This document shows positions 1-64,000 of a stretch of DNA of 64,000 bases, piece by piece. Origin of the DNA: an uncultured Nocardioides sp. GTDB lineage: Bacteria > Actinomycetota > Actinomycetes > Propionibacteriales > Nocardioidaceae. Positions within the stretch are counted from its first letter, which is position 1; every line of letters begins with the position of its first letter. The notes beneath the pieces are model-generated. The model had not been told where the DNA came from. It ran no database searches and was given only the letters and a program-made list of their open reading frames with translations. The DNA lies in contig NZ_CANLDB010000001.1 in the NCBI RefSeq assembly GCF_947489365.1, positions 124,001-188,000 of the forward strand, in the 5' to 3' direction. A program made the translations under genes and the position numbers.

Positions 1-110
1 CGGACGACGCCGACCGGCGGGTTGTCCTGGGCGTCGTCACCGGAGCAGCTCGCGAGCAGCATCGGCATCAGGGCGGCGGCGGTGACGGGGGCGAGGCGAC
101 GGAGACGCAC
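1..110 (-). CDS. Putative lipoprotein, N-terminal fragment
   Basis: The window opens inside a minus-strand gene that is too short here for the ORF track. From a GTG at 110-108 it reads VRLRRLAPVTAAALMPMLLA and then SCSGDD. That is a positively charged n-region, a hydrophobic stretch and a lipobox (LLAS followed by Cys), so the product is probably an exported, lipid-anchored protein. A purine-rich ribosome site (GAGAGAAGG) lies a few bases upstream. Everything after about residue 36 is outside the window, so the function is unknown. Confidence 0.6.
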   Translation of the reverse strand, partial: MRLRRLAPVTAAALMPMLLASCSGDDAQDNPPVGVV

Positions 111-271
111 GGGACGACCTTCTCTCGGGCGAGGAGGCCGAGCGGCCACCGTCGCGGGACGCTACCGGCCCGGCCAAGCGGCGCGGTCCCGGCGCGGCGG
201 TCTGCCCAGGACGACGAAGCGCCCCACCTCGCATGGGGTCGAGGTGAGGCGCGAGCCCCACCGTACGACGG

Positions 272-295
272 CCGTCTGTGAGCGCTCACAGACGG
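272..295 (-). terminator. Perfect 24-bp palindrome downstream of tRNA-Arg
   Basis: CCGTCTGTGAGC is followed directly by its exact reverse complement. It lies about 35 bases past the 3' end of the leftward tRNA-Arg gene and before the lipoprotein gene, so a terminator role is likely. There is no T-run. The remaining bases between 111 and 329 show no gene. Confidence 0.5.
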
Positions 296-329
296 ACGGC
301 CACCGGACGCACGGAGGGCGCGGAGCGGG

Positions 330-402
330 TGCCCCCGGCAGGAGTCGAACCTGCGACCTTTCGCTTAGGAGGCGGCTGCTCTATCCGCTGAGCTACGGGG
401 GC
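330..402 (-). tRNA. tRNA-Arg (anticodon CCU)
   Basis: Read on the minus strand, a 73-base cloverleaf folds with acceptor GCCCCCG/CGGGGGC, D-stem GCTC/GAGC, anticodon loop CTCCTAA and a T-arm with TTCGACT. The anticodon CCU decodes AGG, a rare arginine codon in such GC-rich genomes. CCA is not encoded (the sequence after the discriminator A reads CCC). The anticodon stem is odd: GCCGC faces GCGAA, so the two outer pairs (27-43 and 28-42) are G-A and C-A mismatches. All other stems pair fully. Confidence 0.92.
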
Positions 403-543
403 CGGCGTCCGGGCGACATCCTGGCATCCGGCCCTGGTTTTTGTCCGAGCGGGCCGCCCGACGCATGATGTGGGCTGGATCCGTACTGTCGATGATCGGC
501 GGGTCGGTCGTGATCCGGCCGACATTGACGCCCTGGAGTCCCC

Positions 544-1713
544 GTGAGCAAGCGCCGCGCACCCAAGCGCAAGGCCAGCCGAGCCCGCAAGCCCCGCCAG
601 CACACCGTGGCGACGGTGATCGCGACCTCGACCCTGGGCCTCGCGCTCGCCACCGGTGTCGGTGTCACGACCGTCTACAACCACCTCAACGGCAACCTCG
701 ACGTGATGGACGTGGCCAACCAGCTCACGGACCGCCCCGAGAAGGTGGACGTGTCCGGCCCGATGGAGCCGCTCAACATCCTCGTCATGGGCTCGGACTC
801 CCGCGACGGCGAGGGCAACGACATCGACGGCCTGACCGGCGGCGGCCAGCGCTCCGACACCACGATGATCCTGCACGTCTCCGCCGACCGCGAGCGCGCG
901 TTCGGCGTCAGCCTCCCGCGTGACGCGATGGTCGACCGCCCGGAGTGCACCACCGAGGACGGCGAGAAGATCCCCGGGGAGAACCCGGCGATGTTCAACA
1001 CGGCCTACGCGTACGGCGGCCCCGCGTGCACCATCCAGACCGTCGAGCAGCTCACCGGCATCCGCATCGACCACTTCGTCGACATCGACTTCGGTGGGTT
1101 CGAGTCCATGGTCGACGCCATCGACGGCGTCGAGGTCTGCATCCCGACGACCGTGGACGACCCCGCCCACGACATCTACCTCGAGGCCGGGACCCGCGAG
1201 CTCGAGGGCCGCGAGGCGCTCGCCTACGTCCGCGAGCGCTACCAGCTCTCCTCCAACTCCGACATCGGGCGCATGAAGCGTCAGCAGGCGTTCGTCGCGT
1301 CGATGGCCAACAAGCTGGTCTCCGCCGACACGCTGTCCCGCCCCGACCGGCTGGTCTCGTTCCTCAACGCGGCCACCAAGTCCGTGACGCTCGACCCCGA
1401 CCTCGACTCGGTGGGCAAGCTGAGCGACCTCGGCCTGCAGTTCCGCAACACGGGCCTGAACAAGATCCGGTTCATCACGGTGCCGATCGCGGCCTACGAG
1501 CCCGACCCGAACCGTCTGGTCTGGACCTCCGACGCCGACGCGCTGTGGGACAAGATCATCAACGACGAGCCCATCGGGGCCGACCTCAGCGAGGGCGTCA
1601 TCACCGCGGCCAAGCCGCAGGGCGGCAGCACCGGCGACGGCAGCGGTGACAAGGGCGGCGCGACCTCCGAGGAGGAGGCCGAGCAGCTCGCCGCCAACGG
1701 CCTCTGCACGTGA
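544..1713 (+). CDS. LytR-CpsA-Psr (LCP) family glycopolymer ligase
   Basis: LCP enzymes transfer lipid-linked glycopolymers such as teichoic acids or arabinogalactan onto peptidoglycan on the outer membrane face. The 389-residue protein has a basic N-terminus (KRKASRARKPR), one membrane segment at about residues 20-42, and an LCP domain from about 75 to 235. Visible motifs are NILVMGSDSR, the arginine-bearing SLPRDAM, FNTAYAYGGP and the late YVRERY...GRMKRQQ block. The C-terminal tail is Gly/Ser/Glu-rich. The GTG start follows GGAG at eight bases. It overlaps the small gene downstream by GTGA, so the two are probably one operon. Confidence 0.92.
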   Translation: MSKRRAPKRKASRARKPRQHTVATVIATSTLGLALATGVGVTTVYNHLNGNLDVMDVANQLTDRPEKVDVSGPMEPLNILVMGSDSRDGEGNDIDGLTGGGQRSDTTMILHVSADRERAFGVSLPRDAMVDRPECTTEDGEKIPGENPAMFNTAYAYGGPACTIQTVEQLTGIRIDHFVDIDFGGFESMVDAIDGVEVCIPTTVDDPAHDIYLEAGTRELEGREALAYVRERYQLSSNSDIGRMKRQQAFVASMANKLVSADTLSRPDRLVSFLNAATKSVTLDPDLDSVGKLSDLGLQFRNTGLNKIRFITVPIAAYEPDPNRLVWTSDADALWDKIINDEPIGADLSEGVITAAKPQGGSTGDGSGDKGGATSEEEAEQLAANGLCT

Positions 1714-1907
1714 CCGGTCCGGGCTCCGGCGCGGGCCCCGCGACGGAGTCCGACTGGCAGCGCCGTCGACGTCTCGCCGAGGTCTTCGGCGAGGTGCTGC
1801 CCCAGACCACCCGCGACGAGCGGGACCCGGGCGAGGACGCCCCGCGCGACGGCGGGTCGGCGGGCGACCGCTGGCTGCGCGAGCAGGTCCCGCCCCACCA
1901 CGGCTGA
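1710..1907 (+). CDS. Small charged protein coupled to the LCP gene
   Basis: A 65-residue hydrophilic protein whose GTG start overlaps the LCP stop codon (GTGA), indicating translational coupling. The central part SDWQRRRRLAEVFGEVLP could form a helix. The ends are Gly/Pro/Asp-rich, and there is no membrane segment or signal peptide. I do not recognise a named family. Its tight coupling to an LCP ligase suggests a cytoplasmic accessory role, but that is only inference. Confidence 0.65.
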   Translation: MTGPGSGAGPATESDWQRRRRLAEVFGEVLPQTTRDERDPGEDAPRDGGSAGDRWLREQVPPHHG

Positions 1908-1921
1908 GCGAGCCGCCCGGG

Positions 1922-1940
1922 CGACCGTCCGGGACGGTCG
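1922..1940. terminator. Hairpin between convergent genes
   Basis: CGACCGTCC and GGACGGTCG form a perfect inverted repeat around one central base, in the 45-bp gap between the LCP operon (+) and mscL (-). It could serve both directions. Confidence 0.5.
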
Positions 1941-1952
1941 TGTCCGGGGTGG

Positions 1953-2333
1953 TCAGCCCTTGTGGCTGCCCTCCGAGGGCTGGGCCGGGCTGCCGCTGCC
2001 GCCGGCGAGCAGGTCGCGGATCTCCTTGAGCAGGACCACGTCCTCCGGGGTGCCCGGAGCGGGGCTGGGGAAGTACTTCTCCTTGACCTTCGTGTACGGC
2101 AGCACCACGAAGAAGTAGACGACCGCCGCGAGGATCAGGAACGAGATGCAGGCGTTGAGGAACGCGCCCAGCTCGGTCTCGTTGCTGAACCGGTCCGCCG
2201 TCTGCGGGGGCAGCAGGCTCGTGATGAGCGCGGTGAACGTGGTGACGACGGTGCCGAACGCGGTGGCGACGATGACCGCGACGGCCAGGTCGACCAGGTT
2301 GCCGCGGAGGACGAAGTTCTTGAAGCCGGACAC
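1953..2333 (-). CDS. mscL: Large-conductance mechanosensitive channel MscL
   Basis: MscL forms a homopentameric membrane pore that opens under turgor and releases solutes on osmotic downshock. The protein is 126 residues, the usual size. It begins SGFKNFVLRGNLVDLAVAVI, the family's N-terminal amphipathic helix plus TM1. TM2 lies at about 66-92 (ISFLILAAVVYFFVVLP), followed by a charged cytoplasmic helix with LLKEIRDLL. The GTG start was chosen because AGGAGG lies six bases upstream and because this is where family proteins begin. The 581-aa ORF in the track only extends this frame through unrelated upstream DNA. Confidence 0.96.
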   Translation of the reverse strand: MSGFKNFVLRGNLVDLAVAVIVATAFGTVVTTFTALITSLLPPQTADRFSNETELGAFLNACISFLILAAVVYFFVVLPYTKVKEKYFPSPAPGTPEDVVLLKEIRDLLAGGSGSPAQPSEGSHKG

Positions 2334-2383
2334 GGTGCCTCCTGCTGCTGCGACGGCCTCCGTGACCGCCTCCCGGGGGCAGG

Positions 2384-3058
2384 TTAGCGCCGCCAGGTGG
2401 GGGTGAGGAACAAGCGCGCCATGGCGTCGGTCACCCCGGCGACCTCCGCCTCCCCGACCCCGACGACGACGAGACGGCCCGGGGGAGCGGCCCCGGACGC
2501 CCCGGCCGCCTGCTCCGCCGGGTCGGGGGCCGGGACCGCGAGCACCACGACGTCGCTCGCCACGGTGGCCGCCGACGAGCCCTGGGGGTCCGCGGCGACG
2601 AGGTCGATCCGGTCGCCGGCACGCAGCAGCGCCGCGGCGCCGGCGTCCGGCAGGCGCACCGGGACGGCGACCACGCCGGGGTAGTCCTCGAGCAGGGACG
2701 GCGCCACCAGCCGGGCGTCCGTCACCGGCTCCCCGCGCCGCAGCGGGGCGGCGAGGACCCGTCCGGTCGGGTCGAGCGCCAGACCGTCGGGGACGCTCCC
2801 GGGGGCGAAGTCGGTCTCGACGAGGTCGCCGGGACCGACCGTCGTCCCGGCCGCGAGGTCGGTAGCGGCGGTGAGGACCGTGACGCGTGGCGCGGGGGCG
2901 GGCGCCGCGGCCTGCAGCCCTGCGGCGACGGCGACGGCGAGGCTGACCGCGGCGAGCGGGCGACGGCGTCGCAGCACCGCGCGTCGTACGGCGGTGCGGG
3001 CGCGACCCAGTCGTCGCCGGAGCCCGAGGGTGGGTGGGGACGCGGTACCGGGGGCCAT
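2384..3058 (-). CDS. SAF-domain protein, CpaB/RcpC-like
   Basis: A 224-residue protein with a basic N-terminus, one signal-anchor segment (PLAAVSLAVAVAAGLQAA, about residues 33-52) and a SAF domain at about 58-125 (TAATDLAAGTTVGPGDL, then RRGEPVTDARLV). A second beta-rich part follows that resembles the RcpC/CpaB region of Flp pilus assembly proteins. No other Tad/Flp gene is nearby, so a pilus role is unproven. The ATG is preceded by TAGCGT at exactly six bases and has no Shine-Dalgarno sequence, so a leaderless transcript is likely. Confidence 0.75.
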   Translation of the reverse strand: MAPGTASPPTLGLRRRLGRARTAVRRAVLRRRRPLAAVSLAVAVAAGLQAAAPAPAPRVTVLTAATDLAAGTTVGPGDLVETDFAPGSVPDGLALDPTGRVLAAPLRRGEPVTDARLVAPSLLEDYPGVVAVPVRLPDAGAAALLRAGDRIDLVAADPQGSSAATVASDVVVLAVPAPDPAEQAAGASGAAPPGRLVVVGVGEAEVAGVTDAMARLFLTPTWRR

Positions 3059-3064
3059 GCGTCG

Positions 3065-3070
3065 ACGCTA
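3065..3070 (-). promoter_or_regulatory. -10 element of a leaderless promoter
   Basis: Minus-strand TAGCGT followed by six bases and the ATG of the SAF-domain gene. A start point at the ATG is the expected outcome for actinobacterial SigA promoters. Confidence 0.5.
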
Positions 3071-3165
3071 GGAGCGGATCGGCCTCGCCCGCTGTGCTCG
3101 TCCCCAGGCGTGCGTCCCGGCGACACCGGTGGACGAGAACCGGCCCGGTGGTGGGCCGGTCGGCG

Positions 3166-3516
3166 TCAGGAGGTGGAGGCCGCCGAGGTGGAGCCCGAGG
3201 AGGAGGTGGACGACGAGGAGTCGGACTTCTTCTCGGTCTTCTTCTCCGCCGCGGGCGCCGACTTCTCCGACGAGCCGTCCGAGGAGGACTTCTCCCCGCC
3301 GGACCCGGAGCCCGAGGCCGTGTCGGAGCCGGAGGTCGTCGAGCGGCTGTCGTTGCGGTAGAAGCCGGAGCCCTTGAAGACGACGCCGACGGCGTTGAAG
3401 ACCTTCCGCAGGCGGCCGTGGCAGACGGGGCACTCGGTGAGCGAGTCGTCGGTGAACTTCTGCACCTGCTCGAAGCGGTGCTCGCACTCGGTGCAGGCGT
3501 ACTGGTAGGTCGGCAC
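3166..3516 (-). CDS. FmdB-type zinc-ribbon protein
   Basis: The 116-residue protein starts VPTYQYACTECEHRFE, the typical FmdB beginning, and carries two CxxC pairs (CTEC and CPVC) that should bind one zinc ion. From about residue 60 the sequence is low-complexity Ser/Gly/Lys/Glu/Thr. FmdB was named as a putative regulator next to formamidase, but its biochemical role is unsettled. The GTG start is chosen by family alignment, with GAGGA upstream. Longer ORFs in the track through this region are frame extensions. Confidence 0.85.
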   Translation of the reverse strand: MPTYQYACTECEHRFEQVQKFTDDSLTECPVCHGRLRKVFNAVGVVFKGSGFYRNDSRSTTSGSDTASGSGSGGEKSSSDGSSEKSAPAAEKKTEKKSDSSSSTSSSGSTSAASTS

Positions 3517-3670
3517 GCGCAGCGGTCCTCTCGTGGCGGGGATGACGGGGAACGTCGGGGACGGTGCTCGGCGTGGCCGCGGGGGTGACACCCGCCTGGC
3601 ACTCGCCGGGAACGACTGCCAAGCGTACGGCACAATGCACGGACGATGAGGGCCAGACGATGAGGCGGGC

Positions 3671-6328
3671 GTGAGCACCCCGACGCGGCCCCCGCCACCC
3701 CTGGTGGCCTGGTGGCTGACGTTCCGCGCCTGGCCGGCCTGGGCCCGCCGCGCGAGCTGGACGGTGGTCGGCCTCGTGCTCCTGCTGCTGGTGCTGACCG
3801 TCACCGCCGTGGTCGTCGTCCGCCGGCCCCTGCCCACGGTGGACGGCGAGCTGGACCTGCCGGGGCTGTCGGCACCGGTCGAGGTGCTGCGCGACGAGCA
3901 CGGGGTGCCGCAGCTGTACGGGTCGTCGGTCGACGACCTCCTGATGGCGCAGGGCTACGTCCACGCCCAGGACCGGTTCTACGAGATGGACGTGCGTCGG
4001 CACCTCACCGCGGGCCGGCTCTCCGAGCTGTTCGGCGAGGCGACGCTGGAGTCCGACGCCCTGATCCGCACCATGGGCTGGCGCCGCGTCGCCGAGCGCG
4101 AGCTGGCGCTGGTCTCCCCGCAGACCCGGGCCGCGCTGACCGCGTACGCCGAGGGCGTGAACGCCTACCTGGAGGCGAACGACCCCAGCGAGATCGCCGT
4201 CCAGTACACGGTGCTCGGCCTCACCGGACTCGACTACCGCCCCGAGCCGTGGACGCCCGTGGACTCCCTGGCCTGGCTGAAGGCCATGGCGTGGGACCTC
4301 CGCGGCAACGTCGACGAGGAGGTCGCCCGGGTCCTCGTCGGCGCGGAGCACTCGCCGCGGGAGACCCGCCAGCTCTTCCCGGGCTACCCGTACGACCGGA
4401 ACCGACCGATCATCGAGGACGGCGGGCTCGTCGACGGCGTCTTCGAGCCCGAGGCCACCGGGGAGTCGACCCGGCTGCCGCGCCCCGCCTGGGGGTCCTC
4501 GCAGCGCGACCTGCTCGCGGGCGTCGACGAGGCGCTGCGATCCATCCCCTCCCCGCTCGGACGCGGCGACGACCTGGGTTCGAACTCCTGGGTCGTGTCC
4601 GGCGAGCGGTCCTCGACCGGGTCGCCGCTGCTCGCGAACGACCCGCACCTCGGAGTGGGGCTGCCCGGGGTGTGGACCCAGGTCGGCCTGCACTGCACCG
4701 AGGTGGGCGAGGACTGCCCCCTCGACGTCGCGGGCTTCGGGTTCTCCGGGGTGCCCGGGGTCGTCATCGGCCACAACGCCGACATCGCCTGGGGCTTCAC
4801 CAACCTCGGACCCGACGTGGCCGACCTCTACCTCGAGCAGGTCACCGACGAGACCTGGCGCTACGACGACGGCCAGCGGCCGCTCCAGGTGCGTCGCGAG
4901 ACCCTCGAGGTCCGCGGCGGCGAGGACGTCGAGCTCACCGTGCGCGCCACCGACAACGGCCCGATCCTCTCCGACGTCTCGGAGGACCTCGCCCTGGTGG
5001 GCGAGGAGGCCGACCCCGCCGTGGCCGGTGGCGGGGCCGCCGCCGACGCCACGGACGACGGCGGGTCGTCGTACGCCGTGTCGCTGGCGTGGACCGCGCT
5101 GGACCCCGCGCCGACCGCCGACGCGCTCCTCGCCCTCAACACCGCGTCCGACTGGGAGGAGTTCCGCGCCGCCGCCGCGGACTTCGCCGTCCCCGCGCAG
5201 AACCTCGTGTACGCCGACCGCGCCGGCAGCACCGGCTACCAGGCGCCGGGCCGCATCCCGATCCGCGGCTCCGGGAACGACGGGTCGGCGCCCACCCCGG
5301 GGTGGCGCCCGGAGAACGCGTGGACCGGCGAGTACGTGCCGTTCGAGAGCCTCCCGAACGAGCTGGACCCCGAGGAGGGGTTCGTCGTGACCGCGAACCA
5401 GGCGGTCACCGGGCCCGACTACCCGGTCTACCTCACCGACGACTGGGACCGCGGCTACCGGGCGCAGCGGATCCGCGAGCGGCTCCAGGCCGAGCTCGCG
5501 GAGGGCGACGTGTCGCCGGAGGAGCTGGCGGCGATCCAGCTGGACGAGCAGAACCCGCTGGCGCCGACGCTGGTGCCGTACCTCCTCGACCTCGACCTCG
5601 GGGACGGGTACGCCGCCGGCGGCCAGGAGCTGCTGGGCGACTGGGACTTCACCCAGCCCGCGAGCGGCGAGCAGAGCGCGGCGGCGGCGTACTTCGCCGT
5701 GACCTGGTCCCGGCTGCTCGAGCTGACCTTCCACGACGAGCTCGACGGCGTCGCCCGACCCGACGGCGGCGACCGCTGGATGGCGGCGGTCGAGGGCCTG
5801 CTGCGCCGCCCCTCGGCGTCTTGGTGGGACGACGTCGACACCGAGCGGGTCGAGACCCGGGACGACGTGCTGCGTGCGGCCATGGTCCGGGCGCGCGACG
5901 ACCTGACGGCGCTGTCGTCGCCCGTGCCCGAGGAGTGGGAGTGGGGCCAGGTGCACTCGCTCGACCTGGTCGAGCCCACGCTCGGTGCCTCCGGGATCGG
6001 CCCGGTCGAGGCGCTGGTCAACCGCGGCGGCTGGGACGTCGGCGGTGGCTCCGAGGTGGTGAACGCCTTCGGGTGGGACGCCCGCGAGGGGTACGGCGCG
6101 CTGACCGGGCCGTCGATGCGCATGGTGGTCGACACCGGCGACTGGGACGCCTCCCGCTGGGTCAACCTCACCGGGGTCTCCGGCCACCCCGCCAGCGACC
6201 ACTACACCGACCAGACCGACGTCCTCGTCGAGGGAGACACGCTGCCCTGGGCGTTCGGCGAGGACGCCGTCCGCGATGCCGCCGAGGACGCCCTCACCCT
6301 CCTGCCAGCCGAGGACGACGAGGGCTGA
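3671..6328 (+). CDS. Penicillin acylase family (Ntn) hydrolase
   Basis: A member of the penicillin amidase/acyl-homoserine-lactone acylase family, which cleaves amide-linked acyl groups after self-processing into two chains. The protein is 885 residues. A membrane anchor lies at about 30-56 (GLVLLLLVLTVTAVVVV), so the enzyme faces the outside. The linker ends at GSNSWVVSG, and Ser304 in that motif is the expected N-terminal nucleophile of the beta chain. LLANDPHL follows, as in the family, and VVTANQAV and other beta-chain blocks come later. The substrate cannot be read from sequence. The GTG start has GAGG six bases upstream. The 978- and 1044-aa ORFs over it are shadows. Confidence 0.88.
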   Translation: MSTPTRPPPPLVAWWLTFRAWPAWARRASWTVVGLVLLLLVLTVTAVVVVRRPLPTVDGELDLPGLSAPVEVLRDEHGVPQLYGSSVDDLLMAQGYVHAQDRFYEMDVRRHLTAGRLSELFGEATLESDALIRTMGWRRVAERELALVSPQTRAALTAYAEGVNAYLEANDPSEIAVQYTVLGLTGLDYRPEPWTPVDSLAWLKAMAWDLRGNVDEEVARVLVGAEHSPRETRQLFPGYPYDRNRPIIEDGGLVDGVFEPEATGESTRLPRPAWGSSQRDLLAGVDEALRSIPSPLGRGDDLGSNSWVVSGERSSTGSPLLANDPHLGVGLPGVWTQVGLHCTEVGEDCPLDVAGFGFSGVPGVVIGHNADIAWGFTNLGPDVADLYLEQVTDETWRYDDGQRPLQVRRETLEVRGGEDVELTVRATDNGPILSDVSEDLALVGEEADPAVAGGGAAADATDDGGSSYAVSLAWTALDPAPTADALLALNTASDWEEFRAAAADFAVPAQNLVYADRAGSTGYQAPGRIPIRGSGNDGSAPTPGWRPENAWTGEYVPFESLPNELDPEEGFVVTANQAVTGPDYPVYLTDDWDRGYRAQRIRERLQAELAEGDVSPEELAAIQLDEQNPLAPTLVPYLLDLDLGDGYAAGGQELLGDWDFTQPASGEQSAAAAYFAVTWSRLLELTFHDELDGVARPDGGDRWMAAVEGLLRRPSASWWDDVDTERVETRDDVLRAAMVRARDDLTALSSPVPEEWEWGQVHSLDLVEPTLGASGIGPVEALVNRGGWDVGGGSEVVNAFGWDAREGYGALTGPSMRMVVDTGDWDASRWVNLTGVSGHPASDHYTDQTDVLVEGDTLPWAFGEDAVRDAAEDALTLLPAEDDEG

Positions 6329-6330
6329 AC

Positions 6331-6700
6331 CGGGTCTCGACGACGCGCGCTCGCTGCGCTCGCGTGCTGCTCGACCAGCGTGGTGGTCAGGTGGTCGAGC
6401 AGCCGAGCCGCGCCAGCGGCTCCGCGTCGTCGAGACCGTGCGGGGCCGGGTCTCGACGACGCGCGCTCGCTGCGCTCGCGTGCTGCTCGACCAGCGTGGT
6501 GGTCAGGTGGTTGAGCAGCCGAGCCGCGCCAGCGGCTCCGCGTCGTCGAGACCGTGCGGGCCCGGGTCTCGACGACACGCGCTCACTGCGCTCGCGTGCT
6601 GCTCGACCAGCTGGTCCGACCCCGAGGCGCGTCGGCTCGACCACCTGATCCGACCCCGAGGCGCGTGCTGCTCGACCACCAGGACCGTGGGACCGGCGAC
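6331..6700. repeat. Tandem 116-bp hairpin-forming intergenic repeat
   Basis: The 372-bp gap has no gene. Two near-identical 116-bp units begin at 6331 and 6447, and a third, diverged and truncated unit begins at 6563. Each full unit starts GGTCTCGACGACGCG and ends with the reverse complement CGCGTCGTCGAGACC, and contains inner inverted repeats (CTGCTCGACCA...TGGTCGAGCAG, GAGCCGCGCCAGCGGCTC), so one unit can fold into a long branched hairpin. After 6600 a CTCGACCA...CCGACCCCGAGGCGCG motif is repeated twice. The core recurs inverted at 21067. It may also end transcription between the convergent flanking genes. Confidence 0.85.
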
Positions 6701-7282
6701 CTAGAACCGCCGGACGCCCGACTCCGTCACGGCGCCGGTGACGGCGCGGTCGTGGGGCTCGGCGGGCACGGCGCGGTCGAGCTCGTCCTCGTGCAGCAGC
6801 ACCCAGACCGGGGTGCCCCGTGGCACCCGGGCGAGCGCGCGGTCGTACGAGCCCCCGCCGCGACCCAGCCGCATCCCGGCGGCGTCGACAGCCAGGCCGG
6901 GGACGACCACGACGTCGCAGGTGGCGATGGCGTCGCGTCCGGCGCGCGCGGTCACCGGCTCCAGCAGCCCCCGGCCGGCCGGGGCGAGCGACGCGGGTCC
7001 GTCGTACGGCGCCCAGTCGAGGTCGCCGTCCGGTCGCAGCACCGGCAGCAGCACCCGCCGGTCCAGGTCGCGCAGGGCGTCGAGCAGCTCGGTGGTGCCG
7101 GGTTCGGAGCCGACCGACACGTACGCCGCGACCGACGCGGCCCGCGCCAGCTCCGGGGAGTCGAGCAGGTGAGCCGTGCGGGCCCGGGCCCCGGCGGTGA
7201 CCTCGGCGAGCGGCCGGCGGCGCCGGGCGGCGAGCAGCTGGTCGCGCAGACCGGTCTTGGCCACCGCCTGTGACGAACCCAT
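6701..7282 (-). CDS. 5-formyltetrahydrofolate cyclo-ligase
   Basis: This enzyme converts 5-formyl-THF to 5,10-methenyl-THF with ATP in cytoplasmic folate metabolism. The 193-residue protein has the family size, a basic N-terminal helix, and the signature MRLGRGGGSYDRALA near residue 140 that forms the nucleotide-binding loop. VVVPGLAVD just before it is also typical. It is divergent from the UDP-glucose pyrophosphorylase gene with only 22 bp between start codons. TAGGCT lies exactly six bases before the ATG, so the mRNA is probably leaderless. The pairing of 5-FCL with a UGP gene is conserved around the actinobacterial glp/glpR locus. Confidence 0.93.
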   Translation of the reverse strand: MGSSQAVAKTGLRDQLLAARRRRPLAEVTAGARARTAHLLDSPELARAASVAAYVSVGSEPGTTELLDALRDLDRRVLLPVLRPDGDLDWAPYDGPASLAPAGRGLLEPVTARAGRDAIATCDVVVVPGLAVDAAGMRLGRGGGSYDRALARVPRGTPVWVLLHEDELDRAVPAEPHDRAVTGAVTESGVRRF

Positions 7283-7288
7283 CAGCGC

Positions 7289-7298
7289 AGCCTACGAT
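7289..7298. promoter_or_regulatory. Overlapping divergent -10 elements
   Basis: On the minus strand TAGGCT (7294-7289) sits six bases before the 5-FCL ATG. On the plus strand TACGAT (7293-7298) sits six bases before the UGP ATG. The two hexamers share bases 7293-7294, so two polymerases could not open both promoters at once. Confidence 0.6.
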
Positions 7299-7304
7299 CG
7301 AAGC

Positions 7305-8678
7305 ATGGGCAGCCCCGGACTCATGCGCGCTCGCGAGAAGATGGCCGACGAGGGCGTCGACCCCGTCGCGATCGACGTGTTCTCGCACTACTACCGGCTC
7401 CTGGAGCACGGCGAGACCGGGATGATCCCCGAGTCCTCGATCGAGCCCCACGACATGGAGTCGCTGGCCGACGTCGAGGTCGACCCGGAGGCCGCCCGTG
7501 CGGCACTGGACGGCACCGCGGTCATCAAGCTCAACGGTGGTCTCGGCACGTCGATGGGCATGGACCGCGCGAAGTCGCTCCTGTGCGTCCGCAAGGGCCT
7601 GTCGTTCCTCGACATCATCGCCCGGCAGGTCCTGCACCTGCGGAAGACCACCGGCGCCCGGCTGCCGCTGATCTTCATGAACAGCTTCCGGACCTCGTCC
7701 GACACCATCGCCGCGCTGAGCCGGTACGACGAGCTCGCGGTGAAGGGCCTGCCGCTGGAGTTCCACCAGAACAAGGAGCCGAAGCTCCTCGTCCGCGACC
7801 TGCTGCCGGCCAGCCACCCCCGCAACCCCGACCTCGAGTGGTGCCCGCCGGGCCACGGTGACCTCTACACCGCGATGCTCGGCACCGGGCTGCTCGACCA
7901 GCTGCTCGACGCGGGCTACGAGCGGGTGTTCGTCTCCAACTCCGACAACCTCGGCGCCACCGCCGACCCCCGCGTGGCCGGGTGGTTCGCCGCGAGCGGC
8001 GCGCCGTTCGCGATCGAGGCGGTCCGCCGTACCCCCTCGGACCGCAAGGGCGGCCACTTCGCCCGGCGTACCTCCGACGGCCGGATCGTCCTGCGCGAGA
8101 CCGCCCAGACACGGGACGTCGACAAGGAGGCGCTCGCCGACCTGGAGCGGCACCGCTTCACCTCGACCAACAACCTGTGGTTCGACCTGCGGGCGATGAA
8201 GGACGAGATGCGTCGCCGCGACGGCATCCTGGGCCTGCCGCTGATCCGCAACGTCAAGCACCTCGACCCGACCGACCCGACGACGCCCGAGGTCGTGCAG
8301 ATCGAGACCGCCATGGGCGCGGCCATCGAGGTGTTCGAGGACGCCACCACCATCGAGGTCGGCCGGGACCGGTTCGTGCCGGTGAAGACCACCAACGACC
8401 TGCTCGTCCTCCGCTCGGACGTCTACACGCTCGGGCAGGACTTCGTCCTCGACCAGACCGCCGAGCAGATCCCGTACGTCGACCTCGACGGGCCGTACAA
8501 GACCGTCGACGCGTTCGCACAGCGCTTCCCCGACGGCGCGCCCTCGCTGGCCGAGGCGACGTCGTTGACGGTGCGCGGCGACGTGACCTTCGGCAAGGGC
8601 GTCAAGGTCGTCGGCGACGTCGAGGTCGAGGCCGAGAAGCAGCCCGAGCGGATCCCCGCGGACACGGTGCTGCGTTGA
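7305..8678 (+). CDS. UTP-glucose-1-phosphate uridylyltransferase (UDPGP family)
   Basis: Makes UDP-glucose from UTP and glucose-1-phosphate for cell-wall and storage polymers. The 457-residue protein belongs to the eukaryote-like UDPGP family rather than the short bacterial GalU family. It shows VIKLNGGLGTSMGMDRAKS (nucleotide loop, about residue 70), FMNSFRTSSDT, the FHQNKEPKLL block and GHGDLY. The C-terminus contains a left-handed helix-like run ending in VTFGKGVKVVGDVEVEA. I chose the ATG at 7305, not the earlier 7176 of the track, because the earlier start lies inside 5-FCL and TACGAT sits six bases before 7305. It overlaps the MoeA-like gene by TTGA. Confidence 0.93.
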   Translation: MGSPGLMRAREKMADEGVDPVAIDVFSHYYRLLEHGETGMIPESSIEPHDMESLADVEVDPEAARAALDGTAVIKLNGGLGTSMGMDRAKSLLCVRKGLSFLDIIARQVLHLRKTTGARLPLIFMNSFRTSSDTIAALSRYDELAVKGLPLEFHQNKEPKLLVRDLLPASHPRNPDLEWCPPGHGDLYTAMLGTGLLDQLLDAGYERVFVSNSDNLGATADPRVAGWFAASGAPFAIEAVRRTPSDRKGGHFARRTSDGRIVLRETAQTRDVDKEALADLERHRFTSTNNLWFDLRAMKDEMRRRDGILGLPLIRNVKHLDPTDPTTPEVVQIETAMGAAIEVFEDATTIEVGRDRFVPVKTTNDLLVLRSDVYTLGQDFVLDQTAEQIPYVDLDGPYKTVDAFAQRFPDGAPSLAEATSLTVRGDVTFGKGVKVVGDVEVEAEKQPERIPADTVLR

Positions 8679-9961
8679 CGACCTCACCCCTCGCGGGGTC
8701 GCCCGGCCCGACCCACGGTCCTGCGGGTGCCGACGACGGACCGATCACGGTCGAGCAGCTCCGCGACCACGTCCTGGGGACCGTCCAGCCGCTGCCCGCC
8801 CACGCCCAGCCCCTCATGGAGGCCCTCGGCCTCCCGGTGGCCGAGGACGTCCACTCCACGATCGCCCTGCCGGGCTTCGACAACTCCGCCATGGACGGGT
8901 ACGCCGTCGTCCACCGCGACGTCGCGACCGCCAGCGCCGAGTACCCCGTCCACCTGCCCGTGATCGGCGAGATCGGCGCCGGGCAGGCCCGCCTGACCGC
9001 GCTCGCCGAGGGCACGGCGGCCAAGATCATGACCGGCGCCCCGATCCCCGCCGGCTCGGACGCGGTCGTGCCCTACGAGTGGACCGACCGCGGTGAGTCG
9101 TCCGTCTGGATCTCCCAGGCCCCCGAGCCCGGTCAGCACGTCCGGGTCCGCGGCGACGACATCGCCGAGGGCGACCTGCTCGTCGAGGCCGGCACGGTCC
9201 TGACCCCGCGCCACCTGGGCCTGCTGGCCGCGGTGGGTCGCGACCGGGTCCGCTGCCGCCAGCGTCCCCGCGTCGTCGTCCTCTCGACCGGCTCGGAGCT
9301 CCGGGACGCCGGCCAGGAGCTCGGCCACGACTCGATCTACGACGGCAACTCCTACCTGCTCGCCGCCGCCGCCCGGGCGGCCGGGGCGATCGCCTACCGG
9401 GTCGGGATCGTCCCCGACGACACCGGCCGCTTCACCGAGGCGCTGGCCGACCAGCTCGTCCGCGCCGACGTGGTCGTCACCTCCGGCGGCGTCAGCATGG
9501 GCGACTTCGACGTCGTGAAGGAGGCGCTCCGCGGCATCGAGACCATGTGGTTCGGGCCCGTCGCGATGCAGCCCGGCAAGCCCCAGGGCTTCGGCACCGT
9601 CGGCGAGGACGCCACCCCGGTCTTCACGCTGCCGGGCAACCCGGTGTCGTCGTACCTGTCCTTCGAGGTCTTCGTGCTCCCCGCGCTGCGCAAGATGATG
9701 GGGATGACGCCCCACGTCCGGCCGTCGGTGCGGGCGCGGGTCACCCACGGCGTGACGTCGCCCCCGGGCCGTCGCCAGTTCCTGCGCGGCTCGTACGACG
9801 AGGACGCCGGCACGGCGTACGTCACGCCGATCGGCGGCTCCGGGTCGCACCTGCTCGGCAACCTCGCGGTCTCCGACGCGCTGATCGTCGTGCCCGAGGA
9901 GACCACCTCGCTCGACGCGGGGGAGACCGTCGAGGTCATCCGCATGGACGTGCCCTTCTGA
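8675..9961 (+). CDS. moeA: MoeA/gephyrin-like molybdopterin molybdenumtransferase, possible Glp
   Basis: MoeA inserts molybdate into adenylylated molybdopterin. The 428-residue protein has the expected domains: GFDNSAMDGYA near 70, MTGAPIPAGSDAVVPYE, the MogA-like fold with STGSELRDAG...YDGNSYLL, TSGGVSMGDFDVVKEAL, MQPGKPQGFG and LPGNPVSS, then a C-terminal beta barrel. The TTG start overlaps the upstream stop (TTGA). In Corynebacterium a MoeA paralogue in this same neighbourhood (5-FCL, UGP, MoeA-like, RimJ, GlpR) is Glp, which binds FtsZ. Here moaC and mogA follow directly, so a cofactor role, a division role or both are possible. Confidence 0.92.
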   Translation: MTTSPLAGSPGPTHGPAGADDGPITVEQLRDHVLGTVQPLPAHAQPLMEALGLPVAEDVHSTIALPGFDNSAMDGYAVVHRDVATASAEYPVHLPVIGEIGAGQARLTALAEGTAAKIMTGAPIPAGSDAVVPYEWTDRGESSVWISQAPEPGQHVRVRGDDIAEGDLLVEAGTVLTPRHLGLLAAVGRDRVRCRQRPRVVVLSTGSELRDAGQELGHDSIYDGNSYLLAAAARAAGAIAYRVGIVPDDTGRFTEALADQLVRADVVVTSGGVSMGDFDVVKEALRGIETMWFGPVAMQPGKPQGFGTVGEDATPVFTLPGNPVSSYLSFEVFVLPALRKMMGMTPHVRPSVRARVTHGVTSPPGRRQFLRGSYDEDAGTAYVTPIGGSGSHLLGNLAVSDALIVVPEETTSLDAGETVEVIRMDVPF

Positions 9962-10443
9962 TGGAGCCACGCCTGACCCACGTGGACGCCGCCGGCGCCG
10001 CCCGGATGGTCGACGTCTCCGACAAGGACGTCACGACGCGCACGGCCACCGCGTCGGGGCGGGTGCTGGTCTCGTCGACGGTCGTCGGGCTGCTCCGGGG
10101 CGAGGGCGTGCCGAAGGGCGACGCGCTCGCGGTCGCCCGCATCGCCGGCATCCAGGGCGCGAAGCTCACGCCCACGCTGATCCCGCTGTGCCACCCGCTG
10201 CCCGTCACCGGGGTGGTGGTGGACCTCGAGGTCGCCGACACCGACGACGGGGGAGCCGTGCTCATCTCGGCGACGGTGCGCACCACCGGGCGCACCGGGG
10301 TCGAGATGGAGGCCATGGCCGCCGTCGCCACCGCCGCGCTGACCGTCGTCGACATGGTCAAGGCCGTCGACAAGGGGGCCGTGATCACCGACGTCCGCGT
10401 CGAGGCGAAGAGCGGCGGACGGTCGGGGGACTGGACCCGATGA
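9961..10443 (+). CDS. moaC: Cyclic pyranopterin monophosphate synthase MoaC
   Basis: MoaC forms cPMP from the MoaA product in molybdopterin synthesis. The 160-residue protein is full length and shows MVDVSDK, IAGIQGAKLTPTLIPLCHPL, the TGVEMEAM motif and DMVKAVDKGA, all typical of the active site. Its ATG shares one base with the MoeA-like stop (TGATG) and its stop overlaps mogA (ATGA), so all three should be translated together. moaA is not in the window. Confidence 0.96.
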   Translation: MEPRLTHVDAAGAARMVDVSDKDVTTRTATASGRVLVSSTVVGLLRGEGVPKGDALAVARIAGIQGAKLTPTLIPLCHPLPVTGVVVDLEVADTDDGGAVLISATVRTTGRTGVEMEAMAAVATAALTVVDMVKAVDKGAVITDVRVEAKSGGRSGDWTR

Positions 10444-10934
10444 ACGCCCCGGGCCCCCACGGGCTGCCCGCCACCGTCGTGGTGGCCTCCAACCGCGCGG
10501 CCGCCGGCGTGTACGACGACACCACCGGTCCGCTGATCGTGGAGGCCCTGGAGGACCTGGGGTTCGCCGTGACCGGACCCGTCGTCCGCCCCGACGGCGA
10601 GCCGGTCGGCGCGGCCATCGCCGAGGCCGCCGCCGGAGGAGCCCGCGTCGTGCTCACCACCGGTGGGACCGGCCTGACCCCGACCGACCGCACCCCCGAG
10701 GTCACCCGCGCCCTGCTGGACGCCGAGGTGCCGGGCATCGCCGAGGCGATCCGCGCCGCCGGCGTCGCGAAGGGCGTGCCGACCGCGGTGCTGTCCCGCG
10801 GGCTCGCCGGCCTCGTCGGGCGCTGCCTGGTCGTCAACCTGCCCGGGTCGCGCGGCGGGGTGAAGGACGCCCTCGAGGTGCTGCGTCCCGTGCTCGTGCA
10901 CGCCGCCGAACAGGTCGTGGGGAGCGATCATTAG
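10440..10934 (+). CDS. mogA: MogA/MoaB family molybdopterin adenylyltransferase
   Basis: Adenylylates molybdopterin before metal insertion by MoeA. The 164-residue protein carries TTGGTGLTPTDRTPE (about residues 77-91), the pterin- and ATP-binding loop, and NLPGSRGGVKDAL near the end, both family hallmarks. The opening VVVASNRAAAGVYDDTTGP is also typical. It overlaps moaC by ATGA, and its TAG stop lies within the start of the GNAT gene. MogA and MoaB cannot be separated safely from sequence. Confidence 0.93.
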   Translation: MNAPGPHGLPATVVVASNRAAAGVYDDTTGPLIVEALEDLGFAVTGPVVRPDGEPVGAAIAEAAAGGARVVLTTGGTGLTPTDRTPEVTRALLDAEVPGIAEAIRAAGVAKGVPTAVLSRGLAGLVGRCLVVNLPGSRGGVKDALEVLRPVLVHAAEQVVGSDH

Positions 10935-11523
10935 CGGCCCCGTCCAGGCCTGGCCGGCCCGCCTCGTCGACGGCGAGCTCGTCCTGCGTCCGCTGTCGTA
11001 CGGCGACGCCAACGCCTGGCGCGAGGTCCGCCTGCGCAACCGGGCGTGGCTGCAGCCGTGGGACGCGACCCTGCCGCCCGGCGTCGAGCCCGGCCCGCGG
11101 ACCTTCCGCGGCCTGGTGTGGCGGATGAAGCGGGTGGCCGCCAACGGCCAGGGCCTGCCGTTCGCGATCGAGGTCGACGGGGTGTTCGCCGGGCAGGTGA
11201 CGGTCAGCAACATCGTCCGCGGGTCCGCGCAGATGGCGAACCTCGGGTACTGGATCGACCAGTCGGTCGCCGGGCGGGGCCTCATGCCCCGGGCGGTCGC
11301 GCTCGCGATCGACCACTGCTTCGCCCATGCCGGCCTCCACCGCGTGGAGATCGCCGTACGACCGGAGAACAGCAACTCCCTGCGTGTGGTCGAGAAGCTC
11401 GGCCTGCAGGAGGTGGGCTTCGCCCAGCGCTTCCTGCACATCGACGGGGCGTGGCGCGACCACCGGGTCTTCGCGATCACGACCGAGGAGTGCGACCGGC
11501 CCGTCCGGTCCCGGCTGCCCTGA
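10930..11523 (+). CDS. RimJ/RimL-like GNAT N-acetyltransferase with probable ATT start
   Basis: A 197-residue acetyltransferase using acetyl-CoA, possibly on protein N-termini as in RimJ/RimL. The ORF track begins only at 11116 (GTG, 135 aa), which would delete the first beta strand. The open frame continues upstream through ARLVDGELVLRPLSYGDANA, the normal GNAT beginning, to an ATT at 10930. No ATG, GTG or TTG is in frame before it, but GGGGAG lies about six bases upstream of the ATT. The acetyl-CoA loop is SVAGRGLMPRAV, with NSNSLRVVEKLGLQEVG after it. It overlaps mogA by five bases. RimJ is a regular neighbour in the glp/glpR locus. Confidence 0.83.
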   Translation: MSGPVQAWPARLVDGELVLRPLSYGDANAWREVRLRNRAWLQPWDATLPPGVEPGPRTFRGLVWRMKRVAANGQGLPFAIEVDGVFAGQVTVSNIVRGSAQMANLGYWIDQSVAGRGLMPRAVALAIDHCFAHAGLHRVEIAVRPENSNSLRVVEKLGLQEVGFAQRFLHIDGAWRDHRVFAITTEECDRPVRSRLP

Positions 11524-11640
11524 ACCGGACGTCGTCCGGCCCGACCTTGCGTGCTGCATGGATCTTTCGGTCCTACCGGGGCACGGTGGTCGATGGGCCC
11601 CCGACCGGGTGGCCCGTCGGAACGACAGAAGGAGCCATCC

Positions 11641-11787
11641 ATGCTCGCAACCATCCTGTGGATCATCGCCGTCGTGCTCGTCGTGGCGGGGATCCTCGCC
11701 ATCGTGCGCAAGCAGCTCGTGTGGGGCATCGTCCTGATCGTGGTCGGGCTGCTCGTCGGCCCCGGCGGCGTCAGCATCTTCGTCTAG
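11641..11787 (+). CDS. GPGG-motif small membrane protein
   Basis: A 48-residue hydrophobic peptide with two short membrane helices (ATILWIIAVVLVVAGILAIV and VWGIVLIVVGLLV) joined by RKQL, ending in GPGGVSIFV. This GPGG ending defines a family of small actinobacterial membrane proteins of unknown role. The ATG at 11641 is preceded by AAGGAG at seven bases. The longer 78-aa ORF in the track has no ribosome site and a non-membrane N-terminus. A strong hairpin follows. Confidence 0.85.
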   Translation: MLATILWIIAVVLVVAGILAIVRKQLVWGIVLIVVGLLVGPGGVSIFV

Positions 11788-11798
11788 ACAGCGCGGCG

Positions 11799-11837
11799 GT
11801 CGGGAAATCACTCCCGTCACACGAGTGATTTCCCGAC
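11799..11837. terminator. 15-bp stem hairpin
   Basis: GTCGGGAAATCACTC and its exact reverse complement enclose a nine-base loop, directly after the GPGG gene and before the promoter of the SepX/GlpR gene. There is no T-run. An intrinsic terminator or transcript-end hairpin is most likely. Confidence 0.65.
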
Positions 11838-11876
11838 ACACGCCTTGACATCCGTCCCAGGTCGGTCCGCCGCTCC

Positions 11877-11882
11877 TAGGGT
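11877..11882 (+). promoter_or_regulatory. -10 element of a leaderless promoter
   Basis: TAGGGT followed by CAGTAC and the GTG of the SepX/GlpR-like gene. No Shine-Dalgarno sequence is present. Confidence 0.55.
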
Positions 11883-11888
11883 CAGTAC

Positions 11889-12836
11889 GTGGACCTCAGC
11901 GCCGTCATCTTCGTAGCCCTGGCCGTGGCCTGGGCCGTCTACCTCGTCCCGAAGGCGCTGAAGCACCACGACGAGGTGGCGCGCACGCGCTCCGTCGACC
12001 GCTTCTCCGCCACGATGCGCACCCTCGCCCGCCGCGAGCCCGCCGTCGCCACCGGCGCGGCCAGTGCCTCGGCCGGCGGCCGCGTCGTCGTGACCCCCGG
12101 CCGGCCCGCGTCGGTCTCCGAGGTCACCACCAAGCCCCGGGGCGCCCGCGGCACGACCGTCGTCGAGGCGCCCGCGGACCCGCTGGCCGACCTCAGCCCC
12201 GAGCAGCGCCGCGCCCGCCGCGAGTCCGCGCGCGTCGCGGCCCGCCGCCGTCGTCGCGTGCTCGGCACCCTCCTGGTCGCGCTGCTGGCCGCGGTCGTGG
12301 TGGCCGCCGTCGGCGTCACCTCGTGGTGGCTCGTCGCCGCGCCCGGCGCCCTGATCGTCATGTGGCTCGTCGCGTGCCGCGCCATGGTCCGCGGTGAGCA
12401 CCGCGCCCGCGGCCTCGTGGTCCACACCGACGCCGCCGGCGACCCCGTCTCGGTGGAGGAGGTCGACGAGGGCGTGACGCTGCTCGAGGACGTGCCCCCG
12501 TCGTACGACGTGGAGCGGAGCGAGGACGGGTTCGACGAGGTCGGTCCCGCCGCCGAGACCGCCAGCATGGACGCGTCCGAGGTCGACCCCGAGCTCTGGG
12601 AGCCGCGGCCGGTGACCCTCCCGACGTACGTCGGCAAGGAGATCGCCCCCCTGCGCCACGCCAAGATGCTGCACAAGAACGAGAAGGGCGTCTGGACCTC
12701 CGGCCACGACACGTCCGACAGCATCATGGCCCAGGACGCCCGCGCCACCGAGCGCGAGACCAGCCGCACCAGGCCCCGCGAGGAGCCCGCCGCCGAGCGG
12801 ACCACCTACTCCGGTGAGCGGGCCGTCGGCTCCTGA
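11889..12836 (+). CDS. SepX/GlpR-like divisome membrane protein
   Basis: A 315-residue protein starting with a membrane helix (SAVIFVALAVAWAVYLVP) followed by a basic arginine-rich stretch with RFSATMRTLARRE. This is the signature of the actinobacterial SepX/GlpR family: SepX supports FtsZ rings in Streptomyces, and GlpR is the membrane receptor of the gephyrin-like Glp in Corynebacterium. Two further membrane helices lie at about 120-160 (LLVALLAAVVVAAVGV, LVAAPGALIVMWLVAC), and the C-terminal half is acidic and probably disordered. The MoeA-like gene upstream is the expected partner. Assignment rests on N-terminal pattern and gene order. Confidence 0.8.
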   Translation: MDLSAVIFVALAVAWAVYLVPKALKHHDEVARTRSVDRFSATMRTLARREPAVATGAASASAGGRVVVTPGRPASVSEVTTKPRGARGTTVVEAPADPLADLSPEQRRARRESARVAARRRRRVLGTLLVALLAAVVVAAVGVTSWWLVAAPGALIVMWLVACRAMVRGEHRARGLVVHTDAAGDPVSVEEVDEGVTLLEDVPPSYDVERSEDGFDEVGPAAETASMDASEVDPELWEPRPVTLPTYVGKEIAPLRHAKMLHKNEKGVWTSGHDTSDSIMAQDARATERETSRTRPREEPAAERTTYSGERAVGS

Positions 12837-12924
12837 TCCTGTCGCCCGGGGTGGGTTGGGGATCCTCCGGCTCCGGGTGCTAACGTCTCGTCTCGCGCTG
12901 ATCCGGTTGCGGTGACGGCGCGAT

Positions 12925-12999
<75 letters not shown>

Positions 13000-13002
13000 T
13001 CG

Positions 13003-13038
13003 AGGCCCGTGGTCGGCGGAAACGCCGGGCACGGGCCT
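13003..13038 (+). terminator. Terminator of tRNA-Ala
   Basis: AGGCCCGTG pairs with CACGGGCCT across an 18-base loop that itself contains GGCG/CGCC, and is followed by TTCGTCC. It lies six bases after the tRNA. Confidence 0.7.
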
Positions 13039-13057
13039 TCGTCCGTGCGGACGGTGC

Positions 13058-13090
13058 TCTACCGCGGTCTCACGGATCTACCGCGGTCTC
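13058..13090. repeat. Two 14-bp direct repeats with 19-bp period
   Basis: TCTACCGCGGTCTC occurs at 13058 and again at 13077, each with a central CCGCGG palindrome, in the gap between tRNA-Ala and the minus-strand small gene. The spacing, about two helix turns, suggests a protein-binding site, but no target promoter is evident. Confidence 0.6.
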
Positions 13091-13177
13091 GTGGAGCGAG
13101 AACGGGCGCCAGCGCCGAGCTCAGTGGCGAGAACACCGCGTGACATGACGGCGCGGGGATCAGGCGGAGGCCCGGCG

Positions 13178-13435
13178 TCAGGAGGCGGCGCGGGAGGTGA
13201 GTCGGAGGACGGCGTCGGCGTGCGCGAGGGCGGCGCGGACGTGGAGCTCGAGGGCGTCCTGCTCGGTGCCGTCGACGGCCGCGAGCGCGAGGACGGCGGC
13301 GTCGTCGGCGTGGATGGCCGCGTCGAAGGCGACCGACTGCAGCACGGTGTCGTGGATGCTGGTGGCACCCCGGACGGCGGCGCTGGCGGCGTCGTCGGCC
13401 TGGCGTGCGAGGCGTCGACTGGACGTGCTGATCAT
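13178..13435 (-). CDS. Small alanine-rich helical protein
   Basis: An 85-residue protein, predicted mostly helical and rich in Ala, Asp and Val (TSRRLARQADDAASAAVRG, then DTVLQSVAFDAAIHADDAAV). No metal motif, signal peptide or membrane segment is visible. The ATG at 13435 has a G-rich site (GGGGGGAACCG) just upstream. It lies in the track only as the tail of a 926-aa frame that reads antisense through fbiC. I do not recognise the family. Confidence 0.6.
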   Translation of the reverse strand: MISTSSRRLARQADDAASAAVRGATSIHDTVLQSVAFDAAIHADDAAVLALAAVDGTEQDALELHVRAALAHADAVLRLTSRAAS

Positions 13436-13533
13436 CGGTTCCCCCCGGATCCGTCTGCCCGGACCCCCGTCCGAGCTCCTCCAGGGTACGGCGACCGGGA
13501 CGGGTCCGGAGGGGTTTCGGTCGGATCGGCCGG

Positions 13534-15918
13534 TCAGCCGACGGTGGCCGGGACGTCGCCGTACAGGGTGGTGCGCTGGCGCAGGGGTCGACCCGCCTCG
13601 GCCGCGATCGCGGCGAGGTCGTCGGGGGTGAGGCCCTGGCCGTGGCTGGCGCCGGCGGCGCGGCTGATGTTCTCGTCCATCAGCGTGCCGCCGAGGTCGT
13701 CGACCCCCGCGGCGAGCAGCTGCCGGGTCCCGACCCTGCCGAGCTTCACCCACGAGGCCTGCACGTGGCGGATGTCGTCGGCGTACGCGATGCGGGCGAC
13801 CGCGTGCACCAGGACCGTCTCGCGCCACGTGGGGCCGCGGCGGGCGCCGCGCTTGAGGTAGATCGGCGCCGCCATGTGCACGAACGGCAGGCCCACGAAC
13901 TCCGTGAAGCCGCCGGTCTCGCGCTGCACCGCCCGTGTCCGCAGCAGGTGCCTCACCCAGTGGTGGGGCCGCTCGACGGAGCCGAACATCATCGTCACGT
14001 TCGACCTCAGCCCCACGGAGTGGGCGACGCGGTGGACCTCGAGCCACTCCTCGGTGGTGATCTTGTCGGGGCAGAGCACCGCGCGGACCTCGTCGTCGAG
14101 GATCTCCGCGGCCGTGCCCGGCAGCGAGCGGAGCCCGGCCTCCTTGAGGCGGAGCAGGTAGCTCTCCAGCGGCTCCTCGAGTCGCCGCGAGCCCTCCATC
14201 ACCTCGAGGGCGGTGAACCCGTGGATGTGCATGTCCGGCACCCGCTCGTGGACCGCCTGGGCGACCTCGACGTAGAAGTTGCCGTCGAACTTCGGGTGGA
14301 TGCCGCCCTGCAGGCACACCTCCGTGGCGCCGAGGCCCCAGGCCTCCTCGCTGCGGTCGGCGACCTCCTCCAGCGTCAGCAGGTACGGCGCCCCGCGCAG
14401 GTTGAGCGACAGCGGACCCTTCGAGAACCCGCAGAAGGTGCACTTGAAGGTGCACACGTTGGTGTAGTTGATGTTCCGGTTCACCACGAAGGTGACCTCG
14501 TCGCCGACCACCCGCCGCCGGATCGCGTCGGCCACCTCGGCGACGGCGGCGACCTCGGTCCCGCGCGCCGCGAACAGCGCCTCGAGCTCCTCGGCGCCCG
14601 CCTCCTGGCCCGCCCGGACGCCGTCCAGCACCTCGCCGATCCGGCCGCGGACCACGCCGCCGGTCGACGAGCGACCGGCGCGCAGCGTCGCCGGGTCGGT
14701 GCCGGACCCGGAGAACCACGACGTGGAGCGGCGTCCGACCTGGATCACCTCGGCGCCGGTGCCGACGTTGGCGGCGTCCGCGTGGCGCTCGGGCCACATC
14801 GCGCCCGGGTCGTCGCGGCCCAGCAGGTCGGCGTCGGCGCGGTCGAGCACCGGGAACCGCAGGGCCTCGTCGAGCCAGCGCTCCGGCTCCGCGGCGTACG
14901 TCGGGTAGACGGTCAGGCGCGGGGCGAGCTCGTGGCCGGCGGCCTCGGTGGCGTCGCGCAGGACGTCGAGGGACGGCCAGGGCCGCTCGGGGTTCACGTG
15001 GTCGGCGGTCACGGGGGAGACGCCGCCCCAGTCGTCGATGCCGGCCGCGAGCAGACCGGCGAGGTCCTCGGGCTCCGACAGGTTCGGCGGCGCCTGCACG
15101 TGGACGTCGTCCGGCAGCACGAGCCGGGCCAGGGCGATGGCGCGCAGGTGGTCCTCGGGCGGGCACGGCGGGGCCGCGCGCATCGCCGTCCCGGGCTTGG
15201 GCAGGAAGTTCTGGACGATCACCTCCTGCACGTGGCCGTGGGCGTCGTGGGACTCCGCGATCGCGCGCAGCGCCTCGACCCGGTCGGCCTCGGTCTCGCC
15301 GATGCCGACGAGGATCCCGGTGGTGAAGGGGATGGCCAGCTCGCCGGCGGCGTCCAGGGTGGCCAGGCGGCGGGCGGGCACCTTGTCGGGCGCCCCGCGG
15401 TGCGCGGCCAGGTCGGGTCGGAGGCTCTCGATCATCATCCCCTGCGAGGCGCTGGAGCGGCGCAGGGTCGCGAGGTCGGCTGCGTCGAGCGCGCCGGCGT
15501 TCGCGTGGGGCAGGAGGCCGGTCTCCGCGAGGACCAGGGCGGTGGCCTCGGCGAGGTAGTCGACCGTCGTCGCGTGGCCGCGCGCGGCGAGCCACTCGGC
15601 CGCGGCCGGGTAGCGGAGCTCGGGGGCCTCCCCGAGGGTGAACAGCGCCTCGTGGCAGCCCGCGGCCGCGCCCTGCTCCGCGATCGCGAGGACCTCGCCG
15701 GGCTCCAGGTACGGCGCGTGCGCGGTGCGCGGCGACTCCGCGAAGGTGCAGTAGCCGCAGCGGTCCCGGCACAGCTTGGTCAGGGGGATGAAGACCTTGG
15801 GGGAGTAGGTCACCCGCGTGGAGAACAGGGCGTCGCGCCGGGCGGCGGCCATCGCGAGGAGCTCGTGGGTCGGCAGCGCGGTGAGCGCGGTGACCTCGGT
15901 CTTCGGGAGCGACGTCAT
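13534..15918 (-). CDS. fbiC: FbiC, bifunctional FO synthase (CofG-CofH fusion)
   Basis: Makes 7,8-didemethyl-8-hydroxy-5-deazariboflavin (FO), the chromophore of coenzyme F420, from a pyrimidine intermediate and tyrosine. The 794-residue protein has two radical SAM halves. The CofG half has LCRDRCGYC (about residue 50) and the CofH half has NVCTFKCTFCGFSKG (about 500), each giving a CxxxCxxC iron-sulfur site. The length matches actinobacterial FbiC. GATACT lies six bases before the ATG. Five F420- or flavin-type enzymes elsewhere in the window are potential users of the product. Confidence 0.96.
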   Translation of the reverse strand: MTSLPKTEVTALTALPTHELLAMAAARRDALFSTRVTYSPKVFIPLTKLCRDRCGYCTFAESPRTAHAPYLEPGEVLAIAEQGAAAGCHEALFTLGEAPELRYPAAAEWLAARGHATTVDYLAEATALVLAETGLLPHANAGALDAADLATLRRSSASQGMMIESLRPDLAAHRGAPDKVPARRLATLDAAGELAIPFTTGILVGIGETEADRVEALRAIAESHDAHGHVQEVIVQNFLPKPGTAMRAAPPCPPEDHLRAIALARLVLPDDVHVQAPPNLSEPEDLAGLLAAGIDDWGGVSPVTADHVNPERPWPSLDVLRDATEAAGHELAPRLTVYPTYAAEPERWLDEALRFPVLDRADADLLGRDDPGAMWPERHADAANVGTGAEVIQVGRRSTSWFSGSGTDPATLRAGRSSTGGVVRGRIGEVLDGVRAGQEAGAEELEALFAARGTEVAAVAEVADAIRRRVVGDEVTFVVNRNINYTNVCTFKCTFCGFSKGPLSLNLRGAPYLLTLEEVADRSEEAWGLGATEVCLQGGIHPKFDGNFYVEVAQAVHERVPDMHIHGFTALEVMEGSRRLEEPLESYLLRLKEAGLRSLPGTAAEILDDEVRAVLCPDKITTEEWLEVHRVAHSVGLRSNVTMMFGSVERPHHWVRHLLRTRAVQRETGGFTEFVGLPFVHMAAPIYLKRGARRGPTWRETVLVHAVARIAYADDIRHVQASWVKLGRVGTRQLLAAGVDDLGGTLMDENISRAAGASHGQGLTPDDLAAIAAEAGRPLRQRTTLYGDVPATVG

Positions 15919-16032
15919 GGGTGAAGTATCCGGGTGGGGTCCTCAGCGGGACGTCCACGGGTTCTCAACACAGCCACAACGGCGGCGTCCGCACCGGTGA
16001 CCCGGGCGCCTGAGCTGTGATACCCATCACCC

Positions 16033-16782
16033 ATGAGCCAGGTCGCGTCCGAGCGCGCCCAGGCCCGGTGCCCGCTCGTCCTGGTCGTGGACGACGACGC
16101 CGCCATCCGCACCGTCGTCCGGTGGCAGCTGGACGACGAGGGCTTCCGCGTCGCCGAGGCCGACGACGGCCCCACCGCCCTGCGCCGGATCCGCGAGGAC
16201 AGCCCGGCCCTCGTCGTCCTCGACCTGTCGCTGCCCGGCGTCGGGGGGCTCGACGTCCTCCGCTCCCTGCGCGGCGGGCAGCTGGGGCGCTCCGACACCC
16301 CGGTGATCGTGCTGTCCGGGCGCAACGGCGAGACCGACCGCATCGTCGGGCTCGACCTCGGCGCCGACGACTACCTGGTCAAGCCGTTCTCGCCCGGCGA
16401 GCTGGCGGCCCGGGTGCGCTCGGTGCTGCGTCGCAGCGCGCCGGACGCCGCCGACGAGGCCCTCACGGTCGGCGACGTCCGCATCGAGCCGGCCAGCCGC
16501 CGCGTGGTGGTCTCCCGCGGCGACGCCGGGGTGGCGACGGACGTCGAGCTGACGCCCAAGGAGTTCGACCTGCTGGCCTTCCTGGCCGCGCACCCGCGTC
16601 ACGTGTTCACCCGCGTCCAGCTCCTCGACCGGGTGTGGCACTCCTCGGCGGAGTGGCTCGGCGAGGCCACCGTGACCGAGCACGTCCACCGGCTGCGCAC
16701 CAAGGTCGAGGCCGACCCGGCCGCGCCCCGGCTGCTGCGGACGGTCCGCGGGGTCGGCTACCAGCTCGTGGACGACGAGTGA
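16033..16782 (+). CDS. OmpR-family response regulator
   Basis: A 249-residue DNA-binding regulator. The receiver domain (residues 15-135) has the acidic pair VDDD, phosphoacceptor Asp64 in VVLDLSLPG, the conserved Ser/Thr in VLSG and Lys in YLVKPF. A winged-helix domain follows at about 150-245 (LTPKEFDLLAFLAAHPRHVF, TVTEHVHRLRTKVE). Its stop overlaps the histidine kinase start (GTGA), so the pair should be one system. The signal and target genes are unknown. Confidence 0.95.
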   Translation: MSQVASERAQARCPLVLVVDDDAAIRTVVRWQLDDEGFRVAEADDGPTALRRIREDSPALVVLDLSLPGVGGLDVLRSLRGGQLGRSDTPVIVLSGRNGETDRIVGLDLGADDYLVKPFSPGELAARVRSVLRRSAPDAADEALTVGDVRIEPASRRVVVSRGDAGVATDVELTPKEFDLLAFLAAHPRHVFTRVQLLDRVWHSSAEWLGEATVTEHVHRLRTKVEADPAAPRLLRTVRGVGYQLVDDE

Positions 16783-18593
16783 CCGCCGAGGTCGCGGGTC
16801 GCGCCCCGACCGGGGCTCCCGAGGTGGGCCTCGCGCCGGACGACGCCCGCGTGATGCTGACCCGGCAGCGCGGGATCCTGGAGATGATCGCCCGCGCCGC
16901 ACCCCTGGCCGACGTGCTGGACGAGCTGCTGTCGTCCCTCGAGACGCTCATGGACGGCGCGAGCTGCTCGGTGCTCCTGCTGGACCGTGAGCAGCGCACC
17001 CTGCACCACGGCGCGGCGCCGAGCCTGCCCGAGACCTACGTCCGGGCCATCGACGGCATCACCATCGGGGACGGCGCCGGGTCCTGCGGGACGGCCGCCG
17101 CCCGCAACGCCCCGGTCGTCGCGATCGACGTGCGCTCGGACGCGCGGTGGGCCGGGTTCCGCGGCCTCGCCCTCGACGCGGGGCTGCGCAGCTGCTGGTC
17201 GACCCCCATCGAGGGCCACGACGGCCTGCCCGTGGGGACCTTCGCGGTTTACCACGCCCGGCCCCACCGCCCGAGCCCGCGCGAGCAGCTGCTGGTGGAC
17301 CGCTTCACCCACCTCGCGTCGGTCGCCATCGACCACGCCCGCGTGCTGGGTGACCTGGTCACCAGCGAGGAGCGGTTCCGCCGGTCGTTCGACGACAACC
17401 CCCTCGGGATGGTCCTGCTGCGGCCCGACGGGACCGTCGACCGCAGCAACCGCGCCTTCGACGCCCTGGCCCGCCCCCACGGGCCCCTCGCCGGACGTCG
17501 GCTCGCCGACGTGCTGGCCCCGGTCGACGGGCGCCTCGAGGAGCAGCTCGACGAGCTGGGCCCCGACCGGCCCGGCCCGGTCACCTTCGAGGCCCGGGTG
17601 CGCCCGGGCGACGGAGGGGACGAGGTCGCGGTCGAGACCACCGCGTCGCTGCTGTGCGCCTCCGACGACGGTCCGACCCAGTACGTCGTCAACGTGCTGG
17701 ACCTGACCGAGCGACGGGCCGCCGAGCGCGACCGGCGCGCCCGTCTCGAGGCCGAGACCGCCCGTCGTACGGCGGAGGAGCTGACGCACGCGAAGTCGGC
17801 GCTGCTCGCGGCGGTCGGCCACGAGGCGCGCACCCCGATCCAGGCCATCGTGGGCTTCACCGAGCTGCTGGGCACCCTCGACCTCGAGCCGGCGCGGCGC
17901 CGCGAGGCGCTCGGCCACATCGACGCCGCGGCCGGGCACGTGATGGACCTCCTGACCGACGTCCTCGACCTCAGTCGTCTCGAGACCCACGTCCTGCCGC
18001 TGGCGATCGAGCCGGTGCGGCTCGCGGACGTCGTCCGGGAGGCCCAGGCGCTGCTCACGACCAAGTCCGCCACCCGCGAGTTCAGCCTCGTCGAGGACGT
18101 CGGACCGGAGGTGGTGCTGGTCGACCGCCGGCGGCTGCGGCAGGTGCTGCTGAACCTCCTCGTCAACGCGATCCGGCACGGCCGGGTCGGCGGGCGCGCC
18201 GTCGTGCGCTCGAGCGCCGAGGGCCCGCACGACGTCCGGGTGACCCTGACCGACGACGGGCCCGGCATCCCCGCCGAGGTGCTTCCCCGCCTCTTCACGC
18301 CGTTCTCCCGACCGGCGACGGCCGCGGCGGACGACCAGGCCGCCGACGAGAGCATCGGTCTGGGCGTCGGGCTGGCCCACGGCCTCATGCAGGCCATGGG
18401 CGGCGAGCTCCGCGTCGGCGCCACGGGCCCGGCGGGGACGACGATGCTGCTGCGCGTCCCCGCGGCCGGGTCCCGACGGACCACCCCCACGACGGGTGTC
18501 ACCGCCCCCGTCACCACCCTCGCCGGCGCCCGTGCGCCGGACGTGCAGCACGAGCACGCCGACGACCCCGACACGAGAGGACACCGCCCATGA
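16779..18593 (+). CDS. GAF-PAS sensor histidine kinase
   Basis: A 604-residue soluble kinase without membrane segments. A GAF domain (about 35-185; DGAGSCGTAAARNAPVV, CWSTPIEGHDG) is followed by a PAS domain (about 200-310; FDDNPLGMVLLRPDG), a short coiled coil, HisKA with His348 in GHEARTPIQAIVGF, and HATPase_c (about 440-570) with N-box NLLVNAIRHG and G1 box DDGPGIP. It is coupled to the response regulator upstream by GTGA. The long N-terminal extension in the track is the shadow of that regulator. Confidence 0.93.
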   Translation: MTAEVAGRAPTGAPEVGLAPDDARVMLTRQRGILEMIARAAPLADVLDELLSSLETLMDGASCSVLLLDREQRTLHHGAAPSLPETYVRAIDGITIGDGAGSCGTAAARNAPVVAIDVRSDARWAGFRGLALDAGLRSCWSTPIEGHDGLPVGTFAVYHARPHRPSPREQLLVDRFTHLASVAIDHARVLGDLVTSEERFRRSFDDNPLGMVLLRPDGTVDRSNRAFDALARPHGPLAGRRLADVLAPVDGRLEEQLDELGPDRPGPVTFEARVRPGDGGDEVAVETTASLLCASDDGPTQYVVNVLDLTERRAAERDRRARLEAETARRTAEELTHAKSALLAAVGHEARTPIQAIVGFTELLGTLDLEPARRREALGHIDAAAGHVMDLLTDVLDLSRLETHVLPLAIEPVRLADVVREAQALLTTKSATREFSLVEDVGPEVVLVDRRRLRQVLLNLLVNAIRHGRVGGRAVVRSSAEGPHDVRVTLTDDGPGIPAEVLPRLFTPFSRPATAAADDQAADESIGLGVGLAHGLMQAMGGELRVGATGPAGTTMLLRVPAAGSRRTTPTTGVTAPVTTLAGARAPDVQHEHADDPDTRGHRP

Positions 18594-18904
18594 CCGCCAC
18601 CCTGTTCGCCTGCTACCGCCACCCCGAGGACCCCGCGGCCTTCGACCGCCACTACGCCGACGTGCACGCCGACCTCGGCCGCGCCCTGCCCGGCCTGCAG
18701 TCCTTCACCGGCACCCACACCCAGCCCGGCCCGGACGGACAGGCCGCGCCGTACTACTTCATCGCCGCCCTGACCTTCCCGGACGCCGCGACGATGGGCG
18801 CCGCCCTGTCCGGGCCGGAGGGTGGGGCCGCGGTCGCGGACCTCGAGAACTTCGCCGGCGCCGGTGTCGACCTGATCACCGGGGGCACCACCACGTACGC
18901 CTGA
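18590..18904 (+). CDS. EthD-domain protein
   Basis: A 104-residue ferredoxin-like alpha/beta protein of the EthD type: ACYRHPEDPAAFDRHYADVH near the start is the family signature, and the rest has the expected length. Members are small dimeric proteins, some acting in ether or polyketide metabolism, and many have no known reaction. The ATG overlaps the kinase stop (ATGA) and has GAGAGGA upstream, so it is the third gene of the two-component operon. Confidence 0.83.
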   Translation: MTATLFACYRHPEDPAAFDRHYADVHADLGRALPGLQSFTGTHTQPGPDGQAAPYYFIAALTFPDAATMGAALSGPEGGAAVADLENFAGAGVDLITGGTTTYA

Positions 18905-18918
18905 GCTCGCGCCGGAGA

Positions 18919-18959
18919 TCGAGGTGCGAGGCCCGTCGCCGGGACCCCTCGCACCTCGA
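18919..18959. terminator. Bidirectional terminator between convergent genes
   Basis: TCGAGGTGCGAGG and its exact reverse complement CCTCGCACCTCGA flank a 15-base loop in the 71-bp gap between the EthD gene (+) and the PPOX gene (-). Confidence 0.7.
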
Positions 18960-18975
18960 CCTCCGACCGGGGCGG

Positions 18976-19404
18976 TCAGTCCTCGCTGGCCGCCCAGCCC
19001 GTGACCTTCACGATCCGGCACACGAGCACCCGGTGGAACGGCTTGTCGGCGTACTGCGGCACCGTCCGGGCCAGCCGGTCGCCCAGCTCGTCGGTGAGGG
19101 CGGTCGGTGGGTCGGGCACGTGCTCGAGCTGGGCCCGCACCCACCACAGCCGCGACCAGTCCTCGGCGTCCCAGTGCTCCACGAGCAGGGACCCCCGAGG
19201 GTCGGCGTCGAGGTTGTCCTCCCGCTGCAGCCGCGTCCGCGACTTCGGCTTGACGCTGTCGATCGGGACGCCGACGTGCCCGTCGCCGCTGACGGCGTAC
19301 ACCACCGGCTGGGGGTCGGGCCCCCGCTCGGGGTGCAGGGTGCAGAGCACGCCGTGGACGTGGTCGCCGAGACGGGTCCGCGCCGCCTCCTGGTCGAGCT
19401 TCAT
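18976..19404 (-). CDS. PPOX-class F420-dependent family protein, Rv0121c-like
   Basis: A 142-residue split-barrel flavoprotein-type protein. The start LDQEAARTRLGDHVHGVLCT and the block HVGVPIDSVKPKSRTRLQRE resemble the Rv0121-type F420-dependent branch of the pyridoxamine-oxidase-like superfamily. The reaction is unknown, and F420 use is inferred from the branch and from nearby fbiC and fgd. GAGGGT lies six bases before the ATG, consistent with a leaderless transcript. Confidence 0.78.
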   Translation of the reverse strand: MKLDQEAARTRLGDHVHGVLCTLHPERGPDPQPVVYAVSGDGHVGVPIDSVKPKSRTRLQREDNLDADPRGSLLVEHWDAEDWSRLWWVRAQLEHVPDPPTALTDELGDRLARTVPQYADKPFHRVLVCRIVKVTGWAASED

Positions 19405-19516
19405 GCGACCACCCTCGCCCACCGGGCGCGGCCGGACCATCACCGTCCGATCAACGTCGACCCCGGGGGCGCCCGACGCCCTTGACCACCGCGGGGCGGC
19501 GGGTGAGGTTGTGCCC

Positions 19517-21040
19517 ATGAACCTGGCGACGTGGGTGGAACGCCACGGACGGCGGCTGCGCGACGACCCCGCTCTCGCGACCGGGGAGGACGTCCACGCG
19601 ACGTGGGGCGAGCTCGCGGCCCGGGTGGCCGGCGGCGCCGGCGGCCTGCGTGACCGGCTCGGCCTCGAGCCCGGTGACCGCGTCGCGATCGTCATGGGCA
19701 ACCGTCCGGAGTACCTCGAGGTCCAGTACGCCGCGTGGCACGCCGGGCTGGTCGCCGTCCCCGTCAACGCGCGGCTCCACCGCGACGAGATCGCGTACGT
19801 GCTCGAGCACTCCGGCGCGCGGGTCGCGGTCACCGACGACGAGCACGCCGAGGACGTCGGAGCCCTGCTCGAGCGGGTGGGCACCCTCGAGGCCGTCGTC
19901 CGCGCTCCGGGGCCGGAGTGGGAGGGGTTGCGCACCGCCGCCCCGGTGCCGCTGACCGACCGTGGCACCGACGACCCGGCCTGGTTGTTCTACACGAGCG
20001 GCACGACCGGTCGCCCGAAGGGCGCGACCCTCACCCACGGCAACCTGTTGATGGCCTCGCTCAGCTACTTCGCCGACATCGACCCCGTCGCGTCCACCGA
20101 CAGCGTGCTGCACGCCGCGCCGCTGTCGCACGGGTCCGGCCTGTACGGGCTGCCGCACGTCGCGAAGGGCGCGGTCAGCGTGTTCACGGAGGGGACCGTG
20201 GACGGCGCCCGCCTGCTCACCCTGACCCGACGGTGGCCGGGTCTGTCGTTCTTCGCCGCCCCGATCATGGTCCGGCGCCTCGCCGGCGACGAGGCGCTGC
20301 GGGACGCGGACCTGTCCGGGCTGAAGACGATCATCTACGGCGGCGCGCCCATGTACCTGGCCGACCTCGAGGCGGCGCTCGGGACGTTCGGCCCGCGGCT
20401 GGCCCAGATCTACGGGCAGGGCGAGACCCCCATGACGATCACGGGTCTGTCGAAGGCCGACCACGCCGGGACGGACCACCCGCGGTGGCGCGAGCGGATG
20501 CAGAGCGTCGGGTTCCCGCGCACCGACGTCGACGTCCGCGTCGTGGACCCCGACGACCGGGCCGTGCCGACCGGTGAGGTCGGCGAGGTGCTCGTACGCG
20601 GCGGGGTCGTGATGTCCGGCTACTGGCAGGCCGAGGAGGCGACCGCGGAGACGCTGCGCGGCGGCTGGCTGCACACCGGGGACGTCGGCAGCCTCGACGA
20701 GGACGGCTTCCTGACCCTGAAGGACCGCTCGAAGGACCTGATCATCTCGGGTGGCATGAACATCTACCCCCGCGAGGTCGAGGAGGCGCTCCTCACCCAC
20801 CCGCAGGTGGAGGCCGTCGCGGTCGTCGGCCGCCCCGATCCCGAGTGGGGGGAGTCCGTGGTGGCGTTCGTCGTCCCCGGCGACGACCCGCCGTCCAGCG
20901 AGGACCTGGACCGCACCTGCCTGGACCGGATCGCCCGGTTCAAGCGGCCGAAGGAGTACCACCTCGTCGACGCCCTGCCGACCAACAGCTACGGCAAGGT
21001 CCTCAAGCGCGAGCTCCGCGAGCAGCTGGCGGGGGAGTAG
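19517..21040 (+). CDS. Acyl-CoA synthetase / AMP-dependent ligase (FadD-like)
   Basis: Activates a carboxylic acid to an acyl-adenylate and then to a CoA thioester. The 507-residue class I adenylate-forming enzyme has the P-loop-like A3 motif LFYTSGTTGRPKGATLTHGN (about residue 160), IYGGAPM, the YGQGETP motif, GWLHTGDVG and the C-terminal catalytic Lys in NSYGKVLKRELR. The substrate (fatty, aromatic or other acid) cannot be read. GAGGTT lies exactly six bases before the ATG. Confidence 0.93.
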   Translation: MNLATWVERHGRRLRDDPALATGEDVHATWGELAARVAGGAGGLRDRLGLEPGDRVAIVMGNRPEYLEVQYAAWHAGLVAVPVNARLHRDEIAYVLEHSGARVAVTDDEHAEDVGALLERVGTLEAVVRAPGPEWEGLRTAAPVPLTDRGTDDPAWLFYTSGTTGRPKGATLTHGNLLMASLSYFADIDPVASTDSVLHAAPLSHGSGLYGLPHVAKGAVSVFTEGTVDGARLLTLTRRWPGLSFFAAPIMVRRLAGDEALRDADLSGLKTIIYGGAPMYLADLEAALGTFGPRLAQIYGQGETPMTITGLSKADHAGTDHPRWRERMQSVGFPRTDVDVRVVDPDDRAVPTGEVGEVLVRGGVVMSGYWQAEEATAETLRGGWLHTGDVGSLDEDGFLTLKDRSKDLIISGGMNIYPREVEEALLTHPQVEAVAVVGRPDPEWGESVVAFVVPGDDPPSSEDLDRTCLDRIARFKRPKEYHLVDALPTNSYGKVLKRELREQLAGE

Positions 21041-21475
21041 GTCGTCCGGTCCGCAGCATCCCGGAGGCGAGCGCAGCGAGCGCGCGTCGTCGGGCCGTCG
21101 TACGGCGACCGACGGCACGGTGTCGTCCCTGACTCACCCGGTGCGTCACAGGCGACACGCACTGGTCCGGTCGGCGGTCTCGACCACCTCGCCTGGGTCG
21201 GGTGCAGGGATCTCGTGGCTCGGCCGTGGCCGGCCTCGCACCTCGATGTCCGGCGTCGCCTCCGGTGGTCGAGCAGCCCGCGAGCGCGCGTCGTCGGGAC
21301 CGTCGTACGGCGACCGGTGGTCCCGGCGCGGTCGCTCGCCGGGGTCGGGCAGCGTTGATCAAACGATGAGAGGCCCGAGCCTTGCGGTGGTCAGGGGGCG
21401 GAATGTGGGATGCCTCACAGAGGGCCGGGACCCTGCGCCGCCGGCCGACGCCCCCTCCCGAGGAGATGTCCACCG
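21041..21475. repeat. Gene-free region with dispersed hairpin repeat cores
   Basis: No convincing gene lies in these 435 bases. An inverted copy of the 26-bp core of the 6331-6700 repeat occupies 21067-21092. A second GCGAGCGCGCGTCGTCGGG, followed again by CCGTCGTACGGCGACCG, occurs near 21281, preceded by GGTGGTCGAGCAGCCCG. TTGATCAA (about 21356) and the stretch before 21476 may hold the promoter of the LLM gene. Confidence 0.65.
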
Positions 21476-22465
21476 ATGAAGCTCGCGCTGTACCTGCCCA
21501 CGTTCCGCGACCACGTCACGGTCCAGGAGCTCGCCGACCTGACCGACCTCGCCGAGGAGCTCGACTTCGACTCGGTGTGGACCCTCGACCGGGTCATCGT
21601 GCCCGAGGCCTCCGACCGCGGGGAGATGCAGTACCCGTTCGGGATGATGGAGCAGTTCCCGCTGCAGATGCCGGTGAGCTCGACGGGCAAGTGGTTCCAG
21701 GGGTGGCCCCTGCTGCCCTGGCTCGCGGCGCGCACCAGCAAGGTCCGCATCGGCATGAGCATCACGGTGACGCCGTTCCGCAACCCCGGCGTCTTCGCCG
21801 CCGAGTGCGCCACCATCGACCACCTCTCCGACGGCCGGCTCAACGTGGGCGTCGGGTCCGGATGGATGCCGGAGGAGTTCGCGGCCGCGAGCGTCGCCGA
21901 CGTCTTCCCCCGCCGCCACGGCCACGTCCGGGAGACCATCGAGATCTGCCAGGGCATCTGGAACAACGAGCACTTCGAGTACCACGGCGAGTTCGCCGAC
22001 TTCGGCCCGTCCGGCTTCGGGCACAAGCCCGTCCAGCCCGGCGGCCCGCCGATCTGGTTCAGCGGCCTCAAGGACGCGAAGCGCTCCGCCCGCCGCATCT
22101 CCAAGTACGGCCTCGCCGGCTGGATCGGCATCCAGGACACCCCGGACGAGATCGCTCGGTGGCGCGGGGCGATCTCCGACGAGCTGGACGCCATCGGCAC
22201 CACCAGCATCGACAACGTCGAGATGAGCAGCATGATCTGGTTCACGATCACCGACACCGAGGTCGACCAGACCGACAACGGCAAGGTCAGCAACCTGCTC
22301 GTCGGCACCGAGCAGCAGATCACCGACCGGCTGAAGGCCTACCAGGAGGCGGGCATGACCATGCCGCTGATCTGGCCGCCGTTCGCCGACGTGCCGGTGT
22401 CCAAGACGCTCGACGACCTCAAGCGCCTGAAGAACGACATCATGCCGAAGGTCGAGGCCTCCTGA
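21476..22465 (+). CDS. LLM-class F420/flavin-dependent oxidoreductase
   Basis: A 329-residue TIM-barrel protein of the luciferase-like monooxygenase class, which transfers hydride to or from F420 or uses FMN. It opens MKLALYLPTFRDHVTVQELA, with RIGMSITVTPFRNPGVFAAE and the family motif HLSDGRLNVGVGSGWMPEEF. The substrate is unknown. The ATG at 21476 has GAGGAG nine bases upstream. The track's 351-aa version adds residues with no ribosome site. It faces a second LLM gene on the other strand. Confidence 0.88.
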   Translation: MKLALYLPTFRDHVTVQELADLTDLAEELDFDSVWTLDRVIVPEASDRGEMQYPFGMMEQFPLQMPVSSTGKWFQGWPLLPWLAARTSKVRIGMSITVTPFRNPGVFAAECATIDHLSDGRLNVGVGSGWMPEEFAAASVADVFPRRHGHVRETIEICQGIWNNEHFEYHGEFADFGPSGFGHKPVQPGGPPIWFSGLKDAKRSARRISKYGLAGWIGIQDTPDEIARWRGAISDELDAIGTTSIDNVEMSSMIWFTITDTEVDQTDNGKVSNLLVGTEQQITDRLKAYQEAGMTMPLIWPPFADVPVSKTLDDLKRLKNDIMPKVEAS

Positions 22466-22489
22466 GGCCCTGAGCGGGCCACGGAGGTG

Positions 22490-23467
22490 TCACGGCCGGG
22501 GCGCGAGCGCGTCGAGCACGCGCTCCGCCTCGGCCGTCGCCGCGTCCGGGTCGAGGTGCGGCGCCCCGACGCGGGAGTCGAAGTTGAGGTCGACGAAGAC
22601 CTCGGTGACGCCCTGGGCGGCGAGGGCGGCGAGGTCCTCGCGGACCTGGTCCGCCGAGCCCTGCAGGGGACGGCGGTCGGCGCCGGCGTCGCTCTCGGTC
22701 ACGTCGACCAGGCCCCGCACCAGGATCCGGACGGCGTCCGGGTCGCGTCCCGCCTCCCGGGCCCCGGCGCGCACGTGCTCGACCGAGGCGGCGATCGTCG
22801 TCAGGTCCTGCTTGCTGCTGCCGATCCAGCCCTGCGCCAGCCGGCCGGCGCGGCGCAGGGCCGCCGGCGCGGACCCGCCGATCAGCAGCGGCGGGTGCGG
22901 GTCCTGCAGCGGGGCGAGGCCGGTGTGGGACGGCGGGACGGTGTAGAACTCGCCGTCGAACGAGACGGGGTCGTCGGTCCACAGCGCCGTCAGGCAGCGC
23001 AGGTACTCCTCCATCCGGGCGCCCCGCCGCTCGAACGGCACGCCCGCCGCCTCGTACTCGTGGGGCATCCAGCCGATCCCCAGGCCCACGGCCAGCCGGC
23101 CGCCCGTCAGGTGGTCGAGGGTGGCCGCGGCCTTGGCCATCACGACCGGCGCGATGAACGGCGCGCAGATGGTGGCGGTGCCGAGGCCGATCCGCTCGGT
23201 GTGCGACGCGACGTACGCCAGGGGGAGCAGGGGGTCGTGCACCTGCTGGTACGACGGGTCGTCGGCCGCCCGGGTGCCCGGGTTCTCACGGCGGTCGAAG
23301 GCGGGGTCGAGGCCACCCTCGACGGGGTACAACAGGCGTTGGAAGGTCCACAGCGAGGCGTAGCCGAGCTCCTCCGCCCGGCGTGCGACGTGGACCATCC
23401 GGTCCGGTGTCGCCCACGCACCCGAGACGGGCAGTCCGAACCCCAGCAGCGGCGAAGACACGCTCAT
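22490..23467 (-). CDS. LLM-class F420-dependent oxidoreductase
   Basis: A 325-residue luciferase-like TIM barrel with [20 protein letters not shown] at the start, then [20 protein letters not shown], and [19 protein letters not shown], the typical F420-binding neighbourhood. The ATG at 23467 begins [17 protein letters not shown] stands six bases before it, so I prefer it over the track's 23521 start. It is divergent from fgd with 59 bp between them. Confidence 0.88.
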
Positions 23468-23526
23468 CGGCACAGGATGACACCCACCACCCCCGTACGA
23501 CCCCTCCGGAAGGACAGCCACCCCAC

Positions 23527-24570
23527 ATGAGCGAGACCCGCGAGACCCCGGCCCTCCGACTCGGCTACAAGGCCTCCGCCGAGCAGTTCGGCCCCCGCGA
23601 GATCGTCGACCTCGGCGTCCGTGCCGAGGAGGTCGGCCTCGACAGCGTGTGGATCTCCGACCACCTCCAGCCCTGGCGGCACGAGGGCGGCCACGCGCCG
23701 TACGCCCTGGCCTGCCTGGCGGCCATCGGGGAGCGCACCGAGCGGGTCGTGCTCGGCACGTCCGTGCTGACCCCGACCTTCCGGTACAACCCGGCGGTGC
23801 TGGCTCAGCACCTCGCGACGCTGACGCTGCTCAACCCCGGCCGCGTCGTCCTCGGGGTCGGCACCGGCGAGGCGCTGAACGAGATCTCGGTGGGGCTCGC
23901 CGAGTGGCCGGAGTTCAAGGAGCGCTGGGCGCGGCTGCGGGAGTCGGTGCGGCTCATGCGCGCGCTGTGGGACGGCGAGCGGGTGACGTTCGAGGGCGAC
24001 TACTACTCGACCGTCGACGCCACGATCTACGACCGCCCCGAGGGCGGGGTGCCGATCTACGTCGCCGCGGGCGGGCCCCAGATGGCGCGGTACGCCGGCC
24101 GTGTCGGCGACGGCTTCATCTGCACCAGCGGCAAGGGCATGGACCTCTACACCGACAAGCTGCTGCCGGCCGTCGAGGAGGGCCTGGCGAAGGCGGAGCG
24201 CGGGCCCGGGGACCTCAGCCGGATGATCGAGATCAAGCTGTCCTACGCGCACACCCGGGAGGAGGCCCTCGAGAACTGCCGCTTCTGGGCGCCCCTGTCG
24301 CTCAGCGCGGAGCAGAAGCACCAGCTCGACGACCCCGTCGAGATGGCGCGGGCGGCCGACGAGCTGCCGATCGAGCAGGTCGCCTCGCGCTGGATCATCG
24401 AGACCACCCCCGAGGGCGTCGTCGACGCGGTCCGGCCGTACGTCGAGGCGGGGTTCGACCACCTCGTCTTCCACGCGCCGGGCCACGACCAGCAGGGCTT
24501 CCTGTCGTCGTTCTCGTCCGAGGTCGTGCCGGGGCTCCGCGAGCTGCAGGGCGTGCTGCCCACGCCGTGA
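23527..24570 (+). CDS. fgd: F420-dependent glucose-6-phosphate dehydrogenase
   Basis: Oxidises glucose-6-phosphate to 6-phosphogluconolactone while reducing F420, the main source of F420H2 in actinobacteria. The 347-residue protein is very close to mycobacterial FGD1 by recall: [77 protein letters not shown] and [11 protein letters not shown]. The catalytic His of SDHLQPW, and residues around it, are present. The start at 23527 begins MSETRE. The gene supplies reducing power for the F420 enzymes in this region. Confidence 0.95.
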
Positions 24571-24662
24571 GCGCCGGCGCGGTGGCTGCCAGCGGACCGC
24601 AAGGACGGTGACGGGGGCACGCACGAGGGTGGCCGCGTGCCCCCGTCGACGACACCGAGCCC

Positions 24663-25067
24663 GTGACCGGCCCACCCCCGGAGCCACCGGACCCACCGGC
24701 CGCCTGGCTCGCGCCCTGGTTCACCCCGCCCACCCGCACCGAGCTGGTGACCGGGCACCACCTGCGACCGCTGCGTGCCGCGGACGTCGGGCTGCCCGGC
24801 CTCCCGCCCGGCCTCGACCCCGAGGTGGCCGCTGCGGCCGGGCTCGCCCGTACCGCCTTCGTCTACGGCGCGTTCGACGACGAGGAGCGGCGCCTGCTCG
24901 CCTGGGTCACCCTCGACCCCGGCGCCGCCCCCCACGACGTGCGGGTCGGCTGGTCGCTCGCGCCGGAGGAGGTCGGTGGCGGCCTCGGGGACGCCCTGTC
25001 GTCGGCGCTGCCGGACTGGCTGCGGCGCACCTGGCCGTGGACGTCACCCCTCGTCGTCCGCCGCTGA
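24663..25067 (+). CDS. Hypothetical protein, possibly GNAT-related
   Basis: A 134-residue proline-rich protein. HHLRPLRAADVGLPGLPPG resembles the first strand of GNAT acetyltransferases, and FVYGAFDDEERRLLAWVTLD could be later strands, but no acetyl-CoA loop is visible, so this is weak. The GTG start lacks a clear ribosome site. Its end overlaps the SARP gene tail by 24 bp on the other strand. A repeated TGAGTCCGCC straddles the stop codon. Confidence 0.55.
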   Translation: MTGPPPEPPDPPAAWLAPWFTPPTRTELVTGHHLRPLRAADVGLPGLPPGLDPEVAAAAGLARTAFVYGAFDDEERRLLAWVTLDPGAAPHDVRVGWSLAPEEVGGGLGDALSSALPDWLRRTWPWTSPLVVRR

Positions 25068-28055
25068 GTCCGCCACTGAGTCCGCCGCCAGCGCCAGGGC
25101 CACGGTCCCCTCCAGCCCGAGCACCCGTCCGGCCCGTCGGCACCCCTCGTACGCCGGGGTGCCGAGCGTGCTCGCGATCGTCGCGGCCGCGGTGTCCCGG
25201 GCGGCGTCGTCCGGCAGGTAGTAGCCGCCGTACGCCTGCCCGTTGCCGAGCTCGCGGCAGGACTCGGCGGCTCCGAGCAGCGTCGCCAGCCGCCGCGACC
25301 CCCCGGCCCCGGCGCCGCCGACGCGGAGCTCGGTCACCACCAGCAGGTCCAGGAAGTAGGAGAGGTTCGACAGGTCGCCGATCTCCTGCGACAGCCGGAT
25401 GCCCTCGCGCAGGTGGTCCCGCGCCGCCGCGTCGTCCGTGCCGGACTCGGTGCGGGCCAGGGTCCACAGGGCCGAGAAGGCGCCGAGCCGGTCGCCGCGG
25501 GCGGACGCCAGGGCTCGCCCCTGCTCGACGTGCGCCAGCGCCTCCTCCCGTCGTCCGGTCTCGAGGAGCGCCGTGCCCAGCCACACGTGGGTGAGGACCT
25601 GGAGCCACGGTCCGTAGGTGTCCGCGGCGAGGCCCTCGGTCAGCACGAGGGCGTCCTCGAGGTGGGGCCGGGCGGAGGCGGGGTCGCCGGCGGCCAGGGC
25701 GGCGATCCCCAGACCGGCGCGGCTGTTCGCCTCGGCCTCCACGTCGCCCAGGTCGAGGGCGGCGTCGAGCGCCGTCGCCCAGGCGGCGCCGGCGGCGACG
25801 TGGTCGCCCTGGGCGTAGGCCATGCAGGCCACCGCGATGGTGGCGCGGGTCCGGGTGCGGGGTGTGGCGTCGGGCAGGGACGCCGCCCGCGTCGCCGTCC
25901 GGCGGCCGAGGTCGGAGAGCCCCCGCAGCCACCAGTACAGCCACAGCGACCACGCGATCCGGCCCGGCGTCTCGTGGTCCCCGGCGGCGACGCTGCGCTC
26001 GAGGGCGGCGAGGAGGTTGGGGTGCTCGTCGTCCACCACCCGCAGCCACGTCACCTGCTCCGCGCCCCGGTAGCCGGGCGCGGCCCGCTCGGCCAGGTCG
26101 AGGCAGGCGCGGGCGTGGGCCTCCACCGCGGCCTCGTGCTCGGCGGGGACGGCGAGCCGTCGGGCGTGCTGCGCGACCGGCTCGAGCATCGCGTACCGCG
26201 GACGCCCGTCCGGCGACCAGCGGACGGAGACGAGGGAGTGCTCCACGAGCTCCTCCAGGTCGCCGAGCGCGTCCGCGGAGCAGACGTCGACGAACAGCTC
26301 GAGCGACCAGCCACCGCTGAAGACCCCGAGGTCGCGGAACAGGCGCTGGGCCGGCTCGGGCAGCAGGCGGTAGCTCCAGTCGAGGGTGGCCTGCATCGTG
26401 CGTTGCCGCGCGGGGAGGTCCCGCGGGCCCGAGGACAGGGCCTCGTCGAGACGGTCCAGGAGGACGTCGAGGGTGAGGACCCGCACCCGCGCGGCGGCGA
26501 GCTCGAGGGCGAGCGGGATGCCGCCGAGACGGTGGCAGATCTCCGCGACGGGTGCGGCCGTCAGGTCGTCGAGGACGAAGCCGCGGGCGACGGCCCGGGC
26601 GCGGGTCACGAAGAGGGACACGGCGGGGGAGCGGGCGATCTCGGCGGCGTCGCCGTCGCGGCGCGGGACGGCCAGCGGCTCCACCAGCCGCTCCTCCTCG
26701 CCCGCGACGCGCAGCGGTGCCCGGCTCGTCACCAGGACCACCAGGCCGGGGCACGCCCCGACGAGGTACGACACGTCGGGCGCCGCGTCCAGGAGGTGCT
26801 CGGCGTTGTCGAGGACCAGGAGCACCCTCCGCGCGCCCACCAGGGCGACGGTGGCCGTCCGGGGGTCGGCGTCCGCGGCGGCGTCCGCCGGGGCGGGCAG
26901 CACCTGTCGGAGGGCGTGGAGGATCGTCGGGAGCACCTGCTGCGGGTCGGCGAGGGTCGCGAGCGGGACGAGGACGACGCCGTCGGGGACCTGCTGCCGC
27001 AGGCCTGCCGCGACGGCCAGGGCGAGCCGGGTCTTGCCGACGCCGCCGGTCCCGGTCAACGTGAGCAGCCGGGTGCCGCCCAGCAGGGAGGCGGCGACCT
27101 CCTCGACGAGGCGCTCGCGTCCGACCAGCACCGTGGGCGGCTCGACCAGGCCCGCTCCGGCCCCGCCCGACGGGGGTTCGGGGCTGGGGGCGGCGCCCGC
27201 CGGGGCCGCCGCCGGGGCCGCCGCCGGGGCCGCCGCCGGGGCCGCCGGTGGGGTCGCCGGTGGGGTCGCCGGTGGGGTCGCCGGTGGGGTCGCCGGTGGG
27301 GTCGCCGGTGGGTCCAGCGCCGGGTCCTGCAGGAGGACCTGCTCCTGGAGGCGCCGCAGGCGGGGTCCCGGGTCGACCCCCAGGTCCTCCACGAGACGGT
27401 GGCGCCCGGTCTCGAACACCTCGAGCGCCGCGGCCTGTCGCCCGGAGCGGTAGAGCGCCACCATCAGCGCGCCGCGCAGCCCCTCGTGCAGGGGCTCGCG
27501 GTCCACGAGCGGGCCCAGCGTCTCCACGACCTGCTGGTGGCGGCCGAGGCGCAGGTCGAGGTCGGCGGCGAGCTCCTGGGCGTCGAGGTGGCGGGCGTCG
27601 AGGCGGGCGGCCTCGGCCCGCGCGAACCGCTGGGGGACGTCGGCGTACGCCTCGCCGCGCCAGAGACCGAGGGCCTCGCCGACCAGGGTCCGCGCGAGGG
27701 CGGGGTCCGGTTCCTCGCGCGCTCCGCGGAGCAGGGTCGCGAAGCGTGCCGCGTCGACGGCCTCGGGTCCCAGCGCGAGCCGGTAGCCGGGGGACTGCGT
27801 GACGAGGGCGTCGGGGCCGAGACGGCGCCGGAGCCGGGACACGTAGCTGTGCAGCGTCGACAAGGATCCCTCCCCGTCGGCGTCCCAGACCCGGTCCAGC
27901 AGCGCGTCGACCCCGACCACCCGCGGGGCGTCGACCACGAGGGCGGCCAGCAGCGTCCGCAGGGCGGGCATCAGCTCGACGTCCTCGCCGCCGACCGTGA
28001 GCAGCGTCGGCCCGAGCACGCGGAGGGTCACGGGGGCGGACGGGTCGGCGGCCAC
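25044..28055 (-). CDS. AfsR/SARP-type large transcriptional regulator (BTAD-NB-ARC-TPR)
   Basis: A 1003-residue regulator. An OmpR-type winged helix (LRRRLGPDALVTQSPGYRL, residues 10-100) and a bacterial activator domain (about 105-245) are followed by a repetitive Pro-Ala-Thr linker (about 247-292). An NB-ARC ATPase comes next, with Walker A LTGTGGVGKTRLALA near 335 and LLVLDNAEHLLDA as Walker B. The C-terminal half is helical TPR-like. AfsR-type proteins switch on secondary metabolism or stress genes, and the target here is unknown. TAGGAT lies six bases before the GTG start. whiB7 is divergent across 131 bp. Confidence 0.92.
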   Translation of the reverse strand: MAADPSAPVTLRVLGPTLLTVGGEDVELMPALRTLLAALVVDAPRVVGVDALLDRVWDADGEGSLSTLHSYVSRLRRRLGPDALVTQSPGYRLALGPEAVDAARFATLLRGAREEPDPALARTLVGEALGLWRGEAYADVPQRFARAEAARLDARHLDAQELAADLDLRLGRHQQVVETLGPLVDREPLHEGLRGALMVALYRSGRQAAALEVFETGRHRLVEDLGVDPGPRLRRLQEQVLLQDPALDPPATPPATPPATPPATPPATPPAAPAAAPAAAPAAAPAGAAPSPEPPSGGAGAGLVEPPTVLVGRERLVEEVAASLLGGTRLLTLTGTGGVGKTRLALAVAAGLRQQVPDGVVLVPLATLADPQQVLPTILHALRQVLPAPADAAADADPRTATVALVGARRVLLVLDNAEHLLDAAPDVSYLVGACPGLVVLVTSRAPLRVAGEEERLVEPLAVPRRDGDAAEIARSPAVSLFVTRARAVARGFVLDDLTAAPVAEICHRLGGIPLALELAAARVRVLTLDVLLDRLDEALSSGPRDLPARQRTMQATLDWSYRLLPEPAQRLFRDLGVFSGGWSLELFVDVCSADALGDLEELVEHSLVSVRWSPDGRPRYAMLEPVAQHARRLAVPAEHEAAVEAHARACLDLAERAAPGYRGAEQVTWLRVVDDEHPNLLAALERSVAAGDHETPGRIAWSLWLYWWLRGLSDLGRRTATRAASLPDATPRTRTRATIAVACMAYAQGDHVAAGAAWATALDAALDLGDVEAEANSRAGLGIAALAAGDPASARPHLEDALVLTEGLAADTYGPWLQVLTHVWLGTALLETGRREEALAHVEQGRALASARGDRLGAFSALWTLARTESGTDDAAARDHLREGIRLSQEIGDLSNLSYFLDLLVVTELRVGGAGAGGSRRLATLLGAAESCRELGNGQAYGGYYLPDDAARDTAAATIASTLGTPAYEGCRRAGRVLGLEGTVALALAADSVADSAADDEG
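27202..27306. repeat. 12-bp minisatellite inside the SARP gene
   Basis: Three units of GGGGCCGCCGCC plus a hybrid unit run directly into five exact units of GGTGGGGTCGCC (27247-27306). On the coding strand they encode the (PATP)n and (AAAP)n linker. The unit is a multiple of three, so copy-number changes keep the frame. Confidence 0.9.
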
Positions 28056-28061
28056 GGCGCG

Positions 28062-28067
28062 ATCCTA
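28062..28067 (-). promoter_or_regulatory. -10 element of the SARP gene
   Basis: Minus-strand TAGGAT, then CGCGCC, then the GTG start: a leaderless arrangement. Confidence 0.55.
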
Positions 28068-28186
28068 GGCAACTCCCGGCGGAGCGGGGAGGGGCTTGCA
28101 ACCGACCTCAAGTCGGGTGCCAGTGGCTCGCAAGGGCGTGGCGCGAACCTCGTCGCAGACACCTGACGACGACACGGGAGACAGTC

Positions 28187-28480
28187 ATGACCCTCACCGC
28201 GACCGCCCCCTGGGACGCGGCAACCCTCACCCCCTGCCGGGACGACCTCGACCTCTGGTTCGCGGAGAAGCCGGAGGTCCTCGCGGTCGCGCAGGCCCTC
28301 TGCGGCGGGTGCCCGCTGGCCGAGGCGTGCCTCACCGGTGCGCTCGAGCGTGCTGAGCCCTGGGGGGTGTGGGGTGGTCGGATCCTCGTGGACGGCGCGG
28401 TGGTCGCGGTCAAGCGGGGCCGGGGTCGTCCTCCGCGCTCGGCCCCGACCGCGCCCGCAGCCGTGCGGCCTGCCGGGTGA
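28187..28480 (+). CDS. whiB7: WhiB7-like iron-sulfur transcription factor
   Basis: WhiB proteins bind a [4Fe-4S] cluster through four cysteines and act with the main sigma factor. The 97-residue protein has Cys17, Cys39, Cys42 and Cys48 (LCGGCPLAEAC), the EPWGVWGG turn, and a C-terminal AT-hook KRGRGRPPR. The AT-hook is characteristic of WhiB7, which controls intrinsic antibiotic resistance. The ATG has GGGAG seven bases upstream. The 131-bp leader contains ACCGAC/GTCGGGT hairpin arms inside CTTGC/GCAAG. Its last 71 bp overlap the sigma gene on the opposite strand, including the AT-hook codons. Confidence 0.88.
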   Translation: MTLTATAPWDAATLTPCRDDLDLWFAEKPEVLAVAQALCGGCPLAEACLTGALERAEPWGVWGGRILVDGAVVAVKRGRGRPPRSAPTAPAAVRPAG

Positions 28481-29588
28481 GGTGGTCCCGCTCCGCGAGG
28501 CTCCCCGCCCGGGCGGCGGCCTCGGCGTAGAGCCGGCCGGCGGTCGTCACGTCGCCGTCGCGCTCGTGGAGGTACGCCGACGCCGCCGTCCACCGCGGCA
28601 CGCCCGCGTCGACCTCCGCCAGGGCCCGCAGACCGGCGCGGGGCCCGTCCGCCTCCCCGACGGCCACCGCCCGGGCGAGGCGGGCGACCGGGTCCTCGCC
28701 GAGGGCGAGCAGCTCGTCGTACCACTCGACGACCTGGACCCAGTCGGTCTCCGCCGCGCTCGGGGCGTCGGCGTGCAGCGCCGCGACGGCGGCCTGCGCC
28801 TGCATCGGGCCGAGCACGTCGCGGGCGAGGGCGGCCTGCAGGACGGCGACCCCCTCGGTGATCATCGCGGTGTCCCACAGGGAGCGGTCCTGCTCGGCGA
28901 GCGGCACGAGGGCCCCGTCGGCCCGGGTCCGCGCCGGTCGCCGCGCGTGGTGCAGCAGCATCAGGGCCAGCAGCCCGCCGACCTCCGGGTGGTCGGCGAG
29001 CACGGCGAGCTGCCGGGTGAGCCGGATGGCCTCCGCCGCCAGGTCCACGTCGCCGGAGTGGCCCTCGTTGAACACGAGGTAGAGCACCCGCAGCACCGTC
29101 GCCAGGTCTCCTGGGCCCTCGCCGCGCAGCCCCGCCTCGGCGACCGTGCGCTTCGCGCGGCTGATGCGCTGCGCCATCGTCGACTCGGGCACGAGGTACG
29201 CCGCCGCGACCTGACGGGTGCTCAGACCGCCGACCGCCCGGAGGGTCAGCGCGACCGCGGACGCCGGCGTGAGTGCGGGGTGGGCGCACAGCACGTACAG
29301 CGCCAGCGTGTCGTCCGTGTCGCGCGGCGCCCCCGGTTCGGGCTCGTCGGTGACGAGGTCCTCCCTGCGACGCCGGGCCGAGTCGCTGCGCACCAGGTCG
29401 AGGAAGCGGCGCCAGGCGACGGTGACGAGCCACCCCTTGGGATCGCGGGGCGGCTCGTCCGCCCAGGTCCGGACCGCCTCCAGCAGCGCCTCCTGGACGG
29501 CGTCCTCGGCCGTCGCGAAGTCGGCCCCGCGACCCACGAGGACGCCCGTCACCTCCGGGGTGAGGCGCCGCAGCAGGGCCTCGTCCAC
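28410..29588 (-). CDS. ECF42-type RNA polymerase sigma factor
   Basis: A 392-residue extracytoplasmic-function sigma with a long C-terminal extension. Sigma region 2 (ATAEDAVQEALLEAVRTW, WLVTVAWRRFLDLVR) and region 4 (RQVAAAYLVPESTMAQRISR) take the first 190 residues. The rest (VVEWYDELLALGEDP, ...AASAYLHERDGD) is the helical extension of the ECF42 group. Such factors lack a normal anti-sigma and sit beside a DGPF/YCII protein, as here. The GTG at 29588 lies five bases past the DGPF stop. The extension probably controls activity. Confidence 0.9.
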   Translation of the reverse strand: MDEALLRRLTPEVTGVLVGRGADFATAEDAVQEALLEAVRTWADEPPRDPKGWLVTVAWRRFLDLVRSDSARRRREDLVTDEPEPGAPRDTDDTLALYVLCAHPALTPASAVALTLRAVGGLSTRQVAAAYLVPESTMAQRISRAKRTVAEAGLRGEGPGDLATVLRVLYLVFNEGHSGDVDLAAEAIRLTRQLAVLADHPEVGGLLALMLLHHARRPARTRADGALVPLAEQDRSLWDTAMITEGVAVLQAALARDVLGPMQAQAAVAALHADAPSAAETDWVQVVEWYDELLALGEDPVARLARAVAVGEADGPRAGLRALAEVDAGVPRWTAASAYLHERDGDVTTAGRLYAEAAARAGSLAERDHLTRQAARLRARSGPSAEDDPGPA

Positions 29589-29593
29589 GAGGC

Positions 29594-30001
29594 TCAGTCC
29601 GTGACCGTCGGGGCGTCGCCGTACAGCGGGCGCACCTCGAGCCACTCCCCGAGGGGTCGCCCGCCCGCGCCGGGCGCGGCGGACAGCTCGCCCGCGAGCT
29701 CGACGGCGCGCGCCCGGTCGTCGACGTCGATGATCATCCAGCCGGCGATCAGGTCCTTGGTCTCCGGGAACGGCCCGTCGGTCACCGGCGGGCGGCCCTC
29801 CCCGTCGTACCGGACCCAGAGGCCGTCGGGCAGCAGGGCCTGGGAGTCGACGAACTCCCCGGAGCCACGCAGCCGGTCGGCGAAGTCGTCCATGTAGCGC
29901 AGGTGGGCGTCGACCTCGTCGGGCTCCCACTGGTCCATCGGGACGTCGTTCGTCGACGCGGGGTTGCCGCGGTAGTGCTTGAGCAGCAGGTACTTCGCCA
30001 T
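29594..30001 (-). CDS. DGPF-domain (YCII-related) protein, ECF42 partner
   Basis: A 135-residue dimeric alpha/beta-barrel protein with the name-giving motif in PPVTDGPFPETKDLIAGWMI, and the start MAKYLLLKHYRGNP. DGPF proteins are encoded with ECF42 sigma factors and are among their typical targets; the biochemical role is unknown. GAGGAG stands eight bases before the ATG. The sigma gene follows after five bases in the same operon. Confidence 0.9.
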   Translation of the reverse strand: MAKYLLLKHYRGNPASTNDVPMDQWEPDEVDAHLRYMDDFADRLRGSGEFVDSQALLPDGLWVRYDGEGRPPVTDGPFPETKDLIAGWMIIDVDDRARAVELAGELSAAPGAGGRPLGEWLEVRPLYGDAPTVTD

Positions 30002-30136
30002 GGCCGGTCTCCTCGGTGCTGTGTCGAACGGTGTCGTGCGGCCCATCCTGGCCGCCTCGTCCCGGGGACGGAGCCGGCCGCGTCGTCTCGACATCGGCGG
30101 GGTCGTGACTTTCGGGCAGGTCGGCACACTGACCGG

Positions 30137-30163
30137 ATGACCGACGTGACCGGGCCCCGATGA
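30137..30163 (+). CDS. Candidate eight-codon leader peptide MTDVTGPR
   Basis: CACACT, then six bases, then ATG: the same leaderless spacing seen at about twenty genes here. The reading frame ATG ACC GAC GTG ACC GGG CCC CGA TGA encodes MTDVTGPR, and its stop overlaps the start of the downstream gene (ATGA). That gene has no Shine-Dalgarno sequence of its own, so it would depend on coupling. This is inference; no product has been shown. Confidence 0.4.
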   Translation: MTDVTGPR

Positions 30164-31092
30164 GCCGCCGTACGCGGGTCGCGGGAGTCCTCGGCGCCGT
30201 GCTGCTGCTCCTCGGTGGCGGGGCGGTGCTCCTGGACGTCGTCCGCGGTGCGGGGACCGGCGGCGACGACCGGCGCGACGCCGGACCGCGTGGGGGCGGG
30301 CGCGAGGTCCCGGCGGGGTTCCGCCCGGAGCGGGGCGGCCCGCGGGCGGGGGTGGTCACGGTCGCGTCGTTCAACGTGCTCGGGGCCGACCACACGGGCC
30401 CCGGGGGAGACAGCAAGCCGGACTGGCCGGAGTACACCGAGCGCCTGCCCGAGATGGTGGACATGCTCGACGAGGCCTCCGTCGGGGTCGCCGGGCTCCA
30501 GGAGCTGCAGAAGCGCCAGTGGGCCCTCCTGCGCTCCGACCACGGCGACACGTGGGGCGTCTTCCCCCGCACCGACACCGTCGTCACCGCCAACACCATC
30601 GTGTGGCGACGGGCGGACTGGACGCTCGTCCGCGCCCGGCAGTTCGACATCCCCTACTTCGGGGGCGTTCCGCAGGCGCAGGCCTGGGCGACGCTGCGGC
30701 AGCGGTCGACCGGGCGGACGCTGCACCTGGTCAACGTGCACAACCCCTACGACCTGAACGGCAGCAACGAGCGGTACCGCGCACGAGCGCTCCGCATCGA
30801 GCGGCGGCTGGTGCAGCGGCTGGCGACCGACGGCAGCCCCGTCTTCCTCGTCGGGGACTTCAACGAGATCACCGACCCCCACTGCGTGCTGACCCGCGCC
30901 GGCATGACCAACGCCTTCGGCGACGGAGGGTCCTCGCCCTGCCGCCCGCCCCGACGGGCGGGCATCGACCAGGTCTTCACCCTCGGTGTCGACGCAGGCC
31001 CGGCGCGGGTGGACACCGCGGGGATCCGCCGTCAGGTCTCGGACCACCCGCTGGTCACGGTACGGCTCCCGGGCGGCCGGGTGCCCGACTGA
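30160..31092 (+). CDS. Endonuclease/exonuclease/phosphatase family protein, exported
   Basis: A 310-residue member of the DNase I-like EEP superfamily, metal-dependent enzymes that cut phosphodiester or phosphomonoester bonds. A signal-anchor lies at residues 8-27 (GVLGAVLLLLGGGAVLL), so it acts outside the membrane. Active-site blocks are VASFNVLG, LQELQ, NVHNPYDLNG, FLVGDFNEITD and VSDHPLV, the usual Asn, Glu, His, Asp/Asn and His residues. Its substrate is unknown. Its 3' end overlaps the opposite gene by 38 bp. Confidence 0.88.
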   Translation: MSRRTRVAGVLGAVLLLLGGGAVLLDVVRGAGTGGDDRRDAGPRGGGREVPAGFRPERGGPRAGVVTVASFNVLGADHTGPGGDSKPDWPEYTERLPEMVDMLDEASVGVAGLQELQKRQWALLRSDHGDTWGVFPRTDTVVTANTIVWRRADWTLVRARQFDIPYFGGVPQAQAWATLRQRSTGRTLHLVNVHNPYDLNGSNERYRARALRIERRLVQRLATDGSPVFLVGDFNEITDPHCVLTRAGMTNAFGDGGSSPCRPPRRAGIDQVFTLGVDAGPARVDTAGIRRQVSDHPLVTVRLPGGRVPD

Positions 31093-32149
31093 GCGGTCCG
31101 GTCCCGGTGCCGTCGCCGAGGTCGGGGTCGGCGAGCACGAGCCCGCACCCGCGCCGCATCGACGTCGGGAGCGCCGACACCGCGACCAGGGCCACGAAGC
31201 CGGCGACCACCTTGTCCACCAGCGAGGCCAGCAGGTTCGACGCGATGCTCGCCGCGACCCAGCCCCCGAGTCCGGCGGCCAGGGTCACGGTCAGCTGGTC
31301 CTGCGGGCCCCGGGGCTCCGCCCCCGCCACCAGCAGCAGGATCGGCACCGCGAGCGACGTGCTCACGACGGCGACGGCGGCGTTCAGGGCGAGGAAGCGG
31401 GGGAGGGTCCGCCCCATCCCCCGGGTGCGGACGCCGTACCCCCACAGGAGTGCTCCCGCCACGTTGACGAGCAGGAACGGCAGCTCCTCCGGCGCCGTGA
31501 GGCCGAGGCCGACCACCGAGCTCGTCGCCCCGACGAGCGCCCCGCGCCACGGGCCGAGCGCGATCGCCGCGATCGCGGTCCCGACCATGTCCAGGAAGAA
31601 GGGCAGGTCGGTGGCGGCCACGAACCACAGGCCCGCCAGGTTGAGGGCGACGCACGCCGCCACGAGGGCCGACGCCGCGCGGGCGCCGGGACCCCGCGCC
31701 GGGGGCCGGACGACGACGGTCTCGGTCCCGGCGTCCTCGTCGGTGTCGGTCGGTGCCGGGGCGGGCGCAGGCCCGGGGACGGCGGCCGGAGGCCCGCCCG
31801 ACGGTGCGCGCGCCGCGGCGACCCACTCCTCGACCCCGGCCTCCGGTACACCGAGTGCGAGGGCGATCTCCGCGACGAGGGGGAGGTTCATCCGCTTCCT
31901 GCCGTCACGGAAGCAGTCGTAGACCGTCGACCGCGCCACCCGTGCCCCGGCCGGGGTCGCCCCGGCGGCGAGGCGCCGGTCACGCACCCGGGTCGCGATC
32001 GTCTGGAACGACGGCTCTCCGGCGTCGGCCCGGAGCCGACGGAGCTCGGACGCCAGCGGTGTCCACCGCCCGTCGTCCGGCAGGTCCGGGTCGTCCTGCG
32101 GGTCGTCCTGCGGGTCGTCCTGCGGGTCGTCCCCGCGTGCGGAATCCAT
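31055..32149 (-). CDS. Fusion of an XRE-like DNA-binding domain and a multi-pass membrane domain
   Basis: A 364-residue protein. Residues 1-20 are a DDPQ repeat. Residues about 28-110 look like a helix-turn-helix (SFQTIATRVRDRRLAAGATP, RSTVYDCFRDGRKRMNLPLV). An acidic Pro-Ala linker follows. Then come about six hydrophobic segments from residue 155, including LPFFLDMVGTAIAAIALGPW and GALVGATSSVVGLGL, which recall ECF-transporter S components. Such a fusion would be a membrane-tethered regulator that senses a ligand through its membrane part. The family is not certain. TAGGGT at 32208-32213 may be its -10 element. Confidence 0.75.
   Translation of the reverse strand: MDSARGDDPQDDPQDDPQDDPDLPDDGRWTPLASELRRLRADAGEPSFQTIATRVRDRRLAAGATPAGARVARSTVYDCFRDGRKRMNLPLVAEIALALGVPEAGVEEWVAAARAPSGGPPAAVPGPAPAPAPTDTDEDAGTETVVVRPPARGPGARAASALVAACVALNLAGLWFVAATDLPFFLDMVGTAIAAIALGPWRGALVGATSSVVGLGLTAPEELPFLLVNVAGALLWGYGVRTRGMGRTLPRFLALNAAVAVVSTSLAVPILLLVAGAEPRGPQDQLTVTLAAGLGGWVAASIASNLLASLVDKVVAGFVALVAVSALPTSMRRGCGLVLADPDLGDGTGTGPLSRAPGRPGAVP
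32088..32132. repeat. 12-bp tandem repeat in the fusion gene
   Basis: GGGTCGTCCTGC is repeated three times and followed by nine bases of a fourth copy. It encodes the N-terminal DDPQ repeats of the XRE-membrane protein. Confidence 0.9.
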
Positions 32150-32458
32150 CCGACACCCCCATGTCGTCAGCGACCGGGCGGCAACGCGCGCCGTCCGGCC
32201 CGTGCGGACCCTAGGGCATGTCCGCTGTCCGGGAGCGTCCGGGAGCGCCGGCCGGGGCTGACATCCTCCGGGTCGCGGCGGTGTGATGACGGCGGTCTCG
32301 CGCGCTCGACCCGGGGGAGGCGCGCGAGACCCCCGACGAGCTGCGGCGACCCCGGCGGGCGACCGGCGGGGGTCGTGGGGGGAGACGCGGTGCCCAGGTT
32401 CTTCCTAGGATCGCTCCAGCACCGAACGCCGGTGCCTCGGCTCGGGCGGGGGGCTCCG
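32150..32458. other. Divergent intergenic region with hairpin and promoters
   Basis: No gene is seen in these 309 bases. CCCTAGGG at 32210-32217 gives a minus-strand TAGGGT -10 for the XRE-membrane gene. GGTCTCGCGCGC (32294-32305) and its exact complement (32320-32331) form a 12-bp stem with a 14-base loop. TAGGAT at 32405-32410 is a good -10 for the downstream kinase, predicting a leader of about 40 bases. Confidence 0.6.
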
Positions 32459-34207
32459 ATGACGGACCAGGTGGCGCACCGTCGCGTGCGCGACCCCGCC
32501 GCCGACCTCCGGGACCTCCACGAAGCCGCCGGGGACGACCTGCACCACGCCGCCGAGGGCGTCCGCGACGTGCTCGGCTACGGGGTGGTCGCCGTCTCCC
32601 TGCTCCGCGGCACCGGCGAGTACGAGTTCGTCGCCGTCGTCGGGCCCCCCGACGCGCAGGAGTACCTGCAGGGCACCCATCTCGCGGGCGAGCAGCTCGA
32701 CCGGGCGGTCGCGGCGGCCGACGTCGACGGCCGCGTCCACTACGTCCCCCGCGGACGGCTGCCCGACAACGGCCCCCGGTGGGCGTCGGACGCCGCACCC
32801 ACCTCGGACCCCGAGGAGTGGTCGCCCGACGACGAGCTGTTCGTGCTGTTCGTCGACGGCTCCGGTGCCGTGCGGGGGCACGTCGCGGTCGACGACCCGC
32901 CCGGGGGCAGGGTCCCCACGCCGGTGATGCGCCGCCAGCTCGAGGCGTACGTCGAGCGGATGGTCCCGGTCCTCCTCCACGCGGACAGCCTCCACCGCAG
33001 CGACGAGCAGATCCGGATCGCGGCCCAGGCCAGGCGCGTGGTCCGGTCCGCCATCTCCCGGCTCGACGAGAGCGACCTCCTCGACTCGGCCGGGGCCGAC
33101 CTCGCCGAGTGCCTGCGAGCGGACCAGGTGTGGTTCCACACCGAGGACCCCCGCCGCCTGCTGCGCCACCCCCCGGACGCCGGGGACGCGCCCCCGCCCG
33201 AGATCGTCGACCGCATCCGGCAGATGGCCGACACGGCCTGGCGCGACCAGCAGGCCGTGGTGGTGGAGCAGGAGCGCGTGCTGCCGGCGGGCCCCGGCAG
33301 CGAGGGCTGGGAGCAGGTCCTGGCTCACCTGCACGGGGTGGGGCTGGAGTCCATGCTGCTGGTCCCCGTCGGCGCCGGGACCGAGTGCCTCGGCGCCGTG
33401 GTCGGCGTACGACGCTCCGGGGCCGCGGAGTGGAGCGACCTCGAGATCCTCGCCGCCCAGGACCTCGGCCGCGACCTGGGCTCCGCCCTGCAGACCGCCC
33501 GCTTCTTCGAGCGCGAGCGGGGCCACGCGGCGTACAAGCAGCAGCTGATCGCCACGATCGCCCACGAGCTGAAGAACCCGCTGACCGCCGTGCGCGGCAA
33601 CCTGGAGCTGCTGCAGGACGAGATCGACGGCCAGCCGGGCGGCCTGCTGCTCGCCGACCGCATCGGCCGGGCCACGCACCGCCTCACGGTCCTCGTGGAC
33701 AACCTGCTGACGCTCTCGGCGGTCGACGAGGCCGCCGACGTCCGCGAGGGGCGGTCGGTCGACCTGGCCGTCGTCGTGGCGGACGCGGTGGAGGTGGTGA
33801 CGCTCCAGGCCGGCCAGCGGGGGGTCGCCGTCCGGGTGGACGCGGACGACGACGTCCGGGTCCGGGGCATGCCCGGTGAGCTGGAGCACTTGGTCGTCAA
33901 CCTGGTCAGCAACGCGGTCAAGTACTCCGACGACCACGGCTCCGTCGACATCCGCCTCGCGGGCGTCGCCGGCGAGGTGGTGCTCGAGGTCACCGACCGC
34001 GGCATCGGGATCGCCGAGGAGGAGCGCGGCCGCGTCTTCGGCGAGTTCTTCCGGTCGGCGAACCCCCGGGCCCGCTCCCGGCCGGGCACCGGCCTCGGTC
34101 TGGCCATCGCGGCGAGGGTCGTCGAGCGCCACGGTGGCCGCATCGAGGTCGACTCCACCCTGGGCGTCGGGTCGACCTTCCGCGTCCGTCTGCCGCGGGA
34201 GCGCTGA
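32459..34207 (+). CDS. GAF-domain histidine kinase
   Basis: A 582-residue cytoplasmic kinase without membrane segments. Two GAF-like regions (about 15-170; 190-350, with GLESMLLVPVGAGTECLGAV) precede HisKA with His369 in IAHELKNPLTAVRGN, and HATPase_c with N-box NLVSNAVKYS, DRGIGI and GTGLGLAIA. No response regulator is next to it. The downstream gene is another kinase. The ATG follows GGGGGG and is in frame with the DPAADL start; the 1073-aa ORF in the track only joins this frame to antisense DNA. Confidence 0.92.
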   Translation: MTDQVAHRRVRDPAADLRDLHEAAGDDLHHAAEGVRDVLGYGVVAVSLLRGTGEYEFVAVVGPPDAQEYLQGTHLAGEQLDRAVAAADVDGRVHYVPRGRLPDNGPRWASDAAPTSDPEEWSPDDELFVLFVDGSGAVRGHVAVDDPPGGRVPTPVMRRQLEAYVERMVPVLLHADSLHRSDEQIRIAAQARRVVRSAISRLDESDLLDSAGADLAECLRADQVWFHTEDPRRLLRHPPDAGDAPPPEIVDRIRQMADTAWRDQQAVVVEQERVLPAGPGSEGWEQVLAHLHGVGLESMLLVPVGAGTECLGAVVGVRRSGAAEWSDLEILAAQDLGRDLGSALQTARFFERERGHAAYKQQLIATIAHELKNPLTAVRGNLELLQDEIDGQPGGLLLADRIGRATHRLTVLVDNLLTLSAVDEAADVREGRSVDLAVVVADAVEVVTLQAGQRGVAVRVDADDDVRVRGMPGELEHLVVNLVSNAVKYSDDHGSVDIRLAGVAGEVVLEVTDRGIGIAEEERGRVFGEFFRSANPRARSRPGTGLGLAIAARVVERHGGRIEVDSTLGVGSTFRVRLPRER

Positions 34208-34381
34208 GGGCCCGCAGGGCCCGGCCAGGACCGGCCGCGGCGAGCTCGCGTCTCCTGCTGACGCGAAGGTGTCTCGTGCCCTACCGTGTTCCCTGCTCAC
34301 CAGTGCTGCCGCGGCAGCGTCCGGGGCCGGTGGCGGACGTCGGGTGGCTGTGCCCCGTCCAGACCAGGCCGGAGGAGACCC

Positions 34382-35887
34382 ATGGGGCGCGTCGTGGAGC
34401 CGGCCGTGCTGCTCGGGGACTCGTCCTTCGACCACTACTGCCGGCTGGTGCAGCGCTTCCTCGGCGTCCCCGTCGCGCTGGTCACGATCGTGGAGGCCGA
34501 CCGCCAGGTGTTCCCCGGCCAGCTCGGGCTGCCCGAGCCGTGGGCCTCGCAGCGGGGCACCCCGCTGACCCACTCGTTCTGCCGCCTCGTGGTGAGGCAG
34601 CAGGCACCGCTCGTCGTCACCGACGCCCGACTCGACCCCCGGGTCGCCGACAACCCGGCCATCGAGGCCCTCGGCGTCGTCGCGTACGCCGGGTGGCCGC
34701 TCACGCGCGCCGACGGCACCGTGGTCGGCTCGCTGTGTGCCATCGACCCCGAGCCGCGCGAGTGGACCGAGGACGACCTCGCGGGTCTCGAGGACCTCGC
34801 ACAGGCCTGCTCGGCCGAGATCCAGCACGTGAGCGCCCACGCGTCGGCGGGGGCCGACCTCGCGCGCACGATGGTCGACGCCGCCGAGGTCGCCCTCGCG
34901 CTGTACGACGCCGACGGCCACCTGCTGCTCGCGAACGGCCGGGCGGAGGACCTGGCGGAGGCGGCGGGCTTCGCCCTCGACCGGGCGCCGTACGCGGGGG
35001 AGCGCGTGGTCCGCGCCGACCGCCGTGAGCCCGTGCCGCACGCCGAGCAGATGGTGCCCCGGGCCCTGCGTGGCGCGCTGCGGCACCCGGAGGTGCAGTG
35101 GCTGGGCCCCGACGGGCAGCAGGTGGCCGTCGTCGCCACCGGCCACACGATCTCCCTGCCCGACGGCCGGCGCGCGACGCTGGTCGTGGCGCACGACGTC
35201 ACCGAGCTGGCCCACTCCCTCGAGGTCCGGGAGCGCTTCTCGGCGACCGTCTCCCACGAGCTGAAGACCCCCCTCACCGCCATCCTCGGCTTCGCCGAGC
35301 TGCTCGGCGAGGAGATCGCCGACGACCCCACGGTCGCGGGCCTGGTCGAGCGGATCCGCCGCAGCGCCTCGACCCTGCAGGCGCGGGTCACGGGGATCCT
35401 CGAGGACGCCGGTCGTCGTCGCCGGCTCGACCTGCAGGCCACCGACCTGCACGCCCTGGTCACCCGGGCCGCCGAGTCGCTGGCCACCCCGGCCGCGGCG
35501 ACCGGGGTGACGCTGAGCGTCCGCGGGGAGGAGACCTGGGCCACCCTCGACCCCGGCCGGATCGAGCGGGCCGTCGAGAACCTGCTCTCGAACGCGATCA
35601 AGTACGGCCGCGGCGGCGCGGTCGACGTCGTCGTCCGTCGTGGCGTGGACGAGGTCGAGGTGGTCGTGGCCGACGAGGGCGGGGGACTGGCGCCGGAGGA
35701 GGTCGATCGGGCCTTCGACCTCTACTGGCGCGCCGAGAGTGCTCACGCCGGCGACACGCCCGGCAGCGGCATCGGGCTCCCGCTGGTCCGCGAGATCGCC
35801 ACGGAGCACCGGGGCACGGTGGACATGGTCAGCCGCCCGGGGCGCGGGACGACCGTGACGCTCAGGCTCCCGCGGGTGCCTGCCTGA
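34382..35887 (+). CDS. GAF-PAS histidine kinase
   Basis: A 501-residue soluble kinase. The N-terminal GAF domain (residues 10-150) has FDHYCRLVQRFLGVPVALVT, GTPLTHSFCRLVV and GSLCAIDPEPREW, a widespread GAF type. A PAS-like part follows (about 160-280), then HisKA with His292 in VSHELKTPLTAILGF, and HATPase_c with NLLSNAIKYG and SGIGLPLV. The ATG has GGAGGAG just upstream. TACCGT (about 34282) may be its promoter. It lies 174 bp after the first kinase, and neither has a cognate regulator here. Confidence 0.92.
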   Translation: MGRVVEPAVLLGDSSFDHYCRLVQRFLGVPVALVTIVEADRQVFPGQLGLPEPWASQRGTPLTHSFCRLVVRQQAPLVVTDARLDPRVADNPAIEALGVVAYAGWPLTRADGTVVGSLCAIDPEPREWTEDDLAGLEDLAQACSAEIQHVSAHASAGADLARTMVDAAEVALALYDADGHLLLANGRAEDLAEAAGFALDRAPYAGERVVRADRREPVPHAEQMVPRALRGALRHPEVQWLGPDGQQVAVVATGHTISLPDGRRATLVVAHDVTELAHSLEVRERFSATVSHELKTPLTAILGFAELLGEEIADDPTVAGLVERIRRSASTLQARVTGILEDAGRRRRLDLQATDLHALVTRAAESLATPAAATGVTLSVRGEETWATLDPGRIERAVENLLSNAIKYGRGGAVDVVVRRGVDEVEVVVADEGGGLAPEEVDRAFDLYWRAESAHAGDTPGSGIGLPLVREIATEHRGTVDMVSRPGRGTTVTLRLPRVPA

Positions 35888-36464
35888 CCCCTGCGGTGGC
35901 CATCTCGTCGAGGGCCGCCCGGGAGGTGGCGGGGTCGACCCCGGCGTGGAGACCGTCCAGCAGGACGACGTCCAGACCGTGGCGGCGCGCGTCGAGGACC
36001 GTGGCACGCACGCAGTAGTCGGTCGCGAGCCCGGCGACGTCCACCTCGTCGACGTCGAGGCCGGCCAGCAGGTCGGCCAGCGACGAGCCGTGGTCCTCGC
36101 CGCCGTCCACCCGTCCCTCGAACCCGGAGTACGCCGGGAACCCGCGGCCCTTGCGGACGTGGTGGGTGATCCGCGTCAGGTCGAGGCCGGGGGCGTAGTC
36201 GTGGCCGTCGGACCCGGCCACGCAGTGCACGGGCCAGGTCGCGGCGAAGTCGGGCGCCTCGCCGGGCTCGGCGAAGTGGCCCCCGTTGGTGCCGTGGGCG
36301 TCGTGGTCGTCGCGGGTGGCGACGACGGCGACGTACTCGTCGGCGTGGTCCGCGAGGTGGCGGGTGATCGCCTCGGCGACGGCGTGGCCGCCGTCGACGG
36401 CCAGCGAGCCGCCCTCGCAGAAGTCGTTCTGGACGTCGACGACGAGCAGCGCGCGGCGGGTCAT
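35862..36464 (-). CDS. pncA: Nicotinamidase / isochorismatase-fold amidohydrolase
   Basis: Converts nicotinamide to nicotinate for NAD recycling. The 200-residue protein has the catalytic triad: Asp10 in LLVVDVQNDF, the Lys of HHVRKG, and Cys151 in LATDYCVRATVLDA. The metal-binding residues are in TRDDHDAHGTNGGHF. Other isochorismatase-fold amidases are possible, but the TWPVHC block fits nicotinamidase. The ATG has GATGAT exactly six bases upstream. Its 3' end overlaps the kinase gene by 26 bp. Confidence 0.9.
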   Translation of the reverse strand: MTRRALLVVDVQNDFCEGGSLAVDGGHAVAEAITRHLADHADEYVAVVATRDDHDAHGTNGGHFAEPGEAPDFAATWPVHCVAGSDGHDYAPGLDLTRITHHVRKGRGFPAYSGFEGRVDGGEDHGSSLADLLAGLDVDEVDVAGLATDYCVRATVLDARRHGLDVVLLDGLHAGVDPATSRAALDEMATAGVRQAPAGA

Positions 36465-36512
36465 GCGTCCATCATCGCGACCCCGCTGGGTCCGCGGGCC
36501 CCGGGGCGCCCG

Positions 36513-38099
36513 CTAGCCGGTCGGGACGCGGGCCGAGACGGGGAGCCGACGGGCGCCGCCGACGAGGGGCTCGTCGGCGAGGCGCAGCGTGGGGTGGCGG
36601 TAGGCCCCGAGGTGGTAGAGGCCCCGGACCCCGGTGCTGTAGACCGCGCCGACCCCCGGGCGCCAGTCGGGGACGACCCGGTAGCGGCCGGTCGCGGGGT
36701 GGTCTCCGGCCATGCGGGCGAGGAGACCTGTCACCGGGCCGGCGGCGGGCCGCGTGCCGACGCGCCAGGCGGTGACGGCGCGGTCGAGACCCGGCGCGAA
36801 GCGGTCGACCTGCTCGAGCGCCCGGCGCAGGGCGCTCGCGGGGTCGGCGGCGGCGGCCACGGGCACCTCGGCCCGGAGCCAGGCCGTGCCCCGGCCGCGC
36901 GGCGCCCGACCGGGGTCCTGGACGGTGGGCTGCCCCACGGCGATCGGTGCGGCGCCCGGGCGCTCGACGTGGACCACCGGGCTCTCCTGCAGCACGTCGT
37001 CGGTCCAGGGCAGGGGTGACTGGAGCGCCAGGTGCGCCTCGATCTGGACGAGGCCGTGGTCGTCGAGCAGCCCGGCGTGCTCCGCCCGGCGGAGGGACGG
37101 CGGTCCGGACGGGACGACGGGGCACGGCGGGGCGACGTCGCCCAGGAGCTGCTCGTGCAGACGGGCGGGGTCGGTCGCGGCGATCACCGTCCCCACCGCC
37201 GCGAGACGGCGGTCGCCGACCCGGACGGCCGACGCGCGCCCGCCGTCGATCTCGATCGCGTCCGCGACCGAGTCGAGGAGGAGGTCGACCCCCCGCTCGA
37301 CCAGGAGCCCGAGGAGGGCGGCGCTGAACCGGGCGGCCCCTCCCCGCACCGCGGGCAGGCCGATCTCGTGCATCGCCAGGGCGGTCGCGGGCAGCGCGAG
37401 GCCGCCGAGGACGTCGTCCGGCCGCAGCCCGAGGGCCGGCAGCCAGGGGAGCCACAGCCGGGAGACCTCGTCGCCGCGGAAGCGGTCGGCCAGCAGGTCG
37501 GTAGCGCTGAGGGCGGCGGCACGGCCGACCTCCCGGTGCCCGGTGGCGGCCGCGGCCCGCAGGCCGATCCCGTCGAGGGCGAACAGGTCCCGCTGGGTCA
37601 GGCCGGCGCCCAGGCCCTCGTGGACGTCGGCCGCGAGGTGCTCGACGCCCCGCAGCATCCCGACGTACGTCGCGGCGTCGCGGGGGTCGGCGAAGCCCGC
37701 GGACGTCGTGCCCGCGTCCCGGTGGGCGACGACGGTGCCGCGTTCCCCGACCGTGGCCGTGAGGGGACCGGTGCCGGTGAGGTACTCCAGCCCGTGGCGC
37801 CGCAGGTCACCGGCCAGGGCGGCGTACGCCGGCCCGGCCATGAAGTGCAGGTGCCACAACGTGAACGAGTCGTGCACGTGCCCGGGCAGGGTGAGGTGGT
37901 CGAGCCCGACGTGGTGCGAGCCGCTGAACTCCCCGACGACCGCGACCGACCAGCCGTTGCCGGCGAGCTCGGCGGCCGCGAGCAGAGAGTTCAGGCTCAG
38001 CCCGACCACCACCGCGTCGTACGTGGTCGTGGCGCGGGCTGGACGCCGGGTGTGCAGGTCGGGCGAGGCAGGCGGTGCCGTGCCGTCGGTGAGGGGCAT
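36513..38099 (-). CDS. FAD-dependent oxidoreductase, phytoene-desaturase-like, degenerate Rossmann motif
   Basis: A 528-residue protein with the layout of carotenoid/phytoene desaturase-like flavoenzymes. An N-terminal dinucleotide fold (VVVGLSLNSLLAAAELAGNG at about 30-50, then VAVVGE) precedes a long substrate region and a C-terminal FAD strand (GVRGLYHLGAYRHPT). The usual GxGxxG is replaced by GLSLNS, and the C-terminal CGxxxHPGG by LGAYRHPT, so cofactor binding may be altered. The reaction is unknown. It is followed by pncA and preceded by its own AT-richer promoter region. Confidence 0.7.
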   Translation of the reverse strand: MPLTDGTAPPASPDLHTRRPARATTTYDAVVVGLSLNSLLAAAELAGNGWSVAVVGEFSGSHHVGLDHLTLPGHVHDSFTLWHLHFMAGPAYAALAGDLRRHGLEYLTGTGPLTATVGERGTVVAHRDAGTTSAGFADPRDAATYVGMLRGVEHLAADVHEGLGAGLTQRDLFALDGIGLRAAAATGHREVGRAAALSATDLLADRFRGDEVSRLWLPWLPALGLRPDDVLGGLALPATALAMHEIGLPAVRGGAARFSAALLGLLVERGVDLLLDSVADAIEIDGGRASAVRVGDRRLAAVGTVIAATDPARLHEQLLGDVAPPCPVVPSGPPSLRRAEHAGLLDDHGLVQIEAHLALQSPLPWTDDVLQESPVVHVERPGAAPIAVGQPTVQDPGRAPRGRGTAWLRAEVPVAAAADPASALRRALEQVDRFAPGLDRAVTAWRVGTRPAAGPVTGLLARMAGDHPATGRYRVVPDWRPGVGAVYSTGVRGLYHLGAYRHPTLRLADEPLVGGARRLPVSARVPTG

Positions 38100-38191
38100 G
38101 CTGGGTTCCGTCTCGTGGGGGGAGCGAGGACGCACCCGCGATCGTGGACCCTGCACGTCCACGAAAACCTCGGGTGAGAATATGTTAGGCC

Positions 38192-38212
38192 GTCCACCTC
38201 CCGTCGGTGGAC
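38192..38212 (-). terminator. Terminator of the PBP gene
   Basis: GTCCACC pairs with GGTGGAC across a seven-base loop, 23 bp after the PBP stop codon. Bases nearby at 38180-38190 (TATGTTAGG) are unusually AT-rich and may also hold the promoter of the flavoprotein gene. Confidence 0.55.
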
Positions 38213-38234
38213 TTTCGCCGAGAACCGGACGAAG

Positions 38235-40148
38235 TCAGCCCGCCGAGGACAGGAACTCGGCCAGGATCGGACCCGCCGTGGTGGAGCCGGAGGCGCCGGT
38301 CTCGACGAACACCGCGACGGCCAGGTCGCCGCGGGTGGCGATCATCCAGGCGTGCGTGGGCAGCTCGCCGTCCGGGCCGGGCTGGCCGTACTCGGCGGTG
38401 CCGGTCTTGGCGCCCACCTCGCCGGGCACGCCGGCGAGGACGCTGCCGGAGCCGTCGGTGACCACCGTGCGCATCATCGTGCGCAGCGCCCGCGTCTCCG
38501 GCGCGGTCAGGGGGGCCGACGGGTCCTCGGTCTCCGCCTCGACCTCCGGCAGGAGGCGGGGGACGACGCGCTCGCCGGCGGAGACCGACGCGGCGACGGC
38601 GGCCATGGCGAGCGGGCTGGCGAGCACCCGGCCCTGCCCGATCATCGAGGCCGCCTCGTCGGTGTCGCCGTCCGGGCGGGGGACCTCGCCGAAGAACGAG
38701 CTGAACCCGACCTCGGCGTCGACCCCGAGCCCGAGCGCCGCCGCGGCGTCGGCGAGGTCGCTGCCGCCGAGCCGCTCGGTCCCGGCGCCGATGAAGGCGG
38801 TGTTGCAGGAGTCCGCGAGCGCGCGGGTCAGCGTGACGTCGCCGAGCCCCGAGGCGGGGTAGTCGGAGTAGTTGGTGAACGTCCGGCCGTCGACGTCGAG
38901 GCTCGGCGGGCAGGCGACCGTGTCGTCGGAGGAGAGTCCCGAGCGCAGCAGCGCCAGCGAGGTCACGACCTTGAACGTCGAGCCCGGGGCGTAGCGGCCC
39001 TCGGTCGCGGTGCTGAAGCCGTCGCCGCCGGGTCCGCTGGCGGCGGCCAGCACGGCCCCGTCGGAGGGGCGCAGGGCCACCAGGGCCGACGGCACGTCGG
39101 CGGGCACGCCCTCGGCGAGCACCCGCTCGGCGAGGGTCTGGGTGTCGACGTCGAGGGTGGTGCGGAGGTCCTCGCCGTCGGTCGGCGCGGCCTCGAACAG
39201 CGTCCGCCGTGTGTCGCCGTCGCCCGCCGCGACGACCTCGGCGCCGTCGACGGACCGCAGCTGCTCGTCGTACCGGAGCTGGAGGCCGGACAGCCCCACC
39301 ACGTCGCCGGGCTCGACGGCGCCGTCGCTGTCCTCCACGACCTCCTCGGTCGCCTCGCCCACGCGGCCGAGGATCGGGGCGGCGAAGTCGCGTGTCGGGG
39401 CGAGGGGGAGCGTGTCGACGACGGAAGCCGCGCCGGGGATGTTCCCGAAGCCGGGCGGCACCAGCTCGCGGGCGTCCTCCGGCCGCAGCACCAGGGCCTC
39501 CACGAACGCCTCGTCGCCGGACTGCTCCGTCTCCGCGACGTACGGCGCCACCTCGATGCCGAGGCTGCGGGCGATGCGTCGGGCGCTGTCGGCCTGGCGC
39601 GCGGGCCGCACGAGCGTCTTGTCGAGGCCGTAGCGTCGGACCTCGCGGTCGACCACGATGACCTCGCGGTCCGCGCCGAGCACGCGGCCGCGCTCGCCCT
39701 CGGTGGAGAACAACCCCAGCCGGTCCTGGGGGCGGAGGTACTCGGCGAGGGTGCTGGGGCGCCAGTCGACGAGCCAGGCGCCCTCGACCTCGACCAGGTT
39801 GGCCGTCGTCCGGTAGGCCCACTCCTGGCCGGCGATCTCCCACGTCCAGTCGAGGTCGGCGGTCGCGGTCGCGCCCCGTTCGTCGACGTCCCCGACCTCG
39901 ACGACGACCTGCTGGTCGACGAGGGGCTCGATGAGCTCGGCGAAGTCCTCCTGGGAGGCGAACTCGACCAGCGGCACCCCCTCGAGCGTGTGCTCGCCCA
40001 GGCTCGCGGCGAGCTCCTCGGCGACCTCGGCGGCGTCCTCGCCGTCGTCCTCCTCGGGCGGCGCGCCGGTGCACGCGGTGAGCAGCAGGGCCGCCGCGGC
40101 GCAGGCACCGAGGCGGCCGAGGCGGCGTGGGGAGGCGGTCCGAGACAT
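38235..40148 (-). CDS. Lipoprotein class B penicillin-binding protein with MecA-like N-terminus
   Basis: A 637-residue peptidoglycan transpeptidase on the outer membrane face. A lipobox (LLLTACTG) predicts Cys26 lipidation. An NTF2-like MecA N-domain (about 45-150) and a PBP dimer region come before the transpeptidase. Active-site Ser390 and Lys393 lie in APGSTFKVV, the SxN motif is in ADSCNTAF and the KTG motif in VGAKTGTAEYG. Such PBPs are often low-affinity for beta-lactams, which is not provable here. GAGGAT lies six bases before the ATG. Confidence 0.93.
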   Translation of the reverse strand: MSRTASPRRLGRLGACAAAALLLTACTGAPPEEDDGEDAAEVAEELAASLGEHTLEGVPLVEFASQEDFAELIEPLVDQQVVVEVGDVDERGATATADLDWTWEIAGQEWAYRTTANLVEVEGAWLVDWRPSTLAEYLRPQDRLGLFSTEGERGRVLGADREVIVVDREVRRYGLDKTLVRPARQADSARRIARSLGIEVAPYVAETEQSGDEAFVEALVLRPEDARELVPPGFGNIPGAASVVDTLPLAPTRDFAAPILGRVGEATEEVVEDSDGAVEPGDVVGLSGLQLRYDEQLRSVDGAEVVAAGDGDTRRTLFEAAPTDGEDLRTTLDVDTQTLAERVLAEGVPADVPSALVALRPSDGAVLAAASGPGGDGFSTATEGRYAPGSTFKVVTSLALLRSGLSSDDTVACPPSLDVDGRTFTNYSDYPASGLGDVTLTRALADSCNTAFIGAGTERLGGSDLADAAAALGLGVDAEVGFSSFFGEVPRPDGDTDEAASMIGQGRVLASPLAMAAVAASVSAGERVVPRLLPEVEAETEDPSAPLTAPETRALRTMMRTVVTDGSGSVLAGVPGEVGAKTGTAEYGQPGPDGELPTHAWMIATRGDLAVAVFVETGASGSTTAGPILAEFLSSAG

Positions 40149-40288
40149 GCCGCGATCCTCGCATCCGCGCACCCCGCCGGGTCCTTCCACTGCCGCGACG
40201 GGCTCAGGTGTCGCGCTCAGCGGCCTTGTGCGGCCCCGGGGGCGGTCGCAGGATCGAGCCCGACCACCCCCCGTCCGAGGAGCCGCCC

Positions 40289-40804
40289 GTGAGCGCGACC
40301 GCACCACCCGAGATCGAGAAGGCCCTGGCCGACGCGGACGCCGAGTTCGCCCGGCTCGACGACGCCCTGGCGCAGTGCTCCGACGGTGACCTGCACCGCG
40401 GTCACTTCGACGGCGGCTGGACCCCCGCCGAGGTCGTCTCCCACATCCACGTCTGCGTGATCATGTGGCTCGGCAACCTCCGCCGCCTGGAGTGCGACCC
40501 CGACCTCCGCTTCTTCTACCGCGAGGCCATCGGCCACGACCTGACCGGCTTCCCGCCGCCCACGGTCGCCGAGGCCCGTGGCCAGCTCGAGACCACGCGC
40601 CGCACGATGGCCACCGCCGGCGGCGTCCTCACCGACGAGCTCGCCGCGCGGGTCGTCGAGATCCCCGACCTCGGCACGATGACCGTCCAGGAGTGGACGC
40701 CGCTCATCGTCGGTCACGCCGCGATGCACGTCGGCCAGGCGCTGACGGTGATGGAGAACCGCGGCTTCGGGCCGTACGCCTCGACCTCCGGCGACGCGTC
40801 GTGA
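40289..40804 (+). CDS. DinB-family metal-binding protein
   Basis: A 171-residue four-helix protein of the DinB/maleylpyruvate-isomerase-like superfamily, many of whose members are thiol (mycothiol)-dependent transferases. The histidines of WTPAEVVSHIHVCV and of IVGHAAMHVGQAL fit the metal triad. The GTG start has GAGGAG six bases upstream. Its stop overlaps the alcohol dehydrogenase start (GTGA), so the two are coupled. The substrate is unknown. Confidence 0.85.
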   Translation: MSATAPPEIEKALADADAEFARLDDALAQCSDGDLHRGHFDGGWTPAEVVSHIHVCVIMWLGNLRRLECDPDLRFFYREAIGHDLTGFPPPTVAEARGQLETTRRTMATAGGVLTDELAARVVEIPDLGTMTVQEWTPLIVGHAAMHVGQALTVMENRGFGPYASTSGDAS

Positions 40805-41826
40805 AGGCGGCGGTGCTGACGGCGCTGGAGACCGTCGAGCTCCAGGAGCGTCCCGAGCCCACGGCGGAACCGGGTTGGGTCGTGGTGAAGGTCGAGTCGG
40901 CGTCGCTGTGCGGCACCGACGTCCACCAGTACGACGGCCGCATCGACACGCCGTTCCCCCGCGTGCCCGGCCACGACTTCGCCGGTGTCGTCGAGAGCGT
41001 CGGCGAGGGTGTCGACGAGGCGCTCGTGGGCCAGAAGGTCGCGGTGAAGCCGTCGCTGCCCTGCCGCGAGTGCGAGCAGTGCGGCAAGGGCAAGCCCGCC
41101 GACTGCGGTAGGAAGAAGCTGATCGGGCTGTGGTCCGACGGCTGCATGACGGAGAAGGTCACCGTCCCGTCGGTCAACCTCATCCCGCGCCCGGACGGCG
41201 TCGAGGCCTGGCAGGCCTCGCTGCTCGAGCCGCTGGCGGTCGGACTGAACACCGTCGACCGGTTGCGGATCCTGCTCGGCGAGACCGTCGTCGTCCTCGG
41301 GCAGGGCCCGATCGGCCTGGCGCTCACCCGCCTGTGCGCGCTGTCGGGCGCGGGGAGGCTGATCGTGACGGACGCCCGCGAGGCGCCGTTCGAGATCGCC
41401 CGGGCCTACGGGGCGACCGACTGCGTCAACGTCGCCGACTCCGACGACCCGAAGCAGGCGATCCTCGACCTCACCGAGAACGGCGCCGGCGCCGACATCG
41501 TCATCGAGACCAGCGGCTTCCCGGCGTCGTCCGCGATGTGCCTCGACCTGGTCCGCAAGGAGGGCAAGCTCGCCCACATCGGCTGGGCCAACGACCTGCC
41601 CCCGCTCCCCGTCGTCCCGATCATGGCGAAGACGCTGACGGTGTTCGGGATCGGCGGCAACGGCGGCCGTGGCCAGTACGAGCGCGCCCAGGAGCTCGTC
41701 CGCACCGGCCGCTTCGACATGGACCCGCTCGTCACCCACCGCTTTCCCCTCGACGACGTCGCCGAGGCCTTCGCGGTCGCGTCGTCCAAGCGGGACGGCG
41801 CGATCAAGGTGATCGTCGAGCCCTGA
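40801..41826 (+). CDS. Zinc-dependent alcohol dehydrogenase (MDR family)
   Basis: Oxidises an alcohol or polyol with NAD(P). The 341-residue protein has catalytic zinc ligands Cys37 (SLCGTD) and the His of VPGHDFAGVVE, the four-Cys structural zinc lobe (CRECEQCGKGKPADC), and a Rossmann fold VVVLGQGPIGLALTRLC. It resembles sorbitol/threonine dehydrogenase-type members. It is coupled to the DinB gene, and mycothiol-linked detoxification is one possible theme. A 45-bp palindrome ends the operon. Confidence 0.92.
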   Translation: MKAAVLTALETVELQERPEPTAEPGWVVVKVESASLCGTDVHQYDGRIDTPFPRVPGHDFAGVVESVGEGVDEALVGQKVAVKPSLPCRECEQCGKGKPADCGRKKLIGLWSDGCMTEKVTVPSVNLIPRPDGVEAWQASLLEPLAVGLNTVDRLRILLGETVVVLGQGPIGLALTRLCALSGAGRLIVTDAREAPFEIARAYGATDCVNVADSDDPKQAILDLTENGAGADIVIETSGFPASSAMCLDLVRKEGKLAHIGWANDLPPLPVVPIMAKTLTVFGIGGNGGRGQYERAQELVRTGRFDMDPLVTHRFPLDDVAEAFAVASSKRDGAIKVIVEP

Positions 41827-41833
41827 GGCTCTC

Positions 41834-41878
41834 TTTGCGGGCGGTTCTCCGCTGTGACAGCGGAGAACCGCCCGCAAA
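41834..41878. terminator. 22-bp-arm perfect hairpin
   Basis: A 22-base arm beginning TTTGCGGGCGG is repeated as its exact complement around one central G. It starts eight bases after the alcohol dehydrogenase stop and is the longest perfect hairpin in the window. Confidence 0.75.
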
Positions 41879-41944
41879 CCGGGCTGTCCACAGGTCGATG
41901 GCGGGTGCCGTGCGTGGCCGGTGACTTCCGGGCAACCTGCCGGG

Positions 41945-42907
41945 GTGCGATCACCGTCCGACCTGCCCGAGCTGCGTGAGGTCCTCGCGCGCCAGGACGG
42001 GGTGGTCTCCAGGCGACAGGCGCTGAAGGCGGGCCTTGCGTCGCACGAGATCGAAGGGTTGGTGAGGCGGGAGCGCTGGGCCCGCCACGCGAAGGCGGTG
42101 TACGTCGCCCACTCCGGCCCGCTCACCGGTCCCCAGCGCGCCTGGGTCGCCGTCCTCTGCTGCTGGCCCGCCGCCCTCCACCTGGCGTCCGCGCTCACGC
42201 CACCCTCCACGACCGGACCGGTGTTCGTCGCCGTCGACCGGGACCGGCGCAGGCCGGTGACCCCGCCGTGGGTCGTGGTGCGCCGACTCACCCGTCTGGA
42301 GGGGGCGGCGCACTGGAACACCTCGCCGCCCAGGGTCCGGTGCGAGGACGCGGCGCTCCACCTCGCGGCGGCCGCGCGCGACGACCTTGCCGCCGTCGGG
42401 ATCCTGGCCGCCGTCTGCCAGCAGCGTCGGACGACACCGCGACGACTCCTGGGCGCACTGGAGCGCTGGCCCCGTCTGGCACGACGTGCCTGGTTGGCGT
42501 CGGTGCTCACCGATCTCGCCCGGGGCACGACGTCGGTGCTGGAGCACGGCTACCTGACGCTGGTCGAGCGCGCGCACGGCCTGCCCCGGGCCCGGTGGCA
42601 GGTGCGGGTCGACTCCGGCGGGCGGCGCCGCTACCGCGACGCGACGTACGACGGTGGTGCAGTGATCGAGCTCGACGGCGCGGCCCACCACGGCACGAGG
42701 TCGCAGCGGGACGACGACCTGCAGCGCGACCTCGAGCTCGCGGCGGACGGCGGGGCGACCGCCCGCCTGGGCTACGGGCAGGTCTACGGCGACACCTGCC
42801 GGACCACCTTCCTCGTCGTCCGCTTCCTCAGGTCACGCGGCGTCGTGGTGGACCCGGTCGCCTGCGGCTCCGGCTGTCCGGTCGCGGCGCTCCGGGACGC
42901 CGCGTGA
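41945..42907 (+). CDS. AbiEi-like HTH and DUF559-like nuclease-fold protein
   Basis: A 320-residue protein. The N-terminus (LREVLARQDGVVSRRQALKA, ...HEIEGLVRRERWARHAKAVY) matches the winged helix of AbiEi antitoxins. The C-terminal part (YRDATYDGGAVIELDGAAHH, then a charged RDDDLQRDLELA helix) looks like a PD-(D/E)xK/VSR-type fold. There is no AbiEii toxin beside it. Such orphan proteins recur in actinobacteria with unknown function. CAACCT lies six bases before the GTG. It overlaps no gene. Confidence 0.78.
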   Translation: MRSPSDLPELREVLARQDGVVSRRQALKAGLASHEIEGLVRRERWARHAKAVYVAHSGPLTGPQRAWVAVLCCWPAALHLASALTPPSTTGPVFVAVDRDRRRPVTPPWVVVRRLTRLEGAAHWNTSPPRVRCEDAALHLAAAARDDLAAVGILAAVCQQRRTTPRRLLGALERWPRLARRAWLASVLTDLARGTTSVLEHGYLTLVERAHGLPRARWQVRVDSGGRRRYRDATYDGGAVIELDGAAHHGTRSQRDDDLQRDLELAADGGATARLGYGQVYGDTCRTTFLVVRFLRSRGVVVDPVACGSGCPVAALRDAA

Positions 42908-42909
42908 GG

Positions 42910-43812
42910 TCAGCCCGCGGCGTGCTTGTACGGGTCGGGCGGGAACCAGCCGGCGGCGACGACCCGGTCGGACCAGCCCTGGAGGCGGGTGATCAGGGTC
43001 TCGAGGTCGGAGCCGAGGGCGTCGACGACGGGCTGCTCGGAGGTGTCGGTGACGGCCTCGAGGGAGTCGCGCAGCGTGCGGCCGGCGGGGGTGATGACGT
43101 TGCCGTCGGCGAGGCCACGCTCCTCGAGCGAGCGGCGGCCGGCGGCCATGACCTCGGCGGACCAGCCGCGGGTGCCGGTGTAGGCGTCGGGCTCCCAGCC
43201 GATCCAGAGCTCGGTGAGCATGTTGGCGGTGACGCCGTCGAGGCCGGCGCCGACGCAGGCCGCGAGGTGGGCGTCGCCGCGGTGCTCGCGCAGCACCGTG
43301 CAGGCGTGCCACAGCCGCGCCCACGGCTCGTCGGGGACGTCGAGCGCCTGGAGACCGGCGTAGAACGGTCGGCCCAGCACCGACAGGCCGCGTCCGGCGG
43401 CGAGCAGGGCGTCGGCGGTCTCGGTGACCTCGGGTCCGGGCTCCCCGCACGCCGCGGTGAGGGTCGCCGTCACGCCCTCGACCCGTGCGGCGCGGATCTC
43501 GGCGAGGGAGCAGCGGGAGCGGGCGTCGTCCCAGAGGCTGTCCACCAGGCCGGGCTCGAAGACGCCGAACGCCGCGGCGACGACCTCGCCCTCGGGCTCG
43601 CCGAGCTGGCTGCCGCGGCCCCACACGTAGCCGGTGAGGAAGTCGAGGCCGTGCGCGGCCTGGGCGTCGTACGCCGGCTCGCCCCAGTAGCAGACCATTG
43701 CCACCGCCTCCATCGAGTCGCGGAGGCGGCGGGCCGGCGTGTGCCAGTCCAGCTCGTGGGCCTCGCCCTCGCGGGGGGCGAAGAAGGCGGCGCGGGCGTC
43801 GGCGTAGTCCAT
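42910..43812 (-). CDS. SCO6745-like family protein
   Basis: A 300-residue soluble helical protein beginning MDYADARAAFFAPREGEAHE, with internal WGEPAYDAQAAHG, AACVGAGLDGVTANML and RTLRDSLEAVTD. This pattern corresponds to an actinobacterial family named after SCO6745 of Streptomyces, with no reaction assigned. The final part may form a winged-helix-like fold (ITPAGRTLRDSLE). CATCCT lies six bases before the ATG. Confidence 0.72.
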   Translation of the reverse strand: MDYADARAAFFAPREGEAHELDWHTPARRLRDSMEAVAMVCYWGEPAYDAQAAHGLDFLTGYVWGRGSQLGEPEGEVVAAAFGVFEPGLVDSLWDDARSRCSLAEIRAARVEGVTATLTAACGEPGPEVTETADALLAAGRGLSVLGRPFYAGLQALDVPDEPWARLWHACTVLREHRGDAHLAACVGAGLDGVTANMLTELWIGWEPDAYTGTRGWSAEVMAAGRRSLEERGLADGNVITPAGRTLRDSLEAVTDTSEQPVVDALGSDLETLITRLQGWSDRVVAAGWFPPDPYKHAAG

Positions 43813-43936
43813 GGCGGCAGGATGCCCCCGCCGGGCGCGCGCCGACCAGACCCGCGAGCCGGTTCAGCGGCGACGGGACACGGCTTCGCACCGGGCGGCT
43901 ACCTGCGCCCACGACGCCCCCGGGAGGATCGGGCGG

Positions 43937-44845
43937 GTGAGTAGCGTCGAGCTCGTCGAGGTGGGTCCGCGCGACGGACTCCAGAACGAGGACCGAGCCC
44001 TGCCCCCCGAGACCCGCGTCGCGCTGGTCGAAGGCCTCGTCGCCGCCGGCGTACGACGCCTCGAGACGGTGAGCTTCGTGCGGCCCGACCGCGTCCCGCA
44101 GATGGCGGGCGCGGAGGAGGTGATGGCGGCGGTGCCTACCACCGCGCCGGACGGCTCGCCCCTGACCCACATCGGGCTGGTGCTCAACGAGCGCGGCGCC
44201 CGGCGGGCGGTGGAGACCGCGGTCGGCGAGGTCAACGTCGTCGTCCCGGTCACCGACGAGTTCTGCACCCGCAACCAGGGCGTCGAGGTCGAGGGCATGC
44301 TCGACCACGCCGCCGCGGCCGTCGAGGTCGCCCGCACCGCGGGGATCGGCGCGTCGGTGACCCTCGCCGTCGCGTTCGGATGCCCCTTCGCCGGCACGGT
44401 GACCACCGAGCGGGTCGCCGACGTCGTCGAGCGCGTGCTGGCGCTCGGGATCGACGAGCTCGCGTTCGCCGACACCGTCGGGGTCGGCGTCCCCACCCAG
44501 GTCGCCGCGCTCGCCGACCTGCTGCCGGAGCTGCCTGACGCCCCGCGGCTGCGCTTCCACTTCCACAACACGCGGAACACCGGGTACGCCAACGCCTGGG
44601 CCGCGGTCGCCCTCGGCCGCCGGGTCGCGCTCGACGCGTCCGTCGGTGGCTTCGGCGGCTGCCCCTTCGCGCCCGCGGCCACCGGCAACATCGCCTCCGA
44701 GGACCTCCACTTCATGCTCGACCGCGCCGGCGTCGCGATCACGCCCGTCGACCGTGGAGTGCTCGTGGACACCGCGTCCCGGCTGTCGGCGCAGCTCGAC
44801 AGCCCCGTGCAGGCGCTGCTCGGCAAGGCGGGGGAGCCGGCGTGA
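43937..44845 (+). CDS. Hydroxymethylglutaryl-CoA lyase-like enzyme
   Basis: A DRE-TIM metallolyase of 302 residues that cleaves or forms C-C bonds in acyl-CoA or oxoacid substrates; HMG-CoA lyase yields acetyl-CoA and acetoacetate. Active residues are in VEVGPRDGLQNE, the metal His pair in RFHFHNTRNTG, and the mobile Cys loop GGFGGCPFAPAATGNIASED. It is first in a three-gene coupled operon (GTGA to the CaiB gene). GAGGAT lies seven bases before the GTG. The real substrate may differ from HMG-CoA. Confidence 0.88.
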   Translation: MSSVELVEVGPRDGLQNEDRALPPETRVALVEGLVAAGVRRLETVSFVRPDRVPQMAGAEEVMAAVPTTAPDGSPLTHIGLVLNERGARRAVETAVGEVNVVVPVTDEFCTRNQGVEVEGMLDHAAAAVEVARTAGIGASVTLAVAFGCPFAGTVTTERVADVVERVLALGIDELAFADTVGVGVPTQVAALADLLPELPDAPRLRFHFHNTRNTGYANAWAAVALGRRVALDASVGGFGGCPFAPAATGNIASEDLHFMLDRAGVAITPVDRGVLVDTASRLSAQLDSPVQALLGKAGEPA

Positions 44846-46068
44846 GCGACCCCGACGTGCGGCTCGACCGCGACCGTCCCCTCGCCGGCCTCCGGGTCGT
44901 CGAGCTCGGCAACTTCATCGCCGCCCCCACCGCGGGCCGCCTGCTCGCCGACTTCGGCGCCGAGGTGATCAAGATCGAGCGCCCGCGCACGGGTGACGAG
45001 CTCCGCAACTGGCGCCTGTACGCCGGCGACACCTCGATGCTGTTCCGCACCATCAACCGCGGCAAGCGCTCGGTCGCGCTCGACCTCAAGGAGCCCGAGG
45101 GCCGCGACGCCGTCCTCGCGCTGATCGCCCGCTCCGACGCGCTGCTGGAGAACTTCCGCCCCGGCACGCTCGACCGCTGGGGTCTCGACGCGGCCACCCT
45201 GACCCGGATCAACCCCGAGCTCGTCGTGGCGCGGGTGTCGGCGTACGGCCAGACCGGCCCGATGTCGAGACGCCCCGGCTTCGCCGCCGTCGCGGAGGCG
45301 TTCGGCGGGATGCGCGAGCTGGTGGGGGAGGCCGACCGGCCGCCTGCGCGGGTGGGGGTGAGCATCGGCGACTCGATCGCCGGCCTGTACGCCGCCTTCG
45401 GCATCGTGATGGGCCTGTTCGACCGGGAGCAGCGACGCCGCGTCTCCCAGCCCGCCGTCGGTCCCGACGAGCGCCACGTCGACGTCGCGCTGCACGAGGC
45501 GGTGTTCTCGATGATGGAGTCGCTGGTGTCGGACTACTCGGCGTACGACGTCCTGCGCGAGCGCACCGGCGGCCGGATGGAGGGCATCGCCCCGTCCAAC
45601 GCCTACCAGTGCGGCGACGACGTCTCCGTCGTCATCGCGGGCAACGCGGACAACATCTTCGGCACCTTCATGCGGACCATCGGCCGCGACGACCTGGCCG
45701 ACGACCCCGACCTGGCGCGCAACGCCGGGCGCTGGGAGCGGCGCGACGAGCTGGACGAGGCCATCGAGTCGTGGACCCGGACGCGGACCCGCGCCGAGGT
45801 GCTCGGCGTGCTCGAGGAGGCGGGGGTGCCGTCCGGCCCGATCTACGTGGCCTCGGACATCGTCGACGACCCCCAGTACGGCGCCCGTGACATGGTGCAG
45901 CACCGCCTCGTGGACGTCGGCGGGGTGCAGCGCAAGGTCGCGTTCCCCGGCGTCGTCCCGCTGCTGGGGGAGCGGTCCCTGCCCGTGAACGACCCCGGCC
46001 CGGACCTCGGCGCCGACACCGAGGCCGTGCTCGCCGAGCTGGCTCGGACGAACCAGGAGGACCGATGA
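44842..46068 (+). CDS. CaiB/BaiF family CoA-transferase
   Basis: Transfers CoA between carboxylic acids. The 408-residue class III CoA-transferase shows LAGLRVVELGNFIAAPTAGR, LLADFGAEVIKIERP and the catalytic Asp of VGVSIGDSIAGLYAAFG, and ends with a family-typical GADTEAVLAELA. The start overlaps the lyase stop (GTGA) and the stop overlaps the E1-like start (ATGA). Both acid and CoA donor are unknown. Confidence 0.92.
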   Translation: MSDPDVRLDRDRPLAGLRVVELGNFIAAPTAGRLLADFGAEVIKIERPRTGDELRNWRLYAGDTSMLFRTINRGKRSVALDLKEPEGRDAVLALIARSDALLENFRPGTLDRWGLDAATLTRINPELVVARVSAYGQTGPMSRRPGFAAVAEAFGGMRELVGEADRPPARVGVSIGDSIAGLYAAFGIVMGLFDREQRRRVSQPAVGPDERHVDVALHEAVFSMMESLVSDYSAYDVLRERTGGRMEGIAPSNAYQCGDDVSVVIAGNADNIFGTFMRTIGRDDLADDPDLARNAGRWERRDELDEAIESWTRTRTRAEVLGVLEEAGVPSGPIYVASDIVDDPQYGARDMVQHRLVDVGGVQRKVAFPGVVPLLGERSLPVNDPGPDLGADTEAVLAELARTNQEDR

Positions 46069-48455
46069 CCGAGACCGCAGGCCGCACCGCGGCCACGACG
46101 AGCGGCGACGACCCCGACCTCGAGACGCTGCGCGCGATCTCGCGGCGGGTGCTGTGGCTGTCGTCGGCGATCGTGGACGCCGCCAACCGCCAGCGACCCA
46201 ACGACACCGGCGTCAAGGTCGGCGGCCACCAGGCGTCGTCCGCGTCGATGGTCGACGTCTGCGTGGCGCTGTGGTTCCACGAGCTGACCGCGCGCGACCG
46301 GGTCTCGGTCAAGCCGCACGCCTCGCCGGTCCTGCACGCCATGAACTACCTGCTCGGCGACCTCGACGCGTCGTACCTGACGACGCTGCGCGAGAAGGGG
46401 GGCCTGCAGGCCTACCCGTCGCGGTCGAAGGACCCCGACACCGTCGACTTCTCGACCGGCTCGGTCGGCATCGGCGCCACGGCGACGCTGTGGGCGGCGA
46501 TCGCGCACCGGTACGTGCGCTCGCAGTTCCCGGCCGTCCACGACGACTCCGTCCTCCAGGGAGGACCACCGGAGCACCCCGGCCGCTTCGTCAGCCTGCT
46601 CGGCGACGCCGAGCTCGACGAGGGGGCCATCTGGGAGGCCGTCGCCGACAGCCAGGTCGCCGGGCTCGGCGAGCTGCTCTGGGTCGTCGACATGAACCGG
46701 CAGTCGCTGGACCGCGTCGTGCCGGACATCCAGATCGAGCGGCTGCAGGCGATGTTCTCCGCCGCCGGCTGGCAGGTCGTCACCCTGAAGTGGGGGCGGC
46801 TGATCTCGGCGCTGTTCGAGCGCCCGGGGGGCGACGAGCTGCGGCGCCGGCTCGAGGCGATGCCGAACGAGGAGTACCAGCGGATCCTGCGCGCCGACTC
46901 CACGGAGGTCGCCGAGCGGATCATGGGCGGCGACGAGGCGACCGGCTCCGACGAGCTGTGGGCGCTGCTGCAGTCGGTGCCGACCGCGCACCTCGCGGCC
47001 GCCGTCCGCGACCTGGGCGGCCACGACCTCGGGCTGCTGGTCGACACCTTCGCCGGCGTCGACACCGACCGGCCGACCGTCGTGTTCGCCTACACCGTCA
47101 AGGGCCGGGGCCTGCCGACCGAGGGGCACCCCAACAACCACTCGGCGCTGCTGACCGAGGCGCAGATGCGTGCCCTCGCCGACGCCTGCGGCACCTCGCT
47201 GGACGACCCGTGGGCCGGCTTCGCGGACGACAGCGAGCCCGGTGCGCTGTGCGCGCGGCGGCGTACGGCGCTCGCCCGGACGCCCCACGAGCCGGGCGAG
47301 CGGGTGGACGTCCCGCTCGAGCTCGGCCACCCCCACCGCAAGGCGATCTCGACGCAGGCCGTGCTGGGGCGGATGCTGGCCGACCTGGTCCGTGACGCCC
47401 CCGAGGTGGCGCAGCGCGTGGTGACCTGCAGCCCTGACGTGGCGTCGTCCACCAACCTCGGCGGCTGGATCAACAAGACCGGCGTGTGGGCCTCCTCGGA
47501 GCGGCGCGACTGGTTCGCGGACGACGCCGAGCGGGTGCTGCGGTGGTCCGAGGCGCAGGGCGGTCAGCACATCGAGCTCGGCATCGCCGAGGTCAACCTC
47601 GTCGGTCTGCTCGCCGAGCTCGGCGCGACCTGGTCGCGGTGGGGCGAGCGGCTGATCCCCATCGCGACCCTCTACGACCCGTTCCTGGCGCGCGCGCTGG
47701 AGCCCTGGTCGTTCGGCATCTACGCCGGCGGGCAGTCGATCCTGGTCGGGACGCCGTCCGGGGTGACCCTGGCCTCCGAGGGAGGGGCGCACCAGTCGGT
47801 GTCGACGCCGTCCATCGGGCTCGAGCAGCCGGGCTGCGTCGCCTGGGAGCCGGCGTTCGCGCAGGACCTCGAGTGGACCTTCCTGCACGCCATGCGCTCG
47901 GTGGGGGTGCCCGGCGGGACGTCGGCGTACTTCCGGCTCTCCACCCGCCCGCTCGACCCCGCGCTCGCGCGGGTGCCGGAGGACGCCGCCCTGCGGGAGC
48001 GTCGCCGCCGCCAGGCGGTGGCGGGCGGCTACCGCCTCACCGACCACGACCCGGCCGGCGAGGACGTCGTCCTCGTGGGGGCGGGCGCGGTGATGCCCGA
48101 GGTGCTGGCCGCGGCGGACCTGCTCGCCGGGCGGGGGATCACCGCCGGCGTCGTCTGCCTGACCAGCGCCGACCTGGTGTTCCGCTCCTTCCAGCAGCGG
48201 GGCAGCCGGGACGCCGGCGTCGGGTCGGGGATCCTCGACCTGCTCCTGCCGCCGCAGCACGCCGCGCCGATCGTGACGGTCCTCGACGGCCACCCGCACA
48301 CGCTGTCGTTCCTCGCCGGCGCCCGCGGTGACCGCATCCGCTGCCTGGGCGTCACCGAGTTCGGCCAGTCCTCGAGCCTCACCGACGCCTACGCCCACCA
48401 CGGCCTCGACGCCGGCTCCGTCACCGGCGCCGCGCTCGACCTGCTGGGCCGATGA
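46065..48455 (+). CDS. Homodimeric pyruvate-dehydrogenase-E1-like (AceE-like) TPP enzyme
   Basis: A 796-residue transketolase-superfamily enzyme. The TPP motif GDAELDEGAIWEAVADSQ, ending in VVDMNRQSLDR, matches AceE (GDGEMDE...N). The activating Glu is in GQHIELGIAEVNL, and GVTLASEGGAHQSVSTPSIG corresponds to the AceE His loop. It is shorter than AceE (about 890), mostly at the N-terminus. No lipoyl E2 or E3 gene is near, so it may release an aldehyde or a ligation product rather than acyl-dihydrolipoamide. It is coupled to the CaiB gene. A palindrome array follows its stop. Confidence 0.82.
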   Translation: MTETAGRTAATTSGDDPDLETLRAISRRVLWLSSAIVDAANRQRPNDTGVKVGGHQASSASMVDVCVALWFHELTARDRVSVKPHASPVLHAMNYLLGDLDASYLTTLREKGGLQAYPSRSKDPDTVDFSTGSVGIGATATLWAAIAHRYVRSQFPAVHDDSVLQGGPPEHPGRFVSLLGDAELDEGAIWEAVADSQVAGLGELLWVVDMNRQSLDRVVPDIQIERLQAMFSAAGWQVVTLKWGRLISALFERPGGDELRRRLEAMPNEEYQRILRADSTEVAERIMGGDEATGSDELWALLQSVPTAHLAAAVRDLGGHDLGLLVDTFAGVDTDRPTVVFAYTVKGRGLPTEGHPNNHSALLTEAQMRALADACGTSLDDPWAGFADDSEPGALCARRRTALARTPHEPGERVDVPLELGHPHRKAISTQAVLGRMLADLVRDAPEVAQRVVTCSPDVASSTNLGGWINKTGVWASSERRDWFADDAERVLRWSEAQGGQHIELGIAEVNLVGLLAELGATWSRWGERLIPIATLYDPFLARALEPWSFGIYAGGQSILVGTPSGVTLASEGGAHQSVSTPSIGLEQPGCVAWEPAFAQDLEWTFLHAMRSVGVPGGTSAYFRLSTRPLDPALARVPEDAALRERRRRQAVAGGYRLTDHDPAGEDVVLVGAGAVMPEVLAAADLLAGRGITAGVVCLTSADLVFRSFQQRGSRDAGVGSGILDLLLPPQHAAPIVTVLDGHPHTLSFLAGARGDRIRCLGVTEFGQSSSLTDAYAHHGLDAGSVTGAALDLLGR

Positions 48456-48457
48456 CG

Positions 48458-48560
48458 CCGAGTCGGCCCGAACGCACTCCGCCAGGGCGCTGAGTCGGCC
48501 CGAACGGCATCCGTTCGGGCCGACTCGAGGGGTCAGGGAGGTGCGTTCGGGCCGACTCGG
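48458..48560. repeat. Nested palindromes built from four copies of one 15-mer
   Basis: GAGTCGGCCCGAACG occurs at 48460 and 48492 forward and at 48512 and 48544 inverted. The inner pair makes a perfect 15-bp stem with a five-base loop. The outer pair extends to 20-bp arms (48458-48477 and 48541-48560). The whole can fold as one long or two alternative hairpins just after the E1-like gene. A terminator role is plausible. Confidence 0.85.
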
Positions 48561-48671
48561 CCAGGTGGTGGGCGCAGCCACACGATCCCGCCCGGCGAGA
48601 CGACGGGGCGGGCGTGGGTCGGGTTCCTAGGCTGTGCGCGTCGTCACACACCTCATCCCCCGGGGGTCCCG

Positions 48672-49400
48672 TTGTCGCTCGCCGCCCTGCCCGTCGCCGA
48701 CCGGGTGCTCGTCCTCGCCTGCAGCGCGCGTCGCGACGCCGTACGACGTGCCGCCCCGGCGGTGATGCGGGTGCGGCTGCCGGGGGTCGTGCTGGAGGTG
48801 CCGGCCGCCGCGGTGGAGGGGCTGCTCGCCGAGCTGCTCCCGACCGGGCGCGCCGCCGGGGTGACGGGACTCGAGGTCGAGGTCGACACCACGACCGAGG
48901 CCGGGCGCGGGGTGCTGCGGGCGGTGGGGTTCCTCGTCTCCGAGCTGGACCGCCCGGGCGGCATCGCCACCTGCCCGGTCGCGCGCGCCGAGCTCGAGCG
49001 GTTCGTGCTCACGCGCGTGCTGCTGGGCGGTCGGCACCGCTGGGCCGACGCCCTCGCCGACCACGACGACCGCACCCGGCTGGGGCGGCTCGCGCCGGTC
49101 GTGGCGTACGTCGAGGAGCACGCCGACGCCGAGCTCACCCCCGAGCTGCTCGCCCGGGTCGGCTGCGTGAGCGTCCGCACGCTCCACGCGGCGTTCGCCG
49201 ACCGCCTCGGGGTGCCGCCCATGGCGTACGTGCGGACGGTGAGGCTGGCGAAGGTCCGCGCCGAGCTGCTCGCCGGCGACCCCGACTCGCTCCGGGTCAC
49301 CGACGTCGCCACGCGCTGGGGCTTCTTCCACCAGTCCCGCTTCGCGCAGCAGTACCGCGAGCGCTTCGGCGAGCTGCCGAGCGAGACGCTCGCGCGCTGA
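48672..49400 (+). CDS. AraC-family transcriptional regulator
   Basis: A 242-residue protein whose C-terminal third has two helix-turn-helix units of the AraC type (TPELLARVGCVSVRTLHAAF, then DVATRWGFFHQSRFAQQYRERFG). The N-terminal 110 residues look like a short ligand or dimer domain. It starts at TTG after a GGGGG stretch. TAGGCT at 48628-48633 is a likely -10, giving about 32 bases of leader. It probably regulates the aldehyde dehydrogenase and perhaps the upstream operon. Confidence 0.88.
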   Translation: MSLAALPVADRVLVLACSARRDAVRRAAPAVMRVRLPGVVLEVPAAAVEGLLAELLPTGRAAGVTGLEVEVDTTTEAGRGVLRAVGFLVSELDRPGGIATCPVARAELERFVLTRVLLGGRHRWADALADHDDRTRLGRLAPVVAYVEEHADAELTPELLARVGCVSVRTLHAAFADRLGVPPMAYVRTVRLAKVRAELLAGDPDSLRVTDVATRWGFFHQSRFAQQYRERFGELPSETLAR

Positions 49401-49454
49401 CCAGACAGCGTTGAGCGGATAGCGGACGGCGTACGGCGGACCTAGCGTGAGCGC
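49401..49454 (+). promoter_or_regulatory. Promoter and possible AraC operator of the aldehyde dehydrogenase gene
   Basis: TAGCGT at 49443-49448 is exactly six bases before the GTG at 49455. Just upstream GCGGATAGCGGA and GTACGGCGGA contain repeated GCGGA steps that could bind the AraC protein encoded upstream. Confidence 0.5.
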
Positions 49455-50954
49455 GTGACCGTCACGGACCAGACCCCGCAGACCCAGCTCGAGACCTTCC
49501 GGCTGTTCATCGGCGGCGAGTCCGTCGACGCCGCCTCGGGGGCCACCTTCGAGTCGACCAACCCCTACACCGGCTCCTCCTGGGCGGTGCTGGCCGACGG
49601 CGGGGCGGAGGACGTCGACCGCGCCGTCGCCAGCAGCCGTGAGGCCTTCGAGGGCGAGTGGGGCGCCATGTCCGGGTTCGACCGGGCGCGGGTCCTGCGC
49701 CAGGTCGCCCAGGGCATCACCGACAACGCCGAGCGCCTCGCGCTCCTGGAGGTGCGCGACTCCGGCAAGCTGATGCGCGAGATGCGCGGCCAGCTGAACG
49801 GCCTCGGGAACTGGTACCTCTACTTCTCCGGCCTCGCCGACAAGCTCGAGGGCCGCACCGTCCCGCAGATCGCCCCGCAGACCTACTTCGGCTACACGCT
49901 GAAGGAGCCGGTCGGGGTCGTCGGCGCCATCACTCCGTGGAACTCCCCGCTGCTGCTGCTCACCTTCAAGCTCGCGCCGCTGCTCGCCGCCGGGTGCACC
50001 TGCGTGGTCAAGCCGAGCGAGCACTCGCCGGCCTCGACGGTGGCCTTCGCCCAGGTGCTGCACGAGGCGGGCCTGCCCGCCGGCGTCCTCAACGTCGTCA
50101 CCGGACTCAGCCGGGAGACCGGTGAGGCCCTCGCGAGCCACACCGGCATCGACAAGGTCGCCTTCACCGGCTCCACCGCCACCGGCGCGGCCGTCGCCCG
50201 GGCCGCGGTGTCGAACATCAACAAGGTCACCCTCGAGCTGGGCGGCAAGTCCCCGCAGGTCGTGTTCGCGGACGCCGACCTCGACGCCGCCGCGAACGGC
50301 GTGGTCGCGGGTGTCTTCGCCGCCACCGGGCAGACCTGCATGGCGGGCTCGCGACTGATCGTCCACGAGTCGGTCAAGGACGAGCTCGTCGCGAAGATCG
50401 CCGAGCGGGCCCGCACCATCGTGCAGGGCGACCCGACCGACGCGGACACCGAGATGGGCCCCGTCGCCAACGCCCCGCAGTACGAGAAGGTGCTCGGCTA
50501 CCTCGACACCGCCCGCACCGAGGGCGCCGAGGTCGTCGCCGGCGGCGGCCCCAACACCGAGCTCGGCGGCCTGTTCGTGAAGCCCACCGTCGTGGTCGCC
50601 GAGCCCGGCTCGACGATCGTCCGCGAGGAGGTGTTCGGGCCGGTGCTGGCGGCGTACACCTTCACCGACGAGGACGAGGCGCTGCGCCTGGCCAACGACA
50701 CCCCGTACGGGCTGGCGGGGGCGGTGTGGACCAAGGACGTCCACCGCGCCCACCGCGTCGCCGCCCGGCTGAAGGCGGGCACGGTGTGGATCAACGCCTA
50801 CCGGGCGGTCGCGCCGAACATGCCGTTCGGCGGCTACGGCATGTCGGGCATCGGCCGGGAGAACGGCCAGGAGGCCGTGAACGAGTACCTCGAGAACAAG
50901 TCGGTGTTCGTCGAGCTCACCGGCGGCACCCGGGACCCGTTCACGCTGGGCTGA
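49455..50954 (+). CDS. NAD(P)-dependent aldehyde dehydrogenase
   Basis: Oxidises an aldehyde to its acid. The 499-residue protein shows GVVGAITPWNSPLLL (cofactor), VAFTGSTATGAAVAR, Glu261 in VTLELGGKSPQVVF and catalytic Cys295 in ATGQTCMAGSRLI, with EEVFGPVLAAYTF at the end. It resembles the broad-specificity ALDH class. It has its own leaderless-type promoter behind the AraC gene. Together with the E1-like enzyme upstream it could handle aldehydes made by 2-oxoacid decarboxylation. Confidence 0.95.
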   Translation: MTVTDQTPQTQLETFRLFIGGESVDAASGATFESTNPYTGSSWAVLADGGAEDVDRAVASSREAFEGEWGAMSGFDRARVLRQVAQGITDNAERLALLEVRDSGKLMREMRGQLNGLGNWYLYFSGLADKLEGRTVPQIAPQTYFGYTLKEPVGVVGAITPWNSPLLLLTFKLAPLLAAGCTCVVKPSEHSPASTVAFAQVLHEAGLPAGVLNVVTGLSRETGEALASHTGIDKVAFTGSTATGAAVARAAVSNINKVTLELGGKSPQVVFADADLDAAANGVVAGVFAATGQTCMAGSRLIVHESVKDELVAKIAERARTIVQGDPTDADTEMGPVANAPQYEKVLGYLDTARTEGAEVVAGGGPNTELGGLFVKPTVVVAEPGSTIVREEVFGPVLAAYTFTDEDEALRLANDTPYGLAGAVWTKDVHRAHRVAARLKAGTVWINAYRAVAPNMPFGGYGMSGIGRENGQEAVNEYLENKSVFVELTGGTRDPFTLG

Positions 50955-50972
50955 GCGGGAGGCTCCGTCCCG

Positions 50973-51362
50973 TCAGTCGTCGCGCTCGGCCCTGATCGTG
51001 GGGCTGGTGTCGCCCTGGCAACCGGGGGACGGCGCCACCCTGGCGTAGAAGCGGCCCTCGGTGCCGGTGTTGCCGGTGTCCCAGGCGCCGTCGGGCCCGC
51101 TGGTGTCCATGGCGAACCGCCTGTCGTCACCACCGCCGCGGCTGCCCTTCTGCTTGAACACCACGACCGGCACCTCGGACCGGCAGGACGCCCGGCTGCT
51201 CCGCACCGACCCCGACAGGTCGGTGTTCTCGGCCCGGATGGTGACGGTGCGGGCGGCCGGGGCGGCCGGCGCGGCGCCGACGGAGGGGCCGGGAACGGCC
51301 GCGAGGCCGGCGGCGGCCAGCAGCGGGGCGAGGGCGAGGGCGCCGAGGCGGGAGCGGTTCAT
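50973..51362 (-). CDS. Secreted protein of unknown function
   Basis: A 129-residue protein with a clear signal peptide (MNRSRLGALALAPLLAAAGL, cleavage likely near VGA-AP). The mature part begins TVTIRAENTDLSGSVRSS, has two Cys residues that could form a disulfide, and ends in a charged tail. The ATG has AAGGGA upstream. I recognise no family. Confidence 0.72.
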   Translation of the reverse strand: MNRSRLGALALAPLLAAAGLAAVPGPSVGAAPAAPAARTVTIRAENTDLSGSVRSSRASCRSEVPVVVFKQKGSRGGGDDRRFAMDTSGPDGAWDTGNTGTEGRFYARVAPSPGCQGDTSPTIRAERDD

Positions 51363-51476
51363 GGCGGTGTCCCTTCGAGGTGGGTGAAGGCAGGCTACGG
51401 TCGGCCCGCCGGGGTGGCGGGCGTGCGGACCTGTCCTCTTGCGGAATGTCCGGGATTGCCACCACGATCACGGTGC

Positions 51477-51782
51477 ATGGCGGAGATCGGGAGGATCCGG
51501 GAGGGTCCGCTCCTCGACGAGCCGACGATGCGGCTGCTGGAGACGGTCTACCTGCTGCGGCCCGAGGACGAGACGGCCCTGCGGGCCGCGCTGGGCGAGT
51601 CGGTCCCGGACGTCCCGGACCACTCCGACCTCCCCGATCGGCTCCGGGCCCTGGAGGACGGCGGGTTCCTGCGCCGGCTCGACGGGCGCCTGGAGTACGA
51701 GTCGCCGTACGCCGCGTTCGTCGCGATCGGCGAGGCCCGGGCCGCGACGATCCTGGCGGAGGCGACGCTGGTCGGCGCCGGT
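51477..51782 (+). pseudogene. 5' fragment of a TrmB/LuxR-like regulator gene
   Basis: From ATG 51477 the frame reads as a good protein for about 100 residues (GRIREGPLLDEPTMRLLETV, LPDRLRALEDGGFLRRLDGR, SPYAAFVAIGEARAATILAE), like the N-terminal winged-helix part of TrmB/LuxR-type regulators. After ILAEATLVGAGPGG the frame turns into low-complexity His/Arg/Gly text, which is the antisense of a transporter gene. The regulator has therefore lost its 3' end. The exact junction, near 51775-51795, is an estimate. Confidence 0.65.
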
Positions 51783-52190
51783 CCCGGCGGTCACCGGGCG
51801 CCACCGCACCCGGGCCAGCGGGCCCACCTGCGGCAGCACCAGCCCGGCCGTGGCCGCCAGGCCGACGAGGACGGCCGGGGTGGCCCCCGAGGAGGTCGCC
51901 ACGACCAGCCCGACGAGCGCGAGGGCGCCGGCGAAGGACTGGACGAGGACGACGGGGCGCTGGCCGGCGCGGTCGGCGACGGCTCCGGCGACGGGGGCGC
52001 CGACGGCGTTGGCGACGGCCAGGGCGCCGGCGGCGAGGCCGCCGAGGCCGTAGGAGTCGGTGGCCCCGGCGACGAGCAGCAGGGTGCCCAGCTGGCTCAT
52101 GGCGAGGGGCAGGCGGCCGAGGAAGGCGACGACGACGTACGCCGGGCCGGCGAGGCGGACGAGGCGTCCGTAGGAACGCAGGGGTGACAC
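51783..52190 (-). pseudogene. 5' fragment of an MFS transporter gene
   Basis: From GTG 52190 the minus strand encodes the first four membrane segments of a major-facilitator transporter (AGPAYVVVAFLGRLPLAMSQ, GAPVAGAVADRAGQRPVVLV, PAVLVGLAATAGLVLPQVGP), with the A-motif-like loop GAVADRAGQRP. It reaches the loop LARVRWRPVT, after which the frame turns into antisense of the regulator fragment. The remaining eight or so segments are missing. GGAG lies about nine bases upstream of the start. Confidence 0.7.
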
Positions 52191-52299
52191 GGTGAGGGAC
52201 TCCAGGTGTGCGCAGGGTGCGGGGGTACGGCTGACAGCCGCGCCGACCCACCTCCAGAACGCGGACGAACCCTGTGCTGGTCCCAGTGTGCCAGGACTG

Positions 52300-52334
52300 A
52301 GGGTTGCCTTCCCTTTCTGGAACGATTCCAGAAA
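52300..52334 (+). promoter_or_regulatory. Composite operator upstream of dps
   Basis: AGGGTTGCCTTCCCT (52300-52314) matches 11 of 15 positions of the IdeR/DtxR core AGGTTAGSCTAACCT. It runs directly into a perfect palindrome with arms TTTCTGGAA and TTCCAGAAA around CGA (52314-52334). Both lie 61-95 bases before the dps ATG. An iron or redox repressor plus a second factor could bind here. Confidence 0.5.
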
Positions 52335-52394
52335 AGATGGGAGGGTGGGGCCACTCGCACGACGACACGGCCCCCGGCCGAGAAGGAGCACTCC

Positions 52395-52919
52395 ATGACG
52401 CAGACCCTCCACACCGAGCAGCACGTCGCGAAGCCGCCGTTCCAGGCCTCCGAGCGGCTCGCGACCCACCTCCAGGCGCTGCTGGTCGACCTGACCGACC
52501 TGCACCTGGTCGGCAAGCAGGCCCACTGGAACGTCGTCGGCCCGAACTTCCGCGACCTCCACCTGCAGCTCGACGAGGTCGTCGACGACGCCCGGAACTT
52601 CTCCGACACCGTCGCGGAGCGCATGCGCGCCCTCTACGTCACGCCCGACGCCCGCGCCGCCTCCGTCGCCGCGCAGACGAGCCTGCCGGAGTTCCCGCAG
52701 ACCGAGGTCGACACCGCCGAGACCGTCGACCGCATCGTCGCCGCGATCTACGCCGTCGCCGGCACCGGCCGCCGCATCCACGACGAGGTGGACGCCGAGG
52801 ACCCGACGTCGGCCGACATCATCCACACGATCCTCGAGCGCCTCGAGCAGCTCGCCTGGATGATCGACGCCGAGAACCGCGTCGCGAACCGGAGCCTCCC
52901 GCGTCCCGTGCACCGCTGA
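52395..52919 (+). CDS. dps: Dps family DNA-binding/ferritin-like protein
   Basis: A 174-residue ferritin-fold protein that forms dodecamers, oxidises and stores iron and protects DNA. The inter-subunit ferroxidase site is visible in GKQAHWNVVGPNFRDLHLQL followed by DEVVDDA (His, His, Asp, Glu). The length is normal. AAGGAG lies eight bases before the ATG. The upstream operator region carries an IdeR-like box and a perfect palindrome, fitting iron or oxidative-stress control. Confidence 0.95.
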   Translation: MTQTLHTEQHVAKPPFQASERLATHLQALLVDLTDLHLVGKQAHWNVVGPNFRDLHLQLDEVVDDARNFSDTVAERMRALYVTPDARAASVAAQTSLPEFPQTEVDTAETVDRIVAAIYAVAGTGRRIHDEVDAEDPTSADIIHTILERLEQLAWMIDAENRVANRSLPRPVHR

Positions 52920-52953
52920 GCCCCACCCGGACCAGCGGTCCCCGCAGCACCCG

Positions 52954-52987
52954 CGTCCGCCCGGCGGTCTAGACCGCCGGGCGGACG
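52954..52987 (+). terminator. 34-bp perfect palindrome, dps terminator
   Basis: CGTCCGCCCGGCGGTCT and its exact complement abut at TCTAGA, 35 bases after the dps stop codon. As RNA it gives a stem of at least 15 pairs with a tight loop. Confidence 0.7.
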
Positions 52988-53077
52988 TGTCTGTACAGGA
53001 CACCGGTTCCGCAGGACCCTGGCAGGGAGCAGCGGACCCGTGCCTCCCGAGCACGGCGTCGCCGCGCGGAGGTCATC

Positions 53078-54487
53078 GTGAACCGTCCCGCTCTCCTCGC
53101 GCTCGCCCTGGTGTCCGCCCTGTGCCTGCCACCCGGCTCGTCGTACGCCGCCCCACCGGCGGCCGAGGCGCCGACCGAGGCCTCGACCGAGGCGCCCGTC
53201 GGCTGCGCCGACCCCGTCTTCCCGGAGCCCGTCCGTGCCGACTCCGCCGCGGCCTCGCGCGCCGGGCTCGGCGAGACGGGCGACCCGACCGTGTGGCTCG
53301 ACACCTGCGGCGAGGTCTACTACCGCGAGTCGCTGCGGGTCGGCCCCCACGCCGTGCCGACCGCCGAGCCCGCGACCGCGGTCCCGGCGGCGGCCGGGGT
53401 GCTGGGGCTGTCGTCGCGCCCGTCGTCGAACCGCACGATCTACCTCGACTTCACCGGCCACCGCACCGCGAACACGGCGTGGAACCGCGACTTCGGCGTC
53501 AACGCGTTCACCTCACCGCCGTTCCAGGTCGACGGTCCGACCTCGACGGCGTTCTCGGCGGTCGAGAAGGAGCAGATCCGTCGGGCGTGGGAGACCGTGG
53601 CCGAGGACTACGCGCCGTTCGACGTGAACGTCACGACGAAGGACCCCGGGCAGGCCGCGATCACCCGCAGCTCGGCGTCCGACCGGAAGTTCGGCACGCG
53701 GGTCGTCGTCACGGCCGGCGGTCCGCTGTACCAGCGCTGCTTCTGCGGCGGCATCGCCTACCTCGGCACGTTCGACCTCGCCGGGCGGCAGTCGCCGGTC
53801 TACCAGCCGACCTTCGTGTTCACGAACGGCTCCACCGACCAGGGATGGCTGTTCGCCGAGAACATCAGCCACGAGGCCGGCCACAACCTCGGGCTCGACC
53901 ACGACGGCCGGGGGCGCGAGGAGTACTACTTCGGCTCCCAGCGGTGGGCCCCGATCATGGGCGCCAGCTTCGACAAGCTCAGCCAGTTCTCCCGCGGCGA
54001 GTACGAGCGCGCGACGAACACGCAGAACGACCTCGCCATCATGACCCGGCACGGCATCGCCGCGCGCCCGGACGACCACGGGGACGCCGCCGGCGGGGCC
54101 ACCCCGCTGCCGGGGACCGACGCCCGCCGCGCCGCGGGCGGCGTGGTGTCGACCTCGGTGGACAAGGACGCCTTCTCCTTCACCCCGACCGCGGACGGGC
54201 CGCGGACGATCACGGTGGACCCGACGGGCGGGGCCACGAACCTCGACGTGCAGCTCACCCTGCTCGGCAGCGACGGCGCCGTCCTCGCCACGGTGAACCC
54301 GGCGCCGTCGGGCGACGTGACCCGGCCGTCCCCGGCCTGGCTGCGGGCGCGCTGGACCGGCGACGTCGAGGCGGGGCGCCGCTACACGGTCCTGGTCGAC
54401 GGGGTCGGGTACGGCGACCCCCGGACGCAGGGCTGGTCCGGCTACGGCTCCCTCGGGGCCTACCGCGTGGCGGTCACGGCCGGCTGA
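53078..54487 (+). CDS. Secreted metzincin-type zinc metalloprotease
   Basis: A 469-residue exported protein with a signal peptide (LLALALVSALCLPPGSSYA). The catalytic domain has the metzincin zinc motif HEAGHNLGLDHD (His265, Glu266, His269, His275) preceded by VAEDYAPFDVNVTTKD and followed by the Met-turn PIMGASF. A C-terminal beta-sandwich (about 360-469; DKDAFSFTPTADGPRTI) resembles a PPC/pre-peptidase-like domain. The GTG start has GGAGG five bases upstream. Its end overlaps the vanZ-like gene by 14 bp. Confidence 0.9.
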   Translation: MNRPALLALALVSALCLPPGSSYAAPPAAEAPTEASTEAPVGCADPVFPEPVRADSAAASRAGLGETGDPTVWLDTCGEVYYRESLRVGPHAVPTAEPATAVPAAAGVLGLSSRPSSNRTIYLDFTGHRTANTAWNRDFGVNAFTSPPFQVDGPTSTAFSAVEKEQIRRAWETVAEDYAPFDVNVTTKDPGQAAITRSSASDRKFGTRVVVTAGGPLYQRCFCGGIAYLGTFDLAGRQSPVYQPTFVFTNGSTDQGWLFAENISHEAGHNLGLDHDGRGREEYYFGSQRWAPIMGASFDKLSQFSRGEYERATNTQNDLAIMTRHGIAARPDDHGDAAGGATPLPGTDARRAAGGVVSTSVDKDAFSFTPTADGPRTITVDPTGGATNLDVQLTLLGSDGAVLATVNPAPSGDVTRPSPAWLRARWTGDVEAGRRYTVLVDGVGYGDPRTQGWSGYGSLGAYRVAVTAG

Positions 54488-54995
54488 CCGCGGGCGGCCG
54501 ACCACGGTCGGGCGGTCGCGGTCGGACGACGGCGAGCGTCGCCACCGCCAGCAGCACGCCGAGCGCGGTGCCGACGGTGTTCATGAACCAGTCGTTCGTG
54601 TCGCAGACCCGGCCGGTGGCGGGCACGAGGGCCTGCACGAGCTCGATCAGCGCCGAGACCCCCGACGCGACGACCGCGACCCCGACGGGCCGCCGGCAGG
54701 CCAGCACCGCGGCGTACGTCGCGGGCACGAACAGCGCGATGTTCGCGAGGGTGTCGAGGCCCTGGAACGGGACCGAGAGCTGCACGGCGCAGCGCACCTC
54801 GTCGAGCGCCGCGGCGGGTTCGGGCCAGGCCGTCAGCGCCAGGCCCGCTAACCCGGCGACCACGGAGAGGGCGGCGCTCGTCCGGCGGGCGTCGTACCGG
54901 ACGAGGAGGACGCCGACGAGCAGCATCGCGAGCAGGAGGCCGGCCAGCACCCAGCGGACGTACGCCGAGTACTCGACCAGCAGGGTCGAGATCAC
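54474..54995 (-). CDS. VanZ-family membrane protein
   Basis: A 173-residue protein with four to five membrane helices and the VanZ signature: TLANIALFVPATYAAVL and SALIELVQALVP followed by CDTNDWFMNTVGTALG. VanZ confers low teicoplanin resistance in enterococci; most chromosomal members are uncharacterised. It starts at GTG 54995. It lies 15 bp after the PPOX gene in the same direction. Confidence 0.9.
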   Translation of the reverse strand: MISTLLVEYSAYVRWVLAGLLLAMLLVGVLLVRYDARRTSAALSVVAGLAGLALTAWPEPAAALDEVRCAVQLSVPFQGLDTLANIALFVPATYAAVLACRRPVGVAVVASGVSALIELVQALVPATGRVCDTNDWFMNTVGTALGVLLAVATLAVVRPRPPDRGRPPAVSRP

Positions 54996-55010
54996 CGCAG
55001 TGCTTCCGCG

Positions 55011-55427
55011 TCAGCGCTCGAGGAGGCTGCGGGAGGCGAGGAACGTCTCGACCGTGATCCGCAGCGCGACGCGCTCCGGGTTCTCGCTCGGCACGCGGTA
55101 GCGGGCGGCGTACATCTCCTCGGCGCGGGCGACCCCCGGCCGGTCGGTGACGACCTCGGCGCGTCCCTCGAGCGAGGACCAGCGGCCGCCGTCCACCGAC
55201 CCGGCCGCGACGCGGGGGTCGGCGGCGACGTGGCGCGCCTTGACCGAGCCGCGCCGGGTGATCACCCAGGCGCACTCCTGCTCGTGGTCCAGCGCGACGC
55301 CGACGGCGACCACGTGGGGCCGGCCGTCGGCGTACAGGCTGGTCAAGGTGCACAGCTGGCGCTCGGTCCAGAACTCCAGGAGGCCGGCGGGGAAGTCGCC
55401 CCAGCCGGGACGCCAGCTCATGTTCAC
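55011..55427 (-). CDS. PPOX-class (pyridoxamine-oxidase-like) F420/flavin-binding protein
   Basis: A 138-residue split-barrel protein: LLEFWTERQLCTLTSLYADG RPHV pattern at the start, then RGSVKARHVAADPRVAAGSV, a family hallmark where the cofactor phosphate binds, and a late VTDRPG. Members of this size often use F420. The enzyme's substrate is unknown. I prefer GTG 55427 to the track's longer start because CATCCT lies exactly six bases before it; an ATG follows at 55421. Confidence 0.8.
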   Translation of the reverse strand: MNMSWRPGWGDFPAGLLEFWTERQLCTLTSLYADGRPHVVAVGVALDHEQECAWVITRRGSVKARHVAADPRVAAGSVDGGRWSSLEGRAEVVTDRPGVARAEEMYAARYRVPSENPERVALRITVETFLASRSLLER

Positions 55428-55446
55428 CAGGCGAGGATGACAGGTG

Positions 55447-56271
55447 TCAGGCGACGACCGCCGAGCCGGTGCGACGGGTCCGGCCGGCGCGGGCGCCACC
55501 CAGGCGGACCCGGACCGCCGCCGCGGCGAGGACCAGGGCGGCGACGACCGCGGCGGCCGCCACCAGGACGCTGTCGGGGGAGTCGGTCACGCGGCCGTAC
55601 GCCAGCCAGCCGAGGCCCCAGATGGTCGCCCCGGCGACGGTGACGCGACCGCCGAGACGCTGGGCGAGGACCACGCCGCCGGCCGTGACGGCGACCAGGA
55701 CGAGCAGCGAGACGACGTACCCGACGACGCTCGTGGCGCCCATGCCGGTGCCGACGAGGGCGGCGGTGACGTTGGCGCCGGTCGCGACGGCGACCCAGCC
55801 GAGGTAGAGCCCGAAGGTGCCGTCGACAGCGACGGTGTCGACCACGCCGTCCCCACGGGTGACGGTGAGGCGGCGCACGATCTCGACCAGCGTGGCGAGC
55901 AGGGCGAGGATCACGACCACGCTGCCCCAGATCCACCCCTGCTGGACGACGAGCAGCCAGGCCGCGTTGAGGACCATGGAGGCCGCGGCGAGCCAGCCGA
56001 TGCTGCGCTGGCGCGCGGAGGTCGCCTGGCCGGGCAGCCACTGCCAGATCGTGTACGCCGCGAGGCCGGCGTAGACGACCGACCAGATGGAGAAGGCCGG
56101 CCCAGCGGGCGCGACGAGGGTGGAGTCCGCGGACAGGGCGCCACCGGACACGGCGGAGACCTCCGTGCCGAGCACCCCCACCCCGACGAGGGTGCCGAGG
56201 ACGCACGCGACCTCGGCGACGGTGACGGTGACCTGGCGGGCCCGGTCCGTGCCGGTGGGAGAGGTGCTCAT
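55447..56271 (-). CDS. TspO/MBR-like tryptophan-rich membrane protein
   Basis: A 274-residue protein with about eight membrane helices. PAGPAFSIWSVVYAGLAAYT is the first-helix pattern of actinobacterial relatives of TspO (PPxxVFPxVWxxLY in the core family), and MVLNAAWLLVVQQGWIWG continues it. The classical TspO has five helices, so this is a longer relative. Porphyrin or other ligand binding is possible but unproven. AACACT stands six bases before the ATG. Confidence 0.78.
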   Translation of the reverse strand: MSTSPTGTDRARQVTVTVAEVACVLGTLVGVGVLGTEVSAVSGGALSADSTLVAPAGPAFSIWSVVYAGLAAYTIWQWLPGQATSARQRSIGWLAAASMVLNAAWLLVVQQGWIWGSVVVILALLATLVEIVRRLTVTRGDGVVDTVAVDGTFGLYLGWVAVATGANVTAALVGTGMGATSVVGYVVSLLVLVAVTAGGVVLAQRLGGRVTVAGATIWGLGWLAYGRVTDSPDSVLVAAAAVVAALVLAAAAVRVRLGGARAGRTRRTGSAVVA

Positions 56272-56332
56272 GCACCTAGTGTTTCACGAACTTAAGGACT
56301 TTCCCATTCCTTGAGGATGAGATCCTGCTCGC
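56272..56332. promoter_or_regulatory. Divergent promoter with imperfect palindrome
   Basis: This 61-bp gap is the most AT-rich stretch in the neighbourhood. CTTAAGGA and TCCTTGAG form a seven-of-eight inverted repeat with TTTCCCAT between. AACACT (minus) and GATCCT (plus) each lie six bases before the flanking ATGs. Confidence 0.5.
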
Positions 56333-57568
56333 ATGGGCGACCACCCCGCGGCCGCGACGGCACTGGAGGCACTCGACTGGGTGGTGGCCCAGGAGCGGCC
56401 GCTGGCGGACGGCGTCGGGTGGCCCGGGGTCCCGGACGACCCCGCCCTGCCCCCGGACCTCTACTCGGGCGCCGCGGGCGTCGTGCTCGCCCTGCTCGAG
56501 GCGGACGCCCACGACGGCGACCCGCGGTGGGCGGAGGCCGCCGCGGCCGGCGCGCGGGGTCTCGCCGCCGTGGCGCCGTCCGTGACCGACGCCTCGCTCT
56601 ACTTCGGGGCCACCGGGCTCGCCGTCGCCCTCGACGCGGTGGGCCGGCGACTGGACGACCCCGTCGCCCGTGCCGCCGCGCGCGAGTGCCTGGACCGCGT
56701 CCGTGCGGCCTTCGACGGGGAGCGCTGGGGCGACGCCTTCGACCTCATGGGCGGCAACGCCGGGATCGCGCTCGGCGCGCTCGCGCTGGGAGACACCGAC
56801 CTCGCGCTCACCGCCGTCGAGCCGTACCTGCGCACGGCCGAGACGACGCCGTACGGGGTGACCTGGGAGAACCGTCGCGGCCAGCCGTCGCGGCGCCACC
56901 ACGTCTCGCACGGCACCCTCGGCATCGCCCAGGGGATCGCGGTCACCGCGGCCGCGACCGGTCGGGACGACCTGCGCGAGCTCGCCCTGGCCGCCGTGGC
57001 CGACGTCGTGGCCCGCGACGAGTCAGGGGGCGGCGGGTTCCTCGTCCCGCACTCCGACCCCCAGCAGCTGCCGGACCGGATCGACCGGTTCAGCCACGGC
57101 TGGTGCCACGGGCCCGCCGGCGACGCGCAGGTGTTCCGGACCCTGGTCGCCCTGACCGGGGACGCCTCCTGGAGCGTCCTCGTCGACCGCTGCTGGACCA
57201 CCGTCCTCGGCTCGGGGATCCCGGAGCGCCGTCGGCCGGGGTTCTGGGACAACAACGGCCGCTGCTGCGGCACCGCCGGCGTGCTCGCCCTCGCTCTGGA
57301 CCGGGAGGTCGAGGCCGGCGACGGAACGGCGTTCGCCGAGGTCCTCGTCGACGACCTGCTGGCCCGCGCCACCCGGGACGCCGAGGGGGTCCGCTGGTCC
57401 AACGTCGAGCACCGCGCCGAGCGGCCGGTGCTGCCGCCGCGCCTCGGGTGGGCCATGGGCAACGCCGGGATCGCCCGGGAGCTGCTGCGCCACGGCCGGC
57501 TGGTCACCGGCCGAGACCCGGCGTACGCCGTGGCCACCCCGGGCCACCCCGGTACGGTCGCCGCATGA
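56333..57568 (+). CDS. Stand-alone LanC-like zinc protein with CCG motif
   Basis: A 411-residue alpha/alpha-barrel protein of the LanC superfamily, whose members add Cys thiols to dehydrated residues. The barrel repeats show GAAGVVLALLEAD, FGATGLAVALDAVG, GGNAGIALGALALG, SHGTLGIAQGIAV, then SHGWCHGPAGDAQ and GRCCGTAGVLALAL. The first zinc Cys is in WCHG. The usual CHG is CCG here, giving three Cys ligands as in ProcM. No dehydratase or precursor peptide is near, so lanthipeptide production is not implied. The stop overlaps the SDR gene (ATGA). Confidence 0.83.
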   Translation: MGDHPAAATALEALDWVVAQERPLADGVGWPGVPDDPALPPDLYSGAAGVVLALLEADAHDGDPRWAEAAAAGARGLAAVAPSVTDASLYFGATGLAVALDAVGRRLDDPVARAAARECLDRVRAAFDGERWGDAFDLMGGNAGIALGALALGDTDLALTAVEPYLRTAETTPYGVTWENRRGQPSRRHHVSHGTLGIAQGIAVTAAATGRDDLRELALAAVADVVARDESGGGGFLVPHSDPQQLPDRIDRFSHGWCHGPAGDAQVFRTLVALTGDASWSVLVDRCWTTVLGSGIPERRRPGFWDNNGRCCGTAGVLALALDREVEAGDGTAFAEVLVDDLLARATRDAEGVRWSNVEHRAERPVLPPRLGWAMGNAGIARELLRHGRLVTGRDPAYAVATPGHPGTVAA

Positions 57569-58524
57569 GGCTGCCCCCCGCCCTGTCCCGCGGTGTCGAC
57601 ACCGTCCTCGACCGCACGATCGTGCCCGGCTACACCAAGATCGGCCCGGCCGTCCGCCGCCGGCTCGGCACGTGGCCGAGCGACCCGATGCCGACCGCGC
57701 TCGACGGGCGCACCGCGCTGGTGACGGGCGCGTCGTCCGGGCTGGGCATCGCGGCCGCGGAGGGTCTCGCGAAGCTCGGCGCCCAGGTGCGCCTCGCGGT
57801 CCGCAACACCGACAAGGGCGAGCAGGCCGCCGAGGAGATCCGCCGCGCGGTGCCCGGCGCCGACCTGCGGATCGAGCGGTGCGACATCGGCGACCTCGAC
57901 GACGTCCGCCGCTTCGTCGAGGCGTACGACGGGGACGCGGTCGACGTCCTCGTCCACAACGCCGGCGTCATGCCGCCCGAGCGGACCGAGTCGCCGCAGG
58001 GCCACGAGCTCTCGATGGCCGTGCACGTGCTCGGGCCGGTGCTGATGAGCGAGCTGCTCGCGCCGCGGATGAGCGAGACGCGGGTGGTGTTCGTGACCTC
58101 GGGCGGGATGTACCCGCAGAAGCTCCGCGCCGACGACCCCGGCTACCTCGACGGCACCTACTCGCCGACCACGGCGTACGCCCGCTCCAAGCGCGCCCAG
58201 GTCGAGCTGCTCCCGGTGCTCGCGCAGCGGTGGCAGGCGCAGCGGACGATGGTCGCCGCCATGCACCCTGGCTGGGCCGCGACGCCCGGCGTCACGGAGT
58301 CGCTGCCGACGTTCGACAAGGTCCTCGGGCCGGTGCTGCGCAGCCCTGAGAGCGGCATCGAGACCGCGGTGTGGCTGGCCGCCTCGACGCCCGTGCCGGA
58401 GTCCGGGTTGCTGTGGCACGACCGCCGCCCCCGCCCGACCAGCCTCCTGCCCTCGACCCGCCCCACGACCGCGCAGCGCCAGCTGCTCTGGGACTTCGTG
58501 AAGCGCGCCACCCAGCTGCCGTAG
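57565..58524 (+). CDS. Short-chain dehydrogenase/reductase
   Basis: A 319-residue SDR with an N-terminal extension of about 45 residues. TALVTGASSGLGIAAAEG is the NADP(H) loop (TGxxxGxG), LVHNAGVMPPE the NNAG equivalent, and YARSKRAQVEL holds the catalytic Tyr and Lys, with the Ser in VFVTSGGM. It resembles the DHRS12/retinol-dehydrogenase-like branch. It is translationally coupled to the LanC-like gene, which suggests shared function or regulation. Confidence 0.88.
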   Translation: MRLPPALSRGVDTVLDRTIVPGYTKIGPAVRRRLGTWPSDPMPTALDGRTALVTGASSGLGIAAAEGLAKLGAQVRLAVRNTDKGEQAAEEIRRAVPGADLRIERCDIGDLDDVRRFVEAYDGDAVDVLVHNAGVMPPERTESPQGHELSMAVHVLGPVLMSELLAPRMSETRVVFVTSGGMYPQKLRADDPGYLDGTYSPTTAYARSKRAQVELLPVLAQRWQAQRTMVAAMHPGWAATPGVTESLPTFDKVLGPVLRSPESGIETAVWLAASTPVPESGLLWHDRRPRPTSLLPSTRPTTAQRQLLWDFVKRATQLP

Positions 58525-58632
58525 GGCCGAGACCCGGTGGTCGAGGTGTGAGGCGCGCCAGCGCCGAGCCTCGAGACCCGGTGAGAGGCGGAGGGTCCCT
58601 CACCGGGTTTCGAGGCTCGCTCCGCTCGCACC
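58525..58632. repeat. Hairpin-forming intergenic repeat between convergent genes
   Basis: CTCGAGACCCGGTGAG (58570-58585) and CTCACCGGGTTTCGAG (58599-58614) form a 16-bp stem with one mismatch. GGTCGAGGTGTGAGG before it and CTCGCACCTCAACC after it make an outer, looser pair. Related to the 6331 and 21067 elements in style (TCGAGACC arms), and located between convergent genes. Confidence 0.65.
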
Positions 58633-59064
58633 TCAACCGGCGGCGGCGTCGAGGGCCTCGAACCAGCGTCCGTCCCGCATCGCGAGGCGGTCGGCGTGGG
58701 TGAAGATCGACACGATGTTGCTGATCGCGCCGTTCGCGCGACCGTGGTCGAGCGCCGTCAGGAACTCCTCGACCTCGTCGGCGGGTGCGAGCAGGATCGT
58801 GTCGAGGTACGTCGCCAGCTCGTCGGCGTCCAGCTCGGTGTCGCGGAGCTGGTAGGGGCTGTGCAGCGCGGCGTGGAGGAGCCAGTAGCGGGTGGCGTCG
58901 TCCCGCAGCACCGGGACGTGGCGCTCGGCGACCGGCAGTGCGACGGACCGGTCCATGTGGCCGCTGGCCACCATCATCGTCAGCAGCAGGTGCCCGTCCC
59001 GCCGGACGACGCGCGGCGCCCACGAGCCGCGTTCGGGCACGAGCAGCTCGTCGTTCAGATCCAT
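58633..59064 (-). CDS. Conserved-looking hypothetical protein downstream of PMT
   Basis: A 143-residue soluble alpha/beta protein: [20 protein letters not shown], then DDATRYWLLHAALHSPYQLR, and DHGRANGAISNIVSIFTHAD. No signal or membrane segment is seen. It overlaps the last 10 bp of the mannosyltransferase gene, so they are co-transcribed. I do not recognise a domain. Confidence 0.68.
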   Translation of the reverse strand: MDLNDELLVPERGSWAPRVVRRDGHLLLTMMVASGHMDRSVALPVAERHVPVLRDDATRYWLLHAALHSPYQLRDTELDADELATYLDTILLAPADEVEEFLTALDHGRANGAISNIVSIFTHADRLAMRDGRWFEALDAAAG

Positions 59065-60755
59065 CGCGAGAACCAGATGCGGTCGAGCCACTCGCCGTTC
59101 GTGAGCAGGCCGTCGGTCCAGATCGGCCAGAACCAGGCGAAGTTCACCAGCACGAGCAGCACGAACGAGCCCGCCACCACCACCCCCGCCGTACGACGCG
59201 GGGAGTGGCCGCGCCCCGGACCGATCAGCGCCCCCATGACCATGGTCAGCGCGAGCACGGTGAACGGCAGCATGGCGATCGCGTAGAAGAGGAAGATCGG
59301 CCGGTCCGCGTTGGCGAGCCACGGCAGCCACGTCGACAGGGCGCCGAGGACCGGCAGGCCGTAGCGCCAGTCGCGCCGCCCCACCCAGAGCGCCGCCGAG
59401 GCGAGCAGCGCGACAGCGCCGCCCCACCACAGCACCGGGGTGCCGAGGATCAGGACCTGGCGCAGGCAGTCGCTGTCCGCGGCGGCCTCGCAGCCCTGCT
59501 CGCCGGGCTTGATGTCGAGCTGCGCGTCGACCCCAACCGGACGGCCCAGCAGCGGCCAGCCCCACGGGCTCGACTCGTAGGTGTGGTCGGAGCAGTCGAG
59601 GTACTGGGTGTGGAAGACGTACATGTCGCGGTGGTAGCTCGCCAGCGACCGCAGCGACTGGGTGACCTCGCCGAGTCCGGAGGCGTCCGGCTCGGTCGCG
59701 GTCGCCCAGCGGGCGTCGGGGTCGGTCGCCGGGTCGGAGTCGCAGTCGGCGGCGGGGGCGACGTACTGGGTGTACTGGGTGCTGGACAGCGACTCCTCGT
59801 ACTCCGCGGCGTTGACGAGCCACCCGGTCCAGCTGGCGACGTACACGACGAGGGCGACGAGGACGAGGTAGGCGAACGCGGGGACGCCGTCCACGAGGGC
59901 CGAGCGCAGCGCCGCCCACCGCACGCCCAGGCCGCGGCGGAGCGAGGCGCCCCACAGCCACACCAGGACGCCGAGGAGCGCCATCGGGTAGAGCGCGGTC
60001 CACTTCGTGCCGGCCGCGAGCCCGAAGGCGACGCCGGCGGCGAGCAGCCACGGCCGCCACAGCAGCGCCCGCACCGGCCCCCACCCGGAGGCGACCGGGA
60101 CGTCAAGCCCGCGGCGCTCCAGCCGGGTGCGGACGGCGTCGCGGTCGGCGACGACGCACGCGACGGCCACCAGCAGGAAGAGCGCCAGGAAGATGTCGAG
60201 CAGCCCCAGCCGGGACAGCACGAGCTGCATCCCGTCGAGGCACAGCAGGAGGCCGGCGACGCAGCCGAGCAGGGTCGAGCCGGTCATCCGGCGCGCGAGC
60301 CGGCACATCACGAGCACCATCAGCGAGCCGGCGACGACGGCGGAGATCCGCCAGCCGAAGGGGTCCATCCCGAACGCCCACTCGCCCCCCGCGATCAGCC
60401 ACTTGCCGACCTCGGGGTGCACGATCATCGACGGGCCGTCGGTCCAGACGTCGTCGACCCGGCCGTCGAGGATGAGCTGGTCGGCGTTCTCCTTGTGGTC
60501 GCGGACGTAGCCGAAGTTCAGCAGCGACCAGGCGTCCTTGGCGTAGTACGTCTCGTCGAACGCGAAGTCGTCCGGACGGCCCAGGTGGTAGAGGCGCAGC
60601 AGCAGGGCGAGCGCCGTCACCGCCAGGGCGGCACCCCAGTCGGCGAGGCGCTGGCGGCCGGTGCGGGCGGCGAGCAGCGCGCGACGTCCGCGGGGGGCCC
60701 GCGGACGGGCCGGCGGCGCCGGGGTGGGGGCCTCCGGCGTGAGGGTGCTCGTCAC
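59055..60755 (-). CDS. pmt: Protein O-mannosyltransferase (PMT family)
   Basis: Transfers mannose from polyprenyl-phosphate mannose to exported proteins in the membrane, coupled to Sec. The 566-residue protein has about ten membrane helices and the catalytic acidic pair in [20 protein letters not shown] just after TM1, then the conserved [18 protein letters not shown] loop. Divergent from rsmI, as Rv1002c and Rv1003 are in Mycobacterium. TACCCT lies seven bases before the GTG start. Confidence 0.93.
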
Positions 60756-60808
60756 GAGGGCGAGGGTACGGCGGGGCCCGTCGCGCCGGGTGCTGGGAGG
60801 ATCAGCCC

Positions 60809-61654
60809 ATGAGCGGTGTCCTGGTCCTGGCCGCCACCCCGATCGGGCAGGTCGGCGACGCCCCGCCCCGGCTGGCGGCCGAGCTGGCGGGCGCCGACGT
60901 CGTCGCCGCCGAGGACACCCGCCGCCTGAAGCGGCTGCTGACCGACCTCGGCGTGGAGACCACCGGCCGCGTGACGTCGTACTTCGAGGGCAACGAGGCC
61001 GCCCGCACCCCGGTGCTGCTGGAGGAGCTCGTCGGCGGCGCCCGGGTGCTGCTCGTGACCGACGCGGGCATGCCGAGCGTCTCCGACCCCGGCTACCGCC
61101 TGGTCGCCGCGGCCGTGGAGGCCGGCATCCGGGTCACCGCCGTCCCCGGGCCGTCGGCGGTGCTGACCGCGCTCGCGGTCTCGGGGCTGCCGGTGGACCG
61201 GTTCTGCTTCGAGGGCTTCCTGCCGCGGAAGGCGGGGGAGCGGGCCACCCGCCTCGCGGGACTGGCCGCGGAGGAGCGGACGATGGTCTTCTTCGAGGCC
61301 CCCCACCGCACCGCCACGACGCTCGCCGCGATGGCCGACGCGTTCGGCGCCGACCGCCCCGGCGCGGTGTGCCGGGAGCTGACGAAGACCTACGAGGAGG
61401 TCCGCCGGGGCGGCGTCGCCGAGCTCGCGGCGTGGGCGGAGGGCGGCGTCCGCGGCGAGGTCACCCTCGTCGTCGCCGGCGCCACCCCGCCCGGCCCCGC
61501 CGACATCGCCGACGACGCCGACGCACTGCGCGCCGCGGTGGGCGAGCAGGAGGCCGCCGGGATGTCCCGCAAGGACGCGATCAAGGCCGTCGCGGCCGCC
61601 ACCGGCGTCGGGCGACGGGACCTGTACGACCTGGTGCACCGCTCCGACGACTGA
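60809..61654 (+). CDS. rsmI: 16S rRNA (cytidine(1402)-2'-O)-methyltransferase
   Basis: Uses S-adenosylmethionine to methylate C1402 ribose in the ribosomal decoding centre. The 281-residue tetrapyrrole-methylase-fold protein shows [53 protein letters not shown] and [12 protein letters not shown], all RsmI hallmarks. GAGGAT lies six bases before the ATG. A strong hairpin follows the stop. Confidence 0.96.
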
Positions 61655-61656
61655 AC

Positions 61657-61695
61657 GCGGAGGATCCCAGCGCCCCAGACGCTGGGATCCTCCGC
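61657..61695. terminator. Bidirectional terminator after rsmI
   Basis: GCGGAGGATCCCAGCG and its exact complement flank a seven-base loop, two bases after the rsmI stop and two bases before the stop codon of the opposite gene. Confidence 0.8.
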
Positions 61696-61697
61696 CC

Positions 61698-62801
61698 TCA
61701 CTGCACGGTGGTGGTGTCGTAGGAGTAGATCCCGTCGCCCATCGTGAGGTCGGTGTACGACGGCGCCACGTCCTCGGCGACCGTCTCGCAGGTTCCACGG
61801 GGGACGAAGCACGTGACGACGTCGACCGGCTCGTCCCCCACGGGATCGACAGCGAGCGCCTCGAGGGTGCGATCGCTGAGCCAGCGGAGAGGTGCCAACG
61901 ATTCATCCTCGTCCAGTCGCAACACGCGGACACCGGTCTCGACCTCGAAGACCTCGAAGTCCTGACGTGGCTGGGTCACGACATAAGTGGCGTCGGGGGA
62001 GAGGATCGCGCCGTCTCGACCGGGCACGGTGCGCGTGGGGCCCTCCACAAGAGGCATGACTTCCACCGACTCTTTGGAGGCCGAGATGGCGGTGCGCCCG
62101 GCGGAGACGTCGAGCGCAGCCTGGCGGCCGTAGGAGAGGCCCGCCACCTGTGGGCTGCCCGGGACCGAGAGGTCGGAGGCCACGTTCTCATTCGCGATCG
62201 GGTTGTAGGTCCACAACCGGCCTTCGTCCAGGGCGATGAGTTGGGGCAGCTCGGCACCAGTGCTCCGGGGAGCTTCTTCGTACCGGGTCGTCCCTGCTAC
62301 CTTGCCCGCCGCCGTGTCGTAACCGAAGAACTCCTCCTCGTCCCGGTCGAGCCACGCGACGTAGCGACCGTCCGTGACCAGCGCGACCGCCGCCGGGTCG
62401 GTCGAGGAGCCGATGCGCTCGGTGTCCCCGGTCGGGTCGGTGAGTCGGACGTCGTACGCGGCGTCGATCCAGACGATCCCCGCGTCGGTGAGGACGTACG
62501 CGCCCGGCTGCTCGCCCAGATCGACCTCGAGGTCGCCCACGTGCACCAGCCCGTCGACGGCCCATGACGGCGCGGAGGGGTCGAAGGCCTCCGAGGCGAC
62601 CTGGGTGCGGTCCTGGCCGAGGCCACCCAGCGCGATCGGTGTGACCACCGCGAGCACAGCGACCACGGCCGCCACGGCGACCACCCCGGCGACGCGGCGG
62701 CGCCGTACCCGACGGTCACCGGCGGCGACGAGCGCGTCGACGTCCTCCCAGGGCGTGGCGCGTCCCCGCTCCTCGAGCGTCTCCCGCAGCACGTCGGTCA
62801 T
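61698..62801 (-). CDS. Membrane-anchored beta-propeller-like protein, sigma partner
   Basis: A 367-residue protein. The cytoplasmic N-terminus (about 36 residues; LRETLEERGRATPWEDVDAL) is short, then one membrane segment (VVAVAAVVAVLAVVTPIALG), then a beta-rich outer domain with repeated DG/WL strands (DGRYVAWLDRDEEEFFGYDT, SPDATYVVTQPRQ). Coupled to the SigE-type sigma by ATGA, it is the likely anti-sigma or partner, although no HCC zinc motif is seen. Confidence 0.75.
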   Translation of the reverse strand: MTDVLRETLEERGRATPWEDVDALVAAGDRRVRRRRVAGVVAVAAVVAVLAVVTPIALGGLGQDRTQVASEAFDPSAPSWAVDGLVHVGDLEVDLGEQPGAYVLTDAGIVWIDAAYDVRLTDPTGDTERIGSSTDPAAVALVTDGRYVAWLDRDEEEFFGYDTAAGKVAGTTRYEEAPRSTGAELPQLIALDEGRLWTYNPIANENVASDLSVPGSPQVAGLSYGRQAALDVSAGRTAISASKESVEVMPLVEGPTRTVPGRDGAILSPDATYVVTQPRQDFEVFEVETGVRVLRLDEDESLAPLRWLSDRTLEALAVDPVGDEPVDVVTCFVPRGTCETVAEDVAPSYTDLTMGDGIYSYDTTTVQ

Positions 62802-63358
62802 CGCACACCCGCCTGTCCGGCTCGTCGTCCCAGCTCGTCGACGAGGAGCGGGTGCTCCTCGCCCAGGTGATCGCGGAGGTTCGCGAGCGCAGCGCTGACC
62901 TGGCTCTTCACGGTCCCCGGCGCGCAGTCGAGCGCCGCCGCGGTCTGCGCGACGGTGAGGTCCTCGTAGTAGCGGAGCACCAACGCCGCCCGCTGCCGCG
63001 CGGGGAGCGCCTGCACCGCCGCCCACATCGCGTCGCGCTCGGCGAGGGTGTCGACCGCGGAGCCGCCGACACGCTCGGGCACCTCGTCGGTGGGCTGCTC
63101 GTGCCACGACCGGCGCCGCGACCACGACACGACGGTCGTGGCCATCACCCGGCGGGCGTACGCCTCTGCGTTGCGCGGGTCCCGCAGCCGGGGCCAGGCG
63201 ACGTACGTCGCGACCAGCGCCTCCTGCACCAGGTCGTCGGCGAGCGAGCGGCGCCCGACCAGCAGGTACGCCGTCCCGCGCAGCACCGCCGACCGGGCGC
63301 GCACGAACTCGGTGAACGCGTCCTTGTCGCGCCCGCCGCGCCGCAGCGTCAGCCCCAT
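62798..63358 (-). CDS. SigE-family ECF RNA polymerase sigma factor
   Basis: A 186-residue sigma factor of the actinobacterial SigE-like ECF group. Region 2 (AYLLVGRRSLADDLVQEALV, RNAEAYARRVMATTVVSW) and region 4 (LPARQRAALVLRYYEDLTVA, CAPGTVKSQVSAALANLR) are complete. GGAAGGGG stands five bases before the ATG. The downstream membrane gene overlaps by ATGA and is probably its regulator. A truncated copy lies directly upstream. Confidence 0.93.
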   Translation of the reverse strand: MGLTLRRGGRDKDAFTEFVRARSAVLRGTAYLLVGRRSLADDLVQEALVATYVAWPRLRDPRNAEAYARRVMATTVVSWSRRRSWHEQPTDEVPERVGGSAVDTLAERDAMWAAVQALPARQRAALVLRYYEDLTVAQTAAALDCAPGTVKSQVSAALANLRDHLGEEHPLLVDELGRRAGQAGVR

Positions 63359-63588
63359 GTCGACCCCTTCCGTCCCCCGATCACACCACTCAGGCGCATC
63401 GGGGGACGGAAAGGTTCGGTCAGCTGACCAACGTACGTCTTGACCAGCGTCTCCTGCACCAGATCCTCGGCGAGGCCGCGCCGCCCGACGAGCAGGTACG
63501 CCGCCCGGTGCAACGCCCGCGACCGCGCCTGCACGAACTCGGCGAACGCCGCGCTGTCGCGTCGTCGCCGCCCCCTCGGCAGCTCCAT
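63349..63588 (-). pseudogene. Truncated duplicate of the SigE-type sigma gene
   Basis: A 79-residue ORF with an excellent ribosome site (GAGGAGG) before ATG 63588. Residues 1-54 repeat the start of the downstream sigma (AYLLVGRRGLAEDLVQETLV against AYLLVGRRSLADDLVQEALV). After KTYVGQ it changes to unrelated sequence and runs to a TGA that overlaps the next gene's ATG by ten bases. It lacks most of region 2 and all of region 4, so it cannot work as a sigma factor. It may still couple translation of the intact gene. Confidence 0.7.
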
Positions 63589-63679
63589 CCGCCCCTCCTC
63601 GATCCACGGCGGCCCCGGCGGGTCGCGCTCATCAGATCAGGACGCACGGACACCCGGGAAGGTTCGGTGGCCCGCGGCC

Positions 63680-63685
63680 TAGGGT
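63680..63685 (+). promoter_or_regulatory. -10 element of a leaderless promoter
   Basis: TAGGGT, six bases (CAGCCC), then the ATG of the alpha/beta hydrolase gene. Confidence 0.55.
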
Positions 63686-63691
63686 CAGCCC

Positions 63692-64000
63692 ATGAGCCGG
63701 GTACGCGCCTTCGCCCACGACGACCTGCGGTTCGACGTCGCCGACGAGGGACCCGAGGACGGGGACGTCGTGGTGCTGCTCCACGGCTTCCCGCAGCGGT
63801 ACACCTCGTGGCGCGACGTCGTCCCGCGGCTGCACGCGGCCGGCTACCGCACCCTCGCCCCGGACCTGCGTGGCTACTCGCCGGGTGCCCGGCCGAAGGG
63901 TCGCCGGGCCTACTCCCTCGACAAGCAGGTCGGCGACGTGAAGGCGCTCGTCGACGCCGTCGGCGGACCCGTCCACGTCGTCGGCCACGACTGGGGCGGC
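63692..64000 (+). CDS. Alpha/beta hydrolase, epoxide-hydrolase-like (N-terminal part)
   Basis: The first 103 residues of an alpha/beta hydrolase cut by the window edge. VVVLLHGFPQRYTSWRDVVP holds the oxyanion HGFP motif, APDLRGYSPG the next conserved turn, and VVGHDWGG the nucleophile elbow with Asp in place of Ser, as in epoxide hydrolases and haloalkane dehalogenases. The rest of the active site is outside the window. Confidence 0.85.
   Translation, partial: MSRVRAFAHDDLRFDVADEGPEDGDVVVLLHGFPQRYTSWRDVVPRLHAAGYRTLAPDLRGYSPGARPKGRRAYSLDKQVGDVKALVDAVGGPVHVVGHDWGG

Follow-up and report, generated by a model that had tools for sequence, protein, structure and literature searches.

The window analysed here is a stretch of 64,000 nucleotides from an uncultured Nocardioides sp. 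(positions 124,001 to 188,000 of contig NZ_CANLDB010000001.1, assembly GCF_947489365.1), in which the locus under study extends from 6701 to 12836. Its flank is formed by the divergent gene of 5-formyltetrahydrofolate cyclo-ligase (5-FCL, 6701–7282, minus strand; PF01812, 125.5 bits; TIGR02727, 127.2 bits), and all the following genes are located on the plus strand. A UDPGP-type UTP-glucose-1-phosphate uridylyltransferase (UGP, 7305–8678; PF01704, 385.7 bits) occupies the slot held by GalU in mycobacteria-like and Acidimicrobiia loci. It is followed by genes of the molybdopterin molybdotransferase MoeA/Glp (8675–9961, TTG start; NF045515, 573.7 bits), cyclic pyranopterin monophosphate synthase (moaC, 9961–10443; PF01967 and TIGR00581, both above cut-offs), a MogA-like molybdopterin adenylyltransferase (10440–10934; PF00994, 90.2 bits; TIGR00177, 101 bits), a RimJ-like GNAT acetyltransferase (about 10930–11523; PF13302, 75.6 bits), a 48-aa GPGG-motif small membrane protein and the divisome membrane protein SepX/GlpR (11889–12836; NF050099 SepX_GlpR_2, 235.8 bits, cut-off 150), beyond which lies a tRNA-Ala. 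The order 5-FCL, UGP, MoeA-like, moaC, mogA, RimJ-like, SepX/GlpR-like, proposed in an earlier note on this DNA, is exact as judged by family models and coordinates, and the assignment to the Glp-GlpR type holds as well, the NCBIfam Glp and SepX/GlpR models both being passed.

As read from the sequence, the overlaps amount to 4 bp for UGP/moeA, 1 bp for moeA/moaC and 4 bp for moaC/mogA. The one- to four-base overlaps reported previously are therefore correct at moeA/moaC and moaC/mogA, while mogA and rimJ would overlap by 5 bp if the unusual ATT at 10930 is the rimJ start; no in-frame ATG, GTG or TTG was found in the rimJ start region when the sequence was read at this junction. In the relatives whose junctions were compared, the start codon of rimJ, TTG or CTG, overlaps the stop of mogA; ATT is found also in locus L170. 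The gene of the GPGG-motif protein (11641–11787; NF040511, 81.3 bits, cut-off 33) was absent from the earlier gene list. Between it and glpR there is a perfect 15-bp inverted repeat with a 9-nt spacer (11799–11837), also found in the nearest relative, L176. A promoter/terminator scan gave no result.

The MoeA/Glp protein passes the Glp_gephyrin model (NF045515, cut-off 475) and remains below the cut-off of the MoeA_actino model (NF050098, 480.7 bits against 560), as does a canonical non-locus MoeA (502.1 bits against 560). Its best PDB sequence match is the Glp of C. glutamicum (8bve), and the closest named MoeA is that of Nocardioides sp. CFH 31398 (91% identity). In the tree it is placed together with C. 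glutamicum Glp in a clade of 76 rows (SH-aLRT 99), which comprises nearly all in-locus Glps and five non-locus MoeA rows. The host genome is of 4.47 Mb with completeness 100, and the MoeA_N domain (PF03453) has a single match in it, the protein of this locus. Genome-wide matches to PF00994 are MoeA, MogA and CinA only; the C4 match, considered as a second MoeA, turned out to be CinA. The moeA count is thus one, and the genome contains no second MoeA which might carry the FtsZ-binding residues; the presence of such a paralogue is what the earlier note regarded as fatal to its reading.

Four cofactor motifs are present (FDNSAMDGYAV, TSGGVSMGDFD, MQPGKP and LPGNPVS), as had been stated before. 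Active sites were scored at 28 positions whose conservation among enzyme-type MoeAs is 95% or more, with E. coli MoeA numbering. The Nocardioides protein keeps 27 of these 28, and the catalytic residues D59, T100, D142, E188 and D228 together with PGNP are conserved in it. C. glutamicum Glp keeps 19/28, having lost, among others, D228, the Mg-binding catalytic Asp of E. coli MoeA (PMC9458074). On the side of cofactor synthesis and use, the genome encodes MoaE, seven PF20256 stretches (xanthine-dehydrogenase-type molybdoenzymes) and four PF00384 matches, at least one of which is probably NuoG; the cofactor is therefore made and used by the host. We infer that MoeA/Glp, a member of the Glp clade with a complete active site, is enzymatically active and is the sole molybdenum insertase of this organism. 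The published description of Glp (PMC10522489, PMC11733289) is of a duplicate put to a new use, in genomes that carry two or more copies, and with low conservation of the active site. This rule fits the sampled mycobacteria-like loci and fails for this genome and most of its relatives, because MoeA/Glp is here the sole copy and its active site is intact. The locus is thus of the Glp-GlpR kind, minus two published traits: the second copy and the dead active site.

The claim that the MoeA-like protein docks FtsZ finds no support at the level of residues. The hairpin LMRDAETQDYL (360–370) of C. glutamicum Glp reads YDEDAGTAYV in the Nocardioides protein, and the contact residues L343, L360, M361, R362, Y369, L370 and F414 are conserved neither here nor in most intact Glps; V338 is kept here and mostly kept in the intact ones. 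As a family trait the FtsZ-docking residues were discarded, their conservation being confined to the mycobacteria-like group. Hinge 1 is QPLP, and hinge 2 reads RQRPR versus PRPR in most Glps, the proline conserved in 93–100% of Glps being Gln196. The AF2 monomer of MoeA/Glp gives TM 0.84 to Cnx1E (closed insertase) and 0.70–0.73 to open Glp (0.73 to 8bve), and an enzyme-type MoeA control gives the nearly identical closed-like result (0.85 to Cnx1E, 0.69 to 8bve). As evidence of the open or closed state the AF2 monomer is therefore not decisive, both proteins being closed-like with slight differences. A Glp-specific conserved surface was likewise dismissed as an interface, merely a few columns splitting Glps from enzyme-type MoeAs.

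On the side of the partners, the host FtsZ ends with the standard tail DDDLDVPDFLK. SepX/GlpR, located 1.9 kb downstream of MoeA/Glp, possesses three hydrophobic (TM) segments, two disordered cytoplasmic regions and the C-terminal tail ERAVGS; its disordered regions are basic and then acidic (pI 11.9 and 4.65), in reverse order to those of C. glutamicum (4.05 and 10.87). The terminal tail RRA[VAS][GN][DE] is present, by strict pattern, in 62 of 79 GlpRs and a PTYV segment in 47 of 79, and both are possible docking motifs. Given that the hairpin is not conserved here and that the predicted monomer is closed-like, docking to FtsZ may be confined to Corynebacteriales, and GlpR may be the older partner.

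The comparative survey started from 80 Actinomycetes genomes, of which about half have a single MoeA and the others several; the sample was stratified and not random, and every MoeA was taken with its flanks. Degenerate, same-family and named cases were added later. Two rows were left out, G114.L061.2695 (frame artefact) and L179, and G202 was reclassified for its second MoeA. In the resulting 97 glp loci the Glps fall into two groups by active-site score, one at 26–28 and the other at no more than 22 of 28. Where moaC/mogA stand in the locus the active site is intact (73/73), and where they do not it is decayed (23/24). Every Glp that is the sole MoeA of a cofactor-making genome is intact (42/42), and each genome with a decayed Glp has another MoeA or no cofactor pathway. 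Hidden copies do not account for this, since at least 12 of these intact sole-copy genomes are assembled as one contig and have MoaE. The Fisher p-values (2e-21 and 1e-8) take no account of kinship; a kinship-aware test leaves about four independent pairs, which is too few, every one of them being concordant (p = 0.125). Both states occur in a genus of the window's own family (g9): a decayed Glp beside glpR, with an intact MoeA with moaC/mogA elsewhere, in G118, G234, G279 and G319, and an intact unit in G059, G127, G250 and G272. As an exception, three Nocardioides genomes (G002, G014 and G074) retain glpR while the moeA slot is occupied by a MoeA from outside the Glp clade.

Seven genomes devoid of MoaE keep (7/7) a decayed Glp in the unit MoeA-rimJ-glpR, in most cases with 5-FCL. 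They belong to five families outside the mycobacteria-like group (f2, f8, f13, f16 and f26), and each has exactly one MoeA-like gene, except G100 with two. For three of them, from the one genus in which it could be measured, dN/dS of the decayed Glps amounts to 0.43–0.46 by a crude count-based estimate on high-GC genes, similar to intact pairs at like divergence. In the control family f23, where the glp locus is absent, MoeA disappeared from the genomes that lost MoaE; in G146 both are lost, though a relative from its family has a glp locus. The retention of decayed Glp beside rimJ and glpR after loss of the pathway points to a second role of Glp beyond Corynebacteriales as well.

In our trees, which are quick ones and unsure for long branches (G028 and G076, for example), the decayed Glps, that of C. 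glutamicum included, nest among in-locus MoeAs with intact sites, which implies four changes or more. A scan of the genome collection revealed 25 loci, mostly of Acidimicrobiia, in which moeA and moaC are closely followed by the gene of a 3-TM GlpR-like protein (E 1e-11 to 1e-20 with a custom profile); six of these proteins tested on the NCBI SepX/GlpR model reached 25–47 bits, under the curated cut-offs. In L228 the order is galU-moeA-moaA-moaC-glpR-like, and MoeA in loci of the Acidimicrobiia type is intact. It appears, then, that glpR originated beside a cofactor operon, and that moaC/mogA are ancestral neighbours lost from the corynebacterial locus. The earlier description of both genes as inserted in Nocardioides had the polarity wrong.

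Two other explanations have to be weighed. According to the published scenario, Glp is an ancient actinobacterial duplicate which lost catalysis, so that the protein of this locus would be an inactive scaffold and the cofactor would depend on another MoeA. The copy numbers and low active-site conservation reported for Glp agree with it, but for this genome it is contradicted by the absence of a second MoeA and by the presence of MoaE and molybdoenzymes along with an intact active site; 20 of the 25 sampled Nocardioides genomes are, moreover, single-copy. We regard it as very improbable here.

A stronger competitor, unlikely in our estimation, is a plain MoeA enzyme serving the cofactor only, in which case the adjacency of sepX/glpR would be inherited synteny, and Corynebacteriales would have gained the divisome role afterwards, along with the FtsZ-binding hairpin. 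The intact active site of the sole copy, the restriction of the hairpin to the mycobacteria-like group and the closed-like model all accord with such an enzyme, as does the report that Streptomyces SepX was not found to bind FtsZ (PMC8748795). However, a plain enzyme would be lost with its pathway, as happened in family f23, whereas the seven pathway-less genomes retain the decayed Glp by glpR, with dN/dS below 1 where measured, and the same decay with glpR kept is seen in the window's own family. The retention and the g9 patterns are hard to explain by an enzyme-only Glp outside Corynebacteriales.

The reading we prefer, and consider reasonably probable on comparative grounds, is that MoeA/Glp of this Nocardioides serves both cofactor synthesis and division. 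Its gene, presumably coupled in translation with moaC and mogA, adjoins that of the septal membrane protein SepX/GlpR. As an enzyme it would insert molybdate into MPT-AMP and complete the molybdenum cofactor, a role assigned to it because the active site is complete and there is no other MoeA; as a scaffold it would be the septal partner of SepX/GlpR, like its enzyme-dead corynebacterial relative. The bifunctional state would be ancestral in Actinomycetes, and Corynebacteriales and several other lineages would later have narrowed Glp to its division role, once the cofactor step had passed to a second MoeA, with moaC/mogA elsewhere, or once the pathway itself had gone. Gene content, copy number, active-site state, clade, gene order and the retention pattern are observed directly, from which GlpR binding and a septal function in this Nocardioides are deduced; direct docking to FtsZ, perhaps an addition specific to Corynebacteriales, is the least certain step. 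The proposal of one protein in both roles, made in the earlier note, is thus strengthened by the 42 intact sole copies and the seven genes kept with glpR, and weakened by the FtsZ-docking residues. Gln196 at hinge 2, the closed-like AF2 monomer, the small number of independent contrasts, the three Nocardioides with another type of MoeA in the slot and the double loss in G146 also speak against it.

More tentatively, with somewhat less confidence than doubt, we extend this to most Actinomycetes, Nocardioides included: the Mo-insertase would itself be the SepX/GlpR-docked scaffold, corynebacterial Glp would be secondarily enzyme-dead, and SepX/GlpR would have arisen in a galU-moeA-moaA-moaC-glpR operon before Acidimicrobiia and Actinomycetes split. 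If so, division could in principle track cofactor status. The sole copy, the kept active site and a decay limited to genomes where the enzyme is unneeded, seen in the Nocardioides locus and its relatives, are the opposite of the published picture, and make Glp of bacteria a candidate for genuine moonlighting of the kind known from gephyrin.

Among known systems the nearest is Glp-GlpR of C. glutamicum (Cgl0883/Cgl0885; PDB 8bve, 8bvf), of the same clade and with the same order, 5-FCL followed by uridylyltransferase-glp-rimJ-glpR; its GlpR also has three TM segments and two oppositely charged disordered regions, and the FtsZ tail is conserved. Unlike it, the Nocardioides Glp is the only MoeA, has an intact active site and stands in one unit with moaC/mogA; the FtsZ-binding hairpin residues are missing and the charge order in GlpR is reversed. 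With E. coli MoeA (1g8l/1fc5), Cnx1E and gephyrin E the protein shares catalytic residues, PGNP, the fold and the closed-like predicted monomer, but the Glp model gives it a better score than the MoeA model does, and rimJ and sepX/glpR are its linked genes. The orthologous membrane partner in Streptomyces venezuelae is SepX (vnz_14865), septal and with three TM segments, although Streptomyces has a second, divergent MoeA. Its gene is reported to lie away from the known divisome genes, and an unidentified interaction partner has been proposed (PMC8748795), for which the adjacent MoeA/Glp is an obvious candidate. Mammalian gephyrin gives the precedent of a Mo-insertase and a membrane-receptor scaffold in one protein, but its origin is independent, its receptor-binding site and partners are unrelated, and in Nocardioides MogA is encoded by a separate gene.

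The sepX/glpR gene of the window (11889-12836) lies downstream of moeA/glp and encodes a divisome membrane protein, and among 79 relatives of its product the sequence RRA[VAS][GN][DE]-COOH forms the extreme C-terminal tail in 62, while a WxPxPxxLPTYVxK segment is also frequent. Both the tail and the segment are candidate docking motifs.

In three Nocardioides loci compared with that of the window (L064, L065 and L076), the in-locus MoeA is about 41% identical to the MoeA of the window and is placed outside the Glp clade, the MoeA group which includes the latter and C. glutamicum Glp. A fourth Nocardioides locus, L276 (genome G020), resembles these by profile score; the tree placement covers the first three. 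All four keep glpR and have a further MoeA elsewhere in the genome. In four other genomes (G029, G050, G080 and G065; loci L105, L096, L094 and L095) two divergent MoeA-like genes are adjacent to each other, besides an in-locus Glp which is intact at the MoeA-conserved active-site positions.

The rimJ-like gene has no ATG, GTG or TTG at 10918-10960; its frame is opened by ATT at 10930, overlapping the TAG stop of mogA. Comparison of the junctions suggests initiation through translational coupling, because the equivalent start codon is TTG or CTG in relatives and L170 also has ATT. The uridylyltransferase (7305-8678) is of the UDPGP type (PF01704), whereas the equivalent slot holds GalU in L101 (mycobacteria-like) and L228 (Acidimicrobiia); one family has replaced another in place.

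Between 5-FCL and the large upstream ORF, a 116-bp tandem repeat (6330-6687) contains many inverted repeats; its copies at 6330 and 6446 are 98% identical and a partial third lies at 6562. Upstream of glpR, a perfect 15-bp palindrome with a 9-nt spacer (11799-11837), at which no T-tract was found, is shared with L176, the nearest relative, and is absent from all other Nocardioides loci checked. Just downstream of the locus, the opposite strand encodes bifunctional CofGH (FbiC, coenzyme F420 biosynthesis; 13534-15918, 1035.5 bits).

Outside Actinomycetes, a GlpR-like protein with three TM segments adjoins an intact MoeA in L207-L244, mostly Acidimicrobiia MAGs, where the operon is galU-moeA-moaA-moaC-glpR-like, the gene-by-gene order having been read in L228.

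Follow-up and report, generated by a model that had tools for sequence, protein, structure and literature searches.

The stretch of Nocardioides DNA analyzed here (the window; 64 kb of a 4.47-Mb genome) carries a GNAT gene directly 3' of mogA, and it raises the question of where translation of that gene begins. The open frame spans 10864 to 11523, its opening part lying inside mogA, and its first ATG, GTG or TTG is the GTG at 11116, which is codon 63 if the ATT at 10930 is counted as codon 1. The preliminary description had noted this lack of an upstream canonical codon and had proposed the ATT as the start. Comparison of 170 mogA-GNAT junctions supports that proposal, and we conclude that the GNAT gene is very probably translated from ATT 10930.

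The operon and the first 62 codons of the GNAT gene

Pfam matches identify moeA, moaC and mogA at 8 to 11.5 kb of the window, and within this one operon the stop and start codons overlap at the moeA-moaC, moaC-mogA and mogA-GNAT junctions (Table 1). The T shared by ATT and the mogA stop codon, and the in-frame ATC ahead of the ATT, had both been missed in the preliminary description; the GGGGAG that it placed about six bases before the ATT is present, at a spacing of 5. The predicted Shine-Dalgarno (SD) pairing is −10.6 kcal/mol at the ATT versus −3.2 kcal/mol at GTG 11116, and the former value is good but not exceptional, ranking 18th among 197 in-frame positions.

Table 1. Features of the moaC-mogA-GNAT region, in window coordinates
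Feature	Position	Strand	Basis or remark
moaC	9961..10443	+	Pfam MoaC, E 7.6e-50; ATG overlaps moeA stop as TGATG (9959-9963)
moaC stop/mogA ATG overlap, ATGA	10440-10443	+	Sequence
mogA/moaB-like gene, 164 codons plus stop TAG	10440..10934	+	PF00994, E 1.3e-25; protein ends GSDH
GGGGAG, SD-like, within mogA Gly-Ser codons, 5 bases ahead of ATT	10919..10924	+	Sequence
In-frame ATC, alternative near-cognate start, 2 bases from SD	10927..10929	+	Sequence
ATT, inferred GNAT start codon; last T common to mogA stop TAG (10932-10934)	10930..10932	+	170-junction comparison
mogA-GNAT overlap ATTAG, −5	10930-10934	+	Sequence
RimJ-like GNAT gene, 197 codons plus stop	10930..11523	+	PF13302, PDB sequence match, Foldseek
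GTG picked by mechanical ORF track, rejected as start	11116..11118	+	Codon 63, inside helix 59-71; weak SD; GTG in 66/170 relatives

The encoded protein contains a GNAT domain (PF13302, E 8e-21, residues 17 to 160). Its closest solved relative by both sequence and fold is RimJ of Mycobacterium smegmatis (PDB 6c30, 6c32 and 6c37), which is 37% identical, aligns with query residues 6 to 195 (E 6.9e-42) and is the best Foldseek match of the confident structural model (E 3.2e-21; mean pLDDT, 90.8). The score against the NCBIfam equivalog for ribosomal protein S5-alanine N-acetyltransferase (NF008072) was 77.5 bits, which does not reach the curated cut-off of 190; therefore, we term the protein RimJ-like only, a name that refers to its sequence and fold.

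The preliminary description had also stated that the frame is protein-like for 62 codons 5' of the GTG and that the normal first strand lies there, and both statements held. Third-position GC is 0.97 both upstream and downstream of GTG 11116, and the model places strands at residues 12 to 14 and 17 to 21 and helices at residues 24 to 36, 38 to 44 and 59 to 71. Codons 8 to 62 are conserved among relatives, and residues W8, P9, R20, D26, W30, R34, W40, W44 and P49 are invariant in 170/170. Since W8-P9 is present in every relative, including those of the ATT and CTG classes described below, translation must begin upstream of this pair everywhere. The sequence ahead of Trp-Pro differs in length among the relatives; a beginning SGPVQAWPARL, which the preliminary description had named for an alignment of homologues, is not general among them, and only the sister genome is close (SGPQQAWPARL). 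On the evidence of conservation and the structural model, the upstream 62 codons are coding.

The remaining case for the GTG at 11116, with untranslated codons upstream of it or a gene in decay, is that it is the first canonical in-frame start and that, between the window and its sister, dN/dS is higher at the N terminus (0.33) than at the C terminus (0.07). The N terminus is less constrained in several other pairs too, and a slight relaxation there is possible for this reason. However, when ATT genomes were compared with near relatives over 55 N-terminal codons, the nonsynonymous-to-synonymous ratio was 0.04 to 0.58, with a P value of <0.05 in six of the seven comparisons; purifying selection is borderline in the window pair, which has a ratio of 0.36 and a P value of 0.057. 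The frame is intact, and the C terminus is strongly conserved. A start at the GTG would fall inside the helix at residues 59 to 71, removing the beginning of that helix together with strand 1, the helices between residues 24 and 44, and the invariant W8, P9, D26, W30, W44 and P49. In addition, the GTG has weak SD pairing and is present at codon 63 in just 66 of the 170 relatives. We regard this alternative as extremely unlikely.

Beyond the GNAT gene, the window encodes a small membrane-like protein of 48 residues (11641-11787; weak DUF5699 match, below the cut-off) and a protein of 315 residues (11889-12836; N terminus MDLSAVIFVALAVAWAVYLVPKAL) that had no match in a Pfam search; a sequence resembling it is present after the GNAT gene of one relative from another genus (L249). 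A tRNA-Ala (CGC) gene lies at 12925-12999. The mechanical ORFs 12931-13143 and 12962-13861 both read through this tRNA gene, and their beginnings are therefore not protein coding.

Start codons and mogA codons at 170 junctions

The junctions were taken from 200 Nocardioides genomes plus named GTDB genomes and from a targeted sample comprising all mogA ends with GSDH plus TAR in 220 genomes of the genus and 346 of the family; after duplicates and other families were dropped, 170 distinct junctions were kept. A canonical start was found in 134, as a TTG in TTGA (62 junctions), an ATG or GTG in RTGA (19), a canonical codon downstream (45) or a GTG inside mogA (8). CTG, in CTGA, was the only candidate in 28 junctions, and ATT, always as ATTAR, was the only one in 8, a count that is biased in that 6 of these genomes came from the unbiased survey and 2 more from the GSDH-plus-TAR search. 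None of the 170 junctions was without a candidate start.

Besides the window, the ATT cases within the genus are N. psychrotolerans (L054), N. pini (L083), zg-1230 (L088), L179, L224 and L243; the eighth, L249, belongs to another genus of the family. The first canonical codon is codon 63 in the window, codon 48 in L224 and codon 32 in L243, and by sequence these are the firmest cases. L054, L083, L088, L179 and L249 prove the use of ATT less strictly, because they have a GTG at codons 6 to 20. The CTG-only genomes, all Nocardioides, include L067, L077, L091, L206 and L216 plus 23 other loci, with the next canonical codon at positions 7 to 60; CTG starts thus form a larger class than ATT at this junction and are probably misannotated too. 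At the L032, L072 and L133 junctions, mogA and the GNAT gene are separated by short tandem copies that resemble the GGGAGCGACCATTGAGC junction, about three of them in L133; this arrangement would fit a duplication of the stop-SD-start unit.

MogA ends in Gly-Ser-Asp-His in all ATT, CTG and GTG-in-mogA junctions, and the alternative codons used there are all synonymous for MogA; however, they vary with the start codon of the following gene. The mogA end is GGG AGC GAY CAT TAR in 8/8 ATT junctions and GGG AGC GAC CAC TGA in 28/28 CTG junctions; CAT TGA is found in all 60 TTG junctions with GSDH. The eight junctions with a GTG inside mogA, which share the register of the ATT, all have GGC AGT GAY CAC, with the start codon formed as aGTGac. 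Gly is encoded by GGG in 91 of 96 GSDH junctions with an overlapping start versus 0 of 8 with the start inside mogA. Every one of the 16 junctions in the ATT register has either ATT (8) or the GTG in mogA (8), and none has both or neither. From codon use inside mogA of the same genomes (CAC in 334 of 378 His codons; AGC in 140 of 152 AGY Ser codons), approximately 81% would be expected to have neither. Codon use gives no reason to expect that ATT would go exclusively with one set of mogA codons and GTG with the other, and chance was rejected as the explanation. These counts are related by descent and are not independent, but the ATT state changes at least 8 times on the tree, and at least 4 changes are needed for the GTG-in-mogA state; the pattern therefore does not depend on one clade. 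Parsimony cannot tell gains of ATT from losses, and L054 is close to L179, as is L083 to L088.

Origin of the ATT and its −5 register

The GNAT protein of the sister genome, Nocardioides sp. CFH 31398 (G189), is 94% identical to that of the window. Its junction reads GGGGAGCGACCATTGAGCGGC, compared with GGGGAGCGATCATTAGCGGC in the window, and in the alignment ccaTTGAGCGGC of the sister, which has TTGA, stands opposite tcaTT-AGCGGC of the window. Very probably, one G was lost from an ancestral CATTGAGC junction in which a TTG start overlapped TGA. By this single loss, the mogA stop TGA would have become TAG and the TTG start of the GNAT gene ATT at once, with the rest of the MogA and GNAT proteins left in frame. 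An NTG start cannot form a −5 overlap, because the stop codon begins with T, whereas a start ending in T can. Competition from an out-of-frame TTG under TGA may explain why the stop is TAG or TAA in all eight ATT cases.

The same single-base difference would be seen if the G had been lost only in the assembly and the real junction were CATTGAGC, with an ordinary TTG overlapping TGA. However, seven other assemblies, one of them from another genus, show ATTAR in the same register, and the same base would need to have been hit each time; such an error is unlikely.

A second possibility is initiation one codon farther 5', at ATC 10927. The infC gene of the window's genome (L250, G000:C9, about 116936) has no ATG, GTG or TTG in frame, and the one likely start is an ATC following GGGAGGACCC, in agreement with what has been reported for Streptomyces. 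The spacing in infC (GGGAG-GACCC-ATC) equals that at the GNAT ATT (GGGAG-CGATC-ATT), 5 bases in each case. The codon before the ATT is an in-frame ATC in the window and L249, where it is created by GAT before CAT; however, it lies only 2 bases from GGGGAG in the window, and the other six of the eight ATT genomes have ACC at this position. Initiation at the ATC is accordingly very unlikely.

In favor of a frameshift at the mogA stop, which would produce a MogA-GNAT fusion protein, no gap separates the two frames, and the GNAT frame extends back into mogA without a stop codon. Against such a fusion, the register of the GNAT gene relative to mogA is −1, +1 or 0, depending on the relative, an RTG overlap or a canonical codon farther downstream is available at 64 of the 170 junctions, and a slippery sequence is not evident; a fusion is extremely unlikely.

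Probable initiation at the fused stop and start

If the ATT is the start codon, as we infer, initiator fMet-tRNA would be used there. Ribosomes ending mogA at the TAG would be held by GGGGAG and the adjacent stop codon and would then restart at the fused ATT; alternatively, new 30S subunits would be caught by GGGGAG at the ATT. In Escherichia coli, reinitiation can use noncanonical codons with matching initiator tRNAs, and it is lowered by excess IF3, although less so with an SD sequence (PMC2268962). Overlapping gene pairs of the NTGA (−4) and TGATG (−1) types are associated with translational coupling (PMC6728339, PMC12548453), and the moeA-moaC and moaC-mogA junctions have those forms. The mogA-GNAT pair likewise lies in one operon with overlapping stop and start; however, ATTAR is a −5 overlap that is closed to NTG starts. 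An AUU start is of a known kind, whereas the stop-fused −5 overlap is a new variant: no ATTAR case was found in open-access papers on AUU starts and gene overlaps, and a search of the same literature for studies of Nocardioides start codons gave nothing on the mogA-GNAT junction.

The GNAT gene resembles infC, which initiates at AUU in E. coli and AUC in Streptomyces (PMC5472188), in its noncanonical start and, in the window's genome, in its SD sequence and spacing. In E. coli, IF3 controls its own synthesis through the odd infC codon (PMC5472188); unlike that of infC, the GNAT ATT is exchangeable among relatives and is fused to the preceding stop. The sigR gene of Streptomyces is another actinobacterial gene with a near-cognate start, a GTC that is missed by gene finders and repressed by IF3 (PMC5472188), but that codon is conserved (32/34 species) and regulatory (PMC5472188), whereas the GNAT ATT is scattered among lineages. 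The AUU of Staphylococcus aureus cvfC1 yields approximately 10% of the AUG output (PMC13009471), and AUU initiation limits translation of E. coli pcnB, according to pcnB work cited in PMC13009471; output from the GNAT ATT may be reduced in the same way. Unlike the GNAT gene, cvfC1 stands first in its operon, and its AUU, which staphylococci share as a conserved codon, has no upstream stop codon fused to it.

The AUU and AUC cases, the lowering of reinitiation by IF3 and the ATC-only infC of this genome make it likely, by analogy, that the GNAT gene is sensitive to IF3. A conserved IF3-dependent control of the infC or sigR type was rejected: relatives use TTG, CTG, GTG or ATG, and ATT is found in 8/170. 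Since relatives change the codon, the ATT is not a conserved regulatory device. It is more likely that the cell needs little of the enzyme and that weak codons are tolerated where stop, SD and start are fused.

Few bacterial AUU starts are known, and a study that followed start codon switches across 36 genome triplets recorded 2 switches to AUU in some 69,000 starts (PMC5622118); here, one gene has ATT in 8 scattered lineages and only CTG in 28 genomes. Starts of this class are overlooked by annotation, leading to truncated proteins, with 62 residues lost in the present case. We consider it reasonably probable that the mogA-GNAT junction amounts to a natural experiment across the Nocardioidaceae, near-cognate codons being tolerated there by stop-linked initiation, with one-base swaps among TTG, CTG and ATT and an ATTAR −5 register that is closed to NTG and invisible to gene finders. 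These natural alleles make the relaxation of start codon choice by termination-reinitiation directly testable, and the ATTAR register may also be used by other genes of high-GC bacteria.
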